Assembly: GCF_011320075.1 (NCBI RefSeq)
Contig: NZ_JAANPA010000011.1
Location: 1-64,000, forward strand
DNA length: 64,000 bases
Reading direction: 5' to 3'
From: Sphingosinicella sp. YJ22
GTDB taxonomy: Bacteria > Pseudomonadota > Alphaproteobacteria > Sphingomonadales > Sphingomonadaceae
In this document: positions 1 through 64,000 of the stretch, one piece after another
Layout: every line of letters begins with the position of its first letter
Position numbering within the stretch: position 1 is the first letter of the stretch
Program-made: the position numbers and the translations under genes
The notes under the pieces: model-generated
Seen by the model: the letters and a program-made list of their open reading frames with translations, nothing else
Database searches by the model: none
What the model was told of the DNA's origin: nothing

Positions 1-45
1 CACTGGCGTGCGCCCACGGGTTGGATCCGCCGAAAACTCCCCGTC

Positions 46-231
46 TCAATGGAGGCCGAAGATGGCGACCACCACGCGCAGCAAGACCAGTCGCAACGGC
101 CCGCCCGCCTCGGGCAGCAGGATGGCGTCCGCCGACGCACCGGGCGCGGCGCGCACCGCGAGGCGGCCGCCCTCGTCGGCCAGCGCCAGGATCGCCTCGC
201 GAGGCGGCAGCTTCGAACGCGGCTTGGCCAT
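46..231 (-). pseudogene. DUF167 (YggU)-like fragment
   Basis: A 61-codon reading frame starts 6 bases after the stop of the metallo-beta-lactamase-fold gene, so it looks like the second gene of that operon. Residues 20-36 (GGRLAVRAAPGASADAI) match the first strand and PGAS turn of DUF167 proteins. Members of that family are normally about 80-110 residues and continue into a conserved K-A-N helix. Here the frame instead changes to a hydrophobic tail (VLLRVVVAIFGLH) and stops, so the second half of the domain is absent. It may be a decayed gene, a frameshift, or a join with foreign sequence below position about 110. The function of DUF167 proteins is not firmly known. Confidence 0.4.
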
Positions 232-237
232 CTTCTC

Positions 238-984
238 CTAGGCGGCCAGCGCGCGCTGCTCGCGCCAGTCGGCGGTGCGGCGGTCATAATCGTCGGCCAG
301 CGCCTCCAGCGCGGCCGCGCAATCGCCGGCGAACGCGGGACCGTGCATCAGCGCCAGCGTCGTGGGCGCGAGCGGCGCCAGCCGGCGGATCGTCGCCGCC
401 ATCTCCGGATGAAGGCTCGAGAAGCGGAACAGGTCCTCGGCCGCCGCCGCGGGCCCGACGATGTCGCTCTCGGTCAGCGCCTCTACCGTCCCAACCTGGG
501 TGAACAGGTCGCCGCACAGCAACGTGCCAGTCGTCTCCTCCATGAGCAGGCCGGCCTCCCAGCCATGCGGCGTGTGCGGCGTGTCGATATAGCGTACGCG
601 CTTGCCGCCGAGGTCGATTGTCTCGCCGTCGGCGAGCAGCCGCGGCGGCCGATCGGCGAGGTCGTTGAGGCTGACGTCGCAGGCGGTCGCGCCATGCGCC
701 ACCTCGGCCCGCGGCGCCGCGTCGAGCCACAGGTTCATCGCGCCGCACTCGTCCGCCTCGACATGGCCGAAGCTGATCCAGCGCAATCGCTCGACCGGCA
801 TCAGCCGCGCGACGGCCTCGCGCACCGCCGGGAACAGCCGCCGGTGGCCGGTGTGGAACAGCAACGGCTCGTCGGCGAGGAGCAGATACTGGTTGAACAC
901 GAAGCCCGCCGGCGGCGCGACTTCCGCGACATAAGTCGAGATGCGGTAGATGCCCTCGGCGATCTCATCCACTCGGGTGGTCAT
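238..984 (-). CDS. Metallo-beta-lactamase-fold hydrolase, diiron ODP type
   Basis: This is a soluble protein of about 248 residues with the metal-binding pattern of flavodiiron-type (ODP) beta-lactamase-fold domains. The pattern is HVEADECG (H74, E76, D78), then a His near 140, the Asp of CGDLF (about 159) and a late His in MHGPAF. There is no flavodoxin domain, so it is a stand-alone ODP protein; the family reduces O2 or NO or hydrolyses small substrates, and the substrate here is unknown. The ATG at 984 is preferred over the GTG at 1002 because GGGAGAGAGGGA lies directly upstream. It is divergent from a TetR regulator, and the two share a 75-base gap containing a perfect palindrome. Confidence 0.8.
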   Translation of the reverse strand: MTTRVDEIAEGIYRISTYVAEVAPPAGFVFNQYLLLADEPLLFHTGHRRLFPAVREAVARLMPVERLRWISFGHVEADECGAMNLWLDAAPRAEVAHGATACDVSLNDLADRPPRLLADGETIDLGGKRVRYIDTPHTPHGWEAGLLMEETTGTLLCGDLFTQVGTVEALTESDIVGPAAAAEDLFRFSSLHPEMAATIRRLAPLAPTTLALMHGPAFAGDCAAALEALADDYDRRTADWREQRALAA

Positions 985-1024
985 TCCCTCTCTCCCTTCC
1001 ACTCGCCCCTGCCACCGAGTCTTA

Positions 1025-1053
1025 TTGACTGCACATATATGTGCATCTAAATA
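1025..1053 (+). promoter_or_regulatory. tetR promoter with palindromic operator in the spacer
   Basis: A -35 TTGACT (1025-1030) and a -10 TAAATA (1048-1053) are separated by exactly 17 bases. The spacer is almost filled by the perfect 16-base palindrome TGCACATATATGTGCA (1030-1045), a typical TetR-family operator that would block RNA polymerase when bound. The expected transcription start, about seven bases after the -10, falls on or beside the tetR ATG at 1060, which predicts a leaderless mRNA. On the other strand a weaker pair (TTTAGA, 17 bases, TCAATA) brackets the same palindrome and could drive the hydrolase gene. Confidence 0.7.
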
Positions 1054-1059
1054 TCGGCC

Positions 1060-1665
1060 ATGTCAATTTCCGATGCACAATCGCGTGCAGCGAATAAACG
1101 GAGCTATCGGCTCGGCGCTCGGGCGCTGAAGCAGGAGGAGACTCGCCGCCGCATCGTCGAGGCTGCGGTCGACCTGCATTGCTCGGTCGGACCGGCGCGG
1201 ACCACGGTCGCGCAGATCGCCGAGCGCGCCGGCGTTCAGCGCCACACTTATTATGCCCACTTCCCCGACGAGCGCGACCTGTTCCTCGCCTGCTCCGGCC
1301 TCGCGCTGGAGCGCGATCCCCTGCCCGCGGTGGAGGAATGGCGCGTGCTCAGCCCCGGCCGCGATCGTCTCAGCGCGGGCCTGGCGGAGCTTTACGGCTG
1401 GTACCGGCGCAACGAGGGCCAGGCCGCCTGCGTGCTGCGCGACGCCGAGCATCACGCGCTCACCCGCGAGATCGTCGCGCTGCGCATGGCGCCGACCTTC
1501 GCCCAGGCCGCGGCGGTGCTCGGCGAGGGCCTCTCAGACCGCGCCCGCCCCTTGTTGCTCGTCGCTCTCCAGTTCGCCACATGGCGCACCCTCGCCTCGA
1601 TCCACGATCCGGAAAGCGCGGCGGCGTTGATGGCCGACGCCTTGCTTGCCGTGCCAGCGGCGTAG
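1060..1665 (+). CDS. TetR-family transcriptional regulator
   Basis: A 201-residue protein with an N-terminal TetR helix-turn-helix at about residues 28-75 (ETRRRIVEAAVDL, then TTVAQIAERAGVQRHTYYAHF). A helical ligand-binding domain follows that I cannot assign to a ligand class. It faces away from the hydrolase gene and has a perfect palindrome in the shared promoter, so autorepression and control of the hydrolase operon are likely. No ribosome binding site is visible before ATG 1060, and the predicted transcript starts at about that base. A later start is unlikely because no good in-frame start with a ribosome binding site follows before the helix-turn-helix. Confidence 0.85.
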   Translation: MSISDAQSRAANKRSYRLGARALKQEETRRRIVEAAVDLHCSVGPARTTVAQIAERAGVQRHTYYAHFPDERDLFLACSGLALERDPLPAVEEWRVLSPGRDRLSAGLAELYGWYRRNEGQAACVLRDAEHHALTREIVALRMAPTFAQAAAVLGEGLSDRARPLLLVALQFATWRTLASIHDPESAAALMADALLAVPAA

Positions 1666-1744
1666 CCCGGGTTTGCCATTCCCCCGCCGCCGCGCCTAAG
1701 TAGCCGCGAGCGGTACGCGCAACTCCTGAGGTCTTGCTGACAAT

Positions 1745-2833
1745 ATGGCGCCGGGCAGCTTTCGCTTCGACCGCTTCCTCCTCGATCCCGTCGACCGCCA
1801 GCTGAGGCGCGACGGCGCGCCGGTCGAGCTCAACGCGCGCTACCTCGACGCGCTCGCCCTGCTGGTGAGCGAGTCCGGCAAGCTGGTCTCCAAGGACCGC
1901 TTCATGGACGAGGTTTGGCGGGGCGTCCCGGTCACCGACGAGGCGCTCACCCAGTGCGTTCGAACGCTCCGGCGACAGCTCGGCGACGACGCCGCCCGTC
2001 CGCGATTCATCGAGACGGTGCCCAAGCATGGCTACCGGTTCATCGCGCCGGTCGAACGGGACAATGGCGACAGCGAGGCGGCCGCCGCCGAGCGTGACGC
2101 GCCGGCGGCGCTGGCGGCGCATCGCTGGCAGCGTTTCCTCCTGCTCGGCGCCGCCGGCACGGTCGGCGGCGTCGTCGCCGGTTTCTTCGGCGGGCTCTTC
2201 TATGGCTTTGCCGGCTCGTCGCAGCCGCTCGCGCCCGGAATGGGCGCCGCCTCGGTGCTTCTCGTCATGCTGTGCGTGACCATGGCGGTGGCGCTGATCG
2301 GCGCCGCCGGGGTCGCCTTCGGCATCGCCGCGTCGGGTTTCGTCTCCGATCGTCCGGGCCCGTGGACCATCGTCGGCGGCGGCCTCGGCGGCATGATCGT
2401 CGGTGCCGCGGTTAAGCTGGTCGCGCTCGATGCGTTCAACCTGCTGCTGGGCCAGTCTCCCGGCGACATCACCGGCGCGCCAGAAGGGGCGATGCTCGGC
2501 GGAGCGGTCGGCCTCGGCGCCTGGCTCGCGGGGCGGCACGCCGAGCTGCCGTCGCTTCGGCGGAGCGTTGCGGCGGCGGCGGTGGCGGGAGGAGTCGGCG
2601 GTCTCCTCATTCCCGTCGCCGGCGGCCGGCTGCTCGGCGGTAGCCTTGATCTCCTCGCCCGCAACCTTCCCGCTTCCCGAGTCGGCCTCGACGAGATCGG
2701 CGCGATGCTCGGCGAGAACGGGTTCGGCCCGGTCAGCCAGATGGTCACCGCCGGTCTCGAAGGCGCCTTGTTCGGCGCCTTCGTCGTCGCCGCGATGCTC
2801 CTCGCGCGACGGCGGACGAGCGGCAACGCGTAG
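1745..2833 (+). CDS. CadC-like membrane transcription factor
   Basis: Residues 1-105 form an OmpR/PhoB-type winged helix, ending with the family signature of CadC/ToxR-like proteins (RFIETVPKHGYRFIAPVE, about 86-103). A short linker follows. Residues 130-360 are then almost continuously hydrophobic and Gly/Ala-rich, with about six to seven predicted membrane segments and loops such as SQPLAPGMG. CadC and ToxR have a single membrane span and a periplasmic sensor; here the whole C-terminal half appears to be embedded in the membrane. Such proteins bind DNA from the membrane without a separate kinase. The signal sensed and the target genes are unknown, and the gene stands alone. Confidence 0.75.
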   Translation: MAPGSFRFDRFLLDPVDRQLRRDGAPVELNARYLDALALLVSESGKLVSKDRFMDEVWRGVPVTDEALTQCVRTLRRQLGDDAARPRFIETVPKHGYRFIAPVERDNGDSEAAAAERDAPAALAAHRWQRFLLLGAAGTVGGVVAGFFGGLFYGFAGSSQPLAPGMGAASVLLVMLCVTMAVALIGAAGVAFGIAASGFVSDRPGPWTIVGGGLGGMIVGAAVKLVALDAFNLLLGQSPGDITGAPEGAMLGGAVGLGAWLAGRHAELPSLRRSVAAAAVAGGVGGLLIPVAGGRLLGGSLDLLARNLPASRVGLDEIGAMLGENGFGPVSQMVTAGLEGALFGAFVVAAMLLARRRTSGNA

Positions 2834-2961
2834 CGCCGATTGCTCCGGGACGACCGTTGCAGCCCCGTAATTGCGGCAGAGCGACTCTCCGCCGCGCCGG
2901 GTGACGATTACCCCACGGCCCTATTGGCGTAGTCTGGCGATGCCCCAGTAGGAGTATCGCC

Positions 2962-3261
2962 ATGGGTTGGCTGGTCAGTCGCCAGGAAGTCACGACGGAA
3001 CCCGAGCAAGCGCGGCGCAAGGTCCTCGCGCTGCTCGCGAACCTCGAGGATGTCCCCGATCCCGAGGAAATGCTGCTCAACGTCCTCGTCGACGCGGTGA
3101 TGCTCGTCGAAGCCTATCGCGGCGCCCGCCACGAGATCGTCCGCCTGCCCGAGCTCCAGCACAGCGTCGATGCCTTGCTTAGGGATCTCACGGTGAGCGA
3201 GCGGATCAACCAATGGTCGCGCGAGCCGGAGACCGCCGACGCCGGGGTCGCCGCCCGCTGA
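2962..3261 (+). CDS. Hypothetical 99-residue helical protein
   Basis: I do not recognise a family. The protein is short, charged and predicted to be helical, with a leucine-rich middle (LLANLEDVPDPEEMLLNVLVDAVMLV in two parts) and a basic, Arg/Glu-rich tail. There is no signal peptide or membrane span. The start is well supported by GTAGGAGT ending seven bases before ATG 2962. It sits alone between the CadC-like regulator and the nuclease-like gene, all on the plus strand but with gaps of 90-130 bases, so it is probably transcribed separately. Confidence 0.6.
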   Translation: MGWLVSRQEVTTEPEQARRKVLALLANLEDVPDPEEMLLNVLVDAVMLVEAYRGARHEIVRLPELQHSVDALLRDLTVSERINQWSREPETADAGVAAR

Positions 3262-3352
3262 CTTTCGCCGGTCGGCGGCTTCTCGACAGGAAACATTGTC
3301 TTGGCGCGCGCTCTGCGCCATTCTCCGCGCGCCAGGCTGGGGGGAGCAAAGG

Positions 3353-3874
3353 GTGGCGCACGGTTCAGCCGAAGGGATGAGGAAAGTATCGGGCGGGGCG
3401 ATCGCCATCGCCCTGATCATCCTCGCCGCCATCGCCTTCATCCTGTTCAGCGCGGTGGGCCAGACCTCGTCGGCGGCCGTCGACACCGCTTCGGGAAGCC
3501 ATTTCCCCTGCACCGTCCAGAGCGTCTATGACGGCGACGGGCCGATCAACTGCGCCGAGACCGACACGACCGGCAAGCAGGTGCGGGTCCGGCTGCGCGG
3601 AATCGAGGCGCGCGAGGCCGACAATAGCTGCCGCTATGAGAATCTCTGCCCGGAAGCGTCCGGCGCCGAAGCCAAGGCGCAGCTGACCCGACTTGCCGTC
3701 GGCCGGCTCGAATGCACCTCGTTCGGTCCCTCCTACAACAATGTCGACGCGAGCTGCCGCAACCCGTCCGGACAGGACATCAGCTGCGAGATGCTGCGCA
3801 GCGGCGCAGCGGTGCGCTGGCCGCAATATGATCCCGACGGCCGCCTCGTCCCGTGCGTGCCCGCGCCCCGTTGA
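3353..3874 (+). CDS. Membrane-anchored staphylococcal nuclease-like protein
   Basis: About 173 residues: an N-terminal membrane anchor (about residues 13-33, AIAIALIILAAIAFILF), then an extracytoplasmic domain resembling the SNase/thermonuclease fold. Visible family features are VYDGDG, VRLRGIEARE and a following helix with EASGAEAKAQLTRLA. Several catalytic positions are altered: the DGDT motif reads DGDG, and the Asp of the usual IDAPE stretch reads Glu. Seven or so cysteines suggest disulfides outside the cytoplasm. The GTG start at 3353 is chosen because GGGGGGAG lies six bases upstream; the ATG at 3377 has no suitable site. A sensor kinase starts nine bases after its stop, so the two may form an operon. 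Confidence 0.6.
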   Translation: MAHGSAEGMRKVSGGAIAIALIILAAIAFILFSAVGQTSSAAVDTASGSHFPCTVQSVYDGDGPINCAETDTTGKQVRVRLRGIEAREADNSCRYENLCPEASGAEAKAQLTRLAVGRLECTSFGPSYNNVDASCRNPSGQDISCEMLRSGAAVRWPQYDPDGRLVPCVPAPR

Positions 3875-3882
3875 GACCGGCC

Positions 3883-4977
3883 GTGATCGACCAGCTTTCC
3901 GCCAGGTTCCGAGGCACCGCGCTCGGCCCGACCGTCGTCATCTGGACATTCGGCTACATCCTGGTCGACGCCATCGCCTACCTGATCGGCCGCACCCCGC
4001 CCGGGCTGATGCTGGCCGCCTCGGTGCCGATGTTCGCGCTCGGCGTGGCCCAGACGCTCACGCTCAACTGGCTGCGCAACAACGAGCGTCCGGTCGCCTT
4101 GCTTCTGCGCTGGCCGCTGCTCCTGGTCGCCATCGCCGCGGCCACGGCGTTGCAGACCCTGTTCGACGTCTACCTGCTGCGCTGGCTCGCCCTTCACGTC
4201 ATCCCGGACTGGCAAGAATGGGCCCTCGACCTCTCGCTGCAGCGCCTGCTCGGCGTCGCCTTCCTCTATTTGTGGACCTTCTGCCTGGCGCTCACCCTGC
4301 TGTGGGCGATGCGGGCGAGCGGGCAGGCGGAAGCGAGCACCGCCCGAGCGGCGAGCGCCGAGGCGGCCGCAGCCAAGGCTGTCGCTGCGGCGCTGCGCCT
4401 CCAGCTCAATCCGCATTTCCTGTTCAACACGCTGAACTCGATCTCCAGCCTGGTGACGCTCGGCCGGCGCGAGGAGGCCGAGGAGATGATCCAGCGCCTC
4501 GCGGACTTCCTGCGCGCCTCGCTCAACTCGGACCCGATGGAGGACGTGCCGCTGGTCCAGGAGATCGACACGATCGAGGCCTATCTCGACCTCGAGGCGG
4601 CGCGCTTCGGCGAGCGGCTCAGCGTCAGCATCGAAATCGCTCCGGAGGCCGCGGAGGCCATGGTCCCCAATTTCATTCTCCAGCCGCTGGTCGAGAATGC
4701 GATCAAGCACGGCGTCTCCGCGCTGAAGGGCCCCGCCGACCTGGCGGTCGAGGCGGTGCGCGAGGACAGCCAGGTCGTGCTCAGCGTGTTCAACACCTCG
4801 CCCGACGGCGAAGAGAGCTCGCGCCCGCGCACCAGCACCGGCATCGGCCTCGCCAACAGCCGCCAGCGCCTCGCCCAGCGCTACGGCAAGAACGCGCGCA
4901 TCGAGACTGGCCCGGTCGCGGACGGCTACCGAGCGACGATCTGGCTGCCGTTCGTACCGGATCCCCTCGGCGGCTGA
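3883..4977 (+). CDS. LytS/YesM-type sensor histidine kinase
   Basis: The N-terminal half has about four to five membrane helices (residues about 10-140), followed by a coiled Ala/Glu linker. The His_kinase domain of the LytS type carries its phospho-acceptor in LNPHFLFNTLNS (His at about 178). An HATPase domain follows with the N box QPLVENAIKHG and the glycine box GIGLANSRQRL. These kinases usually pair with a LytTR response regulator, but none is adjacent. The start is uncertain: GTG 3883 lies just after the nuclease-like gene, while GTG 3853 would overlap it. Autophosphorylation is expected; the stimulus is unknown. Confidence 0.85.
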   Translation: MIDQLSARFRGTALGPTVVIWTFGYILVDAIAYLIGRTPPGLMLAASVPMFALGVAQTLTLNWLRNNERPVALLLRWPLLLVAIAAATALQTLFDVYLLRWLALHVIPDWQEWALDLSLQRLLGVAFLYLWTFCLALTLLWAMRASGQAEASTARAASAEAAAAKAVAAALRLQLNPHFLFNTLNSISSLVTLGRREEAEEMIQRLADFLRASLNSDPMEDVPLVQEIDTIEAYLDLEAARFGERLSVSIEIAPEAAEAMVPNFILQPLVENAIKHGVSALKGPADLAVEAVREDSQVVLSVFNTSPDGEESSRPRTSTGIGLANSRQRLAQRYGKNARIETGPVADGYRATIWLPFVPDPLGG

Positions 4978-5012
4978 CGATCAGTCGAGTCTGAAGGCAG
5001 GTCGTCCTGGAG

Positions 5013-5366
5013 CTACAGCATGGTCACAGCGAGGAGGCCCGCGCCTGCGAGAAGCAGCAACGCCACTCCGCCGATTTCGAGCAGCCGCCGGACCCGATTG
5101 CCGCCCGCGGGCTGACGCCGCGCTCCCCACTCGACCGTTTGCCACACGCCTAGCCCGAGCAGAACGGCCAGCACGAGCAGCACCGCGGCAACGGTCCGGA
5201 AGTCGCGCGCGCCGTCGGGATTGCAGGGACCATCCTGGCAGGGCGCCATGCCGAAGCTGGAGATCAACAGGACGGGCAGTCCGATCAGGATCATGAAGGC
5301 GACCGCCGCCTGGCATCCGCAACCCTTGCCCCCAGCGCTGCGGCGCTCTTCCTTTGGTTCGCTCAT
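5013..5366 (-). CDS. Small membrane protein, three spans
   Basis: The 117-residue protein has a charged N-terminus with a CGC pair (residues 16-18), one hydrophobic segment (about 22-40), a loop with two cysteines (CQDGPC), then two further spans (about 58-77 and 93-115) separated by a basic stretch. I do not recognise the family. It is convergent with the upstream kinase gene and divergent from the NYN-domain gene at 5465, so it is probably a single-gene unit. Confidence 0.6.
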   Translation of the reverse strand: MSEPKEERRSAGGKGCGCQAAVAFMILIGLPVLLISSFGMAPCQDGPCNPDGARDFRTVAAVLLVLAVLLGLGVWQTVEWGARRQPAGGNRVRRLLEIGGVALLLLAGAGLLAVTML

Positions 5367-5464
5367 CGTCTCACGATACAGACCGTCAGGAACGCCTCAA
5401 TCCCCGGACTATTGTCCACCAGAGACGCTGCCCCATCGCGGGAGCAGCATGATCAAGGAATGCC

Positions 5465-6172
5465 ATGGTCGACCGCAGCCACTCCCCCAACATCGCCCTG
5501 CTCATCGACGCCGACAACGCCTCGCCGCAGACGCTGGAGCAGGTGCTCACCGTCCTGGCCGAGCTCGGCACCGTCAACATCCGGCGGGTCTACGGCAATT
5601 GGAACAAGCCGGCGCTCAAGGGGTGGGCCGAGATGACCCACCGCCATGCCCTGGAGCCGCAGCAGCAGTTCGACGTGACCAAGGGCAAGAGCGCGACCGA
5701 CATGAAGATGACGATCGACGCGATGGACCTGCTCGCCCGCGGCCAGGTCGACGGCTTCGGGATCATGTCGAGCGACAGCGATTTCATGCCGCTGGCGATG
5801 CGGATCCGCCAGGATGGGCTGCCGGTCTACGGCTTCGGGACCGCCAAGACTCCGGACTCGTTCAAGCAGGCGTGCAGCCGGTTCATCGATGTCAGCGCGC
5901 TGGTCGATCGCAATGAGGATGAGCTGCTTGACGAGAAGCCGGCCGTGGACGCCGCGCTGGTCGAGCTGCTCGGCGACGCGATCAGGGCATCCAAGCGTGA
6001 CGAGCGCGGCTTCGCCAGCCTGTCCGAAGTGGGCCAGAGGGCCAGCGCGCGATCGTCGTTCGACGCCCGCAGCTACGGCTACAGCCGGCTTGCGGACCTG
6101 GTTGCGGCCCTGCCGAACTTCCTCACCGAGAAGCGCGCCGACGGCAGGGTGTTCGTCAAGCGGGTGCGCTAG
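5465..6172 (+). CDS. NYN-domain nuclease with OST-HTH-like C-terminus
   Basis: The N-terminal 145 residues form a NYN (PIN-like) domain of the LabA/DUF88 type. Conserved acidic residues appear in ALLIDADNAS, GKSATDMKMTIDAMDL and GIMSSDSDFMPLAMRI, consistent with a metal-dependent ribonuclease. Residues about 165-235 (LLGDAIRASKRDERGFASLSEVG, in two parts, then NFLTEKR and VFVKRVR) resemble an OST-HTH/LOTUS domain, which binds RNA in other proteins. The combined protein therefore looks like an RNA-directed nuclease, but no substrate can be inferred from the neighbours. It is transcribed alone; ATG 5465 has only a weak upstream AAGGAA. Confidence 0.8.
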   Translation: MVDRSHSPNIALLIDADNASPQTLEQVLTVLAELGTVNIRRVYGNWNKPALKGWAEMTHRHALEPQQQFDVTKGKSATDMKMTIDAMDLLARGQVDGFGIMSSDSDFMPLAMRIRQDGLPVYGFGTAKTPDSFKQACSRFIDVSALVDRNEDELLDEKPAVDAALVELLGDAIRASKRDERGFASLSEVGQRASARSSFDARSYGYSRLADLVAALPNFLTEKRADGRVFVKRVR

Positions 6173-6174
6173 CC

Positions 6175-6693
6175 TCAGGTCGGGCAGCGCACCCGGGTGG
6201 CCGAGGTGCCGCCGCTCTCAACCACGAGACGGCCGTCGCCGCCGAGGCGAAGGGTGCGGGTCTCGGTGCGCGTCTCGCCCTCGCCGGTGGTCCGCAGGTC
6301 GACCGCGACGGAGCTTCCCATCTCGCGCACTGCGGTCACCTCGCCCACGCTCTCATAGAAGCGCAGGCTCGAAGCAGCGACCGTCAGGCGCAACCCGCTC
6401 GACGCCCGTCCGCACGCCTCGCGGCTGGCATCCCAGCGGCCGTGGAAACGCGCCGGGATGGTGGTCGAGGCTTCCGCCGGGGCACTGGTCTCGTTGCCCG
6501 CCGGGGGGCTCACGTCCGTCACCGCCCCATTGCCTCCGGCGATGATCGAGGCGTTCGATTCCGCGAGCACGTCCTCGGGGGCGAGGGCGATATTGTTGGT
6601 CACAGCCTCATTGGCCGGGGCCGGCGCGCCGCAGGCGGACACGATCAACGCGAGCGCTGCGGTCACGCCGAGTGTCACCTTGCCGAACGCCAT
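6175..6693 (-). CDS. Lipoprotein, unknown family
   Basis: About 172 residues with a lipoprotein signal peptide (MAFGKVTLGV, then LIVSAC, lipidated Cys at about 21). A low-complexity Asn/Ala/Pro/Thr linker precedes a C-terminal domain of about 80 residues beginning PARFHGRWDASREAC and ending in a Cys (RVRCPT). The paired cysteines suggest a disulfide. Its start codon overlaps the stop of the M1 aminopeptidase gene by one base (TGATG), so it should be translated with it and may act in the same envelope process. I cannot name the domain. Confidence 0.7.
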   Translation of the reverse strand: MAFGKVTLGVTAALALIVSACGAPAPANEAVTNNIALAPEDVLAESNASIIAGGNGAVTDVSPPAGNETSAPAEASTTIPARFHGRWDASREACGRASSGLRLTVAASSLRFYESVGEVTAVREMGSSVAVDLRTTGEGETRTETRTLRLGGDGRLVVESGGTSATRVRCPT

Positions 6694-8582
6694 CACTGGA
6701 CTCCGAGAACGCGGTCGACGCTGCCGGTCGTCACGGAGTGATAGGTCGGCCGGGTCTGGGTATAAACGCGGCGCGCGATCGCCCGACCCCATTCGCCTTC
6801 GCCCCACAGGGTCTGGAACAGCGGAAGCACGAACTTGCGGCGGCCCATCGCGGCGAGGAAGCGCTCGGCCGGGGCGACCGCGGGCTCGTAGCGGTTGGCG
6901 AGCGCGAGGTTGAGCCAGGCGAACAGGACCTCGTTGTTGCCGGCCGTGTTCAGCGCCAGCGCGCTATCGAGCGCTGCGAGGCGCGGCTGCGCGAGCTCGC
7001 GCGGCAGGCGGTTGAGGAAGCGCAGCCGCTCCGCCGTGGTCCAGCGCCCGAACGCCGCCGGCGCCGCGCCGCCGCCCGCGAATGCCGCGACGGCCTGGTC
7101 GACCTCGGCGAAGGCCGCCGGATCGGGCCGAGCGACGTTGGACGGAAGGCCGGGCTGATAGACCCACTGGTCGAGCATCAGCCGCTGCTCGAGCGCGGCG
7201 TCGCCCTGGACGAGGTTGGCGCGCAGGTCGGCGAGGAACCGCGCCGAGGTCATCGGCTGGAAGGCGTGGCGGTCGAAATAGGACCTGAGATAGGCGTCCC
7301 AGCGCTCGCGGCCGACGATCCGCTCGAGCGTGCGCAGGAAGACCGCGCCCTTGTCATAGACGATGCCGCTGGCGCCGCCTTCGGGCGTGCCGTCGGCTCC
7401 AGTCAGGTTGAGCCGCGTGGTCGAGCCGGTCATCCCCTCCTCGTTCAGCGCCGACATCATGTCGTCGAAGCTGAGCGCCGCCTCCTGGCTGGCGCGGCGC
7501 GGGCCGTAGATCGCCTCCATGATGCGGTTCTCGAAATAGGAGGTGAAGCCCTCGTTGAGCCAGCCGTCGGCCCAGGTCGCGTTGGTGACGAGGTTGCCGG
7601 ACCAGCTGTGCGCCAGCTCGTGGGCGACGAGGCCGACCAGGCTCTTGTCGCCGGCGATGAAGGTCGGGGTGAGGAAGGTGAGGGTCGGGTTCTCCATGCC
7701 GCCATAGGGAAAGGACGGCGGGAGGACGATCACGTCGTAGCGGCCCCAGCGATAGGGGCCGTAGAGCGCCTCGGCGGCCTCGACCATGCGCTCGGTGTCG
7801 GCGAGTTCGGCGGCGGCGCGGTCCATCATCGCCGGCTCGGTCCACACGCCGGTGCGCGGGCCGAGCGGCCGGAAGGCGATGTCGCCGGCGGCGATCGCGA
7901 TCAGATAGGGCGCGACCGGCTGGTTCATCGCGAAGCGGTAGGCACGGCGGCCGGCGCCGGCGGGCTCGCCGTCGGGGGTGAGGCGGTCGCCGGACATGAC
8001 GACCTTCAGCGGCTCGGGCGCGGTGATGCGCGCGGTCCAGGTCTGGCGGATGCCGGGGCTGTCCTGGGTGGGGATCCAGGTGCGGTTGAGCGTCGGCTGG
8101 CCCTGGCTCAAGAGATAGGGGTGGCGGCCGCCGGCGGTCTGCTGCGGAGTCAGCCACTGCAGCGCGGCGGCGCCGGGGCCGCTGCGGTAGCGGATGATGA
8201 TGCGGCGCGCGTCGCCCATGCGGATGGTGACCGGGGCGCCCTTGGCCGGGTCCTCGGCGCCGACGACGAGCGGCAGCGCGCGGCCGTTGGCGTCGGTGAC
8301 TCCGGCGATCTCAAGGCCCTTGCTGTCGAGGACGATCTCCTGGGCGCCGGGCGCGGCGAGGATGTCGAGCGCGGCAGTGCCCTCGACCCGCTGCGCGTCG
8401 AAATCGAGCGCGAGGTCGAGGTCGACATGGGTGACGCGCGCCACTTCGGGGCGGGCGTAGCTGTGGGTGTCGCGGGCGTCCGCAGTGGTCAGGATCGGCG
8501 CGACCATTCGGGTCTGCGGACTGTCTCCGGCGGTGGTGCAGGCGGTGGCGACGAGGGCGAACGCGGCGAGGAACAGACGCAA
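6693..8582 (-). CDS. M1-family aminopeptidase / LTA4 hydrolase-like lipoprotein
   Basis: The 629-residue metallopeptidase carries the M1 zinc motif HELAH at about residue 320 with the third ligand in WLNEGFTSYFE, and the exopeptidase motif GGMEN at about 295. The length and C-terminal helical domain fit leukotriene A4 hydrolase-type M1 enzymes, which remove N-terminal residues from peptides. A signal peptide with a lipobox-like end (ALVATAC) indicates export to the periplasm or an envelope lipoprotein. The start is an unusual TTG at 8582, supported by GGAGG six bases upstream. A small lipoprotein gene follows with a one-base overlap. Confidence 0.9.
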   Translation of the reverse strand: MRLFLAAFALVATACTTAGDSPQTRMVAPILTTADARDTHSYARPEVARVTHVDLDLALDFDAQRVEGTAALDILAAPGAQEIVLDSKGLEIAGVTDANGRALPLVVGAEDPAKGAPVTIRMGDARRIIIRYRSGPGAAALQWLTPQQTAGGRHPYLLSQGQPTLNRTWIPTQDSPGIRQTWTARITAPEPLKVVMSGDRLTPDGEPAGAGRRAYRFAMNQPVAPYLIAIAAGDIAFRPLGPRTGVWTEPAMMDRAAAELADTERMVEAAEALYGPYRWGRYDVIVLPPSFPYGGMENPTLTFLTPTFIAGDKSLVGLVAHELAHSWSGNLVTNATWADGWLNEGFTSYFENRIMEAIYGPRRASQEAALSFDDMMSALNEEGMTGSTTRLNLTGADGTPEGGASGIVYDKGAVFLRTLERIVGRERWDAYLRSYFDRHAFQPMTSARFLADLRANLVQGDAALEQRLMLDQWVYQPGLPSNVARPDPAAFAEVDQAVAAFAGGGAAPAAFGRWTTAERLRFLNRLPRELAQPRLAALDSALALNTAGNNEVLFAWLNLALANRYEPAVAPAERFLAAMGRRKFVLPLFQTLWGEGEWGRAIARRVYTQTRPTYHSVTTGSVDRVLGVQ

Positions 8583-8646
8583 GGCAAACCTCCGGGACGG
8601 AACGTGCCGCGTCCCTAGCCCACCAAAGCTGAACCTGCAAAAACGC

Positions 8647-9150
8647 TCAGTAGCTCTTGAAGCAGAGCTGGCTCGGCTCGAGGGTCCCTTCGCGGACGGT
8701 GATTCGGGCGCCGGCGGGGTTCATCAGCGCTGAGCCGATGTCGGCGAGGGCGAAGGTGCGGCCGGCGAAGCCCTCGCGCCAGTGGATCTCGCGGGCGTGG
8801 CCGGGGCGGACGTGGGCGTCCCAGGTGGCGAGCTCGGCGCGGCCGGCGCCGGGCGAGTCGGCGGTGACGGTGAGGTGGGTGAAGGTGCCCGCGCAGGCCT
8901 CGCCGCCGCCATGGACCGCGAGCAGCACCTGGCCGGGGCCGAGGGCGCCGCCCTGCCAGGCGCGGCGGGTGCCGTCGGGGAGCTGCTCGGCGAGGGTGAA
9001 GCATTGGTCGGCGGCGGGCGCGGGCTGGCCTATGGCGACGCAGGCGGCGTGAGGCGCGTCGGTCATGCGCGGGTTGGCGAGCGGGCCGACGACGGCGCAG
9101 GCGCTGACCATCAGCCCGACGACGAACGCTCCGCCCGCTTCATACCGCAT
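8647..9150 (-). CDS. Secreted lipoprotein, unknown family
   Basis: The 167-residue protein has a signal peptide ending in MVSAC, consistent with lipidation at about Cys18. Four further cysteines are spaced through the mature part (AACVAIG, DQCFTL, EACAGTF, SQLCFKSY), probably as disulfides. The mature domain is predicted to be beta-rich, with no motif I recognise. It lies upstream of the M1 aminopeptidase gene on the same strand with a 64-base gap, so co-transcription is possible but not shown. Confidence 0.65.
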   Translation of the reverse strand: MRYEAGGAFVVGLMVSACAVVGPLANPRMTDAPHAACVAIGQPAPAADQCFTLAEQLPDGTRRAWQGGALGPGQVLLAVHGGGEACAGTFTHLTVTADSPGAGRAELATWDAHVRPGHAREIHWREGFAGRTFALADIGSALMNPAGARITVREGTLEPSQLCFKSY

Positions 9151-9224
9151 GTGCCTTGTCCCCCCAAAGCCACAAAAGCTCGCTCCCCTTTGTTGCGCAA
9201 GCGGGGGCGGGAGGGAAGAGGGGT

Positions 9225-9362
9225 CTAGCCCTGCGCGACCGTGGAGGCCACGGCGATCGCGCCCGGCGACGGGCTCGGCGGCCCGCCGGTGACGAGGCCG
9301 AGCGCGAGGATCGCCGCGCCGGCCAGGGTGTAGATCGCCTTGAAGCTCATGCGGTCACTCAA
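9225..9362 (-). CDS. Possible 45-residue membrane or exported peptide
   Basis: The short frame reads TTG at 9362 or ATG at 9350, giving 45 or 41 residues. The peptide has a hydrophobic stretch (AIYTLAGAAILALGLVTGG) and an Ala/Val-rich tail ending STVAQG. A GGAGGGA sequence lies nine bases before the TTG, which favours that start. Small single-span proteins of this kind are common in the group, but nothing else supports expression. Confidence 0.35.
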   Translation of the reverse strand: MSDRMSFKAIYTLAGAAILALGLVTGGPPSPSPGAIAVASTVAQG

Positions 9363-9442
9363 GCCGCAATTCCCTCCTTCAAGCACTCCCGAGTCGACGA
9401 ATCCGGCATCCCGCTAGACAAATCAGCCCCGCCCGCCCCAAA

Positions 9443-9531
9443 CCGTTCAGGCTGAGCTTGTCGAAGCCCTACACTTCCTCCTGCACGGTGGAGAAGTAAG
9501 GATAGCCCTTCGACAGGCTCAGGGCGAACGG
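9443..9531. repeat. Inverted intergenic repeat (REP-like hairpin)
   Basis: Two 28-base arms, 9443-9470 (CCGTTCAGGCTGAGCTTGTC...) and 9504-9531 (...GACAGGCTCAGGGCGAACGG), are inverted copies with few mismatches around a 33-base centre that can itself fold. The arm resembles the short palindromic repeats with core CTGAGCCTGTCGAAG that I recall from many sphingomonad intergenic regions. A degenerate single arm occurs again at 49769-49793. It lies between the end of the transpeptidase gene and the small peptide above, so it could also act as a transcript end. Confidence 0.7.
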
Positions 9532-9563
9532 AGTGAGGGGCTAAGGATAGTAGAACCTCGGCA

Positions 9564-10217
9564 TCAGCTCTCGGCGCGGCCGCTCCACACGACGACGCGG
9601 TCGCCGACCCGGGTGACCTCGAACAGCAAGGCGGCGAATTCGCGGGGAAGGCCGATGCAGCCGTTGGTTGCGAAATCGTCGGCGAGGCGCGGGCTGCCGT
9701 GGAGCGCGACCCCGTCCCAGGTCAGCCGCTGCATGTGCGGCATCGGCGCGTTGTAGATGTTGGAGGTGTGGTCGCGGCGCTTCTCGAGGATCGGGAAGGT
9801 GCCGGTCGGGGTCGGCTTGTCGGGGGCGCCGTAGAGGATCGACGAGCGGCCGATCTCGACCCCGTTCTTGTAGACCGACAGGACGCGGGCGCGCAGGTTG
9901 ACGACGATGATCGCCTCGCCGGTCGCGGCCGCGGCGGCCTCGGCGTCCCAGGCATATTCGCCGGGCCGGAGCCAGTTGGGGACGGCGAGCTCGCGGGTGA
10001 TGCGAAGATTGCGCACATCGATCGGGCGGGTGTCACGCGCCGAGGCCCGCGGCTGCGTCTGCGCGACCTCGCCGGGCGGCACCGCCTCGACTCCGGAGAC
10101 GTCGGCATAAGCGAGGCGCGGCGGCTGGCCGGTCCCCTCGGCCGGCAGGGTCACCGGTGCGGCGAGGATCATCACTGCGGCCAGGCTCATCAGCGACTTG
10201 AGCGCGAACTGGATCAT
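9564..10217 (-). CDS. L,D-transpeptidase (YkuD domain), exported
   Basis: About 217 residues: signal peptide (MIQFALKSLMSLAAVMILAA), a linker, then a YkuD catalytic domain from about residue 105 (EAIIVVNLRARVLSVYKNG) to the C-terminus. The catalytic signature is HGSPRLADDF followed by NGCIGLP with the nucleophile Cys. Canonical enzymes have Arg after the Cys-Ile/Val pair (GCIRL); here it is Gly. The enzyme would crosslink peptidoglycan stem peptides or attach proteins to them in the periplasm. The ATG at 10217 is chosen because it begins the signal peptide. It is transcribed alone. Confidence 0.88.
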   Translation of the reverse strand: MIQFALKSLMSLAAVMILAAPVTLPAEGTGQPPRLAYADVSGVEAVPPGEVAQTQPRASARDTRPIDVRNLRITRELAVPNWLRPGEYAWDAEAAAAATGEAIIVVNLRARVLSVYKNGVEIGRSSILYGAPDKPTPTGTFPILEKRRDHTSNIYNAPMPHMQRLTWDGVALHGSPRLADDFATNGCIGLPREFAALLFEVTRVGDRVVVWSGRAES

Positions 10218-10805
10218 CGCATTCCTCTCCCGTTGATGAACCCAAACGCTCGACTCGCGCCTCGGGCAACCGCCCTGTTGCACCCGTCCCGCCGCGATAC
10301 AGAGCGGGACCGAACCCTATCGCGCGACCGCGCCCCCGGAGTCGAAAGGTCGCACAAAGGTCACACCAACGCGCATGAGGAGCCGGTCCGGCACCGCGGG
10401 CCGAACGTCGCCCGGGATCGAGTGCGGGGCAGGCCGAATGTCACGACTGTCACGACTGTCGCATGGAAACGCGGGGGGTCCCGCGGCCGCGGAGCGCCGT
10501 CGCCGGCCAGTCGGCGGCCCAAAGCGGGACGGCACACGTTCCGCTTATGTTCCATGGCTCCGGTAGATCAGACGAAATCCTATTTTGCAAGGGCGGCGCG
10601 CCCGAGCGCAGCGACGCCGGCCGCGAGCGGCCGCCGGAGCAGCGCGAGAGAGCGCGAAGGCCGGCCAGCCTGCGCCCGACAGTGGGACAGTACTGACGTC
10701 GCGGAATTTACTTCCGTGACGGTCTGCATCGCCCCGAACCGCCGCGTCCGAGGCAGATGGGCTCGCGTCTTCTTCCGTCTAAGTTTTTCTTCAGAGCGCC
10801 TGGGA
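10218..10805. other. 588-base non-coding stretch
   Basis: I see no gene here. It holds short direct repeats of GTCACGACT at 10439-10462, a TGTGCGACC-type stretch near 10350, and GC-rich low-complexity sequence from 10590 to 10680. From about 10690 the composition becomes less GC-rich and remains so through the unknown gene that follows. The promoter of the transpeptidase gene must lie just upstream of 10217, but I cannot place it with confidence. Confidence 0.5.
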
Positions 10806-11153
10806 CTAAGCGCTTCCAAAAACCATCACCAATTCAGCGCGAATTGCGCGACGCAGGCCCTCCCGGGCTTCTTCGGGGGAATGAAAGCAAGCAACTAAGT
10901 CTTGCCACCTTTCCAGACGTTTGTTTCGATAAACCGCAATATCCAACCCCTTTATGCCAATTTCAATCGCGGCCTCATCCAACATCGAGTCGAAGTGATG
11001 CGCTGGCCACGCGTTGTCGATGGCTAGGACAAGCGCCCGGTTCAGGAGAGGGTCGCGATTCTCTCCCCAACCGGCGGCTTGGCCCAAAACGGCGACAAAC
11101 GGAATCTTAGTTTCCGCAGCGCGCTTTAATGTCTCTAATCCAACTTTAGCCAT
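10806..11153 (-). CDS. Hypothetical 115-residue protein in an AT-richer patch
   Basis: I do not recognise the family. The protein is soluble, mixed helix and strand, with no signal peptide, and contains PFVAVLGQAAGWGENRD and AIEIGIKGLDIAVYRN. Its codon use is less GC-biased than its neighbours, and the flanking 100 bases on each side are also less GC-rich, which suggests recent acquisition. No transposase or integrase is present. The start ATG at 11153 has no clear ribosome binding site. It lies between the transpeptidase gene and the M23-like gene, all on the minus strand. Confidence 0.55.
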   Translation of the reverse strand: MAKVGLETLKRAAETKIPFVAVLGQAAGWGENRDPLLNRALVLAIDNAWPAHHFDSMLDEAAIEIGIKGLDIAVYRNKRLERWQDLVACFHSPEEAREGLRRAIRAELVMVFGSA

Positions 11154-11282
11154 TGTGTCCGATCTACAGGCGGGCCAGGTTGAGGCACAACGTTCTCACA
11201 ATCCCAGTCGTTACTCGGACCCACGGCGTCGTGCAAAGGGTCAGATTTCATGGATGGACCGTTGTGGTGCGACCCCTCACTA

Positions 11283-11855
11283 CTAGTGCCTACTGTCCCG
11301 CACCCGCCCCATCACCCTCAAATCCCACCGCACCTGGAGGGCCGTCGCGCCGCGGTAGGCGCCGACGTGGATGTGGGGGAGCCTCGAGATGCCGTTGTTG
11401 CCGACCCTGGCGACGGGCTGGCCGGCGCGCACCCGGTCTCCTGCCGCGACGGTGACGTCGGCGACGTGGGCGTAGAGGATTTTGGTGCCGTCGGCGCGGC
11501 GGAACAGGATCATCGCGGCCGGCGGGCGGCCGACATTGCCAGGGGTGTTGACCACAGGGTTGGCGACGACGCGCTCGACGACTCCGTCGAACGGCGCGAG
11601 TACTTCGGCGCCCCAGCCGTACCAGTCCGCGTTGGCGCGGCCGTCGCTGCGGTAGAAGCTGGTGAAGCCCGGGCCGCCGGGTTCCTGCCCTCCCGTCACC
11701 ATGCAGTCGGTGCCGAGCGCGTCGCCGAGGAAGGTCGCCTGGCCGGCGGGATGCTCGATGCAGGCGAAGGGGGCGCGGTAGAGCGGGTGGAGGGTGACTC
11801 CGGGGAGGTCCGGCGCGGCGGCGGTGGTTTGGAGGAGGGCTAGGAGGGCGAGCAT
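11283..11855 (-). CDS. M23-like peptidase domain protein, first zinc ligand not evident
   Basis: The 190-residue protein has a short hydrophobic N-terminus that may be a signal peptide. A LytM/M23 beta fold lies at about residues 75-180 (VLAPFDGVVERVV, ILYAHVADVTVAAGDRVRAGQPVARVG, then PHIHVGAYRG). The HxH pair of the zinc site is present in PHIHVG. The other ligand motif, HxxxD, should lie just before GWGAEVLAPFDG, but that place reads RANAD, with Arg instead of His. It may therefore be a degenerate, EnvC-like activator or binding protein. It does not overlap its neighbours. Confidence 0.75.
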   Translation of the reverse strand: MLALLALLQTTAAAPDLPGVTLHPLYRAPFACIEHPAGQATFLGDALGTDCMVTGGQEPGGPGFTSFYRSDGRANADWYGWGAEVLAPFDGVVERVVANPVVNTPGNVGRPPAAMILFRRADGTKILYAHVADVTVAAGDRVRAGQPVARVGNNGISRLPHIHVGAYRGATALQVRWDLRVMGRVRDSRH

Positions 11856-12039
11856 CCGAGAGGTGTGGCGGAAATCCGCCGCTAGGTCACGGGCTCAACA
11901 AGAGCGCCGCGGCAAAGCCGCGCCGTGACGTCGGACGGGTTCGGCTGGCGACGGGCCAGCCGCCCCGCCGGCCGGAGTTCGCCGTCTCTCGCGGCTGCTC
12001 AGGCGGCGCTGGGCGCCGGCTTCGCTACCGCTGTGCGGC

Positions 12040-13848
12040 TCACTCTTCCCCCATCCGCAGCGCAGCAATAAACGCCTCCTGCGGGATGCTCACGTTGCCA
12101 TATTCGCGCATTCGGGCCTTGCCCTTCTTCTGCTTCTCGAGGAGCTTGCGCTTGCGGGTGGCGTCGCCGCCGTAGCATTTCGCGGTGACGTCCTTGCGCA
12201 GCGCCGAGATGGTCTCGCGGGCGATGACCTTGCCGCCGATCGCCGCCTGGATCGGGATCTTGAACATGTGGCGCGGGATCAGCTCCTTCAGCCGCTCGCA
12301 CATGCCGCGGCCGCGGGTCTCGGCGGTGCCGCGGTGGACGATCATCGAGAGTGCGTCGACCAGCTCCTCGTTGACCAGGATGCTCATCTTGACGAGGTCG
12401 CCCTCGCGGTGGCCGATCTGGTGATAGTCGAAGCTCGCATAGCCGCGGCTGATCGACTTCAGCCGGTCGTAGAAGTCGAACACCACCTCGTTCAGCGGAA
12501 GCTCGTAGGTGAGCTGGGCGCGGCCGCCGACATAAGTGAGGTTCTTCTGGATGCCGCGGCGGTCCTGGCACAGCTTGAGGATCGGCCCGAGATATTCGTC
12601 GGGCACGTAGATGGTCGCCTCGATCCACGGCTCCTCGATCAGCGCGATGCGGTTCGGATCGGGCATGTCGGCGGGGTTGTGAAGCTCGATCACCCGCCCC
12701 TCGGCCTCGCCGGCGGCCTTGGTGAGGTGGACCTTGTAGACCACGCTCGGAGCGGTGGTGATGAGATCGAGATCATATTCGCGGGTCAGCCGCTCCTGGA
12801 TGATCTCGAGGTGGAGGAGGCCGAGGAAGCCGCAGCGGAAGCCGAAGCCGAGCGCGGCGGAGGTCTCCATCTCGAACGAGAAGCTGGCGTCGTTGAGGCG
12901 CAGCTTGGAGATGCTCTCGCGGAGCTTCTCGAAGTCGGCGGCGTCGACGGGGAAGAGGCCGCAGAACACGACCGGCTGGACTTCCTTGAAGCCCGGCAGC
13001 GGCTCGGCGGTGGGCTTCTTGGCGTCGGTCAACGTGTCGCCGACGCGGGCCTGGGCGACTTCCTTGATCTGCGCGGTGATGAAGCCGATCTCGCCGGGGC
13101 CGAGCTCGGGCAGCTGCTCGATCTTGGGGCGGAAGCAGCCGACGCGGTCGACGAGGTGGGTGGTGCCGGCGGCCATGAACTTGACCTGCTGACCCTTGCG
13201 GACGGTGCCGTCCATCACCCGGATGAGGATGACGACTCCGAGATAGGGGTCGTACCAGCTGTCGACGAGCATCGCCTTGAGCGGCGCGTCGCGGTCGCCC
13301 TTGGGCGGGGGAATCCGCTCGACGACCGCGTCGAGGACCTCCTCGATGCCGATGCCGCTCTTGGCCGAGGCGAGGACCGCGTTGGACGCGTCGAGGCCGA
13401 TGATCTCCTCGATCTCGTTCCGGACCTTCTCGGGCTCGGCGGAGGGCAGGTCGATCTTGTTGATCACCGGCACGATCTCATGGTCGTGCTCGATCGACTG
13501 GTAGACGTTGGCCAGGGTCTGCGCCTCGACGCCCTGGGCCGCATCGACGACGAGCAGCGCGCCCTCGCAGGCGGCGAGCGAGCGCGACACCTCATAGGCG
13601 AAGTCGACGTGGCCGGGCGTGTCCATCAGGTTGAGGACGTGGCCCTTCCATTCGAGGCGGACGGTCTGCGCCTTGATGGTGATTCCGCGCTCCTGCTCGA
13701 TCTCCATATTGTCGAGCACCTGGCCGTGGGTCATCTCGCGCGCGGTGAGGCCGCCGGTGACCTGGATGAGCCGGTCGGCCAGCGTCGACTTGCCATGGTC
13801 GATATGGGCGATGATGGAGAAGTTACGGATCTTGGAAAGGTCGGTCAT
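12040..13848 (-). CDS. lepA: Elongation factor 4 (LepA)
   Basis: The 602-residue translational GTPase begins [20 protein letters not shown], with the P-loop and switch motifs ([23 protein letters not shown]) in the first 130 residues. Domains II, III and V of the EF-G type follow, and the LepA-specific C-terminal domain ends with [20 protein letters not shown]. It acts on ribosomes, promoting back-translocation and remobilising stalled complexes. ATG 13848 is preferred because the sequence upstream in frame has no family similarity. It is divergent from a small UVR-motif protein. Confidence 0.97.
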
Positions 13849-13954
13849 TTCGCGATTTTCTGGGTCAGGTTCGCGCGCCCCTAGCAGGCGGGCGCGGGGG
13901 AGGCAAAGCGGCGAGCGCGGCTGAGCCAAATGGGTGGCCGCGCGTTCTTCGTCC

Positions 13955-14233
13955 ATGACCAGCCGCATCGAAGAGCTCCGCCTTCGCATGGAGGAAGCCG
14001 CCGCAGCGATGGATTTCGAGGAGGCGGGCAGGCTTCGCGACCAGATCAGCCTGCTTCGCGGCCAGAGCGGGGAGCCGGCGGCGGCGGAGATCGACCCGAC
14101 GGGGCTCGAGCGCCAGCAGCCGGGCCGGATGGGCCTCGGCACCAGCCAGCAGCGCATGACCCCGCCGCCGGGCTGGACGCCCCCGAGGAAGCCGGACCCG
14201 ATGACCCGCGGCCGCTCGCGCGGGCGGAGGTAG
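13955..14233 (+). CDS. Small UVR-motif protein
   Basis: The 92-residue protein contains one UVR (UvrB/UvrC) motif at residues about 4-36, [20 protein letters not shown] followed by GRLRDQI, a helical hairpin that mediates contacts between UvrB and UvrC and also occurs in other proteins. The C-terminal half is Pro/Arg/Gly-rich and probably disordered. A role in DNA repair is possible but unproven. The start at 13955 gives the motif near the N-terminus; no strong ribosome binding site is visible. It is divergent from lepA with about 106 bases between starts. Confidence 0.7.
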
Positions 14234-14412
14234 GCGGGGATCGTCTCGCAGCGCCGCCCCGCCTCGTCGAAACATGCATCAGTATCTTGGCGGGCGCTGA
14301 GATCAGCCGTTCATGTTATCAGGCCCCATCGTCGGCACGTTTGCTCTCAGGGCGGCGGCTGAGACTTGCGGATCCTAAATTGGCGCGGGGGCAAAGTGCG
14401 CGTGGGCATGAA

Positions 14413-15762
14413 ATGCAACCCGAGTCTGCGCTAGATCCTGTTCTCCTGACGCGGCAGCGGCTCTCGTCACGTCCGCCACGGCCCAGCGATCCGGTGCGCG
14501 AGAACGCGGCCCTCCTCGCGCTGGCCGACGAAATGGCGCAGCGGCCCGACACTGTGCTCGACCTGTTGTGCGAGCTGATCCTCCAGACTTGCAGAGCGGA
14601 TTCGGCGGGGGTCAGTCTGTTGCGCGAGGAGACGGACGAGTTCGTCTGGCCGGCGGTCGCCGGCGCGTGGGCGCCGTTCGTCAATGGAAGCATGCCCCGC
14701 TCAGCGAGCCCGTGCGGCAAAGTCGTCGAGCATGACGAGGTGCTGATCTTCCGCGACGTGCTCGCGCAGTTCCCGGCGACAGGACAGGCGACGCCCGACA
14801 TCGAGGAGATAATGCTCGCGCCGTTTCATCGCAATGGCGCGCCGATCGGCACGGTGTGGGCGATCAGCCACGATCCGTCGCGCGAGTTCGATGCCGAGGA
14901 TCGGCGGGTCCTCACCAGCCTCGCGCGGTTCGCCGCCGCTGCTTATCAGACGACCAGCGCGCACCAGTCGGCGCGGCAAAGCCAGGAGAGGCTGAAGTCA
15001 GCCGTCGAGCTCGCAGGTCTTGGGCTTTACGCGATCCAGATCGAAGACGGCGAAAGCCGAATGACCTGGGACGACAGGGTCCGGAAGATGTGGGGTTTGT
15101 CCGACCGCGCGGAAGTCACGTTCCAGGTCTGGCTCGACGGCATTCACTCCGAGGACCGCGACCGGGTCGAGGCGGCTGTCGAGCGAGCCTACGACCCCGC
15201 GGGCGACGGCTTGTACGATGTCGAGTATCGCGTGCTCGGCGCGGACGGGATCGAACGCTGGGTCGCCACGTGCGGCGAGACCCGGTTCGAGAATGGAGAG
15301 CCGGCATCGTTCCTCGGGGTGGCGCTCGACATCACGGATCGAAAGGTGGTCGAGCGGGGTCTCGAGCTGGTCATCGAGATGCGCGACGGCGCGCTCGACG
15401 AAGCAACCGCGACGCTCGAAGCCGAAGCCAAAGCGCGTGAGCGGGCCGGCGAACGACTCGACCTTCTCCAGTCTGAACTGTCACGCGGATTGTTCGCCGC
15501 GCTCGAACGTCGCCAGGAGGGGTCTCCCGGAACATACCGCAGGGCCGTCCAGGCGGCGCGCAAGATTGAGGGCCTCTCCACTCGCGAGCGGGAGGTGCTC
15601 AACGGCCTCGTCGCGGGCGAGCCGCACAAGCAGATCGCGCACCGGCTGGGCATCAGCGTGCGGACCGTCGAAATTCACCGGGCCCGAATGCTTCATCGCC
15701 TCGGCACGCATCTCGCCGACGCCATTCGCCTCGCCGTGCTCGCCGAACTCGCCGCCGAGTGA
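14413..15762 (+). CDS. GAF-PAS sensor with LuxR-type DNA-binding domain
   Basis: About 449 residues. Residues 35-180 form a GAF domain (LDLLCELILQTCRADSAGVSL in parts, PHGLAER-type positions read CGKVVEHDEV). Residues 190-320 form a PAS/PAC unit, ending FLGVALDITDRKVVERG. A coiled-coil linker follows, then a LuxR helix-turn-helix at about 385-445 (LSTREREVLNGLVAGEPHKQ, IAHRLGISVRTVEIHRARM). The protein thus combines sensing and DNA binding in one chain without a receiver or kinase. The ATG at 14413 is chosen because family similarity begins soon after; upstream in-frame starts exist. Its targets are unknown. Confidence 0.82.
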   Translation: MQPESALDPVLLTRQRLSSRPPRPSDPVRENAALLALADEMAQRPDTVLDLLCELILQTCRADSAGVSLLREETDEFVWPAVAGAWAPFVNGSMPRSASPCGKVVEHDEVLIFRDVLAQFPATGQATPDIEEIMLAPFHRNGAPIGTVWAISHDPSREFDAEDRRVLTSLARFAAAAYQTTSAHQSARQSQERLKSAVELAGLGLYAIQIEDGESRMTWDDRVRKMWGLSDRAEVTFQVWLDGIHSEDRDRVEAAVERAYDPAGDGLYDVEYRVLGADGIERWVATCGETRFENGEPASFLGVALDITDRKVVERGLELVIEMRDGALDEATATLEAEAKARERAGERLDLLQSELSRGLFAALERRQEGSPGTYRRAVQAARKIEGLSTREREVLNGLVAGEPHKQIAHRLGISVRTVEIHRARMLHRLGTHLADAIRLAVLAELAAE

Positions 15763-15829
15763 AGGCGCGGCCGGACGCCACTGTCGGAGAGCATCGACGG
15801 ACCGCGAATCTCGATGCCTCTGAGGCATT

Positions 15830-15869
15830 CCCCGCGATCTAGCCGCCAACAGCCGGCTAGATCGCGGGG
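15830..15869. terminator. Bidirectional hairpin between convergent genes
   Basis: A perfect 16-base inverted repeat (CCCCGCGATCTAGCCG, 15830-15845, and its complement 15854-15869) encloses an eight-base loop. It lies between the 3' ends of the GAF-PAS-LuxR gene (15762) and the formaldehyde dehydrogenase gene (15924), which converge. No long T-run follows on either strand, so termination may be weak or Rho-assisted. Confidence 0.65.
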
Positions 15870-15923
15870 GTGTGGGAAGCGGCCGTCAGCGTCCGACGTC
15901 GGCGAGGCCCTTAGGGCCGACGC

Positions 15924-17192
15924 TCAAGCCACTTCCATCCTCGGCGCGGCGGACGGCGCCGACTCGCTCTCGTCCCGAGCCGACATGAGCTTGGTCATGT
16001 CGTGCGGATCGATAACGAACTTCTTGGGCGATCCGTCCAGGAAGATCTCATATGCGTCGACCGCCCGCTCCAGCGGGATGACCTCGGTGTTCAGAAGCGG
16101 CGTCAGGTAGGGCATCCGGTCCCACAGGATGGCCATCATCAGATCGCGGTTATAGCGCATGACCGGGCATTGGCCGGCCGTGAGCGACGGAGATTTCACC
16201 CAGGCGGAGGGGAAGGCCAGGGCCATCAAGCCTTGCTTGTTGAGTTCGGTGGGAGCGCCCGGATCCAGGTTGGTGTAGACGCCGGGGATGCCCATGGCCC
16301 CGGCCGGCCTGACCACTTCCAGCAACGTGTTGATGACGGCTTCCTCCACATTCTTGGAACTGCCGTCGGGCCCGTGACCGTGGCACTCGAGGCCGACGCA
16401 ATCCACGCCCGCATCGACCCAGCGAGAGCCCGTGCCGAGGATCGTTTCGATCTGGTCGGCGACAGGCGTGGCGCTGGATGGATCGACCACCTCGTAGCCG
16501 GCATTCTTCACCAGCGCGCGCCTCGCCTCGTTATGGTCGCCGACGATGATGCAGGATGCGCCGAGAAGCTGCGCGCTCGCCGCGGCGCAGCGACCGACCG
16601 GCCCGGCGCCGGCGATGTAGACGGTGGAGCCGGTTCCCACCCGCGCCTCGACACAGCCATGATAGCCGGTGGGCAGGATATCGGAGAGCAGGGTCAGGTC
16701 CCTGATCTTCTCCATCGCCTGTTCCCTGTCGGGGAATATAAGCAACTGGAAGTCAGCCCATGGCACGAGCATATATTCGGCCTGGCCGCCCTGCCAGCCG
16801 CCGAGATTGAACCCGTAGGCGCCGCAGAAACCGAGCTCCTCGTTGGCGTTGAGGCACACTTCCGTGTGGCGTTCCCGGCAGTTGCGGCATGTGCCGCAAG
16901 CCACGTTGAAGGGCACGGAGCAGATGTCGCCCACTTTGACGCGCTCGACATGGGAGCCGACCTCGACCACCTCGCCGGTGTTCTCATGGCCCATCTGCAT
17001 TCCCGACGGCGCGGCGAAGCGGCCGTTGTAGATATGCAGATCGCTGCCGCAGATGTTCGTCGTGACGATCTTGAGGATGACGGCGTGCTCGATCTTCCTG
17101 CCCTTCGGATCCTCGAGCTTCGGGTATCCGTGGTCCTCGAGAGTCATCTTGCGTGGTTCCCGGAACGTGATTGCGCGATTGCCTGCCGGCAT
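15924..17192 (-). CDS. fdhA: Glutathione-independent formaldehyde dehydrogenase
   Basis: The 422-residue zinc-dependent medium-chain dehydrogenase resembles Pseudomonas putida FdhA, which oxidises formaldehyde to formate with NAD+ without added glutathione. Visible features are the catalytic zinc site (CGSDLH at 48-53, GHE at 68-70), the structural zinc cysteines (C99, C102, C105, C113 in CGTCRNCRERHTEVC) and the nucleotide-binding GAGPVGR. The C-terminal tail after about residue 400 is variable. GAGGAGA lies six bases before ATG 17192. The promoter region carries an FNR/FixK-like box, described separately. It stands alone and converges with the upstream regulator gene. Confidence 0.9.
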   Translation of the reverse strand: MPAGNRAITFREPRKMTLEDHGYPKLEDPKGRKIEHAVILKIVTTNICGSDLHIYNGRFAAPSGMQMGHENTGEVVEVGSHVERVKVGDICSVPFNVACGTCRNCRERHTEVCLNANEELGFCGAYGFNLGGWQGGQAEYMLVPWADFQLLIFPDREQAMEKIRDLTLLSDILPTGYHGCVEARVGTGSTVYIAGAGPVGRCAAASAQLLGASCIIVGDHNEARRALVKNAGYEVVDPSSATPVADQIETILGTGSRWVDAGVDCVGLECHGHGPDGSSKNVEEAVINTLLEVVRPAGAMGIPGVYTNLDPGAPTELNKQGLMALAFPSAWVKSPSLTAGQCPVMRYNRDLMMAILWDRMPYLTPLLNTEVIPLERAVDAYEIFLDGSPKKFVIDPHDMTKLMSARDESESAPSAAPRMEVA

Positions 17193-17592
17193 AACTAATC
17201 TCCTCGATCGGGGCCCCGCCCATGCGACGCGGAGAATAGGCGGCGGGCATCGGTCCGCCTTGATAGTGGTCAACATTTGGTGGGGCGCCTGACGCCGATC
17301 GGATGGTTGACCCGTTGCCGCGAGAGGCTGGCTTGAGCGTCGAGGCATCGGCAGCGCGCCGCGGCGCGGACCACTTCAGACGCCGATCCAGGCCGCCGAC
17401 CTCACCCGCGCTTCGGCCTCAGCGGCGGGCTGCCGATGCCTTGGCGCCGGCGGGCTTATCGGCGCGCGCGTTCATGGGGCGACGGCGCGGCGGCAAAGAT
17501 CACCTCGACCGGGCAGTCGCCATCGGTTCTCAGCCTTGGCACTCAGCCGCATCCGTCAACGGGAGATACTCGTCCCGGCTGACGTTCAACCC
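17193..17592. other. 400-base gap between fdhA and the TonB receptor
   Basis: Apart from the fdhA promoter and ribosome binding site in the first 80 bases, I see no gene or clear signal. The sequence from 17300 to 17560 is GC-rich and has short open frames without any family similarity. No strong hairpin follows the end of the TonB receptor gene at 17593. Confidence 0.5.
17233..17273 (-). promoter_or_regulatory. FNR/FixK-like box and -10 upstream of fdhA
   Basis: On the minus strand TTGACCACTATCAA (17273-17260) differs from the FNR/FixK consensus TTGAT-N4-ATCAA at one position. A -10-like TATTCT (17238-17233) follows after 21 bases, which puts the box centre about 40.5 bases upstream of the predicted start, close to the -41.5 of class II Crp/Fnr-activated promoters. 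This suggests control by oxygen or another Crp/Fnr-family signal. Confidence 0.5.
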
Positions 17593-20445
17593 CTACATGC
17601 GGACTCGGGCGCGGGCGTAGAAATAGCGGCCGGGGATGTCGTGCGCGGTCTGCGAGAAGTTGTTGGATTCGCAGGTCACGCAGCCCGGCGTCTCGACGTC
17701 GAACAGATTGTTGACTCCGAAGGCGAAGCCGAACCGGTCGTCCGGGCCGACGTCGAACCGCACCTGGAGATCGGTGTAGAACACCGACTCCATCACGTTG
17801 CCGCCCACCTCCTCGAGCTCCGAAACGTAGCGGCCGATGAGCGTCAGGCCGAAGGGACCGGTGTCGAGATCGACCACGCCGACCGACTTGAAATCGGGGA
17901 AGGCCTGGGCCGGGGCGCCGACCTGGGTGCCCTCCCTGCTCAGCAGATCCGGCCCCGTCGGCCCCGGAACGACGACGTCGAAATTCTGCAGGAAGGTGCT
18001 GTTCCAGGTGAAGCCGAGCGTGCCGATGCCGGTCTCCAGCCCGCGATAGGCGATGTTGACGTCGATGCCGTCGGTGCGGATCGCGGCGATGTTCTGGAGG
18101 AAGCCCTGGACCTCGATCAACTCGCCATTGACCCGGGTCACGAGCCCGCAGGTCGCCGGATCGTTGGTCAGCAGGCAGTTGAGCACCGTGGTCGAGCGGG
18201 GAATGGCCTGGATCGCACCGACCACCTCAATGTCGTAATAATTGACCTCGAGCGACAGGCCCGGAAGCCAGGACGGGCTGTAGACGCCGCCGAACACATA
18301 GCTTTCGGAATTTTCCGGGGCGAGCGCCTGGTTGCCGCCGGTGGTCACCGAGATCTGAGCGTTGGCCTGCTGATAGCTGCCGTTGGCGGGCACGCCGGCC
18401 GCGATGCACGCGGCCCTGACCTCGGCATCGTTGGCGAAGCGCCGCGGCGCCAGGTTGCCGGTATGGGACGAGCAGGGATCGTCGAGCACCTCGTCGAAGC
18501 GCGACTGGGTGCCGAACAGCTCGCCGATCGACGGCGCACGGAACCCTTCGGCCCAGCTGCCGCGGAACAGCAGGTCCTCGATCGGTTGCCAGTTGATCTG
18601 GGCCTTGAACGTCGTCGTCGAGCCCGAGGTCGAATAGTCCGAGTAGCGCGCGGCGCCGGTCAGCTCGAGCCGGTGGAAAAAGGCGGTGTCGCGGAGCAGG
18701 GGCAGGCGAAGTTCGGCATAGGCCTCGCGGACGTCGTAGCCGCCGCTGGTCGGCTGCGCCGGGATGTCGGAGCTGAACCCCGCCGAGACCACCGGGTCGG
18801 GGTCGAACCGGCCCTCCAGATCGCGATATTCGACGCCCACCGCGAGCCCGACCGGGCCGCCGGGAAGGTCGAACAGGCTTCCCGACAGATTGGCGGTCGC
18901 GTCGAACTGGCTCTGCTCGCTGCTGTCATTCTGCTCGAAGGTGACGAAGTTGATCATCTCCGGAGTGATCGAGCCGAAGCCGCCGAACAGGTTGAACGGG
19001 ACGCAGGGCGCGGTGCAGCCGGAGATGGGGCCGAGCGCCTGACGCAGCAGTCCCGAGTGGATGTTGCCGAACATGGTCTGTTCGGCCTGGTTGCGGCCGT
19101 AGGAGGCGCTGACGTCCCAGAACCAGGCGTTGCCGCCGATCTGGAACTCGCCGTCGACGCTCGCGACTCCGTAGATGGTGTCGACCGTCTGGTGGAACCG
19201 GCGCGGCCCGCCTTCGAGGAAGCGCCGGAAGATGGCGCCGACATTGTTGTTGCTGCCGCCGAGATCGACCCCGAACGGATTGAACGGATTGGTGGCGCTG
19301 ACCACGATGTTGCTGAGGACCGGAGTAAGGCCGGAGGTCGGCCCGATTCCGAACGGCAGCGGCGCCGCCTGATTCCTGGACTCGCGCTGGTTCCACAGCG
19401 CCCGCAGCGAGAAATTGACGCTGTCGGACAGCTCGTAGCGCAGGTTGCCGAACAGGCCGATCCGCTCAAGCGGGATCTGCAGGAAGTTGAACGGCTGGAA
19501 GTTGAAGCGGTCGGCCGGGCTGACGAAGCCCCGGAAGTCCGCGGGAGTCGCCGAACGTCCGATCACCGGCGCGATCAGGGTCGCATTGCCGCCGAGGAAG
19601 ATGCTGCCGGTGTAGCGCCCGCTGGGCGTGAAGCTGGAACAGGTCGCCTGGCAGGCGCTGGTGTAGGGCTCGGGAAAGGCCGACAGCGCGCGCTCGCCCG
19701 AGAAGACCGGGTCCTGCCGGACATAATTGCCGCCGACCACGACCCGCAGCGGGCCGTCGCCGCCATTGCCCCAGCTGAGCTGGTAGTTCTGGGTGAAGCC
19801 GTCGCCTTCGTCATAGCCGCCGATCTGGGCCTGAGCGAGGAATCCGTCCTGGCGGCTCTTGGTGATGATGTTGACCACGCCGGCGATCGCGTCGGAGCCG
19901 TAGATGGCCGACGCGCCGTCCTGAAGCACCTCGACTCGCTCGATCGCGCTTTCGGGGATGGAGTTGAGGTCGGTCGAGCCCGGCACGCCGCTGGCCGAGG
20001 CGCCGAGCACGTAGCGCAGGCCGTCGACGAGGACGAGAACGCGGCGCGAGCCGAGGTAGCGAAGGTCGATCTCCGCCGCGCCGGCGCCGACTCCGCCGCC
20101 GTCGGGCGGGTTGCCGAGATTGCCGCTGTTGTTGAACCTGGAATTGAGCCCGCCGCCCGAGCTCGGCAGCCGCTGGAGCACGTCGTTGATCGAGTTGAGG
20201 CCGGTGCGCGAGATGTCGTCCTGGTCGACGAAGACCACCGGAGCGTCAAGATCGAGCGGATTGCGGCGGATTCGGGAGCCGGTCACGGTGACCACATCTT
20301 CACCCTGGACCGCGTTGCCCTCCGCGTCGGTGCGGACCGGCTGGTCGGGCTGAATGCCCTGAGCGGCCGCTGGGGTGGCAAGGAACGCGGCGATCAGAGC
20401 CACCGCCGCACAACCGGAACGCACGTTGACGATTCCCTTGGTCAT
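17593..20445 (-). CDS. TonB-dependent outer membrane receptor
   Basis: The 950-residue protein has a signal peptide (about residues 1-28, ending ATPAAAQG) and a plug domain from about residue 45 ([49 protein letters not shown]). A 22-strand barrel should follow, ending with a terminal aromatic strand ([11 protein letters not shown]). The substrate cannot be told; the barrel contains several Cys pairs of the type seen in sphingomonad receptors (CQATCSS, CTAPC, CVTC). It takes up a ligand using TonB energy. ATG 20445 is chosen for the signal peptide and a GGAG six bases upstream. No transporter or regulator for it is adjacent. Confidence 0.93.
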
Positions 20446-20497
20446 GTCCGACTCCATCGGTTCGACGCAACAAGAGAGCCAGATAAGCACGAAATCG

Positions 20498-20528
20498 AAA
20501 AGTCGTTTCTACTGGGTCACGACTTTTT
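20498..20528 (-). terminator. Hairpin terminator after the DUF4331 operon
   Basis: AAAAGTCGT (20498-20506) and ACGACTTTT (20519-20527) form a nine-base stem with a 12-base loop. T-rich sequence follows on both strands. It lies about 70 bases after the stop of the TPR gene at 20600 on the minus strand and just before the TonB receptor promoter region. Confidence 0.65.
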
Positions 20529-20599
20529 CCTCGTCTTGTTGCAGCAACGTCACGATTCCAGTCGGCCTAGTAATGCACCCGCTTCCACTTGCGCCCCGG

Positions 20600-21859
20600 T
20601 CATCGGGCCGACCGGGCGGCGGCGAGGCGGTGGACGAGGCGATCGGTATCGCGGGTGCGCCAGCCGCTGGCGAGGACCCGCTCGATGACGGCGCGCGCCT
20701 CGGCGGGGCGGCCGGATTCGGCGAGGGCCCGGGCGAGCTTCTCGCCGGCTTCGCCATAGGGCCGGGCGGCGAAGTTGCGCCGGGCCAGCGCGAGCGCGCA
20801 GCCGGGGCGGGCGAAGGCGAGGCAATGGTCGACGGCGTGGCCGAAGGCCGCCTCCGGGAACTGGCGGAGGCGGCGCTCCCAGATGGCCGCACTCTGGCGG
20901 CGAAGGGTCTCGGCCTCGGCGCCGGCGCCGCGGGCTCGCAGCAGGGCGCCGAGCGCGTCCATGAACTCCGGGCTGCCGGTGCGGCGGATGACGTCGCGGT
21001 AGAGGCGCTCGGCCTGCGCGGTGTCGCCGAGCAACGCGGTCGCCTCGGCGACATGCTCGTCGACCAGCCACCAGCCGGGGAAGAGCACGCCGGCGGCGCG
21101 GAAATGGGCGATGGCCCCGCGGGTGCGGCCGGCGTCGAGGTCGAGGATTCCGCGCTGGAGCTCGACATTGGCGCGGCCGTGGCGGTCGGCGGCGGCCAGC
21201 CTTTGTTCGTGGAGGCCGAAATGGCGCTCGGCGAGGTCTGCGCGGCCCATCTTGGAATGGAAGATGGCGCGGCGGAAATGGGCGATTCCGGGCTCGAGCG
21301 AGTCGGCTTCGTCGTAGCGGCGAAGGGCCCCCGCATAGTCGCCGCGATAGAAAGCGATGTCGCCGCGCATGGCGGCGATTTCGGCGCGCTCGCCGGGATC
21401 GGGCGGGACGGCGTAGCGGTCGATCGCGGCGAGCGCCTGCTCGGCGGGGCCGAGGCGGTGAAGCGCCAGGTCGAGGACGGCCTGGCTGAGATGGGGGCCG
21501 GCGCCCGGCGGGGCGTGGGCGAAGGCGCGGCCCAGCGCCTGCTCGGCGGTCGCATAGTCGTCATAGGAGCCGGTCAGCCGAGCCCGGGCGAGCGCGGCGC
21601 GGGCATATTGCTCCTCGACCAGCCATTCGCCGGGGCGCTCCCCTGCCCGCTCGCGGCGTTCGGCCAGGGCGGAATCGTGCTGGGCGAGGAGCTGGCCGTA
21701 GCTTCGTGCGGGGCCGGTCGCGGGCGGGGCGGTCGCGGTGGAAGGCGGCGCCGGCTGGGGCAGGCGGTCGATCGCGACGATCGCGGCGAGGGCGATGGCG
21801 GCGACCGCCAGCGCGCGCACCGCGGCGGCCGGCCCCGACGTCAGATGGGCTGAGCGCAC
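20600..21859 (-). CDS. TPR protein with N-terminal membrane anchor
   Basis: About 420 residues. A hydrophobic segment near the N-terminus (ALAVAAIALAAIVAIDRLP) anchors or exports the protein. The rest is made of helical pairs of the tetratricopeptide type, for example DYATAEQALGRAFAHAPP, MRGDIAFYRGDYAGALRRYD and RAIFHSKMGRADLAERHF, typical of protein-protein scaffolds. It is the third gene of an operon with two DUF4331-type proteins. The start is unclear: GTG 21859 overlaps the preceding gene by 19 bases, and GTG 21820 would begin right at the hydrophobic segment. A role in assembling or presenting the DUF4331 proteins is inferred from position only. Confidence 0.75.
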   Translation of the reverse strand: MRSAHLTSGPAAAVRALAVAAIALAAIVAIDRLPQPAPPSTATAPPATGPARSYGQLLAQHDSALAERRERAGERPGEWLVEEQYARAALARARLTGSYDDYATAEQALGRAFAHAPPGAGPHLSQAVLDLALHRLGPAEQALAAIDRYAVPPDPGERAEIAAMRGDIAFYRGDYAGALRRYDEADSLEPGIAHFRRAIFHSKMGRADLAERHFGLHEQRLAAADRHGRANVELQRGILDLDAGRTRGAIAHFRAAGVLFPGWWLVDEHVAEATALLGDTAQAERLYRDVIRRTGSPEFMDALGALLRARGAGAEAETLRRQSAAIWERRLRQFPEAAFGHAVDHCLAFARPGCALALARRNFAARPYGEAGEKLARALAESGRPAEARAVIERVLASGWRTRDTDRLVHRLAAARSAR

Positions 21860-22530
21860 ATCGTCAGCCCCGCCGCCCGGAAGTCGTCCGCCAGGGCGTT
21901 GGTCAGCGTGGTCAGCTGGCTGCGGATCTCCGGCACCCATTTGAAGGTCATCGATCCCGGCGGGGCGGACAGGTCCTGTGGCGGGCTGTCGTCATTATAG
22001 GGAATTTTCGAAGCACTTCCGATCAGCGCGGTGGCGATGGCGGGCATGCCCATGCGGTCGACCCGCGTGTAGGCGGACTCGGGATCGGTCCGGAAATCGA
22101 AATTGCTGCCGCCGAGCGACGGGCGCTGGCCGCCGAAGGCCGGCGCGAGCCACGGGAAGGAGGCTGGCAGAGCGACGTCGTTGCCGCCCGGATTGACCGG
22201 GATGTTGTGGAAGGTGTCGACCGAGTGGCGGCTGAAATCGAGGAAGATCAGAGCGAGCGTTCGGTCGATCACCGGGTCGGCGGGGGTTCGGCCGTTGGGG
22301 AAGGAGGCCGGCCGCGCGGTGTTGATGGTCAGCACGTCGGGAATGACGAGGAACGCGAGGTTCTGCCCCGGCGCGACGAACTGGAGAAGGCACGGAGTCA
22401 CGTCGAAACTGGCGGCGGCCGGCGGCGGCGGAGGCGGAGGCGGCGGGTTGCCGCCCGCAATCCCGCCGCCGTCGCAGCCGGCAACGGCGAGAAGGAGCAG
22501 GGCGACGGCGGCGGCGAGCGGCCGCGCCAT
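21841..22530 (-). CDS. DUF4331-related lipoprotein (C-terminal-type half)
   Basis: The 229-residue protein has a lipobox signal (LLLAVAGC, Cys about 18) followed by a Gly/Pro-rich linker with nine consecutive prolines. The mature domain (PCLLQFVAPGQNLAFLVIPD, in parts, then DTFHNIPVNPGGNDVALPAS) resembles the second half of DUF4331 proteins. Its ATG overlaps the stop of the preceding DUF4331 gene by one base (TGATG). Together the two proteins cover what single longer DUF4331 proteins contain elsewhere, so they may form a complex. The function of DUF4331 is not known. Confidence 0.65.
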   Translation of the reverse strand: MARPLAAAVALLLLAVAGCDGGGIAGGNPPPPPPPPPAAASFDVTPCLLQFVAPGQNLAFLVIPDVLTINTARPASFPNGRTPADPVIDRTLALIFLDFSRHSVDTFHNIPVNPGGNDVALPASFPWLAPAFGGQRPSLGGSNFDFRTDPESAYTRVDRMGMPAIATALIGSASKIPYNDDSPPQDLSAPPGSMTFKWVPEIRSQLTTLTNALADDFRAAGLTMCAQPI

Positions 22531-23189
22531 CACAGATTGCCCCCGAAGCGCGACGCCGCCGACCAGACGTGGATCAGCCGGGGCTGGGCCTGGATCAGCG
22601 CGCGGGGGATCTGGATCACCACGCCGGTGTCGTTCTGGCCTGCGAAGAAGTCGCGCTGGTTGTTGAAGCGCAAGGTTCCCATCGACCGCGTCTCGCGGAA
22701 GCCCTGGAGATCGAAGTAGAAGGGGTCGTCGAACAGGCCGGCGCGGACCAGCATGCCGTTGACGGCGAGAGTCTCCTCGACCGGTCCCTCGACCGACGCG
22801 CCGCCCGGCAGGCCGGTGACCTGAACGCCGGGGCGGTTGCCGTCATGCCCGAAGCGGATCCGGATCGGCACCTCGGTCGTCTCGGGGATCCCGTCATTGG
22901 AGATGTTGATCTCGTAGAGGACGTCGCGGTCGTAGGTGCCGGCCTGGTCGGCGGGATTGGGGCCCGCGAAGGTGAGCGCGACGATGACGTCGGTGGCGGT
23001 ATGCCACGCATAGACGTCGGCGATGTCGGCGGGGCGGTCCGGGATCTGGTCGAAGGCCGGATCGGTTCGGGTCGGCGCGTCGAGATGGTCCGCGGCGGCG
23101 ATCTCGCGATGGCTGATCGAAGCCAGTCCGAGGATCGCCGCGCCGAGCGCGACGGCGGCTGCGAATTGGCGGCTGATGGCACTCGACAT
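22530..23189 (-). CDS. DUF4331-family exported protein
   Basis: The 219-residue protein has a signal peptide (residues 1-32) followed at once by the DUF4331 hallmark ADHLDAP and DRPADIADVYAW. Later parts (RDVLYEINISNDG, RRFGHDGNRP-type stretch, NDTGVVIQIPRALI) are consistent with the family's beta-rich fold. It is the first gene of a three-gene minus-strand operon with a DUF4331-like lipoprotein and a TPR protein. GGGGGAG lies about ten bases before ATG 23189. Biochemical function is unknown. Confidence 0.8.
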   Translation of the reverse strand: MSSAISRQFAAAVALGAAILGLASISHREIAAADHLDAPTRTDPAFDQIPDRPADIADVYAWHTATDVIVALTFAGPNPADQAGTYDRDVLYEINISNDGIPETTEVPIRIRFGHDGNRPGVQVTGLPGGASVEGPVEETLAVNGMLVRAGLFDDPFYFDLQGFRETRSMGTLRFNNQRDFFAGQNDTGVVIQIPRALIQAQPRLIHVWSAASRFGGNL

Positions 23190-23325
23190 AACGTCAAGCT
23201 CCCCCTGCTGTCGCGAGCGCAGACTATCACGGGGGCGGTCGGCGCGAAAGCGGGCGCGGTCCGGCCACGGCCCGCCCAGCCATTCGATCCGCTGGTGCAG
23301 AAGGCGCCGTGGGCCGCCCAGGCAA

Positions 23326-24549
23326 TCAGCGGCGAAGGAACCTCCGCATCGCGGTCAGGAAATGCGGCCAGGCCGGTTCGTGCTCCAGGAGCACATGGTT
23401 GGCACTGTCGAGCTCCACGAAGGTGGCTCCGGGGATGCCGTCGGCGAGCTCCCGGCCCGCCTCGAACGCGATCACATGGTCGTTGCGCGCGTGAGCAACC
23501 AGGGTCGGCACGGTCACCCTGGCGAGCAGTCCGGTCACGTCGATGGTACCGAGCACACGCTGGAGCCGGACCGCATTGGCGGGCGTGGCCGACACCTTCT
23601 GAAGCTCGTTCCACCAGTCGAGCTGCTCGGGCGTGCCGCCCGGGATGTAGAGGCCGGTGAACATCTGGCGGTAGGCGGGAACGTCGCTTCCCCAGCCGGT
23701 CTGGGTGAGGGTCACCATCGCCTCCCGCCGCGCCAGATCCTCGCCCTTCAGGCGAAGCGCCCAGCCGCGGGCATAGCCGCCGAGAAGCACCATTCGGCGG
23801 ATCCGGCCCGGGTGGCGAAGCGAATAGGCGATGGCGACGGGCGCGCCCTGCGAGATGCCGAGCAGGTCGAACTCGGCGAGGCCCGCCGCCTCGACGACGC
23901 TCTCGAGATCGTCGACGAAGCTGTCGAAGGACAGCTCGGTCGGATCCCAGTCCGACAGGCCGTTGCCGCGCTCGTCATAGCGGATCAGACGATTGTCGCG
24001 CATCAGCTCCCTGAGCCAGTGCCGCCAGACCGGACTCTCCCAATCAAATTCCAGATGGTTGAGCCAGTTGGCCGTCTTCACCAGCGGAAAGCCGGCGCCG
24101 ACCGAAGACCAGGCGAGGCGTGTCCCGTCGCGCGCCGTGCAATGATGCACCTGCTGGCGTGGGAGCGCCTCGGGAGAGCGGGATGAGCGCGCCTGCCGCC
24201 GCCACGTCGCCGGCGCCTGGCCGTAGGCGCGCCGGAATGCCCGGCTGAACGCCTCCTCGCTTCCGAAGCCGACGGCATAGGCGACCTCGCCCGCCTTGCG
24301 GTCGCCATCGCGAAGCATGATCGCGGCCTGGCGAAGCCGCCAGCGGCCGCAATAATGCATCGGCGGCTCGCCGATCAGCCTGGCGAAGCGCTCACCGAGG
24401 ACGCTGCGCGAGACGCCGGCCTCGCGAGCGAGCGTTGCCGTGTCCAGCTTCTCGGCGAAGCGGGAGTGGATCAGATGGAGGGCGCGCGACACCGCGGGGT
24501 CGCTCGAGTGAGCGGGCGGGTCGTCAAGCGCCCTCGCGGTCGTCTCCAT
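23326..24549 (-). CDS. AraC-type regulator fused to alpha/beta hydrolase
   Basis: The 407-residue fusion has an AraC helix-turn-helix pair at residues about 22-118 (TLAREAGVSRSVLGERFARL, then VAYAVGFGSEEAFSRAFRRA) and an alpha/beta hydrolase at about 135-407. The hydrolase has a complete-looking triad: nucleophile Ser233 in GISQG, Asp357 in ARNDH and His385 in SANHV. The DNA-binding domain is N-terminal, the reverse of most AraC proteins. The hydrolase may sense or degrade the inducer. It is divergent from a methyltransferase gene with 137 bases between them, which makes that gene the likely target. ATG 24549 has GGAG eight bases upstream. Confidence 0.88.
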   Translation of the reverse strand: METTARALDDPPAHSSDPAVSRALHLIHSRFAEKLDTATLAREAGVSRSVLGERFARLIGEPPMHYCGRWRLRQAAIMLRDGDRKAGEVAYAVGFGSEEAFSRAFRRAYGQAPATWRRQARSSRSPEALPRQQVHHCTARDGTRLAWSSVGAGFPLVKTANWLNHLEFDWESPVWRHWLRELMRDNRLIRYDERGNGLSDWDPTELSFDSFVDDLESVVEAAGLAEFDLLGISQGAPVAIAYSLRHPGRIRRMVLLGGYARGWALRLKGEDLARREAMVTLTQTGWGSDVPAYRQMFTGLYIPGGTPEQLDWWNELQKVSATPANAVRLQRVLGTIDVTGLLARVTVPTLVAHARNDHVIAFEAGRELADGIPGATFVELDSANHVLLEHEPAWPHFLTAMRRFLRR

Positions 24550-24686
24550 GTGGATCGCTCCATCTGGCCTAGTGGAGACAGCTAGCAGATCGCCGGCGTT
24601 TCGATCAATTTTTCCGGGCATGCGGTCATTGGCCGCGGCTGCCTTCCGGCCGACCATGCCGGCTCATCCAGACGGGAGACGGTGCG

Positions 24687-25751
24687 ATGGCAGAGGTGAA
24701 CGCGCAGGCGCTCGACGCGCTGGTCGGCAAGATGCTCGGCGATCTCGGCGGCGCGTTCAGCGTGCCGACGGTCCGCATCGGCTTCCGGCTCGGCCTGTTC
24801 CGGTCGCTCCACGCCGACGGTCCGGCGACCGCCGGCGAGCTGGCGGCGCGCCTCGGCCTTGCCGAGCGCTACGTTCGGGAATGGGCGATGGCGCAGGCCG
24901 CCAACGGCTACGTCACCCTGGATCCGTCGGACGGCCGCTTCAGCCTGTCTCCAGAGCAGGCGATGGTGTTCGCGGTCGAGGACAGCCCGCTCTACCTCGC
25001 CGGCGCCTTCGATCTCGCGGCCTCGATGATCGAGGGCGAGCCGAAGGTGGAGGCGGGCTTCAGGACCGGGGCGGGAGTGACATGGGGCGAATCCTCCGGC
25101 TGCCTGTTCTGCGCGGTCGGCGCCTTCTTCCGGCCCGGCTACGTCAACGGGATCGTGCAGTCGTGGCTGCCCGCGATCGACGGCATGGTGCCGCGCCTCG
25201 AAGCCGGAGCGACGGTCGCCGACATCGGCTGCGGCGTCGGCTTCTCGACCTTGCTGATGGCCAAGGCTTTCCCCAACAGCCGCTTCGTCGGCTACGATTT
25301 CCACGAGCCGTCGATCGATCAGGCGAACGCCCACGCCGCGGCGCACGGGCTTGGCGACAGGGTCCGCTTCGAGGCGGTCCCCGCCAAGGACATTGGCGAC
25401 ACCGAATTCGACCTCATCACCATGTTCGATTGCCTTCACGACATGGGCGATCCGCGCGGCTGCGCGCGCCACATGCGCTCGCTGCTCAAGGATGACGGCG
25501 TGTGGATGATCGTCGAGCCGATCGCCGGGGACTCGCCGGCCGACAATGTCGGCAACCCGGTGAGCCGCCTGTTCTACAACGCGTCGACGATGATCTGCGT
25601 GCCGACCTCGCTTGCGCAGGAAGTGGGCGAGGCACTGGGCGCCCAGGCCGGCGAGGCGAGACTGACCGAGGTGCTCGCCGGGGCGGGGTTCGGGCAGGTG
25701 CGGCGCGCAACCGAGGGACCGTTCAACATGGTGCTCGAGGCGCGGTGCTGA
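24687..25751 (+). CDS. SAM-dependent methyltransferase with winged-helix N-terminus
   Basis: The 354-residue protein has an N-terminal helical and winged-helix region (residues about 1-90, ATAGELAARLGLAERYVREW) of the kind seen in small-molecule O-methyltransferases. A class I Rossmann domain follows with SAM motif ADIGCGVGFST at about 182-192 and the later acidic strand GYDFHEPS. Motif LITMFDCLHDMGDP matches the post-SAM region of such enzymes. The substrate is unknown. The gene is divergent from the AraC-hydrolase fusion, and a small membrane protein follows after 31 bases, possibly in the same transcript. Confidence 0.85.
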   Translation: MAEVNAQALDALVGKMLGDLGGAFSVPTVRIGFRLGLFRSLHADGPATAGELAARLGLAERYVREWAMAQAANGYVTLDPSDGRFSLSPEQAMVFAVEDSPLYLAGAFDLAASMIEGEPKVEAGFRTGAGVTWGESSGCLFCAVGAFFRPGYVNGIVQSWLPAIDGMVPRLEAGATVADIGCGVGFSTLLMAKAFPNSRFVGYDFHEPSIDQANAHAAAHGLGDRVRFEAVPAKDIGDTEFDLITMFDCLHDMGDPRGCARHMRSLLKDDGVWMIVEPIAGDSPADNVGNPVSRLFYNASTMICVPTSLAQEVGEALGAQAGEARLTEVLAGAGFGQVRRATEGPFNMVLEARC

Positions 25752-25782
25752 GCGGAACGAAGCCGAAGAAGGGGAGTGGAAG

Positions 25783-26214
25783 ATGCATTACGAAGCGCGC
25801 TGGTCCCGCCCGGTCCATCTGGGCCTTGCCGCGGCAAGCCTGGCCCTGTCCGTGCTCGGACTCGCGGCAGCCGGCGTGATCCCGACCGGGAGCGACGCTC
25901 AGCCGGCGGTCGGCTGGTCGATCGTCGCGGCCTGCGTCGGAGCAGCGGCGGTGTTCCTGATGCGCGCGCTGAACCGTGCGCCCCAGGTGCGCGCCGACGA
26001 GCGCGGCATCTGGACGAGGAAGCTGGGCGACGATCCGGTGCCGTGGCGGGACATAAGCGGCGTGTCGACGATGAACTCGGGTCTCCAGCAGATCGTGCGG
26101 TTCCAGCGGTCCGGCTCGAACCGCGCCTTCGGAATCAACACGACCTTCTACGATCGGCGGCTGCGCCACCTGCTCGCCACGATCCGGCAGTTCCGCCCCG
26201 ACCTTCGTCTTTGA
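25783..26214 (+). CDS. Membrane protein with PH-like C-terminal domain
   Basis: The 143-residue protein has two membrane segments (about 13-34 and 46-65) followed by a cytoplasmic domain (QVRADERGIWTRKL, VPWRDISGVSTM, RFQRSGSNRAFGINTTF). The order of strands, with a VPWRDI turn, resembles bacterial PH-like domains of the STM3941/PH_10 kind. It lies 31 bases after the methyltransferase gene on the same strand. A GAAGGGG before the ATG provides a ribosome binding site. The function is unknown. Confidence 0.6.
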   Translation: MHYEARWSRPVHLGLAAASLALSVLGLAAAGVIPTGSDAQPAVGWSIVAACVGAAAVFLMRALNRAPQVRADERGIWTRKLGDDPVPWRDISGVSTMNSGLQQIVRFQRSGSNRAFGINTTFYDRRLRHLLATIRQFRPDLRL

Positions 26215-26299
26215 TCGGCGAACCGACCTGTAGACGCCGGCCATCGCCGATGGCACGGGGACCTCGTTGATCGTCCCGGCGGCGAGCGAAGAGGCAGAG

Positions 26300-26896
26300 G
26301 TGCGCAGGAAGGCCGAGCACTCGCGGAGGGAAGAGCGAGCCGCTCCGGCGGGGCCGCGGCTGATCCTGTTCAACAAGCCTTATGGCGTGCTTCCGCAATT
26401 CACCGATGAGGGCGCCGGGCCGTCACGGTCGACGCTGGCCGATTATGTCGACGTTCCGGGCGTCTATGCGGCGGGACGGCTGGACCGCGACAGCGAGGGG
26501 CTTCTGCTGCTGACCGGCGACGGGCGGCTGCAGGCGCGGATCGCCGACCCCAGGTTCAAGATGACGAAGACCTATCTGGTCCAGGTCGAGGGCGAGCCGG
26601 ACGAGGGGGCGCTGGCGGCGCTTCGGCGGGGCGTGAAGCTGAAGGACGGAATGACCCGGCCGGCGGAGGTCGAGCGGATCGAGCCGCCGGCCTTGTGGCC
26701 GCGCGACCCGCCGGTGCGGTTCCGCAAGAGCGTGCCCGACAGCTGGCTCCGGCTGACCCTCCGCGAGGGGCGCAACCGCCAGGTTCGGCGGATGACCGCG
26801 GCGGTTGGGTTCCCCACGCTGAGGCTGGTGCGGTGGAGCGTCGGCGAATGGAGCCTGGACGGGCTGGCGCCGGGCGAATGGCGGGCGGCGGACTAG
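26300..26896 (+). CDS. rluE: 23S rRNA pseudouridine synthase, RluE type
   Basis: About 198 residues of the RsuA/RluB/E/F family. The catalytic motif is [17 protein letters not shown] (catalytic Asp in RLDRDS). Before it comes the RluE-like opening [18 protein letters not shown] and after it KTYLVQVEG and [14 protein letters not shown]. The protein lacks the S4 domain of RsuA and RluB, as is usual for RluE. E. coli RluE makes pseudouridine 2457 of 23S rRNA; the same target is inferred here. GTG 26300 is preferred because AGAGG lies just upstream; TTG 26267 is an alternative that would add 11 residues. Confidence 0.88.
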
Positions 26897-26921
26897 GGTT
26901 CGCACTCGCAACTCCCACGCG

Positions 26922-27065
26922 CCCTCTCCCCGGCGGGGAGAGGATTACGGAGCCTTGGCGGCTCTGCCGCCTAGGCGGAGTTGGTGAGGGGGTTCGGGGT
27001 TTGAGGATAATCGTCGAGTCCGAGCCCCCTCACCCAACCCTCTCCCCGCTGGGGAGAGGGCTTTT
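26922..27065. repeat. Paired palindromic CCCTCTCCCC repeats and terminator
   Basis: CCCTCTCCCCGGCGGGGAGAGG (split: CCCTCTCCCC and its complement) spans 26922-26943, and a second copy spans 27038-27060 followed by CTTTT. Between them TTGGTGAGGGGG (26981-26992) and CCCCCTCACCCAA (27025-27037) form a further inverted pair. This arrangement matches the dispersed intergenic repeat, seen in many proteobacteria, that carries CTCTCCCC stems next to GGTGAGGGGG. The second copy, with its T-rich end, is also a good terminator for the pseudouridine synthase gene. Confidence 0.75.
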
Positions 27066-27094
27066 CGGGCAGGCTAGCCCGATTGATAAGGACC

Positions 27095-27733
27095 CTAGTC
27101 GCCGGACCGAGCCTCCGCGGCTGGCAGGTTCGTCACGTTGTAGCGCCTGAGGCCCGCGTCGCTGAGCCAGCAAATTCCGGGCGCGGGCGTGTCGAGCTGG
27201 AGGCGCAGAAGCCCGCGGCTGATGCCGGCGCGGATATAATAATCGGCGCGCTCCTCGGCCCAGCGCGCGGCGGCATTCTCGCGCTCGGCCTGGGTCTGGG
27301 CGGACGAAGGGTCGGACAAGGGCACGGCAGTGACGCCGAGGCGGCCGCCCTCGTCGACCTCGCGAGCGACTCCGCCGAGGAACGCCTCGGCGCAGGCGCC
27401 GACGCAGCGCGCGCCCGGCGGGATGCGGGTGAAGGCGCGGCGGGCGCGGAGCTCGCGGCCGATCAGTAGCGCCTCGCGGACGTCGCCGCCGGGCGAATCG
27501 AACCAGATCTCGTCGGGGTCGGAATCAAGCAGAGGCGCGAGCCGCGCGGCGGCGCCGACGTCGATCGTGCCCTCGGCGCGGAGCACGGCCAGCGGCCCGC
27601 GCTCCTCGACGGTGAAGCGCATCGGCTGGCGGCTGGCATCCGCGGCCGCAGGAGTGGTGTCGGCGAGGCAGTCGTCCGGCTCCGCGGCGGCGGGGGAAGC
27701 GGCCAGGGCCAGAAGCAGGAGCATCGGCCGCAT
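27095..27733 (-). CDS. Exported ClpP-fold protein (COG3904-like), catalytic residues replaced
   Basis: The 212-residue protein has a signal peptide and a ClpP/crotonase-like domain: DEIWFDSPGGDVREALLIGR (in two parts), then PPGARCVGACAEAFLGGVAR and GGRLGVTAV. In active-looking relatives the C-x-S-A-C loop carries the nucleophile and a G-x-H strand carries the His. Here these read Cys111-Val-Gly-Ala-Cys115 and Gly-Val-Thr136, so both residues are gone. A paralogue with both residues intact is encoded 21 bases upstream. The protein is probably a pseudoenzyme partner. The ATG at 27733 is used because GGGGG lies six bases upstream. Confidence 0.75.
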   Translation of the reverse strand: MRPMLLLLALAASPAAAEPDDCLADTTPAAADASRQPMRFTVEERGPLAVLRAEGTIDVGAAARLAPLLDSDPDEIWFDSPGGDVREALLIGRELRARRAFTRIPPGARCVGACAEAFLGGVAREVDEGGRLGVTAVPLSDPSSAQTQAERENAAARWAEERADYYIRAGISRGLLRLQLDTPAPGICWLSDAGLRRYNVTNLPAAEARSGD

Positions 27734-27754
27734 CACTTCCCCCTTCCCCGCCGG

Positions 27755-28462
27755 TCAGCCTTCGCGGTGGCCGACATTGTAGCGGATGATCTCGTCCTGG
27801 CTGAGGCAGCGGCGCGTCTCGCGGTCCGGCCCGGCGGGGACCGCGCGCACCTGGTACATGATGTCGGTCAACAGGTTGCGCGACACGCCCATGCGGATGA
27901 GGAAATCGTTGTCCTCGGTGGCGAGCAGGGCCGAGGCCTGCTCGATCTCGCCGACGATGCCGGCGGTCTGCTCGCCGCCGCGGGCAAGGTCCTGGCGCAC
28001 CGCGCTGCCCTGGCCGACATGAGTGAACATGTGGACCATGAACAGGCCGCCCGGGTCAACGAAGCGGACGCCGCCGCCCATGAACATGAAATTGCAGGCC
28101 GAGAAGCAGGCCCAGCCCGCGGGGATGCGGGTCGGATATCCGGCCTGACGGATGATGAAGCCGGCCTGGGTCCCGGCGCGGGCGTCGCCGCCCGGCGAGC
28201 GCAGCCAGATCTCGTCGAACTGATCCTCATATTCGGCGAGGGCAGCCTCCAGCCGGGTCGGCGTCTGCTGGTCAATCCGGCCTTCCGCCTTGAGCACTCG
28301 GACTCCGTTGATGACCTCGTAGGTGAAGGTCATCGACGGGATGTTCGACCAATCGGGATTGGCCGGGCAGGTCGGGTTGGCCGGGTCGCGGGCCTGAGCC
28401 GTCGCCTGTCCGCAGGTCAAGGCGGCGGCGACAAGGCCCGCGAGCAGCTTAGACGCGCGCAT
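27755..28462 (-). CDS. Exported ClpP-fold protein (COG3904-like), catalytic residues intact
   Basis: The 235-residue protein has a signal peptide (residues 1-24) and a ClpP-like fold: DEIWLRSPGGDARAGTQAGF at 83-102, the nucleophile-type loop ACFSACNFMFMGG (Ser121), and the His strand GGLFMVHMF (His144). Two cysteines flank the Ser and probably form a disulfide in the periplasm. The family is often annotated as periplasmic serine protease-like, but a substrate is not known. Its ATG lies 14 bases inside the preceding glycine-zipper gene, and the inactive-looking paralogue follows it. These three genes appear to be one operon. Confidence 0.78.
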   Translation of the reverse strand: MRASKLLAGLVAAALTCGQATAQARDPANPTCPANPDWSNIPSMTFTYEVINGVRVLKAEGRIDQQTPTRLEAALAEYEDQFDEIWLRSPGGDARAGTQAGFIIRQAGYPTRIPAGWACFSACNFMFMGGGVRFVDPGGLFMVHMFTHVGQGSAVRQDLARGGEQTAGIVGEIEQASALLATEDNDFLIRMGVSRNLLTDIMYQVRAVPAGPDRETRRCLSQDEIIRYNVGHREG

Positions 28463-28991
28463 AGCGGGTCGAGGGCGGCGTGCGGCACATGCGCTTGGGC
28501 ATCGACGTCTCCTCGCCGTCGATGATGACGATGTCGGTGACGGTCATGCAGCGCTGGCCGCCCTGGCCCTGGCCGGGATTGTCGACCGCGGTGACGGTCG
28601 AGCGGCCGCGAACGCCGGGACGGGTGTCGCTGGTCCATTCGGAGGTCGTGCCGACTCCGCCGCGCTCGGCGCGGGTGGTGACCTCCTCGGTCGCCTGCGC
28701 CGCCTTCTGCTGCTCGCAGGTGTCGAGCAGGTTCATCAGCGCGTCGGTGAGCAAAGTCTGGACCGGAAGCACGGAGCTGATCGTGCTGGTCACGCGGTTC
28801 GATCCCAGCAGGCCGCCGGCAACCGCGCCGCCGATCCCGCCGAGAATGTTGCGCCGGGTCTGGCGCGCCGGCGTTTGCTGGCACGTCTGCGCATTGGCCT
28901 GCGCCGCCGCCACGGAAGCGACGGCCGGCAGCGGCGTCGCAAGGCTGCCCATAACCAGGGCCGAAATCAGCACGATACGCGACATGAGCAT
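28449..28991 (-). CDS. Exported glycine-zipper protein
   Basis: The 180-residue protein has a signal peptide (residues 1-33) and a glycine zipper (RRNILGGIGGAVAGGLLGSN, about 46-65) of the kind found in outer membrane surface antigens and lipoproteins. A helical segment (LLTDALMNLLDTCEQQKAAQ) and a C-terminal beta region with two cysteines (RCMTVTDIVIIDGEE, RMCRTPP) follow. It overlaps the start of the ClpP-fold gene by 14 bases and heads the operon. ATG 28985, eight bases after GGGGAG, is an equally good start. Confidence 0.7.
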   Translation of the reverse strand: MLMSRIVLISALVMGSLATPLPAVASVAAAQANAQTCQQTPARQTRRNILGGIGGAVAGGLLGSNRVTSTISSVLPVQTLLTDALMNLLDTCEQQKAAQATEEVTTRAERGGVGTTSEWTSDTRPGVRGRSTVTAVDNPGQGQGGQRCMTVTDIVIIDGEETSMPKRMCRTPPSTRYARV

Positions 28992-29152
28992 GTCTCCCCT
29001 CTTGCCCGTCCCTGCGTCTTACTCCGTTGCCGGACCGAGGTGAAGCCATTGCGACGAAAGCGAAACCGTCAACGACGAACAGGGCCGTCCTCCACCGGAG
29101 AGCGGCCTTGCAAGGGGATCGTTTCGGTGGCTGCCGACGCAGCCGGGACGGC

Positions 29153-29908
29153 TCAGGCGCCGGTCACGCAGGGGCTCGTCGCGCCGCGACCGTTGGGCCC
29201 CCAGCGACGGAAGCCGTTCGAGTCGACGTGAAAGCGCACCCCCGAATAGAAGCCGAGGCCGGCCTCGTAGGTGCGGCCGTCGCGGGCATGGGCGGCGCAG
29301 ACGCCGCGAACCAGGTCGCGGCGGCTGACCGAGGCCGAGACCGGCACCAGGTCGAGCGCGAAGAAGTGGCGGTGGGCCGAGGCGGGCGCGCCGTTGGAGC
29401 AGCGATTGAGTTCGGGATTGCGATAGCCCGAGACGGGCTGGACCGGACCGACCGCGGGGACGACGTCGCGCTTCACGAACTGAAGCGTCTTGACGATATT
29501 GTCCCACTTGTCGCGCGGGGCGACCTCGAAACCGGCGGCGCCGCACTGGCGGAAGGACGACGACGTCCGCACCAGCTGCCATACCGGAACGACGTCGCCG
29601 ACGCCGTTGGCATTGAGGTGGTTCTGGAACTCGGTCAGCGCGTCGCGATTGGCCGGCGAGCGGGCGAGCCATGCGGCGAAATCGGCGCGCGACTGGCCGG
29701 GCGTGATCTCGGGGCCGTTGTCCTGCGCGAAGCCGTCGATTCGGACCGGCACCGCGGCGGTCGCCGCGGACGCGGTCGCGCTGGTCAGCTGCGCCTGGGC
29801 GATGCCGCCCGCCGGCTGCGCTTGCGCGACCGGAGCGGTGGCCGTGGCCGGAGCCAGAGTGAGCGAGAGCGCCGCCGCAACCGCGGCCCCAACCGTGAAT
29901 TTTTGCAT
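29153..29908 (-). CDS. Exported M15-type peptidase (D-Ala-D-Ala family)
   Basis: About 251 residues: signal peptide (MQKFTVGAAVAAALSLTLA), a variable Ala/Gln-rich linker, then an M15 catalytic domain in the last 150 residues. The zinc motif is SAHRHFFALDLVP, fitting SxHxxGxAxD except that the central Gly is Phe. The last ligand lies in GLGFYSGVRFHVDS. GYRNPELNRC precedes them, as usual. The enzyme should cut peptidoglycan stem peptides in the periplasm. A paralogue is encoded 64 bases upstream on the same strand. The ATG at 29908 starts the signal peptide. Confidence 0.8.
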   Translation of the reverse strand: MQKFTVGAAVAAALSLTLAPATATAPVAQAQPAGGIAQAQLTSATASAATAAVPVRIDGFAQDNGPEITPGQSRADFAAWLARSPANRDALTEFQNHLNANGVGDVVPVWQLVRTSSSFRQCGAAGFEVAPRDKWDNIVKTLQFVKRDVVPAVGPVQPVSGYRNPELNRCSNGAPASAHRHFFALDLVPVSASVSRRDLVRGVCAAHARDGRTYEAGLGFYSGVRFHVDSNGFRRWGPNGRGATSPCVTGA

Positions 29909-29971
29909 GCGCTTGATATAGTTGGCTTTTCGCGGGTGTGACCCCCGCCGTTCGCAATTCACCCCGGCAGG

Positions 29972-30751
29972 CTATCGATTCATCGCAGATCGGCCCGGAG
30001 GCGGCGGATTCGATGGAACTTCCTGCGGAGTCGGCGAAACCGGTGGCAAAATGACCGGAGGCTGAACCGGAAGCGGCGCCGGCAGGGGAGCCGGCAAAGG
30101 CGGCGCCAGCGGGTCCTCGCCGCGCTCGATCACCGCGCAGGGGGACTCATTTCCCATCGGTCCGGCCGAGCCCCAGCGGCGGAAGCTGCGCGTGTCGATG
30201 TGGAAGCGGGTGAAGGCATAGAAGCCGAGCCCGACGCCGGCGGCCTGCCCCTTGCGGCGGTGGACCCGGCACATGCGGTCAAAGATCTGGCGGCGGTCGA
30301 GCGGCTTTAACGGAACCAGGTCGAGCGCGCTGTAATCGCGGTGGGCGCTGCCCGCCGAGCCGCGCGCGCAAAGGTTGAGGCCGGGATTGCGGTAGCCGGA
30401 CACCGCCTGGACCGGGCCGACCGCGGGCACGACATGGGCTTGCACGAAGCGCAGGGTCGCGGCGACATTCTCCCAATATTTGCGCGGCGGCACCTGGAAG
30501 GGCGGGCCGTTGCACTCGCGCCACATCGTCGCGGTGCGCAGAAGCTGCCAGGTCGGCAGGACGGCGTGGACCTGTTTGCGCCGAAGCCAGGCCTCGAAGG
30601 CGCGCACCTCTGTGGCGACGTGCGGCTTGGCGGCGAGGAAGGCATGGTAGGCCGCCTCGCTCTGCCCCTCGGTGGGCAACTCCTGAGCGGCCGCCGGCGC
30701 GGCGCAGGCGGCGAGCAGGATCGTCGCGAGGAGTAGCCGCAGGCGGAACAT
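29972..30751 (-). CDS. M15-type peptidase lipoprotein with proline-rich tail
   Basis: The 259-residue paralogue of the preceding entry has a lipobox signal peptide (LLATILLAAC) and an M15 domain at about residues 60-205. The motifs are GYRNPGLNLC, SAHRDYSALDLVP (His and Asp ligands present, central Gly read as Tyr) and GLGFYAFTRFHID. After the domain comes a roughly 45-residue tail rich in Pro, Leu and Ala (PLAPPLPAPLPAPLPVQPP) that probably extends through the peptidoglycan or binds a partner. ATG 30763 is an alternative start; neither has a clear ribosome binding site. Confidence 0.8.
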   Translation of the reverse strand: MFRLRLLLATILLAACAAPAAAQELPTEGQSEAAYHAFLAAKPHVATEVRAFEAWLRRKQVHAVLPTWQLLRTATMWRECNGPPFQVPPRKYWENVAATLRFVQAHVVPAVGPVQAVSGYRNPGLNLCARGSAGSAHRDYSALDLVPLKPLDRRQIFDRMCRVHRRKGQAAGVGLGFYAFTRFHIDTRSFRRWGSAGPMGNESPCAVIERGEDPLAPPLPAPLPAPLPVQPPVILPPVSPTPQEVPSNPPPPGRSAMNR

Positions 30752-30847
30752 CCGCCCCGGCATAACCGAGAAGCCGCGATTGCCAATGGGGTGGTTGCGG
30801 CGAAGGTCCGCTGTGTTAATGTCGTCACACACCAGCCGGAGTGACCC

Positions 30848-31822
30848 ATGAAGCTGCTGATCCTCGCCGCCGCCCTCCTCGCCCAGAGCGACGCGCCCGC
30901 GCCGAGCGACGCGGCCGGGACCCTGCTGGTCGGCAACAAGGGCGAGGACAGCGTCAGCTTCATCGATCTCGCCACGGGGCGCGAGCTCGGCCGAGCCGCG
31001 ACCGGGCGGATGCCTCACGAGATCGCCATCTCGCCCGACGGGCGGCAGGCCGCGGTGGTGTCCTACGGGGCGCAGTCGATCGACATTTTCGACATCGCCA
31101 CACGGGAGCGGCTGCGGGTCATCGACCTCGCCCCCAATCAGGGGCCGCACGGAATCGCCTGGCTGCCCGACGGGCGGATCGTGGCGACGACCGAGCGCAG
31201 CCAGTCGCTGACCGTCGTCGACACGCGGCGGGGCGACGCGGTGACCGCGATTTCGACCGGGCAGCGCGGCACCCACATGGTCGCGGTCGCGCCCGACTTC
31301 CGCCGCGCCTTCACCGCCAACATCGCCGACGGCACGGTGAGCGTGCTCGACCTCGCCAGCGGCACCAAGCTGCGCGACATCGCGGTCGGCGGCAGCCCGG
31401 AAGGGATCGCGCTGACTCCGGACGGGCGCACCTTGTGGGTCGGCGACCTGCGCGGCGCGCGCGTGCAGGCGTTCGACGCCGCCAGCTTCGAGCGGGTCGC
31501 CGAGGTCGCGACCGGGCCGGTGCCGATCCGGGTGCTGGCGAGCCCGGACGGGCGCTGGATCGTCACCTCCAATCTCGGCTGCGGCTGCCTCACCGTCATC
31601 GACGCCGCCACCCGCGCGGCGGTGCGCACCGTTCCCGTGAGCGGCGAGGAGCAGGCGCGGCAGGTCACGATATTGTTCTCGGCCGACGGACACCGGCTCT
31701 ATGCTGCCGAGACCGGGCGCAACCAGATCGCCGAGATCGACATGGCGAGCGGAACGGTGCTTCGCCGCCTCGCCGCCGGGCAGGACGGCGACGGCCTCGC
31801 CATCGCGCCGGCGCACCGCTAG
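30848..31822 (+). CDS. YncE-like beta-propeller protein, exported
   Basis: The 324-residue protein has a short signal peptide (residues 1-20). It then repeats units of about 42 residues with the YVTN/YncE pattern, for example GTLLVGNKGEDSVSFIDLAT, GRMPHEIAISPDGRQAAVVS and VGGSPEGIALTPDGRTLWVG, forming a probable seven-bladed propeller. A GCGC motif occurs in blade five. Such periplasmic propellers bind small ligands or partner proteins. A ribosome binding site GGAG precedes the ATG. The next gene starts 10 bases after the stop and is likely co-transcribed. Confidence 0.82.
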   Translation: MKLLILAAALLAQSDAPAPSDAAGTLLVGNKGEDSVSFIDLATGRELGRAATGRMPHEIAISPDGRQAAVVSYGAQSIDIFDIATRERLRVIDLAPNQGPHGIAWLPDGRIVATTERSQSLTVVDTRRGDAVTAISTGQRGTHMVAVAPDFRRAFTANIADGTVSVLDLASGTKLRDIAVGGSPEGIALTPDGRTLWVGDLRGARVQAFDAASFERVAEVATGPVPIRVLASPDGRWIVTSNLGCGCLTVIDAATRAAVRTVPVSGEEQARQVTILFSADGHRLYAAETGRNQIAEIDMASGTVLRRLAAGQDGDGLAIAPAHR

Positions 31823-31832
31823 AGCCGAACCT

Positions 31833-32153
31833 ATGACCCCACTTTCCGTCGACCTTCCCCACAATCTCGGCCGCGCCGAGGCCCGGCGCCGGATCGAGAA
31901 CGGCACCGGCAGCCTCGGCCGGCACCTGCCCGCGGGCGCCACCGTCGAGAGCGGCTGGACCGGCGACAAGCTCAACCTCGCCATCGGCCTGATGGGCCAG
32001 GACGTTCGCGCCGCGGTCGACGTCCAGGAGACGCTCGTGCGCGTCGAGATCGTGCTTCCGCCGGCGCTCGGCTTCTTCCGCCCGCTGATCGAGGCCGGCA
32101 TCCGCAAGGGCGGCGAGCAGATGCTCGAGGACAAATCCAAGACCAAGAGCTGA
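31833..32153 (+). CDS. Polyhydroxyalkanoic acid system-type protein
   Basis: The 106-residue protein begins MTPLSVDLPHNLGRAEARRR and contains WTGDKLNLAIGLMGQDVRAA, VDVQETLVRVEIVLPPALGF and KGGEQMLEDK. These match the PHA_gran_rgn family of small proteins found beside polyhydroxyalkanoate genes, although no PHA genes are present here. The fold is predicted alpha/beta. It follows the propeller gene by 10 bases and precedes a reductase gene by about 70 bases. Its biochemical role is not established. Confidence 0.75.
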   Translation: MTPLSVDLPHNLGRAEARRRIENGTGSLGRHLPAGATVESGWTGDKLNLAIGLMGQDVRAAVDVQETLVRVEIVLPPALGFFRPLIEAGIRKGGEQMLEDKSKTKS

Positions 32154-32222
32154 CGCGGCGCCTTTGCGCCCCGGCCCGCGCCCGCTAAGCATCACCAACG
32201 AGTGGAGCGGCGGGAGTCCTCA

Positions 32223-33542
32223 ATGCGTCATGTCGCGGTGATCGGGTCTGGGCCGGCCGGCTATTACAGCGCCGAGGCGCTGCAGAAGATCTACGGCGCG
32301 GACGTCCATGTCGACGTCATCGACCGGATGCCCGTCCCCTACGGCCTGATCCGCTTCGGAGTCGCGCCCGACCACCAGTCGATCAAGGCGGTGTACAAGC
32401 GCTACGAGAAGGTCGCGCTGAGCGACAATGTCCGCTTCGTCGGCAACGTCACGGTCGGCAAGGACGTCGCGATCGACGAGCTCCAGCAACTCTACGACGC
32501 GGTCATCCTGGCGACCGGGGCGCCGAACGACCGGCCGGTCGGGATCCCCGGCGACGACCTGCCCGGAGTGGTCGGATCGGCGGCCTTCGTCGGCTGGTAT
32601 AACGGCCATCCCGACTTCGTCGGGCTCGCGCCGAGGCTCGACACGCCCGGCGCGGTGGTGATCGGCAACGGCAATGTCGCGCTCGACGTCGCCCGGATCC
32701 TGTCGAAGACCGCGCACGAGTTCGAGGGCTCCGACATCGTCGCGGGCGCGCTGGACGCTCTGCAGGCTTCGGCGATCCGCGACATCCATGTGCTGGGCCG
32801 GCGCGGGCCGCACCAGATCGCGATGACCCCGAAGGAATTGGGCGAGCTCGGCCATCTCGAGCGGGCGGCGCCGCGAGTCGATCCCGCCGACTTGCCGCCG
32901 GTCGAGGACGACGCCGCGCTCGATCCGGGGCTGCGCAAGTCGGTCACCATATTGCGCGATTTCGCCGCCAACCCGCCCGTCGGCGACAAGCCCAAGACGA
33001 TCGACTTCGACTTCTTCGCCAAGCCGGTGCGCATCGAAGGCGACGGCAAGGTCGAGCGGGTGATCGTCGAGCGCACCAAGCTCGACGAGTCCGGCCGCGC
33101 CGTCGGCACCGGCGAGACCTATGCGGTCGAGTGCGGCCTGGTGGTCAGCTGCATCGGCTACCGAACGCCGCCGATCGACGGCGTCCCCTATGATGAAGAT
33201 CACGGCCGCTTCGCCAATGACGAGGGGCGGATCGGCGACGGTCTCTATTGCGTCGGCTGGGCGCGGCGCGGGCCTACGGGCACGATCGGCACCAACCGGC
33301 CCGACGGCTTCGCAATCGCCGACCTCATCCATGCCGATTTCGGCACCGCGCTCAGCCGCAAGTCGGGCCGGCCGGGCCTCGACCGGCTGCTCGACGAGCG
33401 GCAGGTCGACATCGTCACCTTCCGCGACTGGCAGAAGATCGAGGCGGCCGAGGCCGAGCGCGCCCGCGACGGATCGCCGCGCGAGAAATTCACGTATGTC
33501 GAGGAAATGTTGCGGCAGCTCGGAATCGGCCGCACGACGTAA
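32223..33542 (+). CDS. Ferredoxin-NADP+ reductase, adrenodoxin-reductase type
   Basis: The 439-residue FAD- and NADP-dependent reductase resembles mitochondrial adrenodoxin reductase and mycobacterial FprA. The FAD site is VAVIGSGPAGYYSAEAL at residues 4-20, followed by the characteristic PVPYGLIRFGVAPDHQ. The NADP site is VVIGNGNVALDVARIL at about 149-164, and the C-terminal ATG-like motif is WARRGPTGTIGTNRPDG. It would pass electrons from NADPH to a ferredoxin, for example for P450 or oxygenase systems; no partner ferredoxin is encoded nearby. GGGAG lies seven bases before ATG 32223. Confidence 0.9.
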   Translation: MRHVAVIGSGPAGYYSAEALQKIYGADVHVDVIDRMPVPYGLIRFGVAPDHQSIKAVYKRYEKVALSDNVRFVGNVTVGKDVAIDELQQLYDAVILATGAPNDRPVGIPGDDLPGVVGSAAFVGWYNGHPDFVGLAPRLDTPGAVVIGNGNVALDVARILSKTAHEFEGSDIVAGALDALQASAIRDIHVLGRRGPHQIAMTPKELGELGHLERAAPRVDPADLPPVEDDAALDPGLRKSVTILRDFAANPPVGDKPKTIDFDFFAKPVRIEGDGKVERVIVERTKLDESGRAVGTGETYAVECGLVVSCIGYRTPPIDGVPYDEDHGRFANDEGRIGDGLYCVGWARRGPTGTIGTNRPDGFAIADLIHADFGTALSRKSGRPGLDRLLDERQVDIVTFRDWQKIEAAEAERARDGSPREKFTYVEEMLRQLGIGRTT

Positions 33543-33558
33543 TCGAGGGGAGATCGCC

Positions 33559-34128
33559 ATGTCACACAACTTCACCAGCCGGCTGCGCCGCTTCGGCGCG
33601 GGCACCGCCGCCATCCTGCTGATCGCCGGCGCGGCCGCCTGCGGCGGCGGTTCCGAAAGCGCCGAGCGCGGCGACGGCAAGATGAAGTCGATGCTCGGCG
33701 GCGGCAACGACAGCCGAGACCGGAGCGGCGAGCGCAGCACTGACGAGCGCCGCAACGGCGAGCGCGGCAATGGCGAGCGCTCGGGCGGCGAGAATGGCGG
33801 CTCCACCGTCCGCATGGGATCGGACAGCGAGCGCGCGGGCGCCGACAATTTCGACCGGCGGGTGCGCATCGTCAACAATAGCGGCCAGACGATCAGCTTC
33901 CTGCGCGGCTCGCCGACCAGCGACCAGAATTGGGGCGCCGACCGCATCCCCACCCTGACCCTGTCGGCCGGCCAGTCGACCATCGTCGACTTCAACGACA
34001 ATAATGGCGAGTGCCGCTACGACCTCCAGGCGCAGTTCGCCGACGGCTCGACCCGCGAGCAGCGCGACGTCAACATCTGCCAGGTGTCGGAGTGGATCGT
34101 CACCGACGACGGAAGCTCGGCGAGATAG
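33559..34128 (+). CDS. Lipoprotein with charged repeat linker
   Basis: The 189-residue protein has a lipobox (LLIAGAAAC, Cys about 28). A hydrophilic low-complexity linker follows, made of near-repeats of the units DERRNGERGNGERSGGE and rich in Arg, Glu, Gly and Ser. The C-terminal domain of about 90 residues (RRVRIVNNSGQTISFLRGS, STIVDFNDNNGECRYDLQAQ, NICQVSEWIV) has two cysteines and resembles a small beta-sandwich found in other sphingomonad exported proteins. It starts 16 bases after the reductase gene and probably shares its transcript. Function unknown. Confidence 0.7.
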   Translation: MSHNFTSRLRRFGAGTAAILLIAGAAACGGGSESAERGDGKMKSMLGGGNDSRDRSGERSTDERRNGERGNGERSGGENGGSTVRMGSDSERAGADNFDRRVRIVNNSGQTISFLRGSPTSDQNWGADRIPTLTLSAGQSTIVDFNDNNGECRYDLQAQFADGSTREQRDVNICQVSEWIVTDDGSSAR

Positions 34129-34242
34129 TCGGGAAAAGCGTGGTCAGGGGGCTTTCGGGCGCTTGAACTCCCCGAACTCGGCCCCTATAGACCCGCCTCT
34201 GCCTCCGCCGGCCCGGTCTCGACCGGGCCCGGATTGATCGGT

Positions 34243-34319
34243 CGGGGAGTAGCTCAGCCTGGTAGAGCACTGTCTTCGGGAGGCAGGGGCCGGAGGTTCG
34301 AATCCTCTCTCCCCGACCA
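34243..34319 (+). tRNA. tRNA-Pro (CGG)
   Basis: A complete 77-base cloverleaf with encoded CCA. The acceptor stem pairs CGGGGAG with CTCCCCG. The D arm GCTC...GAGC is present. The anticodon stem CTGTC/GGCAG encloses TTCGGGA, giving anticodon CGG. The T arm is GGAGG-TTCGAAT-CCTCT. A short hairpin lies just upstream at 34210-34229. Confidence 0.95.
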
Positions 34320-34354
34320 AATTCTTATTCAGCCGCTAGTTTCGCCGACGCGCC

Positions 34355-34540
34355 TCATCGCGGGGGCGGCGGCGCGCGCGGCGGCGTGACCCGCCAGATC
34401 GTGTTGGAAAGCTCGTCGGCGACGATCAGCGCGCCGCGCGGGTCAGGCGTGACGCCGACCGGGCGGCCGCGGGCCCTGCCGTCCTCGCCCAGAAGAAAGC
34501 GGTAACCAAGTCGACTGGCGGGCGGGCCGGGCGGCGCCAT
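34355..34540 (-). pseudogene. C-terminal remnant of a PQQ-type sugar/sorbosone dehydrogenase
   Basis: A 61-codon stretch reads RLGYRFLLGEDGRARGRPVG followed by VTPDPRGALIVADELSNTIW and RVTP. This is the typical last blade of soluble PQQ-dependent glucose/sorbosone dehydrogenases (GRPVGVxxDPxGALLVADDxxNxIWRVT). Nothing of the preceding 350 or so residues is present; the sdhA stop lies only 67 bases upstream. It is therefore a remnant left after deletion or rearrangement next to tRNA-Pro, and it is very unlikely to make a functional protein. Confidence 0.55.
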
Positions 34541-34606
34541 CCTCGTCGCCTTCGGATATCAAGCGCGCGCTGAACCGGGCGCCCGACGCCCGGCCCGCGC
34601 GCCGCC

Positions 34607-36409
34607 TCAGTACACGCGGGCCTTGGGCTTGATGTACTCGGCCTCGTCGGTGAGCGTGTAGTCGTGGACCGGGCGGTAGTCGATCTTGACGCCGCCGCCG
34701 GTGCCGCCCCAGCCGTCGAACCACACGATCGAGTGCTTCATCCAGTCGGCGTCGTTCCGGTCGGGATAGTCCTCGTGCATGTGGGCGCCGCGGCTCTCCT
34801 TGCGGTTGGCGGCGCTGTACATGGTGGTGACGGCCTGGCTGATCAGATTGTCGAGCTCGAGAGTCTCGACGAGATCGGTATTCCAGATCAGCGAGCGGTC
34901 GGTGACCTGGATGTCCTCCATCCGCTTGTAGACCGCGTCGATCTTGCCCTTGCCCTCCTCGAGCGTCTGCTCGGTGCGGAACACCGCGCAGTCGGACTGC
35001 ATGGTGCGCTGCATCTGGTCGCGGACCTCGGCGGTCGGGCTGCCGCCCTTGGCGAAGCGGAAATGGTCGAGGCGATTGAGCGCCAGGGCGTCGCTGTCCT
35101 TGGGCAACGACGGTGCCGCGGTGCCGGGCTTCAGGATCTCGCCGAGGCGGTGGCCGGCGGCGCGGCCGAACACGACCAGGTCGATGAGGCTGTTGGAGCC
35201 GAGGCGGTTGGCGCCGTGGACCGACACGCAGGCCGCCTCGCCGACCGCGAACAGACCGGGCACAACCGAGTCCGGATTGCCGTCCTTCAGCGTCACGACC
35301 TCGCCATGATAATTGGTCGGGATGCCGCCCATATTATAGTGGACGGTCGGAACGACAGGCAGCGGCTGGCGGGTGAGGTCGACGTTCGCGAACACCTTGC
35401 CGGTCTCGGTGATGCCGGGGAGGCGCTCGGCCAGGATGTTCTCGGGGATGTGGTCGAGGTGGAGGAAGATGTGGTCCTTGTTGGGACCGACTCCGCGGCC
35501 CTCGCGGATCTCCATCGCCATCGAGCGCGACACGACGTCGCGTGACGCCAGATCCTTCGCCGACGGGGCGTAGCGCTCCATGAAGCGCTCGCCTTCGGAG
35601 TTGGTGAGGTAGCCGCCCTCGCCGCGCGCGCCCTCGGTGATCAGCACGCCCGCGCCGTAGATGCCGGTCGGGTGGAATTGGACGAACTCGAGGTCCTGGA
35701 GCGGAAGGCCGGCGCGGAGCACCATCGCATTGCCGTCGCCGGTGCAGGTGTGCGCCGAGGTCGCCGAGAAATAGGCGCGGCCGTAGCCGCCGGTCGCGAG
35801 CACAACGGCATGGCTGCGGAAGCGGTGGACGGTGCCGTCCTCCATGCACAAAGCGACGACGCCGACGCAGCGGCCGTTGTCCATGATCAGGTCGAGCGCG
35901 AAATATTCGATGAAGAAGTCGGCGTCGTAGCGCAGGCTCTGCTGGTAGAGCGCGTGAAGCATGGCGTGGCCGGTGCGGTCGGCGGCGGCGCAGGTGCGCT
36001 GAACGGGCGGGCCGGCGCCCATATTCTGCATGTGGCCACCGAACGGCCGCTGGTAGATCTTGCCCTCGCTCGTGCGGCTGAACGGAACGCCGGCATGCTC
36101 CAGCTCATAGACCGCGGCCGGAGCCTCGCGGACCATATATTCGATCGCGTCCTGGTCGCCGAGCCAGTCGGAGCCCTTGACGGTGTCGTACATGTGCCAG
36201 GTCCAGTGGTCCGGGCCCATGTTGCCGAGCGAGGCGGCGATCCCGCCCTGCGCTGCGACGGTGTGGCTTCGGGTCGGGAACACCTTGGTGATGCAGGCGG
36301 TCTTCAGCCCCTTCTCGGCCGCGCCCATGGTCGCGCGAAGGCCCGAGCCGCCGGCGCCGACGACGACGACGTCGTAGCTGTGGTCGATCCGCTGATAGGC
36401 TTCAGCCAT
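34607..36409 (-). CDS. sdhA: Succinate dehydrogenase flavoprotein subunit
   Basis: The 600-residue SdhA has the FAD-binding motif [20 protein letters not shown] at residues 12-31 and the covalent-FAD site [14 protein letters not shown]. Active-site segments include [19 protein letters not shown] and the capping-domain His/Arg motifs near [12 protein letters not shown]. It oxidises succinate to fumarate as part of complex II at the inner membrane. Normally sdhB follows directly; here only a dehydrogenase remnant and tRNA-Pro follow. The sdhCD genes lie 1.9 kb upstream on the same strand, with a kinase gene inserted in the opposite orientation. Confidence 0.97.
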
Positions 36410-36670
36410 TATGCCGCGCTCCCGCCGACGACAGGGGCGTGCGGCCGGTGCCCGAATGGACGATGCATCGAGCCTGCCCCCATGAACCTGCCCCGGCGCG
36501 TTGCCCCGCCGAGCCTCCTGATGTCGCCGCTTTTAGGCGGAACGCGGCTCGTTGCAAGGGCGGGCTGAGAGGCGAGGCCCGTGTCCCGAAATCGATCCGC
36601 ACCCGTAACATAAGTTGCAAATCCCCGTTGCCGGGCGGCCCGCGCTTCTGGCATCCAAGCACTTCTATTC

Positions 36671-38254
36671 ATGGAGAATGTCACGCCGCACGGCCTCTCT
36701 TTCCTGGACCATGGCGGCGAGATGGGCCGGGAGATCCGCGTCCATGACTGGTCGTCGTCGCCCTTGGGGCCGCTGGCGGCATGGCCGCAGTCGCTACGCA
36801 CCGCGGTCGGCATGCTGGTCAACAATCAGGAGCCGAGGGCGCTGATCTGGGGGGCGGACCTCATCACCATCCACAACGATTCCTATCTGCGCTTCGTCCG
36901 CCCGCCGCTTCCACACGGCATCGGCGCAGCCTATCCCCAGGTCAGCCCGGACCTGTGGCCGGCGCTGTCGGCCCTGGTGGAGGAAGCGAGAGGGGGGCGC
37001 GGCACCTTCATTCCGGACCTACCGGTCAGGCGCGAAGGATCGGGCGAGACCGGCCACTTCATCTTCTGCTCGTCGCCGGTGTTCGACGAAGACGATTCCG
37101 TCGCCGGCGTGCAGATCACGCTGGTCGAGACCACCACCGCGGTCGAGAGCCAGCGCGAGATCGCGCGCGACCGCGACCGCCTGCGCGAACTGCTCGAACA
37201 GTCTCCGGGTTTCGCGGCCTTGCTCACCGGACCCAAGCACGAGATCGTGTTCGTCAACGAGGCGATGCGCCAATTGCTCGGCAACCGCGAGCTCGTCGGT
37301 CGCGCGGCCGCCGACGCCATTCCGGAGCTGGAGGGCGAGGGACTTGTCGCGGCGTTGGACGACGCCCGGCGCACCGGCGTCGCCCATTCCGAACGCGACC
37401 GGCGGGTCATGCTGGGATCGGGACCCGGGTCACCGGCCAACGAGCGGGTCATGGACTTCGTCTATCAGCCGGTGCGCACCGCCGACGGCACGGTCAGAAG
37501 CATCTTCGTCATAGGCTTCGACCGGACCGAGAAGGCGCGCGCCCAGGAACGGGTCGCGCTGCTCCAGAACGAGCTCATCCACCTGTCGCGGGTGAGCGCG
37601 ATGGGAACGATGGCCTCGGTCCTCGCCCACGAGGTCAACCAGCCGATCATCGCCGCGGCCAATTTCGTGCGCGGCGCCCGTCACGCGCTCGATCGCAGGA
37701 ACGACGTGCTCGCGCGGTCGGGGCTGGTGCAGGCGGACGAGAGCCTGATGCGTGCCGGCGCCACCATCGCGCGGATTCGCGCCACGGTATCGCAAAGCGA
37801 GATGCGCCGTCAGGAGAGCGATGTCGCCACGCTGGTCCGCGACGCGTGCAGCCTTGCGCTGATCGGCGGCGCGGACGCGGACATTGCCTTCGAATTCGAC
37901 CTGCCGGACGGACTCACGGTCCTCGTCGACCGCACGCAGATCGAGCAGGTCATCCTCAACATCGTGCGCAATGCCAGCGAGGCCATGGCCGGCGCGGCGG
38001 AGCGCCGGCTGCGCATCGCCGCCGCGCGGGCGGGCAAGATGATCGAGACCCGGTTCTGCGACAGCGGCCCCGGAATCGACCCCGCCGTGCTCGACCGGCT
38101 GTTCGTGCCGTTCGTCACCTCGAAGAGCGAGGGGATGGGCATCGGCCTGCCGGTCAGCCGAACGATCATCGAGGCACATGGCGGCCAGCTGACCGCCGAC
38201 AACGCCCCCGGGGGCGGCGCCGTCCTCCGCTTCACCTTGCCGGCCGCGCGCTGA
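36671..38254 (+). CDS. PAS-containing soluble sensor histidine kinase
   Basis: The 527-residue protein has no membrane segment. The N-terminal domain carries the signature VHDWSSSPLGPLAAWPQSLR found in a PAS-like class of sensor kinases. A second PAS follows (about 165-295), then HisKA with phospho-acceptor His in LAHEVNQPIIAAAN (about 320). An HATPase with N box NIVRNASEAM, DSGPGIDP and GMGIGLPVSR completes the kinase. It resembles FixL/HWE-adjacent soluble kinases. No response regulator is adjacent. It is transcribed against the succinate dehydrogenase genes between sdhD and sdhA. Confidence 0.88.
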   Translation: MENVTPHGLSFLDHGGEMGREIRVHDWSSSPLGPLAAWPQSLRTAVGMLVNNQEPRALIWGADLITIHNDSYLRFVRPPLPHGIGAAYPQVSPDLWPALSALVEEARGGRGTFIPDLPVRREGSGETGHFIFCSSPVFDEDDSVAGVQITLVETTTAVESQREIARDRDRLRELLEQSPGFAALLTGPKHEIVFVNEAMRQLLGNRELVGRAAADAIPELEGEGLVAALDDARRTGVAHSERDRRVMLGSGPGSPANERVMDFVYQPVRTADGTVRSIFVIGFDRTEKARAQERVALLQNELIHLSRVSAMGTMASVLAHEVNQPIIAAANFVRGARHALDRRNDVLARSGLVQADESLMRAGATIARIRATVSQSEMRRQESDVATLVRDACSLALIGGADADIAFEFDLPDGLTVLVDRTQIEQVILNIVRNASEAMAGAAERRLRIAAARAGKMIETRFCDSGPGIDPAVLDRLFVPFVTSKSEGMGIGLPVSRTIIEAHGGQLTADNAPGGGAVLRFTLPAAR

Positions 38255-38272
38255 CCGCGCGGCGGCGGGCGG

Positions 38273-38662
38273 CTAGACCGGAGCCCCGGCCAGCGCGACC
38301 TTGAGGACGCAGAAGGCGGCGAGGGCCCCGCCGCCATAGACGAAGAAGGCGAGCAGGGTGATCCACAGCACCCGCTGGCTCTCCTCATGGGCGTAATCGT
38401 CGATCACTTCGCGAAGGCCGTGCTGGATGTGCCAGAAGGTCGTCACGACGAACAGCAGCATCGGCACCGCCGCGAGCGGATCGCGAAGCCATTCGGTGAC
38501 GGTCGCATAGTCGACGGCGGGCAGCCGCAGAAGCGAGGCGACGAGCCACACCGAGAGGAGCAGAAGGGCGACGCTGTTGAGGCGAACCGCCCACCAATCC
38601 TGACCGCCATGGCCGGCCGGGCCGAGGCCGCGCACGCGGCTCAGAGGGGTTTCGATGCTCAC
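38273..38662 (-). CDS. sdhD: Succinate dehydrogenase membrane anchor subunit D
   Basis: The 129-residue protein has three membrane helices (about 27-47, 66-86 and 98-122). The quinone/heme region is recognised by WHIQHGLREVIDDYAHEE, which contains the heme-ligand His and the conserved Asp-Tyr pair near the quinone. It starts with GTG at 38662, overlapping the sdhC stop by four bases (GTGA), so the two are translationally coupled. It anchors SdhAB to the membrane and helps bind ubiquinone. sdhA does not follow directly, as it usually would. Confidence 0.92.
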   Translation of the reverse strand: MSIETPLSRVRGLGPAGHGGQDWWAVRLNSVALLLLSVWLVASLLRLPAVDYATVTEWLRDPLAAVPMLLFVVTTFWHIQHGLREVIDDYAHEESQRVLWITLLAFFVYGGGALAAFCVLKVALAGAPV

Positions 38663-39057
38663 AGCTGGTCTCCGAAGAGGATATAGGCCCAGAACAGGGC
38701 GGTCAGCAGCACCGGAACGATCGCGACGATCGTCGACCAGCGCTTGTTGGTATTGAGCTCGAAGCCGGCGCCGACGTCCATCACCAGGTGGCGGATGCCC
38801 GAGGCGAGGTGCTGAAGGAACGCCCAGGTCAGCCCGACGCCGACCACGATTCCGGTCCAGTGAGTCGCCCAGCCGACGAAATATTCGTAGGATTCGCGGC
38901 CGTCCGCGGCGGCCCAAAGCCACCACAGCAGCACGGCGCCGCCGACGATCGCCAGTCCCGCGCCGGTGATCCTGTGAAGGATCGACACCAGCATGTGCGG
39001 GCCCCAACGCCAGATCGTCAGATGCGGCGAGAGCGGCCGCGACGAAGGTGCGAGCAT
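38659..39057 (-). CDS. sdhC: Succinate dehydrogenase cytochrome b556 subunit
   Basis: The 132-residue protein opens with RPLSPHLTIWRWGPHMLVSI and ILHRITGAGL, the PROSITE-type signature of SdhC. Three membrane helices follow, and HLASGIRHLVMDVG carries the heme-ligand His. With SdhD it forms the membrane part of complex II. It is the first gene of the sdhCD pair; the region upstream (39058-39223) is shared with a divergent chemoreceptor-like gene and contains the small palindrome TAAGATCATCTTA near 39153. Confidence 0.93.
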   Translation of the reverse strand: MLAPSSRPLSPHLTIWRWGPHMLVSILHRITGAGLAIVGGAVLLWWLWAAADGRESYEYFVGWATHWTGIVVGVGLTWAFLQHLASGIRHLVMDVGAGFELNTNKRWSTIVAIVPVLLTALFWAYILFGDQL

Positions 39058-39223
39058 TTTGTCCGGGCCTCCCCTGTTGAACGCCCGCTTTTAGGCCGCT
39101 TGGCCTGTGTTGCAAGGGCGCGTCGCGGGCCGCCGCGCCGGCGCCTGCTTGGCTAAGATCATCTTAACCAGTGACCGCTTAAGGCTCCTTCCCGAAGCGA
39201 GACGCGAAGGGACGACGACCAGC

Positions 39224-40567
39224 ATGCCTTCTGAAGTGGTGAACGAGGACGAAGTCCGGCTCAAGGGCCGCATCGAGATGTTCGATCCGTCGGGCGAACT
39301 GGCGGAGCGCTGCGCCGAGATCTGGCGGCACGTGTCGGGCGAGGCGGAAGCGATCGCCCGCGCCTATTGGTCTACATATGCCCGCTCGCCCGAGGTCAAG
39401 CAGCCGATCGGCGCCAAGAAGATGGACGAGCTGGTCCAGCGGCTCATCCCCTATCTCACCGCGCGCTACACGACGCTCGACGACCGTCGCTGGGTCGAGA
39501 TGGCCGGCTCCTATGTCGAGGCGGCGAACGCCGCCGGCATCTCGCTGACCACGCTCTTCTCCGGAATCTGCGCGGCGTCGGACCAGACCCAGAAGGCGCT
39601 CGCCAAGGCGCTCGCCGGCGACTTCGCGACGCTCCACCAGCTCCAGGCGGCGCAGCATGCGACGACGATCCTCGAGCTCGACGTCTTCGCCGCCCATAAC
39701 GACGCGATGCGGGTCAAGGCCGAGCGCACCCGCCGCGCCGCGCAGGGCTCCGAGTTCAACCAGGAAATCCTGTCGGTCATCGACCAGACCGCGTCGGGCA
39801 GCCGGCGCCTGCGCGGCCGCGCGTCGGAAGCGTCGACCGCGGCGCGCGGAATGCTCGGCAAGACCAGCGAAGTCGCCGCCGCCGCCGAGCAATCGGCCGT
39901 CGCGATGCGCGAGGCGGCGCAGACCGCAGCCGGCCTGATCATGGCGATCGAGGAAGCGCGCTCGGAAGTCGAGGTCGCGGCGGGCGTCGCCACCCGCGCC
40001 GGCGGCCAGGCCGACACCGCGGTGCAGGTTAGCAAGGCGCTGTCGGCCCATGTCGAGGCGATCGAATCGATCCTCGGCCTGATCCGCGACATTGCCGGCC
40101 AGACCAACCTTCTCGCGCTCAACGCCACCATCGAGGCGGCGCGTGCCGGCGACGCCGGCCGCGGCTTCGCGGTCGTCGCCCAGGAAGTGAAGAGCCTGGC
40201 CAGCCAGACCGCCCGGGCCACCGACGACATCGCCGCCAAGATCAACGCCATCCAGACCGCGACCAAGCAGACCGTCGAGGCAAACGATTCGATCCGTCAC
40301 ACGGTCGAGGAAGTGCAGACCAGCGCCGACCGGATCCGCAAGGCGATGGAGATGCAGGCGCAGACGGTGACGATGATCACCGCCGCAGTCGACGAGACCG
40401 CGCTCGCCGCCGATTCGATGTCGAGCACGATCGCCGCGATCCGCGCCGACACGGAGGGCGTCGCAAGCGAAATCGACGACGTCGAGAAGAATTTCGGCGA
40501 GGTCGACGAGCAGATGGCGCGCTTCAAGAACACCGCCAGCCGCTTCGTCCAGAGCTTCGCCGCCTGA
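39224..40567 (+). CDS. Soluble chemoreceptor-like protein with globin-type sensor fold
   Basis: The 447-residue protein has no membrane span. Residues about 1-175 are helical and resemble globin-coupled sensors ([55 protein letters not shown]). The place where the heme-ligating His of that family is expected (iGxxH before a GI-S/T turn) reads AGSYV, so heme binding is doubtful. The C-terminal half is an MCP signalling coiled coil with hairpin tip [20 protein letters not shown] at about 298-317. It would signal to CheA-type kinases; no che genes are nearby. ATG 39224 is used. Confidence 0.82.
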
Positions 40568-40571
40568 CGGC

Positions 40572-42308
40572 TTACCCGGCCGGCGAATCGTCGGCCGGGG
40601 TGAACCAGACGCGCGTGATCAATCCGTCGCGGACCTCGTATATGGCCGCGCCCCGGATTCGTCGGCCCTCGGGCAGCCCGCTCACGATCTCCTCGTCGAT
40701 CACGTAATTGCCGACGGCGATCCGGCGCGGGACGTACGCGTGGAGAGCGGGCGCCCGTTCGAACATAGCGCCATATTGCCGGCGCATCGCCGCATGGCCC
40801 TGCATCGTCGGCGCATCCGGAAAGTCGTAGATCTGCACGTCCGGATGATAGGTGGCGATGAACGCCTCCAGGTCGCGCGCATTATAAGCGTTGAGCTGGC
40901 GCTGGACGATTTCCTCGGGCGTCGCCGGGACGAGCTCGCTCTGGCGCCAGGCGCGGCCGTCCTTCACCACCATCGCGATCCGCGACAGGTTGGCGACGTC
41001 GGCGAGCGGATCGGCGTCCAAGACCACCATGTCGGCGAGCCGCCCGGGTGCGACGAGGCCGAGATCGTCGGCGCGGCCGAGGAAGCGCGCGCCGGTGATC
41101 GTCGCGCTGGCCAGCACCTCGCGCGGAGTCAGTCCGGCGCGCGCCATCTGCGCGAACTCGCGGTAGATGGAGGGACCGGGCAAGGTGCCGATATTGCCGG
41201 CGTCGGTCCCCATCGCGATGGGGATGCCGGCGTCGCGCACGGTGCGCAGGTTGGCGAGCAAGGTCGCAAAAGGCTCCGCCGGCGCCGGCCTCCCGGCCAA
41301 TTGCCGAATCGGGGCCGGGACGACGTCGTCCGGCAGATGGCGCAGGTCCATGAGCGAACCCATGACGTCCGGATCGGCCAACGCATATTCGCGCTCGATG
41401 AAGCCCGGCTGCTGGGTGAAGGTGCGCAGATAGCCGCCATAGACGTCGAGCGTGGTCGTGTAGATGGTGCCGCGGCGGCGCAGCAGGGCGATGAACGCGG
41501 CATCGACCGGGCGGTCCTCGACCCCATGGACGAGGAGGTCGGCGCCGGCCTCGACAGCGGCGCGCGCCGTCTCAAGCTCGGTCGCGTGGACGGCGACGCG
41601 GATGCCGGCCGAATGGGCCTCCTCGATCGCGGCGCGGACCACCGGCAGGAATTGCTGCGCGGTCTCGCCGGGGCGAACGACGTACCACAGCTTGATGAAG
41701 TCCGGCCGCCGCGCGACCTGGGTGCGGACCAGCGCCCGCGCCTCCTCGGGCGTGGTCGCGGCGATGATCGGCGGGTCGGCGACATCGGCGAGCACCGGCG
41801 GACGCCAGGTCGAGATCAGCGGCCCGGCCACCCCGACGCGCGGCGCGCGCGGATTGGCGGCGCTGCGGGCGCGCACCTCGAAATTCTCCATCGGGCCGCC
41901 GACGTCGGCGACGGCCGTGACTCCGCTCGCCAGATAGCGGGCGAAGGTCTCGTCGAGCCGGCCCCGGATCGCCGCGATCTCGGATTCGTAGGGCACGGCG
42001 CGGCGCAGATCGATTCCGTCGGGGCGGGTGTAGAGGCCGCCAGACTGGAAGAAATGGACGTGCGAATCGATGTAGCCGGGCACGATCCACTTGCCGGTCG
42101 AGTCGATCACCTGGACGCCTTCCGGGATGCGCACCCTTCCCGCCCGGCCGACCTGGACGATGCGGCCACCGCGGACCACGACGACGGCATTGGCGATCGG
42201 CGCGCTGCCATCCGGATTGACGACGGTGCCGCCCCGAAGCACCAGATCCTGCGCCTGAGCGGCGGTCGCCGCGAAACAGGCGAGGATGAAGACGAGCAGC
42301 TTCATCAT
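40572..42308 (-). CDS. Exported amidohydrolase with C-terminal SnoaL-like domain
   Basis: About 578 residues. A signal peptide (ending ATAAQAQ) precedes an amidohydrolase barrel: VNPDGSAPIANAVVVVRGGR, the metal motif WIVPGYIDSHVHFF, catalytic-barrel His residues in VAVHATELE and LLVHGVED, and the Asp motif AMGTDAGNIG. The barrel returns to the composite sheet at GLVAPGRLADMVVLDADP near residue 420. After that, residues about 450-578 (VQRQLNAYNARDLEAFIATY, FPDAPTMQGHAAMRRQYGAM) form a SnoaL/NTF2-like domain, an uncommon addition. It would hydrolyse a cyclic amide or ester-like substrate in the periplasm. ATG 42308 fits the upstream GGGGGG. Confidence 0.85.
   Translation of the reverse strand: MMKLLVFILACFAATAAQAQDLVLRGGTVVNPDGSAPIANAVVVVRGGRIVQVGRAGRVRIPEGVQVIDSTGKWIVPGYIDSHVHFFQSGGLYTRPDGIDLRRAVPYESEIAAIRGRLDETFARYLASGVTAVADVGGPMENFEVRARSAANPRAPRVGVAGPLISTWRPPVLADVADPPIIAATTPEEARALVRTQVARRPDFIKLWYVVRPGETAQQFLPVVRAAIEEAHSAGIRVAVHATELETARAAVEAGADLLVHGVEDRPVDAAFIALLRRRGTIYTTTLDVYGGYLRTFTQQPGFIEREYALADPDVMGSLMDLRHLPDDVVPAPIRQLAGRPAPAEPFATLLANLRTVRDAGIPIAMGTDAGNIGTLPGPSIYREFAQMARAGLTPREVLASATITGARFLGRADDLGLVAPGRLADMVVLDADPLADVANLSRIAMVVKDGRAWRQSELVPATPEEIVQRQLNAYNARDLEAFIATYHPDVQIYDFPDAPTMQGHAAMRRQYGAMFERAPALHAYVPRRIAVGNYVIDEEIVSGLPEGRRIRGAAIYEVRDGLITRVWFTPADDSPAG
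40575..40599. terminator. Hairpin at the convergent gene ends
   Basis: CCCGGCCG (40575-40582) and CGGCCGGG (40592-40599) form a perfect eight-base stem with a nine-base loop, right after the chemoreceptor gene stop at 40567. It overlaps the last codons of the convergent amidohydrolase gene. There is no T-run, so it may be only a weak stop. Confidence 0.4.
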
Positions 42309-42441
42309 CACGCTTCCCCCCTCTTGCGTCCCCGCCCTGAGCTCCCCGCGAGGATCGGCAAGGCTTAACCCGTCATCGGCCTACAGAGAAGCCGCTGCGG
42401 GCGGGCTTGCTGGCGAAAGGCCTGCCGCCTAGGGCGCTGCC

Positions 42442-43149
42442 ATGAGCGCTCCCCTCAACATCCTCGTCACCGGCACCAGCCGCGGCATCGGCGCCGCGAT
42501 CCGCGCCGCCCTCAACGGCCACAATGTCGTCGGCCACTCGACGCGCGGCGACGAGGGCGAGATCGCCGCGGATTTCAGCGACACCGACCAGGTCACCGCC
42601 TTGTGGTGGGAGGCGATGGGCCGGCTCGGCGGGCGCATCGACGTTCTGGTCAACAATGCCGGCATGTTCGAGGCGACTCCGATCGAGCAGGGCGACGAGG
42701 CATGGCTCGCGGGCTGGGAGCGGACCATGCAGGTGAACCTCACCGCCTCTGCCGCCTTGAGCCGGCTCGCCGTCCTCCACTTCCGCGAGACGGGCGGCGG
42801 GCGGATCGTCAACGTCGCGAGCCGCGCCGCCTATCGCGGCGACAGTCCCCAGCACTGGCATTACGCCGCGTCCAAGGCCGGCATGATCGGCATGACCAAG
42901 ACCATCGCCCGCGGCTACGCCGGCGAGAACATCCTCGCCTTCGCCGTGTGCCCCGGCTTCACCATGACCGGGATGGCCGAGGATTATGTCGAGAGCCGCG
43001 GCGGATCGAAGCTGCTCGCCGACATCCCCCTGGGCCGCGTGGCGATGCCCGACGAGGTCGCCGAGACGGTGCGCTGGATGGCGGTCGACGCGCCCGCGTC
43101 GGCGACCGGAAGCGTAATCGACGTCAACGGCGCGAGCTTCGTGCGCTGA
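42442..43149 (+). CDS. Short-chain dehydrogenase/reductase
   Basis: The 235-residue classical SDR has the cofactor motif VTGTSRGIGAAI at residues 9-20, NNAG at 72-75, and catalytic Ser...Tyr-x3-Lys in VNVASRAAYRG and HYAASKAG (Tyr about 141, Lys about 145). FCPG-type motif AVCPGFTMTGMAEDY follows. The acidic residue that selects NAD is not obvious, so the cofactor is left open; the substrate is unknown. Its stop codon overlaps the prmA start (TGATG), so the two are coupled, although no functional link between them is known. Confidence 0.88.
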   Translation: MSAPLNILVTGTSRGIGAAIRAALNGHNVVGHSTRGDEGEIAADFSDTDQVTALWWEAMGRLGGRIDVLVNNAGMFEATPIEQGDEAWLAGWERTMQVNLTASAALSRLAVLHFRETGGGRIVNVASRAAYRGDSPQHWHYAASKAGMIGMTKTIARGYAGENILAFAVCPGFTMTGMAEDYVESRGGSKLLADIPLGRVAMPDEVAETVRWMAVDAPASATGSVIDVNGASFVR

Positions 43150-44042
43150 TGACCTGGAAGCTCACCCTGCCCTGCACCAAGGCCGAGGCCGAGCAGCTCG
43201 GCAGCGACATCAGCCCGCTCGCGCTGATGGACGAGCCGCCGACGCTGATGACCAGCGAAGAGACCGAGGAAGACTGGCGGCTCGACGCCTATTTCGAGGC
43301 CAAGCCGGGCAAGTCGGAGATCGCGGCGCTGCAGGCGCTGGCGCCGAGCGCGGCGGGCGCGAAGCCGGTGATCGAGGAGATCGCCGACCAGGACTGGGTG
43401 ACCCTGAGCCAGCAGGGCCTCGAGCCGATCCAGGCCGGGCGTTTCTATGTTCACACACCGGCGCATCGCGGCTCGGCGCCCGACGGCGCGGTCGCGCTGG
43501 AGATCGACGCCGGCCGCGCCTTCGGCACCGGCCAGCACGAGACCACGACCGGCTGCCTGATCGCGCTCGACCGGCTGAAGCGCGAGGGCTTCGTCGCGCG
43601 CAACCTGGTCGATGTCGGCACCGGCACCGGCCTGCTCGCCTTCGCCGGCCTGAGGCTGTGGCCGGGCGCCCGGGCGATGGCGTCGGACATCGATCCCATC
43701 GCCGTCGACGTCACGCGCGAAAATGCAGCGATCAACGCGGTTCGGCTCGGCCGCGGCCCCGGTGCGCTCGACACGGTGACGGCGCCGGGTCTCGACCATG
43801 CGCGGCTCAAGGCGCGGGCGCCTTACGACCTCATCATCGCCAACATCCTCGCGGGCCCGCTGATCACTCTGGCGCCGTCGCTGTCGGCGGCGCTGGCGCC
43901 GGGCGGGCGGCTGATCCTCGCCGGCCTGCTCGACAGCCAGGCGGCGCGGGTGCAGGCGGCCTATCGCCGCGAGGGCCTTCGGATGCGCTTCACGATCAGT
44001 CGGGGGGACTGGCCGACGCTCGTCCTGCGCCGGCCGCGCTGA
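43149..44042 (+). CDS. prmA: Ribosomal protein L11 methyltransferase
   Basis: The 297-residue protein has a variable N-terminal substrate-recognition domain (residues 1-105) and a class I methyltransferase domain. The family signature EIDAGRAFGTGQHETTTGCL lies just before SAM motif LVDVGTGTGLLAFAG, and the catalytic-region motif DLIIANILAGPL follows. PrmA trimethylates several amino groups of ribosomal protein L11. The start ATG at 43149 shares a base with the stop of the SDR gene. Confidence 0.95.
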   Translation: MTWKLTLPCTKAEAEQLGSDISPLALMDEPPTLMTSEETEEDWRLDAYFEAKPGKSEIAALQALAPSAAGAKPVIEEIADQDWVTLSQQGLEPIQAGRFYVHTPAHRGSAPDGAVALEIDAGRAFGTGQHETTTGCLIALDRLKREGFVARNLVDVGTGTGLLAFAGLRLWPGARAMASDIDPIAVDVTRENAAINAVRLGRGPGALDTVTAPGLDHARLKARAPYDLIIANILAGPLITLAPSLSAALAPGGRLILAGLLDSQAARVQAAYRREGLRMRFTISRGDWPTLVLRRPR

Positions 44043-44043
44043 G

Positions 44044-44319
44044 CTAGCCCGCGGGCTTTTCCGGCCGACGCGGCGCGGGCGGCGCGGGAGCGGCGCTCTC
44101 GCAGCGGTCGACTTCGCGAAGCACCGCCTCGACCAGCTCGCCCGCCGGCAGGTCGCCGAGCCGCTGAGCGCCCGGACGTCCGGCCGACCAGTCGTCGCGC
44201 CGCCAGGATTCTTCCTCGACGCATGCGCCCCATCGGGACGGCGCCCCGGTTCGCTCCGTCTGCTGCGGCGGTGCGGGCTGCGCGCCCTGGAGCAGGATCA
44301 GCGCGGCCGCCCACATCAT
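44044..44319 (-). CDS. Small exported protein, Cys- and Pro-containing
   Basis: The 91-residue protein begins MMWAAALILLQGAQPAPPQQ, a short hydrophobic export-type N-terminus. The mature part contains ACVEEESWRRDDWSAG and ends in a proline-rich tail (APAPPAPRRPEKPAG). Two cysteines may pair. I do not recognise the family. It starts two bases after the stop of the next entry and so belongs to the same two-gene operon, convergent with prmA. Confidence 0.55.
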   Translation of the reverse strand: MMWAAALILLQGAQPAPPQQTERTGAPSRWGACVEEESWRRDDWSAGRPGAQRLGDLPAGELVEAVLREVDRCESAAPAPPAPRRPEKPAG

Positions 44320-44321
44320 GA

Positions 44322-44624
44322 TCAGCGGCCCCGCTGCACCCGCTGGCGATCCTCGTCATTGACGAAGGTCACCTCGCGGCAGCCGTCGACGTTGCGATCG
44401 ACCGCGTAGAGCAATTGCGCCGGCGGCTGCTGGTCGAGCCGGGTGCCTTCGTAGCGCCGGTTCTCGCCTGACACCTGAACCACGATCGGGGTGCAGCCGG
44501 GACGGGACTCCTGCAGCATGTTGCGCGCGGCGCGCTGGGGCTCTGCGGGCGCCTCGGCGGTCGGCGTTTGCGCCGGGGCCGTGGCCTGAGCGGCCAGCGC
44601 CGCGACGAGAAGGGCAATCTTCAT
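44322..44624 (-). CDS. Small exported protein of unknown family
   Basis: The 100-residue protein has an N-terminal signal-like segment (MKIALLVAALAAQATAPAQ). A linker and a domain with two cysteines (RPGCTPIVVQVSGENRRYEG, DRNVDGCREVTFVNDEDRQ) follow. A strong ribosome binding site, AAGGAGG, lies five bases before ATG 44624. It heads a two-gene unit with the preceding entry and lies downstream of ligA on the same strand, separated by 55 bases. Confidence 0.6.
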   Translation of the reverse strand: MKIALLVAALAAQATAPAQTPTAEAPAEPQRAARNMLQESRPGCTPIVVQVSGENRRYEGTRLDQQPPAQLLYAVDRNVDGCREVTFVNDEDRQRVQRGR

Positions 44625-44679
44625 GCACGCCTCCTTGATCGCTCCGAGGATAGCAGGATCGGCGGGCGATACGAAGCGC

Positions 44680-47101
<2,422 letters not shown>

Positions 47102-47102
<1 letters not shown>

Positions 47103-48754
47103 CACGCCGCCTCCAGCAGCCGCCCGGCCTGCGCCCGCGCCTCGTCGGTGATCTCGGCGCCTGAGAGCATTCGGGCGATCTCCTCGCGGCGGCGGGCGTC
47201 GTCGAGGGCGTGGACGCTGGTTCGGGTGACGGTGCCGTCGTGGCTCTTCTCGATGAGCAGGTGGGCGCGGCCGCGGGCGGCGACCTGGGGCGAGTGGGTG
47301 ACGACGAGGACTTGGCTTCGTTCGGCGAGGCGGTGGAGGCGCTCGCCGATCGCGCTCGCGACGGCGCCGCCGACGCCGCGGTCGATCTCGTCGAAGATCA
47401 TCGTCGTCGCCCCGCCCGATTCCGCCAGCGCGACCTTCAGCGCGAGAATGAAGCGCGACAGCTCGCCGCCGCTGGCGATCTTGGACAGGCCACCGAACGG
47501 CGCGCCGGGATTGGTAGATATCTCGAATTCGACGCGGTCGCGGCCCGAAGCTCCCGGCTCGGCGGGGACGAGGACGGTGCGGAAGCGGGCGGAGTCGAGT
47601 TTCAGCGGCTTCAATTCGGTGGCGACGGCGGCGTCGAGCCGTTCGGCCGCGGCGCGGCGCCGGGCGCTCAGGGCGTCGGCTGCATCGTCATAGGCCGAGC
47701 GCTCGGCCGCGACGGCGCGCTCCAGTTCGTGCAGGCGCTCCCCGCCGGCTTCGACTGCCTGGAGACGCTCGCGCAGCTCGGCGAGTAGCGCGGGAAGCGC
47801 GTCCGGCTCGACGCGGTGCTTGCGGGCGGCGGCGCGGATGTCGAACAGTCGCGCCTCGGCTTCCTCCAGCCGCGCCGGATCGAAGGAAAGCGCCTCGCGC
47901 GCCCGCTCCAGCGCGTCCTCGGCCTCGCTCGCCTCGATGACGGCGCGGTCCAATGCGGCCAGCGCGGTGGCGAGATGTTCGTGCTCGGGCGCCATCCGGT
48001 CGAGCCGGCGCGACGCCTGGCGAAGCTGGGCGAGGCCGCCTTCGGAGCCGCCGAGGAGGGATTCGACGGCCGCAAGCTCCTCGCCGAGACGGGCGCCGGT
48101 CTGCATCGAGGCGCGCAGCTCGGCGAGATGGGCGTCCTCGCCCTCGCCGGGAGCGAGCCCTTCGAGCTCGCCGACGGCATGTTCGAGCCATTCGCGGTCG
48201 CGCTCCGCCGCCTCGACCACCGCGCGCGCCTCCTCCAGCGCCGTTTCCGCCGAGCGCAGGCGCGTCCAGGCGCTTGCCGTCGCGGCGGTGTCGATTCCGC
48301 CGAACGTGTCGAGCAGGGCGCGGTGGCCGCGCGGATTGAGGAGGCCACGGTCGTCATGCTGGCCGTGGATCTCGACCAGGGTCGGGCCAAGCTCGCGGAG
48401 CAGGCCGGCCGAGACCGGCTGGTCGTTGACGAAGGCGCGGCTGCCGCCGTCGGCCTTGACCAGGCGGCGAACGACGATCGGCTCACCCGACTCGCCGGCA
48501 AGGCCGTTGCCGTCGAGCAGGGCATGGACCGGATGGTCGCGCGCCACCTCGAAGGTGACGGTGACCGCCGCCTGCGCCTGGCCGCTGCGCACGAGGCCGC
48601 TGTCGGCGCGGGCGCCCAATGCGAGGCCCAAGGCGTCGAGCAGGATCGACTTGCCTGCCCCGGTCTCGCCGGTGAGCACGCCGAGGCCGTCGCCGAACTC
48701 CAGGTCCAGCGTCTCGATCAGGACGACATCGCGGATGGAGAGGGCGGTCAGCAT
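47102..48754 (-). CDS. recN: DNA repair protein RecN
   Basis: The 550-residue SMC-like ATPase begins MLTALSIRDVVLIETLDLEF and GETGAGKSILLDALGLALG (Walker A). The typical VEIHGQHDDRGLL lies at about 130-142, long coiled coils occupy the middle, and IASGGELSRFILALK (signature) with TMIFDEIDRGVGG (Walker B) sit near the C-terminus. It acts in recombinational repair of double-strand breaks. It lies 43 bases after bamD on the same strand, an order also found in other alphaproteobacteria. Confidence 0.96.
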
Positions 48755-48797
48755 TCACCGCCCTCTTAATTCAAACTCGCGCTCGCGGGGAACCGCC

Positions 48798-49730
48798 TCA
48801 GTTGCCCGGAGTCGGATTCGGATCGGGCTGCGGCTCGGACGGACTGCCAACCTCGGGCGTCGGCGGCGGGCCGACCGGCTGCTGCGGCGGCTCGTTGCTC
48901 GCCGCGGCCGCCGGGGTCGGCTGCGGAACCGGCTCGGCGCGCAGCGGCCGCATGTTGGGATAGTCCTGCATCAACTCGTAGGCGCGGCGATACCAGACGG
49001 TCGACGGATAGTTGGCGCCGAGCACGGCGGCCGAGCGCTGCGCCTCGATCGGGATGCCGAGGGCGACATAGGATTCCGTGAGACGCATCAACGCTTCCGG
49101 AACGTGAGTCGTCGTCTGGTAGGTGTCGATGACGGTGCGGAAGCGGTGGACCGAGGCGAGCCACTGGCGGCGGCGCTGGTAGAAGCGGCCGACTTCCATC
49201 TCCTTGCCGGCGAGATGGTCGCGGACGAGGTCGACCTTCAGCCGCGCGTCGTCGGCATAAGGCGAATTCGGATAGCGCCGGATGACCTCGCCGAGCGAGG
49301 CCAGCGCCTGCTGAGTGATGCCCTGGTCGCGGGTGACGTCGCTGATCTGCTCATATTGGCTGAGCGCGATCAGATAGAGGGCGTAGGGCGCCGAGCGGTT
49401 GCCCGGGTGAATGGCGAGGAAGCGGCGCGAGGCGTCGATCGACTTCTGGTAATCGCGGACCGCATAATAAGAGAAGGCGCTCATCAACTGCGCCCGCCGC
49501 GCCCAGATCGAATAGGGATGCTGGCGCTCGACCTCGTCGAAGATCGCCGCGGCGGTCGTGTAATCGCCCCGCTGAAGCCGGTCGTAGCCCGCATTGTACA
49601 GCGTGTTGACGTCGCGCGCGACATAGCGCGTGTCGGCCCGGGTGCTCCCGAAACCGCTGGCGCAGCCGGCGAGCGGGATGATTGCGGCGCCGAGCGCGAG
49701 GGCAAGCAGCGGACGATTGTTCTTCAGCAT
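48798..49730 (-). CDS. bamD: Outer membrane assembly lipoprotein BamD
   Basis: The 310-residue lipoprotein has a lipobox (AIIPLAGCAS, Cys about 23) followed by five TPR-like helical pairs from about residue 45 (NTLYNAGYDRLQRGDYTTAA, YSIWARRAQLMSAFSYYAVR, KSIDASRRFLAIHPGNRSAP). After the conserved core comes a 45-residue Pro/Glu/Ser-rich tail (PEVGSPSEPQPDPNPTPGN) that is not part of the E. coli protein. BamD is an essential part of the BAM complex that inserts beta-barrel proteins. ATG 49730 begins the signal peptide. Confidence 0.92.
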   Translation of the reverse strand: MLKNNRPLLALALGAAIIPLAGCASGFGSTRADTRYVARDVNTLYNAGYDRLQRGDYTTAAAIFDEVERQHPYSIWARRAQLMSAFSYYAVRDYQKSIDASRRFLAIHPGNRSAPYALYLIALSQYEQISDVTRDQGITQQALASLGEVIRRYPNSPYADDARLKVDLVRDHLAGKEMEVGRFYQRRRQWLASVHRFRTVIDTYQTTTHVPEALMRLTESYVALGIPIEAQRSAAVLGANYPSTVWYRRAYELMQDYPNMRPLRAEPVPQPTPAAAASNEPPQQPVGPPPTPEVGSPSEPQPDPNPTPGN

Positions 49731-49768
49731 GGCGGGCTTCTTAGCGGGTGCTTGGGGGGAGGCCAAGG

Positions 49769-49793
49769 CTTGTCCTGAGCCTGTCGGAAGGGA
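49769..49793. repeat. Degenerate copy of the REP-like arm
   Basis: The sequence CTTGTCCTGAGCCTGTCGGA (followed by AGGGA) matches the right arm of the inverted repeat at 9443-9531 (core CCTGAGCCTGTCGAAGGG) with a few differences. No partner arm is visible nearby, so it is a solitary, decaying copy in the 200-base gap upstream of bamD. The rest of that gap, 49731-49930, holds no gene I can support. Confidence 0.5.
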
Positions 49794-49930
49794 GCATGAT
49801 TGAAGCGGTTTGGCGCGTGAACGCGAGGTGAATGTCGGCGCCCGCGCAACCTTGTGCGCATTTGGGGTTTTTGCCGCGTTCAGGCATTGTAACCGGCGCG
49901 GCCTGTCATGGGCCGACCGAGCGAGGGGCG

Positions 49931-51382
49931 ATGGCAGGCGCGGCGTTCGACGAGCTCTGGGGTGGCGGCCGGCGCAACGCCGCGGCGCGCGAGGGTTTCG
50001 AGGCGCTCGCCGGCTGGCTCAAGGCCACCCCGCCCGCCGAGCTCGACCGCCGCCAGCAGACCGCCGAGGCCGCCTTCCGCCAGATGGGCATCACCTTCAA
50101 CGTCTATGGCGACGAGGAAGCGGCCGAGCGCATCATCCCGTTCGACATCATCCCGCGAATCTTCGCCGCCGCCGAATGGCGGCGCCTGTCGGAAGGGCTC
50201 GAGCAGCGGGTGCGGGCGATCAACGCCTTCGTCGACGACGTCTATGGCGCTCGGCGGATCATCGCCGACGGCGTGGTGCCGGCCGACGTGGTGCTCGCCA
50301 ACCCGCGATTCTGCGCGGGCGTCGCCGGGGCGCGGCCGCCCCACGGGATCTACACCCATATCTGCGGCATCGACATCGTTCGCACCGGGCCGGACGAATT
50401 CTATGTGCTGGAGGACAATGTCCGAACGCCGTCGGGCGTCTCCTACATGCTCGAGAATCGTGAGGCGATGCTTCGGCTTTGCCCCGAGCTGTTCGAGATC
50501 TTCGCGGTCGAGCCCGTCGATTCCTATCCGGAGCTGCTGCATGAAACCTTGTTCGCGGCCGCGCCCCATCGGGGCCGCGAACCGGTCTGCGTGCTGCTGA
50601 CGCCCGGCCATCACAATTCGGCCTTCTACGAGCACAGCTTCCTGGCCGACAATATGGGCATCGAGCTGGTCGAGGGCCGCGACCTCGAGGTCGACGACGA
50701 CGTGGTGTGGATGCGCACCACCGAGGGCCGGGTGCGGGTCGACGTCATCTACCGCCGAGTCGACGATGCCTTCCTCGATCCGCTCGTGTTCCGGCCCGAT
50801 TCGATGCTCGGCGTGCCCGGGCTGATCGCCGCCTATCTCGCCGGCAACGTCACCATCGCCAACGCGCCGGGCACCGGCATCGCCGACGACAAGGCGATCT
50901 ACTCCTACATGCCGCAGATCGTCCGCTATTATGCCGGCGAGGACGCCAAGCTCCCCAACGTCGAGACCTGGTGCTGCCGCGACCCCTCCGCGCTCAAATA
51001 TGTCCTCGACCATTTGCCCGAGCTCGTGGTCAAGCTGGTCGACGGCTCCGGCGGCTACGGGATGCTGGTCGGGCCGGCCTCGACGCACAAGCAGATCGAG
51101 GACTTCCGCGCCGCGCTGGTCGCCGAGCCGCACCGCTACATCGCGCAGCCGACCCTCGCCCTGTCGACCGTCCCGACCATCACCGCCAAGGGCATCGTGC
51201 CGCGCCATGTCGACTTTCGCCCGTTCGTGCTGAGCGGGCCGGACCGGGTGGTGACCGTGCCCGGCGGACTCACCCGGGTGGCGCTTCGCGAAGGCTCGCT
51301 GGTCGTCAATTCGAGCCAGGGCGGCGGCACCAAGGACAGCTTCATCCTCGCCGACGCGGCGCCGGGCAGAACGACCGGCTGA
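49931..51382 (+). CDS. Circularly permuted ATP-grasp protein (Anbu module)
   Basis: The 483-residue protein belongs to the CP_ATPgrasp/COG2308 type. Key stretches are GITFNVYGDEEAAERIIPFD, DIVRTGPDEFYVLEDNVRTP, RVDVIYRRVDD, NAPGTGIADDKAIYSYMP, and the late ATP-grasp elements LVVKLVDGSGGYGMLVGP and HVDFRPFV. ATP-grasp enzymes make amide bonds through acyl-phosphates. Its stop overlaps the start of the alpha-E gene (TGATG). With the next three genes it forms the gene set that accompanies Anbu in many bacteria, where a small peptide is thought to be made and processed. GAGGGG lies just before ATG 49931. Confidence 0.9.
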   Translation: MAGAAFDELWGGGRRNAAAREGFEALAGWLKATPPAELDRRQQTAEAAFRQMGITFNVYGDEEAAERIIPFDIIPRIFAAAEWRRLSEGLEQRVRAINAFVDDVYGARRIIADGVVPADVVLANPRFCAGVAGARPPHGIYTHICGIDIVRTGPDEFYVLEDNVRTPSGVSYMLENREAMLRLCPELFEIFAVEPVDSYPELLHETLFAAAPHRGREPVCVLLTPGHHNSAFYEHSFLADNMGIELVEGRDLEVDDDVVWMRTTEGRVRVDVIYRRVDDAFLDPLVFRPDSMLGVPGLIAAYLAGNVTIANAPGTGIADDKAIYSYMPQIVRYYAGEDAKLPNVETWCCRDPSALKYVLDHLPELVVKLVDGSGGYGMLVGPASTHKQIEDFRAALVAEPHRYIAQPTLALSTVPTITAKGIVPRHVDFRPFVLSGPDRVVTVPGGLTRVALREGSLVVNSSQGGGTKDSFILADAAPGRTTG

Positions 51383-52317
51383 TGCTGTCGCGCACCGCCA
51401 CCAACCTGTTCTGGATCGGCCGCTATATGGAGCGCGCCGAGTTCACCACCAGCCTGGTCGAGGCGACGATCCGGCTCGATTCGCTGGGCACTCGGGCGGA
51501 GAGCGACCAGACCTGGCGCAGCGCCCTCGCCGTGGTCGGCGCAATGCCGGGGTTCGAGGCGACCCAGGAGAATTTCGGAGCATTCGCGGCGCGCCGCTAT
51601 CTCACGCTCAGCGACGCCAATGACGGGTCGGTGCGCTCCTGCCTCGCCCGCGCCCGCGACAATGCCCGCGCCGCGCGCAACGCCTTGTCGCGCGAGGTAT
51701 GGGAAGCGATCAACCGCGCCTGGCTCACCATTCGCGGCCGCGCCAGCCCCGGCGGCACCCAGGCCACCCTCACTCTCGTCGACGCGCTCAAGGCCGAGGC
51801 GCGCGGCTTCGAGGGCGCCCTCACCCGAATGCTTCGCGCCGAGGCCTATTGGTTCATCCGGCTCGGCACCCTGATCGAGCGCGCCGACAACACGGCGCGC
51901 CTGCTCGACGTCAAATATTACCTGCTTCTGCCGGAAGGAGAGCAGGTTGGCGGCACCCTCGACCGCGACCAGTGGGACACCATCCTCCACATCGTCTCGG
52001 CGCGGCTCGCCTACCGCCTGCTCTACCCGCAGGGGCTCGCGCCGTGGTGGGTCGCCGACCTGCTGGTGTTCCGCCGCGAGCTGCCGCGCTCGCTCCATTT
52101 CTGCGCCGCCGAGACGGTCGAGCTGCTCGCCGAGTGCGGCGCCCGCACCGGCCGCCAGGGCGAGGCCGACCGCCTCGCACGGCAGCGCCTGACCGCGGTC
52201 GAGGGCGACGATATCGACGCCCTGTTCCAGCGCGGGCTGCACGAATGGTTGCAGCGGTTCGTGCGCGAGAACAACGCGCTCGGCGCCGCCATCGCCCACC
52301 AGTTCCGGTTCGCCTGA
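51382..52317 (+). CDS. Alpha-E domain protein (Anbu module)
   Basis: The 311-residue all-helical protein of the COG2307 alpha-E family opens with MLSRTATNLFWIGRYMERAE and contains the second conserved helix RAEAYWFIRLGTLIERADNT and LLDVKYYLLLP. The family has paired Glu/Arg-rich repeats and always occurs next to circularly permuted ATP-grasp proteins, but its activity is unknown. One-base overlaps at both ends (TGATG with the ATP-grasp gene and with the transglutaminase-like gene) imply that the three products are made together, probably as a complex. Confidence 0.9.
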   Translation: MLSRTATNLFWIGRYMERAEFTTSLVEATIRLDSLGTRAESDQTWRSALAVVGAMPGFEATQENFGAFAARRYLTLSDANDGSVRSCLARARDNARAARNALSREVWEAINRAWLTIRGRASPGGTQATLTLVDALKAEARGFEGALTRMLRAEAYWFIRLGTLIERADNTARLLDVKYYLLLPEGEQVGGTLDRDQWDTILHIVSARLAYRLLYPQGLAPWWVADLLVFRRELPRSLHFCAAETVELLAECGARTGRQGEADRLARQRLTAVEGDDIDALFQRGLHEWLQRFVRENNALGAAIAHQFRFA

Positions 52318-53156
52318 TGCAGCTCGGTATCCGCTACACTACCGTCTATCATTATCCCGAGCCGGCGACTCGGCTGATCCAGCTGCTGCGCGTGACTCCG
52401 CACAGCTTCGCCGGCCAGACGGTGCTGGACTGGCGCATCGACGTCGACAGCGACGCGCGGCTGCGCGAGCATCGCGACGGCTTCGGCAATATCGTCCACA
52501 TGCTCTACATGGACCGGCCGCCGGGCGGACTCGAAGTCAGAGTCACCGGCCGGGTGCTGACCGAGGACCGCGCAGGTATCGTCGGCGAGGTGCCGTACGA
52601 CCTGCCGCCGCAGGTCTTCCTGCGCGCGACTCCGCTGACCGAGGCGGGACGGTCGCTCGCCCCCCTCGTCCATGCCCTGCGCAAGCACGATCATGACGAC
52701 CGGGCGATCCTGCATCATCTCAACGACCGGCTGTTCCTGCGCATGCGCTTCGACGCCGAGGCCACCGAGCTCGACACCAGCGCCGACGAGGCGTTCGAGG
52801 CGGGCCACGGCGTGTGCCAGGACTTCGCCCACATCTTCATCGCCGCCGCCCGAGCGCTCGGCATTCCCGCCCGCTACGTGTCCGGCCATCTCTACCGGCG
52901 CGACGGCGAGCATCGCCAGCCGGCCACCCATGCCTGGGCGGAGGCGTGGGACCGCGACCTCGGCTGGATCGGCTACGATCCGACCCACGGCATCTCCACC
53001 GACGCGGCCTATGTCCGGGTCGCCTGCGGACTCGACTATCACGACGCCGCCCCCTTCTCCGGCCGGGTCGCCGGTGGCGGCGACCAGTCGCACAGCGTCG
53101 ATGTCGAGGTGAAGGAGGTAGGCCGACGCCAGCAACAGCGGCAGAGCCAGTCGTGA
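52317..53156 (+). CDS. Transglutaminase-like cysteine protease (Anbu module)
   Basis: The 279-residue protein has an N-terminal beta domain typical of this subfamily (IRYTTVYHYPEPATRLIQLL, at 5-24). A transglutaminase core follows with a full triad: Cys167 in GHGVCQDFAH, His205 in ATHAWAEAW and Asp221 in GYDPTHG. Proteins of this COG1305 branch may cut or form isopeptide bonds. It is coupled to the alpha-E gene by a TGATG overlap, and the Anbu gene follows after 64 bases. The last 20 residues are Gln/Arg-rich. Confidence 0.9.
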   Translation: MQLGIRYTTVYHYPEPATRLIQLLRVTPHSFAGQTVLDWRIDVDSDARLREHRDGFGNIVHMLYMDRPPGGLEVRVTGRVLTEDRAGIVGEVPYDLPPQVFLRATPLTEAGRSLAPLVHALRKHDHDDRAILHHLNDRLFLRMRFDAEATELDTSADEAFEAGHGVCQDFAHIFIAAARALGIPARYVSGHLYRRDGEHRQPATHAWAEAWDRDLGWIGYDPTHGISTDAAYVRVACGLDYHDAAPFSGRVAGGGDQSHSVDVEVKEVGRRQQQRQSQS

Positions 53157-53220
53157 CTTTCGCGTCCGTGATTGCGAGAAGCGCAGCAACGACGGCTGCA
53201 CGGACCAAAGGGGACTTGGG

Positions 53221-53967
53221 ATGACCTATTGCCTGGGGATGCTGCTCGACGAGGGGCTCGTCATGATGGCCGACACCCGGACCAATGCCGGGGTCGACAA
53301 TTTCTCGATGTACAAGAAGCTCCACCTGCTCGCCGAAGGTCCCGACCGGACCATCTACGCCTGCACCGCGGGCAATCTGTCGGTCACGCAGACGGTGATG
53401 ACTTTGATTTGCGAAGGGCTCGCCGCGGAAGGGCCGGAGGGCGAGATGCGCCGCAGCCTGCACGAGGCCGGCACCATGTTCCGCGCCGCGCAGCTGGTCG
53501 GCGAGGCGATCCAGATCGCCGGCCGAAGCGTCGGCAGGGCGCTCGAGAGCCTCAACATCTCGGCGAACTCGGCGATCCTGCTCGGCGGCCGAATCGGCAA
53601 CCAGCCCCCTGCCCTGTTCCTGATGTACGACGCCGGCAACTTCATCCAGTGCAAGCCGGAAGTGCCGTTCTTTCAGATCGGCGAGACCAAATATGGCCGG
53701 CCGATCCTCGACCGCGAAGTGCGCAGCGACACGCCGCTGGCCGAGGCGGTCAAATGCGGATTCCTGTCGTTCGATGCGGCGATGGCGTCGAACCTCGGCG
53801 TCGCCCGGCCGATCGACCTGATGGTGATGCCGAGCGACCGCAGGCGGCCGATCCTGAGCCACCGGGTGGAGCGCGACGACGCCTATTTCAACGAGGTGTC
53901 GAAGCGCTGGTCGGACCTGCTCCACGCCGGCACCCGGGCGATCCCCAACCCGCCCTTCATGGCCTGA
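53221..53967 (+). CDS. anbu: Anbu proteasome-like peptidase
   Basis: The 248-residue Ntn hydrolase of the Anbu (COG3484) family is a bacterial relative of proteasome beta subunits and HslV. It begins MTYCLGMLLDEGLVMMADTR and TNAGVDNFSMYKKLH. After Met removal Thr2 would be the catalytic N-terminal nucleophile; Asp18, Arg20 and a Lys at about 32-33 complete the usual active-site set. Other conserved parts are YACTAGNLSVTQ, LGGRIGNQPPALFLMYDAGN and FQIGETKYGRPILDR. Anbu assembles into open spiral oligomers in studied species. Its substrate is not known; the gene set suggests it acts on the product of the upstream ATP-grasp enzyme. A GGGG site precedes the ATG. Confidence 0.93.
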   Translation: MTYCLGMLLDEGLVMMADTRTNAGVDNFSMYKKLHLLAEGPDRTIYACTAGNLSVTQTVMTLICEGLAAEGPEGEMRRSLHEAGTMFRAAQLVGEAIQIAGRSVGRALESLNISANSAILLGGRIGNQPPALFLMYDAGNFIQCKPEVPFFQIGETKYGRPILDREVRSDTPLAEAVKCGFLSFDAAMASNLGVARPIDLMVMPSDRRRPILSHRVERDDAYFNEVSKRWSDLLHAGTRAIPNPPFMA

Positions 53968-53970
53968 CGG

Positions 53971-54414
53971 TCAGCGGCGCAGCTGCCCGCGCACCGCGCC
54001 GTTGGGATAACGCGCGTTGTGGACATTGACGTAGAAGCCGGCGGGCGCGCGCTCAATCTCGTCGGCGAGCGCCGACGGCACGCTGAGGCAGCCGCGCGAC
54101 TCGCCGTCGGCGGGCGCGTCGATGGTCACCACCGGCGGGCCGGCGACCCCGCGCGCGCCGCGATGGATATGGGCCGCGGTGGCGGGCTCGATATTGGCGA
54201 CGGTGACGACGTAGCAAAGATTGTCGGTGCGATCGACGATGGTCACTTCGGCGCGGCCGGTGCCGTCGGGGTCGCCCGGGCCCGGCACCTCCATCGCGCC
54301 GGACAATTCGGCCTGAAGTCCCTCGCCGACGGCGTCGCCGACGGTCTCGCAGCCGGCGAGCGCGAGGCCCGCGGCGACGGCCAACGAAGTCATGCCGATC
54401 CTGGAAACAGCCAT
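53971..54414 (-). CDS. CHRD-domain lipoprotein
   Basis: The 147-residue protein has a lipobox (AAGLALAGC, Cys about 22) followed by one CHRD domain: LQAELSGAMEVPGPGDPDGT, NIEPATAAHIHRGARGVAGP, and the closing motif FYVNVHNARYPNGAVRGQL. CHRD domains are beta-rich and of unknown role in bacteria. It converges with anbu, the stops being four bases apart. An EcfG-like promoter (GGAAC-N16-GGTT) lies 62-86 bases upstream, suggesting stress induction. A ribosome binding site GGGAG precedes ATG 54414. Confidence 0.85.
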   Translation of the reverse strand: MAVSRIGMTSLAVAAGLALAGCETVGDAVGEGLQAELSGAMEVPGPGDPDGTGRAEVTIVDRTDNLCYVVTVANIEPATAAHIHRGARGVAGPPVVTIDAPADGESRGCLSVPSALADEIERAPAGFYVNVHNARYPNGAVRGQLRR

Positions 54415-54475
54415 GGCGAAGCTCCCTGTTCAGATGCACGCCGGCACCAGCGATCCGGCGCCGGACTGGAGTGAA

Positions 54476-54500
54476 AACCGGTGCTGTCCCAGGATGTTCC
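54476..54500 (-). promoter_or_regulatory. EcfG-like promoter for the CHRD gene
   Basis: On the minus strand GGAAC (54500-54496) and GGTT (54479-54476) are separated by exactly 16 bases. The alphaproteobacterial EcfG consensus is GGAAC-N16/17-CGTT, so there is one mismatch in the -10. A start about ten bases on would give a 5' leader of about 50 bases before ATG 54414. Confidence 0.45.
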
Positions 54501-54628
54501 GGTCCCGTAAGTCGGTCCTGCGGCGGCGCTTCCATTGCGGAGCCACAACGACTAGGCTGCCTCATCGCCCGCTCGGAGTGCAAGCGCGGGCTGCGTGCTT
54601 TGGAAGCCTGTTAGGGGAGGGTTCTGCC

Positions 54629-55036
54629 ATGGTCCGTACTTTCGCACTTCTGTTCGGCATCGTGTTTCTCGCCGTCGGCGCGCTCGGCTTCGTGCCCGGC
54701 ATCGCCGAACCCGCGACCCATGAGGGCGTGACGATGACCCATGGCTCGGCCATGCTGCTCGGGCTGTTCCCGGTGAACACTCTGCACAACATCGTGCACC
54801 TGCTGTTCGGCCTGTGGGGCGTGATGGCCTATCGCTCGGCCGGCGGCGCGGTCGGCTATTTCCGCGGCGTCGCGGTGCTCTACGCGCTGCTCACCGTGCT
54901 CGGACTGCTGCCGCAGACCAACACCCTGTTCGGCCTGGTTCCGCTGCACGGCAACGACGTGTGGCTGCACGCCGCGCTCGCGCTCGTCGCGGCCTATTTC
55001 GGCTTCGTCCACCGCGAGACGACGGTCACCGCCTGA
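54629..55036 (+). CDS. DUF4383 membrane protein
   Basis: The 135-residue protein has four membrane helices (about 3-21, 39-66, 71-95 and 106-127). The family hallmarks are LLGLFPVNTLHNIVHLLFGL, GLWGVMAYRS, GLVPLHGNDVWLHAALAL and a C-terminal aromatic span. DUF4383 proteins are found with stress-response genes, but their function is unknown. AGGGGAGGG eight bases before the ATG is an excellent ribosome binding site. It is transcribed away from the CHRD gene; the 214-base gap between them contains the EcfG-like site on the other strand. Confidence 0.85.
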   Translation: MVRTFALLFGIVFLAVGALGFVPGIAEPATHEGVTMTHGSAMLLGLFPVNTLHNIVHLLFGLWGVMAYRSAGGAVGYFRGVAVLYALLTVLGLLPQTNTLFGLVPLHGNDVWLHAALALVAAYFGFVHRETTVTA

Positions 55037-55121
55037 CCCGCGATCCGCCGCCCGCCCAGGCGGGCGGGCGGCGGCGCATCGGCGCAATGCGACAGGCGGA
55101 CGAGCGCGCGCGCCGGACGCC

Positions 55122-55146
55122 GGAACGCCGGACAGACGGGTCCGTT
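55122..55146 (+). promoter_or_regulatory. Consensus EcfG promoter
   Basis: GGAAC (55122-55126), 16 bases, CGTT (55143-55146) is an exact match to the alphaproteobacterial general stress sigma factor consensus. The expected start near 55155 leaves a leader of about 27 bases before the ATG of the Gln-rich protein at 55182. Confidence 0.7.
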
Positions 55147-55181
55147 GACGATGCCTTGAGGGGCAGACAACGGAGCCTGAC

Positions 55182-55424
55182 ATGAACGACCAAGACGGCA
55201 ACCGCCAGCAGGGCGGCCAGAATGACGACAGCAACCGCCAACGCCAGCAGCAGCAGGATATGGACCGGCAGCAGCAGGGCGGCGGCAGCGACCAGAACCG
55301 TCAGCAGCAACAGGAACAACATGGCGACACCATGCGCCAGCAGGGCGATCCGTCGCGGCAGCGCGACGACGACGTCAGCGGCGGCCAGATGACCGGCGGC
55401 GAGGCCCGCGACTCGCAGCGCTAG
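55182..55424 (+). CDS. Gln-rich disordered small protein under EcfG control
   Basis: The 80-residue protein has about 30 percent Gln plus many Asp, Asn, Arg and Gly residues and almost no hydrophobic residues, so it must be intrinsically disordered. Runs such as RQRQQQQDMDRQQQGGGSD and NRQQQQEQHGDTM recur. It resembles hydrophilin-like stress proteins in composition, not in sequence. A perfect EcfG promoter lies upstream and a good terminator downstream, so this is a complete single-gene stress unit. CGGAGCC lies before ATG 55182. Confidence 0.75.
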   Translation: MNDQDGNRQQGGQNDDSNRQRQQQQDMDRQQQGGGSDQNRQQQQEQHGDTMRQQGDPSRQRDDDVSGGQMTGGEARDSQR

Positions 55425-55448
55425 ACCGCGGCGCAACAGCTGCACTCA

Positions 55449-55477
55449 AGGCCGTCCGGGCGACCGGGCGGCCTTTC
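55449..55477 (+). terminator. Rho-independent terminator
   Basis: AGGCCGTCCGG (55449-55459), loop GCGA, and CCGGGCGGCCT (55464-55474) form an 11-pair stem with one T-G wobble, followed by TTCT. It lies 25 bases after the stop of the Gln-rich protein gene. Confidence 0.85.
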
Positions 55478-55497
55478 TGCTGCGCCTGCGAGGAAAG

Positions 55498-55674
55498 CTA
55501 GGCGGCGGCGCTCGGCCGGTTCTCGACGACCTGCTCGAGCCGCTCGTGCGCTTCGATCACCGCGCGGTAGCGCTTGGCGAGATCGAGATGGGCGGTGCGC
55601 GCGGCTTCGCTCAAAGCCTGGGCGGCGAAGGCCCGCTCCTGCTGCTCGCGTTCGCGATAATAGGTGAGTTCCAT
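55498..55674 (-). CDS. 58-residue helical protein with FNR-type promoter
   Basis: A short frame encoding MELTYYREREQQERAFAAQA followed by LSEAARTAHLDLAKRYRAVI, EAHERLEQVVENRPSAAA. It is one long amphipathic helix or hairpin, rich in Glu, Arg and Ala, similar in style to other small sphingomonad proteins that start with YxxRExxER. The function is unknown. The gene has an unusually clear regulatory region: an FNR/FixK box at -41.5, an extended -10, and a leader of about 104 bases shared with another small gene 2 kb away. It is convergent with the Gln-rich protein gene. Confidence 0.75.
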   Translation of the reverse strand: MELTYYREREQQERAFAAQALSEAARTAHLDLAKRYRAVIEAHERLEQVVENRPSAAA

Positions 55675-55778
55675 AGCTCGGGCTCCGGCATTGCAAGCGG
55701 GAGCGCGGATGACGGCGGGAACAAGCGTCCGCCCTGTCTCTCAGGCGCCGGCATGCTCACAAGAGGGTGGCCGGCGAT
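55675..55778 (-). promoter_or_regulatory. Conserved 5' leader, copy A
   Basis: The predicted transcript begins ATCGCCGGC and contains GTGAGCATGCCGGCG, then CTGAGAGAC and GCGCTCCCGCTTGCA, all matched in the leader at 57768-57859. CGCCGGC near the 5' end can pair with GCCGGCG to form a stem, and GGCGG with CCGCC forms another. Thirteen further bases between blocks are unique to this copy. It may be a regulatory RNA element or a protein-binding leader; no known riboswitch class was recognised. Confidence 0.5.
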
Positions 55779-55784
55779 GGCGCC

Positions 55785-55827
55785 GTTATAGCAAAGCCCG
55801 CGCGAGCGAGTCTTGATCAGGATCAAG
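55785..55827 (-). promoter_or_regulatory. FNR/FixK box and extended -10, class II geometry
   Basis: TTGATCAGGATCAA (55813-55826) is an exact TTGAT-N4-ATCAA site, extended to the 16-base palindrome CTTGATCAGGATCAAG. On the minus strand an extended -10, TGCTATAAC with hexamer TATAAC (55790-55785), follows after 22 bases. With the start placed at A55778, the hexamer occupies -12 to -7 and the box centre is at -41.5, the textbook class II position for FNR/FixK activation. Confidence 0.75.
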
Positions 55828-55831
55828 CGGG

Positions 55832-56209
55832 CTAAAAACTGTTGATATGGAGGATGTTGCCGTCGGGATCCTTGAGCCAGGCCAGCTTCGCATCGCCGGC
55901 GCGATGGACGTTGCCTTCGAGGCGGCCGATGTCGGGATAATGTTCGAAGGCGGCGCCCTTCGCCTCGAGCGCGGCGACGATCGAGTCGAGGTCACCGCCG
56001 ACTCCCCACACCACGGCGTTGGCGCGGTTGGTGCCGGCAAATTCGGAGCGATAGACGGTCAGGCGAGTCGCGCCGGTCTTGTAGACGATCACGCCCTCCT
56101 CCCCGCCCTGGTCCTCGCGCTCGAGGCCGAGCGTGTCGCCGTAGAAAGCGCGGGCACGGTCGAGGTTACTGACCGCGACGATGGCGGAGCTGTCATGGTC
56201 CTTCAGCAT
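55832..56209 (-). CDS. VOC-family (glyoxalase-like) protein
   Basis: The 125-residue protein has two beta-alpha-beta-beta-beta units of the vicinal oxygen chelate fold: AIVAVSNLDRARAFYGDTLG at 9-28 and the closing LAWLKDPDGNILHINSF at 109-125. A His and Glu appear at the second metal positions, but the first-unit metal residue is not evident, so it may be an antibiotic- or metabolite-binding member rather than an enzyme. GGGAGA lies six bases before ATG 56209. It stands alone, upstream of the FNR-box gene on the same strand. Confidence 0.85.
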   Translation of the reverse strand: MLKDHDSSAIVAVSNLDRARAFYGDTLGLEREDQGGEEGVIVYKTGATRLTVYRSEFAGTNRANAVVWGVGGDLDSIVAALEAKGAAFEHYPDIGRLEGNVHRAGDAKLAWLKDPDGNILHINSF

Positions 56210-56270
56210 GCCGATCTCCCGGAGCGACGCGTGGGGAGGCGCGGGGGATGTCCCCCGCGCCTCCGCTTTA

Positions 56271-56726
56271 TCACATCGCGGCTTCGAGCTGGTGCTTGAG
56301 ATCACGGGCGGTGTCGTGGCCGCGGCGGACGGACTCGTAGCAGCTGCGCATGACCGCTCGGGTCTCCTCCGAGACGTTGGTGTCGTTCATGGCGCGCTCG
56401 AACTCCTCCTTAAGATAGTCCTCGCCGCGCTCGACCTCCTGGATCACCGCCTTGTCGCTGCTGCCGCCGAGCGCCGCGCGAAGATCCTCCCAGCGGCGAT
56501 GGAGCGTGCCGGCGACCGAGCCCTGCTCGGTCGGAGTGCCGCCGAGCGCGCGGCTATGCGCCTGGAGGGTGGTGACGACCTCGCGGCGCTCCTGCGCCAT
56601 GTCGCGGAAGAAGGACGCGAAGCGGCCGTCGGGCGAACCCTCGGCGGAATTCTCGAAGCCCTTGATGCTGTCGATGACGGTGTGGATGAGGTCGTCGAGC
56701 TTCGAAATGTCGGTGTTGGTGGACAT
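56271..56726 (-). CDS. PA2169-family four-helix-bundle protein
   Basis: The 151-residue protein matches PA2169/DUF2383: LDDLIHTVIDSIKGFENSAE, RFASFFRDMAQERREVVTTL, and a C-terminal helix pair (ETRAVMRSCYESVRRGHDTA, RDLKHQLEA). It folds as a ferritin-like four-helix bundle but lacks an obvious diiron site. The family is a common stress-induced protein in Proteobacteria. GGAGG lies five bases before ATG 56726. An EcfG-like promoter, GCAAC-N16-CGTT, lies about 31-55 bases upstream. Confidence 0.85.
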   Translation of the reverse strand: MSTNTDISKLDDLIHTVIDSIKGFENSAEGSPDGRFASFFRDMAQERREVVTTLQAHSRALGGTPTEQGSVAGTLHRRWEDLRAALGGSSDKAVIQEVERGEDYLKEEFERAMNDTNVSEETRAVMRSCYESVRRGHDTARDLKHQLEAAM

Positions 56727-56756
56727 GATTGCCTCCGAATATGGGTTCGGGGGCAG

Positions 56757-56781
56757 AACGGGCGGCGGCGCGCGATGTTGC
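56757..56781 (-). promoter_or_regulatory. EcfG-like promoter for the PA2169-type gene
   Basis: On the minus strand GCAAC (56781-56777), 16 bases, CGTT (56760-56757) differs from the EcfG consensus at one -35 base. The spacing to ATG 56726 gives a leader of about 20 bases, just enough to hold the GGAGG ribosome binding site. Confidence 0.5.
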
Positions 56782-56942
56782 GGGGGAAAATGGTTAAGGG
56801 ACGCGGACGCCGGATCGGGCGGCTCGGAGAGAGGGCGAGCGCCGGGAGCGAGCCGGGCGCCGGCTGCCGCCACAGGCCGAAGGGGAGGTTCCCGGCCCCC
56901 GGCTTCGCAGCTGAACGCCGAGTCGCCGCCGGCGCTCGGGGC

Positions 56943-57164
56943 TCAGTGGGCGGCGACCGCCTGTGGGGCGGCTTCGGCGACGGCGGCCTTGCGGGCGGCG
57001 TCGGCTTCGCGGTGGCGCTCGGAACGCTCGGCGCGCTCGGCCATCGCGTCCCAGGCGTCGGCGGCGCGCATGCAGCGCTCGCGGACATTGGCGAGGCTCG
57101 CGGCGGCGGCGTCGCGGCGCGCCTCGGCGGCACGGGCTAGGAAGAAATCACGCTGTTGGCTCAT
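56943..57164 (-). CDS. Small helical protein, Arg/Ala/Glu-rich
   Basis: The 73-residue protein is predicted to be a long helical hairpin: MSQQRDFFLARAAEARRDAA, AASLANVRERCMRAADAWDA and MAERAERSERHREADAARKA. It is similar in style, and weakly in the opening helix, to the 58-residue protein encoded at 55498-55674. Such proteins are common in sphingomonads and lack known function. It lies downstream of the cold shock gene with a terminator between. AGGAG lies nine bases before ATG 57164. Confidence 0.7.
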   Translation of the reverse strand: MSQQRDFFLARAAEARRDAAAASLANVRERCMRAADAWDAMAERAERSERHREADAARKAAVAEAAPQAVAAH

Positions 57165-57195
57165 TCGGACAGGGCTCCTGCGGGGGTTGACGAGT

Positions 57196-57228
57196 AAGGA
57201 GCAGGGCCGCGAACCGGCCCCGCTCCTT
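57196..57228 (-). terminator. Terminator after the cold shock gene
   Basis: AAGGAGC-A-GGGCCG (57196-57209) and CGGCCC-C-GCTCCTT (57215-57228) form a 13-pair stem with one central mismatch and a five-base loop. It begins 14 bases after the cold shock gene stop. T-rich sequence follows more clearly on the plus strand (CTTATTA) than on the minus strand (CTTACT). Confidence 0.75.
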
Positions 57229-57241
57229 ATTACCGCGCCGG

Positions 57242-57448
57242 TCAGGCGGCGCTCAGATTGACCGCGCTCATCTTGCCGCGGCGGTCCTGCTCGAGTTCGT
57301 AGGAGACGCGCTGCTCCTTATCGAGCGTGCGCATGCCGGCGGCCTCGACCGCGCTGATGTGGACGAAAGCGTCGGTGCCGCCGTCCTCGGGCTGGATGAA
57401 GCCATAGCCCTTGTCGGCGTTGAAGAACTTGACGGTTCCGATAGGCAT
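57242..57448 (-). CDS. Cold shock domain protein (CspA family)
   Basis: The 68-residue single cold shock domain contains GTVKFFNADKGYGFIQPEDG (RNP1 region KGYGFI), DAFVHISAVEAAG (RNP2 region) and the closing YELEQDRRGKMSAVNL. It binds single-stranded nucleic acids and melts RNA secondary structure. ATG 57448 starts the domain directly and has AAGGA upstream. A terminator follows the stop. Its place among stress genes suggests general stress or stationary-phase use, though no EcfG site is visible upstream. Confidence 0.93.
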   Translation of the reverse strand: MPIGTVKFFNADKGYGFIQPEDGGTDAFVHISAVEAAGMRTLDKEQRVSYELEQDRRGKMSAVNLSAA

Positions 57449-57510
57449 AGAAGGTATCCTTGGTAGAGACGGGCACGGAATTGCGCCCGGTAGGCTAGAG
57501 GGATGGGAGC

Positions 57511-57699
57511 TCAGTCGGCCGCAGCGGCCTCCGGAGGGCGTTTGGCGTCCTGCGCGGCGAGCGCGCGGTCGCGGTGATAGCGGTTGCGGCGGCCGCGGCG
57601 CGCCAATTGCTCGCGCAGCACGAAGACCCACAAGGCGATGAGCGCCGCCAGCCCGATGGAGGCGATCATCGCATAAGCGGCGAGGAGGCGCGTGGTCAT
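57511..57699 (-). CDS. 62-residue single-span membrane protein
   Basis: MTTRLLAAYAMIASIGLAAL is followed by IALWVFVLREQLARRGRRNR: one membrane helix (about 5-28) with a strongly basic cytoplasmic side and an Ala/Pro/Glu tail. The family is unknown. It starts five bases after the stop of a 20-codon frame and so is probably translated by re-initiation. Both lie under the leader that is shared with the 58-residue protein gene. Confidence 0.6.
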   Translation of the reverse strand: MTTRLLAAYAMIASIGLAALIALWVFVLREQLARRGRRNRYHRDRALAAQDAKRPPEAAAAD

Positions 57700-57704
57700 A
57701 AGGC

Positions 57705-57767
57705 TCAGCCGACCCGTGCGGCGGCGCGCTCGGCCCGTTCTCGTTCGGAGCGATCGTTGACGTTCAT
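57705..57767 (-). CDS. Possible 20-residue leader peptide
   Basis: ATG 57767 opens a frame encoding MNVNDRSERERAERAAARVG and stops five bases before the membrane protein start. It is Arg/Glu-rich, like the start of the 58-residue protein whose leader is homologous. It could be a regulatory upstream frame or the true remnant of a longer small protein. No strong ribosome binding site is visible; the hairpin GCACTT-GGA-AAGTGC sits just before it. Confidence 0.4.
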   Translation of the reverse strand: MNVNDRSERERAERAAARVG

Positions 57768-57871
57768 TCGAGGCGCACTTTCCAAGTGCAAGCGGGAGCG
57801 CGCCGATGTTCGGAAGTCTCTCAGCCGCCGGCATGCTCACGGGATCCGGAGCCGGCGATGGCGACTCAATA
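57768..57871 (-). promoter_or_regulatory. Conserved promoter and 5' leader, copy B
   Basis: An extended -10 (TGCTATTGA, hexamer TATTGA 57871-57866) aligns exactly with that of copy A, as does the predicted start ATCGCCGGC at 57859. Shared blocks follow in the same order: GTGAGCATGCCGGCG, CTGAGAGAC, and GCGCTCCCGCTTGCA. This copy lacks the FNR box and about 12 bases between blocks, and has the perfect hairpin GCACTT-GGA-AAGTGC near its end. Confidence 0.5.
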
Positions 57872-57914
57872 GCATGGAAGCCGCCATTCGCCTAATCGGG
57901 CGCTCCCCGGCGGG

Positions 57915-58685
57915 TCACATCCGCGCCAGCATCCACAGCGCCATTGCCACCATCATCACGTTCTCGGTCAGTGAGATGAAGCCCAGGGGAACGTTGCTGT
58001 CGCCGCCGACGCAGGCGCATTTGAGCTCGCGCCGATCGACATAGACCGCCTTGAACACGCTGGCCGCGCCGATCGTGCCGATGAACAAGGCGAGCGGGAT
58101 CGACAGCCAGTTCAGGACCATCGCGATCATCAGCACGCCCGCCAGCCCTTCCGCGAACGGATAGATGTAGGCGTAAGGCAGCCAACGCTTGGCGAGCAGA
58201 TCGTAGCCGAGGAACATCGTCGCGAAACCATCGACGTCGCGCAGCTTCATCAGCGCGAGCACCGCCATGCTGAAGGCGATGAACCATTCCGCGGCGCGGA
58301 TCGTGAACGGCGTGCCGAACACCGCCTGGCTGGTCGCCGCCGCCATCGCCGCGGTGATTCCGAACAAAGCGATGACCGGCTTGTAGGTGACCGCCTTGGG
58401 ATCGCGCACCGTCTTGCCGAGGAATTTGCGCAGATCGTCATGGCCGCCGATGCGTGTTCCGCCGATGAAGATCTGCGGAGTCGTCGCGACCTGGTGCTCG
58501 GCCTTGAACGCGTCGGTCTCCGCGCGGGTGGTGAGCCAGCGGTCGTCGACCTCGTAGCCGGAGCGGCGGAGCAGGTCCTTCGCCTTCACGCCCCACGGGC
58601 AGACATGCTTGTCCATCACCATCCGGTAGATGGTGGCGCGCTTGCCGCCCGCTGCGGGCACGGCGCTGTCGAGCGTGGTGGCCAT
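57915..58685 (-). CDS. Glutaredoxin-MauE fusion protein
   Basis: The 256-residue protein has an N-terminal glutaredoxin-like domain (residues about 15-95, YRMVMDKHVCPWGVKAKDLL, then ATTPQIFIGGTRIGGHDDL). The active site is CPWG, so the second Cys of CPYC is missing and the domain is monothiol. Residues 115-256 form a four-helix MauE/DoxX-type membrane domain with a C-terminal Cys pair, LKCACVGG. The fusion suggests thiol transfer across the inner membrane. AGGAGA lies six bases before ATG 58685. The promoter contains a MerR-type palindrome that recurs at the merR-like gene 4 kb away. Confidence 0.88.
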   Translation of the reverse strand: MATTLDSAVPAAGGKRATIYRMVMDKHVCPWGVKAKDLLRRSGYEVDDRWLTTRAETDAFKAEHQVATTPQIFIGGTRIGGHDDLRKFLGKTVRDPKAVTYKPVIALFGITAAMAAATSQAVFGTPFTIRAAEWFIAFSMAVLALMKLRDVDGFATMFLGYDLLAKRWLPYAYIYPFAEGLAGVLMIAMVLNWLSIPLALFIGTIGAASVFKAVYVDRRELKCACVGGDSNVPLGFISLTENVMMVAMALWMLARM

Positions 58686-58720
58686 GGTCTTCTCCTCGTC
58701 ATGGGTAACGGACGAGACGG

Positions 58721-58752
58721 CATATGGCATCCGTACCATGGTACGGAGTCAA
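58721..58752 (-). promoter_or_regulatory. MerR-type promoter and operator
   Basis: On the minus strand TTGACT (58752-58747) is followed by the palindrome CCGTACCATGGTACGG (58746-58731; 18 bases perfect with flanking T and A) and a -10-like CATATG (58726-58721). The 20-base spacer is longer than the usual 17, as is characteristic of promoters activated by MerR-family proteins through DNA twisting. Confidence 0.7.
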
Positions 58753-58761
58753 GGCTTGCGT

Positions 58762-59772
58762 TCAGAAGTCGCTGGCGAGGGTGAAGGCGGGGCCGGAAGC
58801 GGGCGCGGCGTCGCCGGCGACGCGGAAGCGCCATTCGCCCATGGCGCGGACATTCACCCCCCGGATCGGCAGCCGCGCCGAGACGTGCGGGCCGGCATCG
58901 AGGCGGGCCGCGCCGGGCTGCGCGCCGCCCCACAGGCCGCCGCCGACGTCGACGGGGCCGAGGCGGGTCGTGGCTCGGACGAGGCCGTCGGCGAACAGGT
59001 CGGGGTCGTCGAGGCCGACCGCGCCGGCCTGGCCCCATGCCTCGACCCGCAGCCGCCCCAGCCGCCGCTCGCCGCCGCCATAGAGAGTGAGCGCGAAGTC
59101 GGATCGCCCTTCCCGCCCGATCGCCTCGCGCCGCTCGGCGAGGATGTTGAGCGGAACGCTCGGCAGCGGCCGCCAGTCGATGCCGACCGCCGCCTCGGCG
59201 CCCTCGGGCCGCTCCAGCGGAAGGTAGACTCGCCCGCTCAGCGCCAGCGGCGCTCGCCGCCCGAAGAGCCGGTAGGTCAGCCGCAGCCCCGCCTGGCTTC
59301 CCCCCAGCTCGCCGCCGGGCGCCAGGGTCGGGTCGCCGCGCTCGCGTACTAAAATCCAGGCCGACCCACTCCACCGCCGAGTCTGTCCCGGCGGCGCCGG
59401 CACGGACGGGAACAGCTGCGCCACGCCCGGCGCCGCCGTCCGCAGGAAAGGCTCGCCCGGTTGCGCGACATCGAGCGCCGCCGGTTCGGCCGAGAGGAAG
59501 ACGATCGGAATGAAGCCGCCGCGCGTCGCCGCCGTCTCCGCGAAGCCGCCCGGGCCACTGTGCCCGGCGGCGGCGCGTGCCAGGCCGGCCGGTGTCTCCG
59601 CCGCAGGTGGAAGGGGGTCTGAAGCGGCCGCGACCGACGCGGGCCGCTCCGCCGCGGCGACATCGGGAAGTGCCTCGTCCGCCCAGTCCGGGACCAGCGC
59701 GAGCGATCGCACGGCGATCCAGCCGCCGACGACGGCGCCGAGAAAGCGGAGCGGGGCCGGCGGCGCGGTCAC
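58762..59772 (-). CDS. NfrA-like C-terminal domain protein, membrane-anchored
   Basis: The 336-residue protein has an N-terminal hydrophobic segment (FLGAVVGGWIAVRSLAL), a Pro/Ala-rich linker and a beta-rich C-terminal half. The half contains YRLFGRRAPLALSGRVYLPL, AVGIDWRPLPSVPLNILAER and YGGGERRLGRLRVEAWGQAG, resembling the C-terminal domain of bacteriophage N4 receptor NfrA (NfrA_C). The TPR part of NfrA is absent. It starts with GTG 59772, overlapping the stop of the NfrB-like glycosyltransferase gene by four bases (GTGA), which supports joint work in exopolysaccharide secretion. Confidence 0.7.
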   Translation of the reverse strand: MTAPPAPLRFLGAVVGGWIAVRSLALVPDWADEALPDVAAAERPASVAAASDPLPPAAETPAGLARAAAGHSGPGGFAETAATRGGFIPIVFLSAEPAALDVAQPGEPFLRTAAPGVAQLFPSVPAPPGQTRRWSGSAWILVRERGDPTLAPGGELGGSQAGLRLTYRLFGRRAPLALSGRVYLPLERPEGAEAAVGIDWRPLPSVPLNILAERREAIGREGRSDFALTLYGGGERRLGRLRVEAWGQAGAVGLDDPDLFADGLVRATTRLGPVDVGGGLWGGAQPGAARLDAGPHVSARLPIRGVNVRAMGEWRFRVAGDAAPASGPAFTLASDF

Positions 59773-61148
59773 TCTGCCGGGACCTGGGCAGGGAAGATAT
59801 GGCGGGTCTTATCCCAGTCGGCCCGCCCGGAGCGCCGCGCCAGCAGGTAGCGCCCGACCGCGCGCCGCGCCGCGAGCATGGCGATGGCGTTGCCGACCAG
59901 GATCCTCGGCACCGACCGCAGCCCCTCGCGCCAGCCATAGGCGACCGTCACGAAGCCGAGGCGCATGGCGAGCCGCCACACAAGCAGAAGCATCGCGGCA
60001 TAGCTCAAGGCCGCCAGCGCCGGCGTGAGCAGCACGATCTCATGACCCGTCGCGACCGCAAGCGCGGCCAGCGGCGCCGTCGTCAGAAGCGCGGCATAAG
60101 CGGCGCACAGCAGCAAGGCGGCGAGCAGCGACTGGCGGTCGCGAAGCCGCATCCACCGCTCGGCAAAGCCACCGCTCCAGCCGAGCCGGTCCCAGCCGCT
60201 CAGCGCGATCCCCACCATCCAGCGCGCCTTCTGGCCCACCGCGGCGTCGATCGTCGCCGGGAAATGCTCGCGGGTCACCACCGCCGGGCCGCCCGAATCC
60301 GCCGGCAGACGAACGAAGGTCGAGCGGCGGCCAAGCGCGCGCAGCCTGAGGCCGAGCTCATAATCCTCGGTCAGGCTCGCGGCGTCGAACGGCTGGCCGC
60401 CCGGCCCGGCCAACGCCTCGAGCGCATCGCGGGACAGGGCGCAGCCGACCCCCGCCGACGGCAGGCCGGCGCCGAGCGCTTCTCGCACCACCAACTCCTT
60501 GCCATGCGCCTCGGCGAATTCGTCGGCATAATGGCCGGCGATCCATCGCGAATCCGCGTCGATCAGCGGCAGCACCGGCAGCTGGACGAGGTCGAAGCGC
60601 TCGATCAGGCTGTCGAACAGCCTCAATTCGGCCGAATGGACGACGTCCTCGGCGTCGTGGAGGACGACCGCCTTGGCCCGCCAGCCCTCCGCCGCCTCGT
60701 CGGCGAGCAGCGCCGCCCAGATCGCATTGAGGCAGTCGGCCTTGGTCGTCGGGCCGGGCATCCAGCCGACCACCGTGCGCACCCGCGGATCGGCGACGGC
60801 CCGCACCGCTTTCGCGGTCGCGGGATCGTTCGGGTAGCAACCCACATAGATACGGTAATCGTCATGATCGAACCGGCCGAGCGCGTGGCGCAGCATCGGC
60901 CCGATCACCTCCGCTTCCTGCCAGGCCGGGACGAAGATAACGAGCGGCCCGGCCCGCAGCGGCGCCGGCAGGTCGGCGACCGAGGCCGGCCTCGCCCGCA
61001 GCAGGGCGCGCTTCGCCCGCAGCGCCAGCCAGGCAAGGTCGATCGCGAGATCGCCGATGCCGAGCAGGATGAAGCCGGCAGCCGCGAACAGCGTAAGCTC
61101 GCGAACAACGAACGCGCTTATTCCGATAAACCCGCTGGCCCACTCCAT
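59769..61148 (-). CDS. NfrB-like family 2 glycosyltransferase
   Basis: The 459-residue membrane protein has an N-terminal span (about 5-35). A GT2 catalytic domain follows with PAWQEAEVIGPML, the Asp motif LHDAEDVVHSAELRLFD, acceptor motif SLTEDYELGLRLRALGR and QxxRW-type sequence GQKARWMVGIALSGWDR. Two to four further spans follow (about 330-420). It resembles NfrB, the inner-membrane synthase partner of NfrA, and probably makes and exports a polysaccharide. NfrB proteins often carry an extra C-terminal MshEN or GSPII_E-type domain, which is lacking here. GGGGGA lies six bases before ATG 61148. Confidence 0.85.
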   Translation of the reverse strand: MEWASGFIGISAFVVRELTLFAAAGFILLGIGDLAIDLAWLALRAKRALLRARPASVADLPAPLRAGPLVIFVPAWQEAEVIGPMLRHALGRFDHDDYRIYVGCYPNDPATAKAVRAVADPRVRTVVGWMPGPTTKADCLNAIWAALLADEAAEGWRAKAVVLHDAEDVVHSAELRLFDSLIERFDLVQLPVLPLIDADSRWIAGHYADEFAEAHGKELVVREALGAGLPSAGVGCALSRDALEALAGPGGQPFDAASLTEDYELGLRLRALGRRSTFVRLPADSGGPAVVTREHFPATIDAAVGQKARWMVGIALSGWDRLGWSGGFAERWMRLRDRQSLLAALLLCAAYAALLTTAPLAALAVATGHEIVLLTPALAALSYAAMLLLVWRLAMRLGFVTVAYGWREGLRSVPRILVGNAIAMLAARRAVGRYLLARRSGRADWDKTRHIFPAQVPAE

Positions 61149-61250
61149 GCGGTTTCCCCCGAATCGGACCAGTAACAATCCATTCCGGAGATGGATTAGG
61201 CAAGTCCTTCGTGACGACACTGCTGTGCAGCGTGGTCGGCTGCGGACGAT

Positions 61251-61790
61251 TTACCTTGGCGAGGACTCGCGGCAGGCCGCGGCAGGCCGCGCCGGTCGGA
61301 CGAGCGTCGGCCTGCGGCCGCCGCCGTAAGCGGCGATTCGGGCATTTTCATTGGCGGTGTCGGCCGCGGCTTCGGCGGTCCAGCGGTCGAACAGGCAATA
61401 GGCCCGATCGAGCCCGCGCAGCAGCCGGGCCTGCTCGCGCCGACCTACCGCGCATTCCGCGAAATAGGCGCCGAACTGGCGGCGGAAATCGTCCGGGCCG
61501 GGACGGCGGCGCGGCTCGACAGGGTCATCGGAGTCGCCGCTCGAGCAATCGCTATAGGCAAACAGCGTGCCGCGCCGCTCGCCGCCATTGCCGTGCCAGA
61601 AGATCGCGTGATGCCGGATCGAGAAGGTGCGGCCGTCGCGCCCGAGCTCGACAATGCGGCCGCCGTCACTCTCGGCAATATCGGTGACCGTCCACCCGCC
61701 GACGACGCTTCGGCGGAGGATGCGCGAGTCGTTTGTCTGCTGTGCCGTCGCCAGCAGGCTCGCCATCGCAAGAGCGAAGCCCCATCCCAT
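61251..61790 (-). CDS. Hypothetical exported protein
   Basis: The 179-residue protein begins with a short hydrophobic segment (MGWGFALAMASLLATAQQ) and contains a beta-type region (RSVVGGWTVTDIAESDGGRI, FSIRHHAIFWHGNGGERRG). The end is helical and Arg-rich with a tandem repeat around ARPAAACRESSPR. Four cysteines are scattered. I do not recognise a family. It is transcribed away from the lipoprotein gene at 61979, and no ribosome binding site is obvious, so the start is uncertain. Confidence 0.55.
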   Translation of the reverse strand: MGWGFALAMASLLATAQQTNDSRILRRSVVGGWTVTDIAESDGGRIVELGRDGRTFSIRHHAIFWHGNGGERRGTLFAYSDCSSGDSDDPVEPRRRPGPDDFRRQFGAYFAECAVGRREQARLLRGLDRAYCLFDRWTAEAAADTANENARIAAYGGGRRPTLVRPARPAAACRESSPR

Positions 61791-61978
61791 GCCGGTATCC
61801 TAGCAGGTCGCGGCCGAACAATCGCCGCCGGCCGCGATGTCACCGCTGGCAAGCGGGCATCGAATCCCTTCTCGACTTGTGCGCTTGGCAATCTTATGCG
61901 AACCAGCACGAAGAGGGCGTTTCCGGCAGCCCGCCGAAGCGCCCCTTTTCGTGGGCAGCTTGAGAAGGGGTCCCAAGC

Positions 61979-62251
61979 ATGAAGATTCTGGTGAAGGCCG
62001 CGGCTGCGGTTGGTCTGCTTGCGCTGGCGGCGTGCAACAACACCGCGACCGAGAACAAGGCGGATGCCATCGAGGCGAACGGCGCCAACGTCGCCGAGAA
62101 CCTCGAAGAGGCCGCCGAGAACATGACCAACGACCAGGCCGCCGAGGCGACCGAGAACAAGGCCGATGCGGTTCGCGAGAGCACCGAGGAAAAGGCCGAC
62201 GCCGTCCGCGAAGGCAACGGCAGCGTGGAGAGCAACGTCAGCGGCATGTAA
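61979..62251 (+). CDS. Small lipoprotein with TENKADA repeats
   Basis: The 90-residue protein has a lipobox (VGLLALAAC, Cys19). The mature part consists of near-repeats of about 11 residues: TENKADAIEAN, AENLEEAAENM, TENKADAVRES, TEEKADAVREG. This is the pattern of amphipathic helical proteins such as apolipoprotein-like or LEA-like lipoproteins. AGAAGGGG lies seven bases before ATG 61979 and a strong terminator follows, so it is a single-gene unit. A stress role is inferred from composition only. Confidence 0.8.
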   Translation: MKILVKAAAAVGLLALAACNNTATENKADAIEANGANVAENLEEAAENMTNDQAAEATENKADAVRESTEEKADAVREGNGSVESNVSGM

Positions 62252-62276
62252 GCCGTTCACGCTCCAAGGTTTCGGG

Positions 62277-62308
62277 AAGGGCGTCCGGCTTCGGGCGCCC
62301 TTTCTTCT
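62277..62308 (+). terminator. Rho-independent terminator
   Basis: AAGGGCGTCCG (62277-62287), loop GCTT, and CGGGCGCCCTT (62292-62302) form an 11-pair stem with one G-T wobble, followed by TCTTCT. It ends transcription of the repeat lipoprotein gene and lies just before the convergent merR-like gene. Confidence 0.9.
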
Positions 62309-62311
62309 TGC

Positions 62312-62710
62312 CTAGGCGGGATCGAACGCCGCGATGATCGGACAGGGGCCGCGCCGACCCGCCGCGCAGCTGTCGGCGAGTCGGGCGAGCGCCGCGCGCG
62401 CCTGTTCGAGATCAGCGATCTTCGCGTCGAGCGCGGCGATGCGGCCGGCGGCGAGCGCCCTGGCGCGGGCGCGGTCGTGCGACGCGTCGAGAGCGAGGAG
62501 CTCGCCGATTTCCTCGAGCGTGAAGCCGGCGCTCTGGGCGCTTCGGATGAAGCGCAGCCGCCGCACGTCCTCGGCGCCATAGCGCCGCACGCCCCCGCCA
62601 AGGCCGGTCCCACCGCTGCGCGGAGGCTCGGCGAGCAGGCCGCGCCGCTGATAGTAGCGCACCGTCTCGACGCCGACGCCGCCGGCCTTGGCGAGACCGG
62701 CGATCGTCAT
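62312..62710 (-). CDS. MerR-family regulator, two-cysteine type
   Basis: About 132 residues. The winged helix opens MTIAGLAKAGGVGVETVRYY and QRRGLLAEPPRSGGTG, followed by VRRLRFIRSAQSAGFTLEEI. A dimerisation helix and a C-terminal loop DSCAAGRRGPCPIIAAFDP complete it. Two cysteines match the last two Hg ligands of MerR; the first (in the dimer helix) is replaced in LDASHDRARA. It may sense a metal or thiol stress. Its promoter carries nearly the palindrome found before the glutaredoxin-MauE gene, so both are likely targets. The ATG at 62710 fits the family start; ATG 62719 is upstream but too close to the -10. Confidence 0.85.
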   Translation of the reverse strand: MTIAGLAKAGGVGVETVRYYQRRGLLAEPPRSGGTGLGGGVRRYGAEDVRRLRFIRSAQSAGFTLEEIGELLALDASHDRARARALAAGRIAALDAKIADLEQARAALARLADSCAAGRRGPCPIIAAFDPA

Positions 62711-62720
62711 CCCATTCATC

Positions 62721-62751
62721 GCTAGACTCCGGACCGTGGTACGGAAGTCAT
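62721..62751 (-). promoter_or_regulatory. Autoregulatory MerR-type promoter
   Basis: On the minus strand ATGACT (62751-62746) precedes the imperfect palindrome CCGTACCACGGTCCGG (62744-62729), and a -10-like TCTAGC (62726-62721) follows with a 19-base spacer. Fourteen of 16 palindrome bases match the operator at 58731-58746. The predicted start is within a few bases of ATG 62710, so the mRNA may be nearly leaderless. Confidence 0.6.
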
Positions 62752-62827
62752 ATGGGCCGACCCCGATGATGGGCCAAGCGAGAAATGACGATGACGACGA
62801 CCATGCTTGCGGGCGCGGGCTATTTTC

Positions 62828-63256
62828 TCAGCTGAGCCAGCCGGTCATCCATCGCGCGTAGGCGAAGATCGACAGGCCGAGCGCGACCGCGCCGATCGAC
62901 ACCCAGCGGTTGCGGCGCCCGGTCGCGACCTGCCACAGGCCGGTGAGCAGGGCGACCAGCCCGAACAGAAGCACCAGGGCGAACAGCCACAGGATCATCT
63001 CGGCTTCGTCGCCGCTGCCGGTGAACCGGCTGCCGTCCGCAAGCTCTTGGCCCGGATGGGTGAGCTCGGGCAGCGTGTAGTAAGTGACCGGCCCCATCAG
63101 CCCGAGCAGCACGAGGCCGCACAGCATCATCACCACGCCATAGCCGCGAACGGCGCGCGACGAGCGCATCTTGCGCCCGCATCTCGGACAGGTCTCGACC
63201 CGGCCCGGCGCGACGAAGCCGCAGCGCAGATCGAAGCAGGTGCTGGTGTCCGCCAT
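62828..63256 (-). CDS. Zinc-ribbon membrane protein
   Basis: The 142-residue protein has an N-terminal four-cysteine zinc ribbon (CFDLRCGF ... TCPRCGRKM, residues 7-30) followed by three membrane helices (about 40-60, 87-108 and 119-138). Proteins of this layout are common and uncharacterised. The ATG at 63256 starts the ribbon. It does not appear to share an operon with the merR-like gene, which starts 118 bases after its stop. Confidence 0.65.
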   Translation of the reverse strand: MADTSTCFDLRCGFVAPGRVETCPRCGRKMRSSRAVRGYGVVMMLCGLVLLGLMGPVTYYTLPELTHPGQELADGSRFTGSGDEAEMILWLFALVLLFGLVALLTGLWQVATGRRNRWVSIGAVALGLSIFAYARWMTGWLS

Positions 63257-63380
63257 GGCTCCCCTCCCCGGCCCTTTCAGTCTAGCATCGTCGCCGCGGT
63301 CGGTCACGGACGTGCCCGGGGCGGGATGACGTCCCGTCGAAAGGCTGCTAAGCGACTGATAAATCTGGAGGGATGCGGTC

Positions 63381-64000
63381 GTGAAGTTCAAGCGTAGCGG
63401 CGCCTTGTTGGCTTTTGTCGGTGTCTTGTCGGCGTGCGGCGGCGGCGGCGGTGGCGGTTCCTCGCCGCCGATCGGCTCGACCCCGACCCCGCCGCCCTCC
63501 GGGTCGACCTGCTCGCTCGCCGATCGCCAGAGCTGGGTCGCCGGCGAGCTGCGCGAATGGTACCTCTTCCCGGAGACCCTGCCCGCCACCAACCCAGTCG
63601 GCGCGGCGACGCTCAGCGACTTCGTCGACGCGATGACCGCGACCGCTCGGGCGCAGCGGCGCGACCGCTTCTTCACCTACGTCACCTCGATCGCCGAGGA
63701 GAACGCCTTCTTCCAGCAGGGCTCGAGCGCCGGCTTCGGCATCCGCCTGTCGATCGACTCGGCGGCGCGCCGCCTGTTCATCGCCGAGGCGTTCGAGGGC
63801 GCGCCGGCGCTCGCCGCCGGAATCGATCGCGGCACCGAGATCCTCGCGATCGGAACCAGCGCCGCGACCCTGCGCACCGTCGACTCGATCATCGCCGCGG
63901 AAGGCCCGGCCGGGATCACCAACGCGCTCGGGCCGAGCACCGCCGGCACCACCCGCGTTCTGCGGGTCACCGACTCGGCGGGCACCCGCGAGGTCACCGT
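63381..64000 (+). CDS. S41-family peptidase lipoprotein (partial, runs off the edge)
   Basis: The 5' 206 codons of a longer gene. GTG 63381 has GGAGGG eight bases upstream. A lipobox (FVGVLSAC, Cys about 19) is followed by a Gly run and a Pro/Ser/Thr linker. Next come SLADRQSWVAGELREWYLFP and ARAQRRDRFFTYVTSIAEE, the N-terminal helical part of sphingomonad S41 (C-terminal processing) peptidases, and a PDZ-like region (GSSAGFGIRLSIDSAARRLF, AGIDRGTEILAIG). The catalytic Ser/Lys domain would lie beyond the window. Confidence 0.8.
   Translation, partial: MKFKRSGALLAFVGVLSACGGGGGGGSSPPIGSTPTPPPSGSTCSLADRQSWVAGELREWYLFPETLPATNPVGAATLSDFVDAMTATARAQRRDRFFTYVTSIAEENAFFQQGSSAGFGIRLSIDSAARRLFIAEAFEGAPALAAGIDRGTEILAIGTSAATLRTVDSIIAAEGPAGITNALGPSTAGTTRVLRVTDSAGTREVT

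Follow-up and report, generated by a model that had tools for sequence, protein, structure and literature searches.

The closest described systems are the Anbu operons of Pseudomonas putida (PP_2688-2685) and Yersinia bercovieri, which, in the available parts of their descriptions, are made up of the four families found at the locus studied here, in identical order: a circularly permuted ATP-grasp protein, an alpha-E protein, a transglutaminase-like protein (TG) and the proteasome-like Ntn-hydrolase Anbu. The known Anbu proteins of these two species and of P. aeruginosa carry, according to the same partial sources, Thr1, Asp17 and Lys32/33 and an Anbu-1 type S1 pocket, which in P. aeruginosa is formed by T20, F30, T48, L52 and S55 (PMC5666114, in the sections available). 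Structures of Anbu are known, and the Anbu-1 type is characterised by an open lock-washer ring of six dimers. Proteasome inhibitors are described as binding Anbu (PMC5666114). The accessible sections of PMC6376114 report phosphate release from ATP by the Y. bercovieri ATP-grasp protein, whereas peptidase activity of Anbu was not seen with standard substrates and the operon proteins showed no specific interaction with one another. In the published partner tests, as far as these sources describe them, candidates were sought among the operon neighbours.

We analysed a window of 64,000 nucleotides from Sphingosinicella sp. YJ22, in which the ATP-grasp, alpha-E, TG and Anbu genes follow each other in this order on one strand. 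The locus is a complete copy of the known four-gene operon, of Anbu-1 type (Table 1). The sequence-only reading had already recognised a known set of four adjacent genes at 49931-53967, and its assignments are borne out by the Pfam and PDB matches through which the family equivalence of the four proteins was established. What the genome comparison adds to the known operon is that the first three genes (hereafter the trio) travel together and that Anbu is retained intact without them in some genomes.

Table 1. Features of the Anbu operon in the window
Feature	Position	Strand	Basis
ATP-grasp protein, circularly permuted, 483 aa from second Met	49931..51382	+	Pfam CP_ATPgrasp_2, PDB 3N6X, homologue starts
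TGATG overlap ATP-grasp/alpha-E	51380..51384	+	direct reading, -1 spacing
Alpha-E protein, 311 aa, internally duplicated, two ER motifs	51382..52317	+	Pfam Alpha-E, AF2 model, hhalign
TGATG overlap alpha-E/TG	52315..52319	+	direct reading, -1 spacing
Transglutaminase-like cysteine hydrolase (TG), 279 aa, Cys167-His205-Asp221	52317..53156	+	Pfam, PDB 3ISR, residues
Anbu, proteasome-like Ntn-hydrolase, 248 aa, Thr2/Asp18/Lys33, Anbu-1 type S1 pocket	53221..53967	+	PDB 5LOY and four other Anbu sequences, residues

The ATP-grasp protein scored far over the cut-off of Pfam CP_ATPgrasp_2 (E 4.7e-160), in agreement with its earlier description as circularly permuted, and PDB 3N6X is its sequence kin (E 6.5e-179); an amide-forming step is a reasonable default for such a protein. 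The alpha-E call was likewise upheld by Pfam Alpha-E (E 3.5e-77, far over the cut-off). Its N and C halves are related (hhalign E 7.5e-12), indicating an internal duplication. The AF2 model of alpha-E is confident (pLDDT 93, pTM 0.92) and found no structure match in the PDB at E <= 0.001, nor was there a sequence match, so that no function can be drawn from fold comparison. TG matched Transglut_core (E 1.9e-23) and Bact_transglu_N (E 2.9e-20), both far over the cut-off, and PDB 3ISR (E 1.1e-11). With its Bact_transglu_N domain and the full Cys167-His205-Asp221 triad announced by the sequence-only reading, it has the features of a transglutaminase-like cysteine protease. Anbu barely passed the Pfam Proteasome profile PF00227 (25.3 bits for a cut-off of 22.4), and a 13-sequence Anbu alignment matched the solved Anbu entries 5LOY, 5NYJ, 5NYF, 5NYW and 5LOX with E 1.8e-103 to 2.9e-82. 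The predicted active-site residues are in place as Thr2, Asp18 and Lys33 (Met-1 numbering), the Thr directly following the start Met with no propeptide, and are kept in 23/23 aligned copies (21 from the genus and 2 from outside, G223 being left out). At the P. aeruginosa S1 pocket places, the window Anbu reads T-Y-T-L-T.

The open frame of the ATP-grasp gene reaches back to 49832. Its likely start is the second Met at 49931, because in 8 of 10 unfused homologues the match begins only at residue 33-39 (residues 2 and 11 in the remaining two). The one-base overlaps proposed to join the first three genes are both present, a single A being common to stop and next start at 51382 and at 52317. The TG stop and the Anbu start are separated by 64 bases, and Anbu is not coupled to TG. 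Across loci, a one-base overlap was found at the first junction in 19/84, at the second in 12/83 and between TG and Anbu in 0/84, counts that rest on mechanically located starts and stops, with a spacing of 1457 in L182 and extreme TG-Anbu spacings retained. Coupling is therefore not general.

The earlier logic was that an amide-linked peptide is made by the ATP-grasp protein, trimmed by TG and then degraded by Anbu, in one linear pathway; Iyer et al. 2009 are reportedly the source of the peptide-synthesis proposal. This pathway agrees with the coupling of the first three window genes and with the presence of all four genes together in 62/70 named Anbu loci having at least 4 kb upstream, among the best 80 matches listed and nearly all alphaproteobacterial. 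It also agrees with the strong co-occurrence of alpha-E and Anbu in the order (odds ratio 66, 196 genomes): both were found in 75 genomes, alpha-E only in 16, Anbu only in 7 and neither in 98. Because of this co-occurrence, alpha-E and Anbu probably work together where both exist. Against an obligatory last step for Anbu stand the absence of TG-Anbu overlaps and the separability of the units. Of the 26 genus genomes, 16 carry ATP-grasp, alpha-E and TG together and 10 carry none of the three, whereas Anbu is found in these 16 and, with an intact active site, in four genomes without any trio gene (G135, G173, G211 and G221). PF14403 is absent from all 7 Anbu-only genomes of the order. Conversely, alpha-E stands without Anbu in the 16 order genomes counted above, and genus g2 has 12 genomes of this kind, 3 of which were read as carrying the complete trio. 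The four genes are co-conserved in most named loci but only in part in the genus, which counts to some extent against the earlier reading. Within the made-trimmed-degraded scheme, an amide-forming step remains a reasonable default, and Anbu as its obligatory end is not supported. We consider the linear pathway unlikely.

All four genes are linked in 14/26 genus genomes, and the trio is unlinked from Anbu in two, G225 and G226, both fragmented assemblies. Some trio-less genomes are incomplete (G220 81%, G227 68%). Decay of Anbu after trio loss was looked for by dN and not found, the comparison giving no clear loss of constraint. The Anbu dN/dS of the three trio-less pairs was 0.15, 0.30 and 0.31, and the mean dN(Anbu)/dN(ATE) was 2.43 for trio-less, 2.51 for trio-bearing (n=21) and 2.59 for mixed pairs (n=21), pairs with the outside genome G122 being left out of the means and G221 out of the test as its stretch has no ATE gene. 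The top single ratios (up to 3.52) fall in mixed pairs, so that Anbu may have evolved slightly faster once the trio was lost. Nor can the genomes be treated as independent: well-supported branches of the RpoN tree give only 3 independent trio contrasts, too few for a test. As G211 groups with G135 and G173 in the Anbu tree and not in the RpoN tree, a single in-place loss of the trio, passed on by transfer, may account for these cases.

Six of the 14 linked genus members share the order ctrA-ATPgrasp-alphaE-TG-Anbu-ATE. In G135 and G211 the trio is missing from between ctrA and Anbu, leaving ctrA-Anbu-ATE, and G226 retains this arrangement with the trio on another contig. Unlike those six, the window copy is flanked by bamD on one side, as in its sister G214, and by a CHRD gene on the other; of its immediate neighbours, bamD, CHRD and DUF4383 were identified by Pfam, recN and ligA by eye. 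The ATE-type aminoacyl-tRNA-protein transferase was tried as an N-end-rule partner of Anbu and rejected: one Sphingomonad query found it beside Anbu in only 3/80 named loci (the best 80 matches listed), for which reason we read its position as shared ancestry of the site. When the open reading frames of the window and 100 loci (101 sequences) were clustered, no widely shared fifth family emerged. After the operon's own four, the commonest was a large dehydrogenase-like family, present in 33 loci and also far from Anbu; others reached 28 or fewer. A ligase encoded alongside a proteasome homologue also recalls tag-and-degrade, already put forward in the literature (PMC6376114, in its available sections), in which proteins would receive a peptide tag from the trio, with Anbu serving as proteasome or de-tagging enzyme. 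We regard it as very unlikely, since no AAA+ unfoldase is found among the immediate neighbours of the window operon, each unit is found alone in some genomes, and neither peptidase activity on standard substrates nor specific interaction is reported in those sections (PMC6376114).

A second transglutaminase-like gene, TG2, unlinked to the operon, tracks the trio and not Anbu. It is found in 13/16 trio genomes of the genus vs 0/10 others, and in the order in 66/91 genomes with alpha-E vs 0/105 without (58/75 with alpha-E and Anbu, 8/16 with alpha-E alone, 0/7 with Anbu alone). The class boundary was drawn after the table was seen: in the 66 genomes counted, the best match is at 2.3e-78 or lower, beyond which the first further match of whatever sort lies at 9.9e-39 and the best of the next genome at about 1e-20. 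The trio occurs without TG2 in G209, G215 and G225 of the genus and in another 14 genomes sampled from the family, and TG2 is missing from all 11 alpha-E genomes outside the window's family. No gene family consistently adjoins TG2; the most frequent one is present in 6/32 loci. The association suggests that TG2 may usually take part with the trio in the window's family.

In a paralogous system, ATP-grasp and alpha-E form one polypeptide, PF14403 and PF04168 lying in one chain (frame of about 830 aa; model pTM 0.83). As in the window operon, a TG gene adjoins (L058 and L059); unlike it, no Anbu was found within the two stretches read. The fused protein is 28-35% identical to the window ATP-grasp and alpha-E, and has no counterpart in the window's own genome, where alpha-E is present once.

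The protein families, the residues, the all-or-none trio of the genus, the separability of Anbu in both directions, the occurrence of TG2 with the trio and the natural fusion form the basis for viewing the operon as two functional units in one block, the trio and a separable Anbu, a reading to which we give an even chance. In the first unit, the ATP-grasp enzyme would turn a carboxylate into an acyl phosphate and couple it to an amine, alpha-E would be its dedicated partner, and TG would trim, transfer or release the amide product; TG2 would usually join this work in the window's family. In the second, the Anbu ring would cut amide or peptide bonds. Although usually encoded with the trio, Anbu would have a substrate independent of it, which would explain its retention in genomes that have lost the trio. 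For the window's family, we hold it slightly short of evenly balanced that the true system is the trio plus the distant TG2, Anbu being an associated, independent Ntn-hydrolase with its own substrate. The retention of Anbu after loss of its neighbours suggests that it has an independent function; TG2, for its part, may supply a trio partner invisible to gene neighbourhoods. If so, the trio-less G135, G173 and G211 would be natural knock-outs in which to seek the Anbu substrate without the trio product, and separability and TG2 make the old question of substrate and partner testable in ordinary bacteria.

Upstream of ATP-grasp, 36/89 loci carry a sigma-54-like site, using the -24/-12 consensus and a score threshold of 19.4 picked after the list was seen. 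These sites favour a further explanation, in which trio and Anbu form a nitrogen-starvation module storing or recovering nitrogen under NtrC and sigma-54. The available parts of several reports point the same way: P. putida PP_2685-2688 are up on nitrogen shortage or with nitrate in place of ammonium (PMC7801951, PMC8050072), an ATP-grasp/alpha-E/TG cluster is NtrC-dependent in B. cenocepacia (PMC5491218), in marine metagenomes the operon domains are found clustered with urea metabolism (PMC3597751), and sigma-54 regulons predicted for the alpha, beta and gamma classes include COG3484 (PMC12316311). However, the P. putida trio is up in all three strains tabled in PMC7801951, rpoN mutant included, and the site was found in 0/15 loci of the window's genus and 0/15 other, hand-picked Sphingomonadales loci despite rpoN in 26/26 genus genomes, although G054 of the order does carry one. 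The window's best site (15.6 of 21.7) was equalled by 95/100 shuffles, and sigma-54 control of this copy was rejected. We consider the nitrogen module quite unlikely.

Two relatives of Anbu can be set apart from the window copy. Anbu-2 is also a proteasome-like Ntn-hydrolase beginning Met-Thr; the Anbu of G021, G027, G057 and G063 of the order, genomes with no ATP-grasp or alpha-E match, are 29-31% identical to the window Anbu and have a pocket nearer, by eye, to Anbu-2. HslV, one of which is encoded in the window's own genome, shares the proteasome fold, but Anbu is a separate family encoded by a separate gene.

The locus in the window is an ordinary member of the Anbu operon family, and the part of this analysis worth keeping is comparative: the ATP-grasp, alpha-E and transglutaminase-like (TG) genes, here called the trio, behave as a unit, the proteasome-like Anbu is separable from them, and a second, unlinked transglutaminase-like gene, TG2, accompanies the trio. 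What chemistry the trio and Anbu would carry out, we can only infer. The sequence-only reading had described four adjacent genes, the first three joined by one-base overlaps, with a full set of catalytic residues in TG and Anbu, and Pfam matches together with the sequence bore this out. Both the ATP-grasp/alpha-E and alpha-E/TG junctions read TGATG, one base being common to the stop and the next start, and 64 bases separate the TG stop from the Anbu start. Cys167, His205 and Asp221 are present in TG, as are Thr2, Asp18 and the expected lysine, Lys33, in Anbu. PDB 3N6X (E 6.5e-179) closely resembles the ATP-grasp protein, PDB 3ISR (E 1.1e-11) is a relative of TG, and five solved Anbu sequences are related to Anbu via a 13-sequence alignment. 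One flank holds, on the other strand, ligA and recN, both identified by eye, together with bamD (NCBIfam); genes with CHRD and DUF4383 domains occupy the opposite flank. The genome as a whole contains one HslV (NCBIfam), one alpha-E, one PF14403 match and, on a contig other than that of the operon, the second TG-like gene.

Coordinates of the operon and of related features in other loci
Feature	Location	Strand	Basis
ATP-grasp (circularly permuted), alpha-E, TG, Anbu	49931-53967	+	Pfam, sequence read
alpha-E	51382-52317	+	
TG2, second unlinked TG-like gene, 258 aa	L192:3083-3856 (contig C36 of the window's own genome)		Transglut_core
Second Anbu copies, two genus members	L174:7641-8381; L175:7444-8145		
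Anbu next to a convergent ATE-type transferase	L042:8001-9588; L172:7548-9107		
Anbu remnant, G133	L044:6848-7147		

The original proposal on this gene set is reportedly that of Iyer et al. 2009, as cited by later papers. The same set is described in PMC6376114 and PMC5666114, which leave its product and the Anbu substrate open. According to PMC6376114, the Y. bercovieri ATP-grasp protein released phosphate from ATP, neither peptidase nor amidase activity was observed for Anbu, and no specific interactions among the operon proteins were detected. The S1 pocket distinguishes Anbu-1 from Anbu-2 in PMC5666114, and the pocket of the window Anbu (T, Y, T, L, T) is of the Anbu-1 kind.

No counterpart of alpha-E was found by sequence among solved structures, and its predicted model (pLDDT 93, pTM 0.92) gave no fold match to them at E <= 0.001. 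The protein is an internal duplication: profiles built for residues 1-140 and 141-311 align over 87 columns (E 7.5e-12, score 73.8; top score of 20 column-shuffled controls, 18.7), both ER motifs being superposed. ATP-grasp and alpha-E form a single chain in a paralogous system, and the predicted model of this fused chain (pTM 0.83) is in keeping with a fixed arrangement of the two.

Linkage across relatives was scanned with one genome per species, retaining the best 80 named loci of a longer list, nearly all from alphaproteobacteria. Of these loci, 70 extend 4 kb or more upstream from Anbu, and all four genes were present in 62 of the 70; the rest comprised Anbu alone (5), loci with no TG (2) and TG with Anbu only (1). 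The 10 loci with a shorter upstream stretch showed Anbu alone (5), absence of ATP-grasp (2), TG with Anbu (1) or the complete set (2). For 9 of the 10 Anbu-alone loci among the best 80, PF14403 and alpha-E matches were found elsewhere in the genome, and the Anbu-alone genome G203 had neither match. The sole ATP-grasp match in G198, another of the Anbu-alone genomes, is of the fused kind. Among the 196 genomes of the order, 75 have Anbu and alpha-E, 16 alpha-E alone, 7 Anbu alone and 98 neither (odds ratio 66). None of the 7 Anbu-only genomes gave a PF14403 match; one of them, G133, lacks the trio and retains only approximately the last 100 residues of Anbu, and four of the seven carry a distant Anbu whose pocket, judged by eye, is nearer Anbu-2. 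These distant copies (L045, L046, L047 and L048) lie in genomes without ATP-grasp or alpha-E, three of them near a thiC-like gene (by eye). Another genus, g2, supplies 12 of the 16 alpha-E-alone genomes, and the ordered trio without Anbu was found in all 3 of its genomes read.

Within the genus of the window, a part-by-part search found ATP-grasp, alpha-E and close TG each in the same 16 of 26 genomes. Anbu was found in 20, namely these 16 and G135, G173, G211 and G221, each at least 99% complete; these 4 of 26 genomes have Anbu and no trio. The remaining 6 have none of the four parts (four genomes at least 95% complete, G220 81%, G227 68%). Within the genus the trio is a unit and, once g2 is included, Anbu and the trio are each seen to occur without the other. 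Fourteen of the 16 trio-bearing genomes have the four genes linked and in order. The other two, G225 and G226, are fragmented assemblies (87% and 82% complete) with trio and Anbu on separate contigs; the 1.9 to 4.9 kb available on the expected side does not contain the missing partner.

The arrangement ctrA, ATP-grasp, alpha-E, TG, Anbu and convergent ATE-type transferase occurs in 6 of the 14 linked members, and at least one of the ctrA and transferase flanks in 9; bamD is found instead in the window and in G214, its sister. In G135 and G211, ctrA, Anbu and the transferase are found with the trio absent from between them. The same remnant occurs in G226, with the trio elsewhere, while G173 has ctrA on the opposite strand and G221 neither flank on its stretch. 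The Anbu-transferase site is probably ancestral. The transferase adjoins Anbu in part of the family, in trio-less genomes too. An RpoN tree covering 25 of the 26 genomes (G217 was too short), in which 7 of the 22 inner branches had good support, calls for a minimum of 7 changes in the trio and of 5 each in Anbu and TG2. G211 stands apart from G135 and G173 on this tree and together with them on the Anbu tree, which also joins G221 with G225; we therefore claim only at least two separations, for those two groups.

Each of the 23 aligned Anbu copies retains Thr2, Asp18 and Lys33. When the trio-less G135, G173 and G211 were compared in pairs, Anbu dN/dS was 0.15, 0.30 and 0.31, rough values because dS is high. 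The ratio of Anbu dN to transferase dN in these pairs was 2.14, 2.48 and 2.66 (mean 2.43), compared with means of 2.51 (1.72-3.13) over 21 trio-bearing and 2.59 (2.01-3.52) over 21 mixed genus pairs, the means leaving out pairs with G122, from another genus, and covering pairs that share branches. The highest single ratios fall in mixed pairs. On these figures, Anbu is retained alone with its constraint not clearly relaxed. Two genus members, G214 and G231, carry a second Anbu, 51-54% identical to that of the window, with no trio alongside.

As to regulation, PMC7801951 and PMC8050072 report the P. putida module as raised on nitrate or under nitrogen shortage. A table in PMC7801951 gives, in its first column, taken as wild type, increases of 11 to 15-fold for the trio genes and of 1.12-fold for PP_2685, the Anbu gene; the trio is up in the rpoN mutant as well. 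In PMC8050072, PP_2685 is raised (log2 4.44), as is PP_2688 (log2 3.99), and a separate upstream stretch of each served as promoter; the B. cenocepacia cluster is NtrC-dependent according to PMC5491218. A scan for the sigma-54 consensus, covering the 400 bases before and the 30 bases after the point where the ATP-grasp match begins, detected strong -24/-12-like sites at 36 of 89 loci (L083, L074, L057, L071 and 32 more), in other alphaproteobacteria and in G054, a member of the order. The same scan detected none at 15 genus loci nor at 15 other picked Sphingomonadales loci, and the best site of the window was equalled in 95 of 100 shuffles. Loss of sigma-54 is ruled out as the reason for the missing sites, since rpoN is present in 26 of 26 genus genomes.

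TG2, whose alignment matches PDB 3ISR across its length (E 1.2e-65), keeps company with the trio while unlinked to it. It was found in 13 of the 16 trio genomes of the genus versus 0 of the 10 others (Fisher p 1e-4) and, across the order, 66 of the 91 alpha-E genomes have it versus 0 of the 105 that lack alpha-E. By class, these are 58/75 with Anbu and alpha-E, 8/16 with alpha-E alone and 0/7 with Anbu alone. The neighbours of TG2 vary, the commonest neighbour family occurring in 6 of 32 loci read (in 3 of these the TG2 frame was missed by ORF calling), so that linkage fails to account for the association. Shared ancestry may account for it: only 3 contrasts can be drawn on those branches of the genus tree that have support, TG2 changing in step with the trio in a mean of 1.9 of them and in the opposite sense in none. 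All 66 TG2 genomes belong to the family of the window; TG2 is missing from 14 of the family's alpha-E genomes and from all 11 alpha-E genomes outside it. A literature search, with most subscription papers outside it, found no published report of such an unlinked TG-like gene; PMC5491218 does describe a second TG-like protein in the B. cenocepacia cluster, but a linked one.
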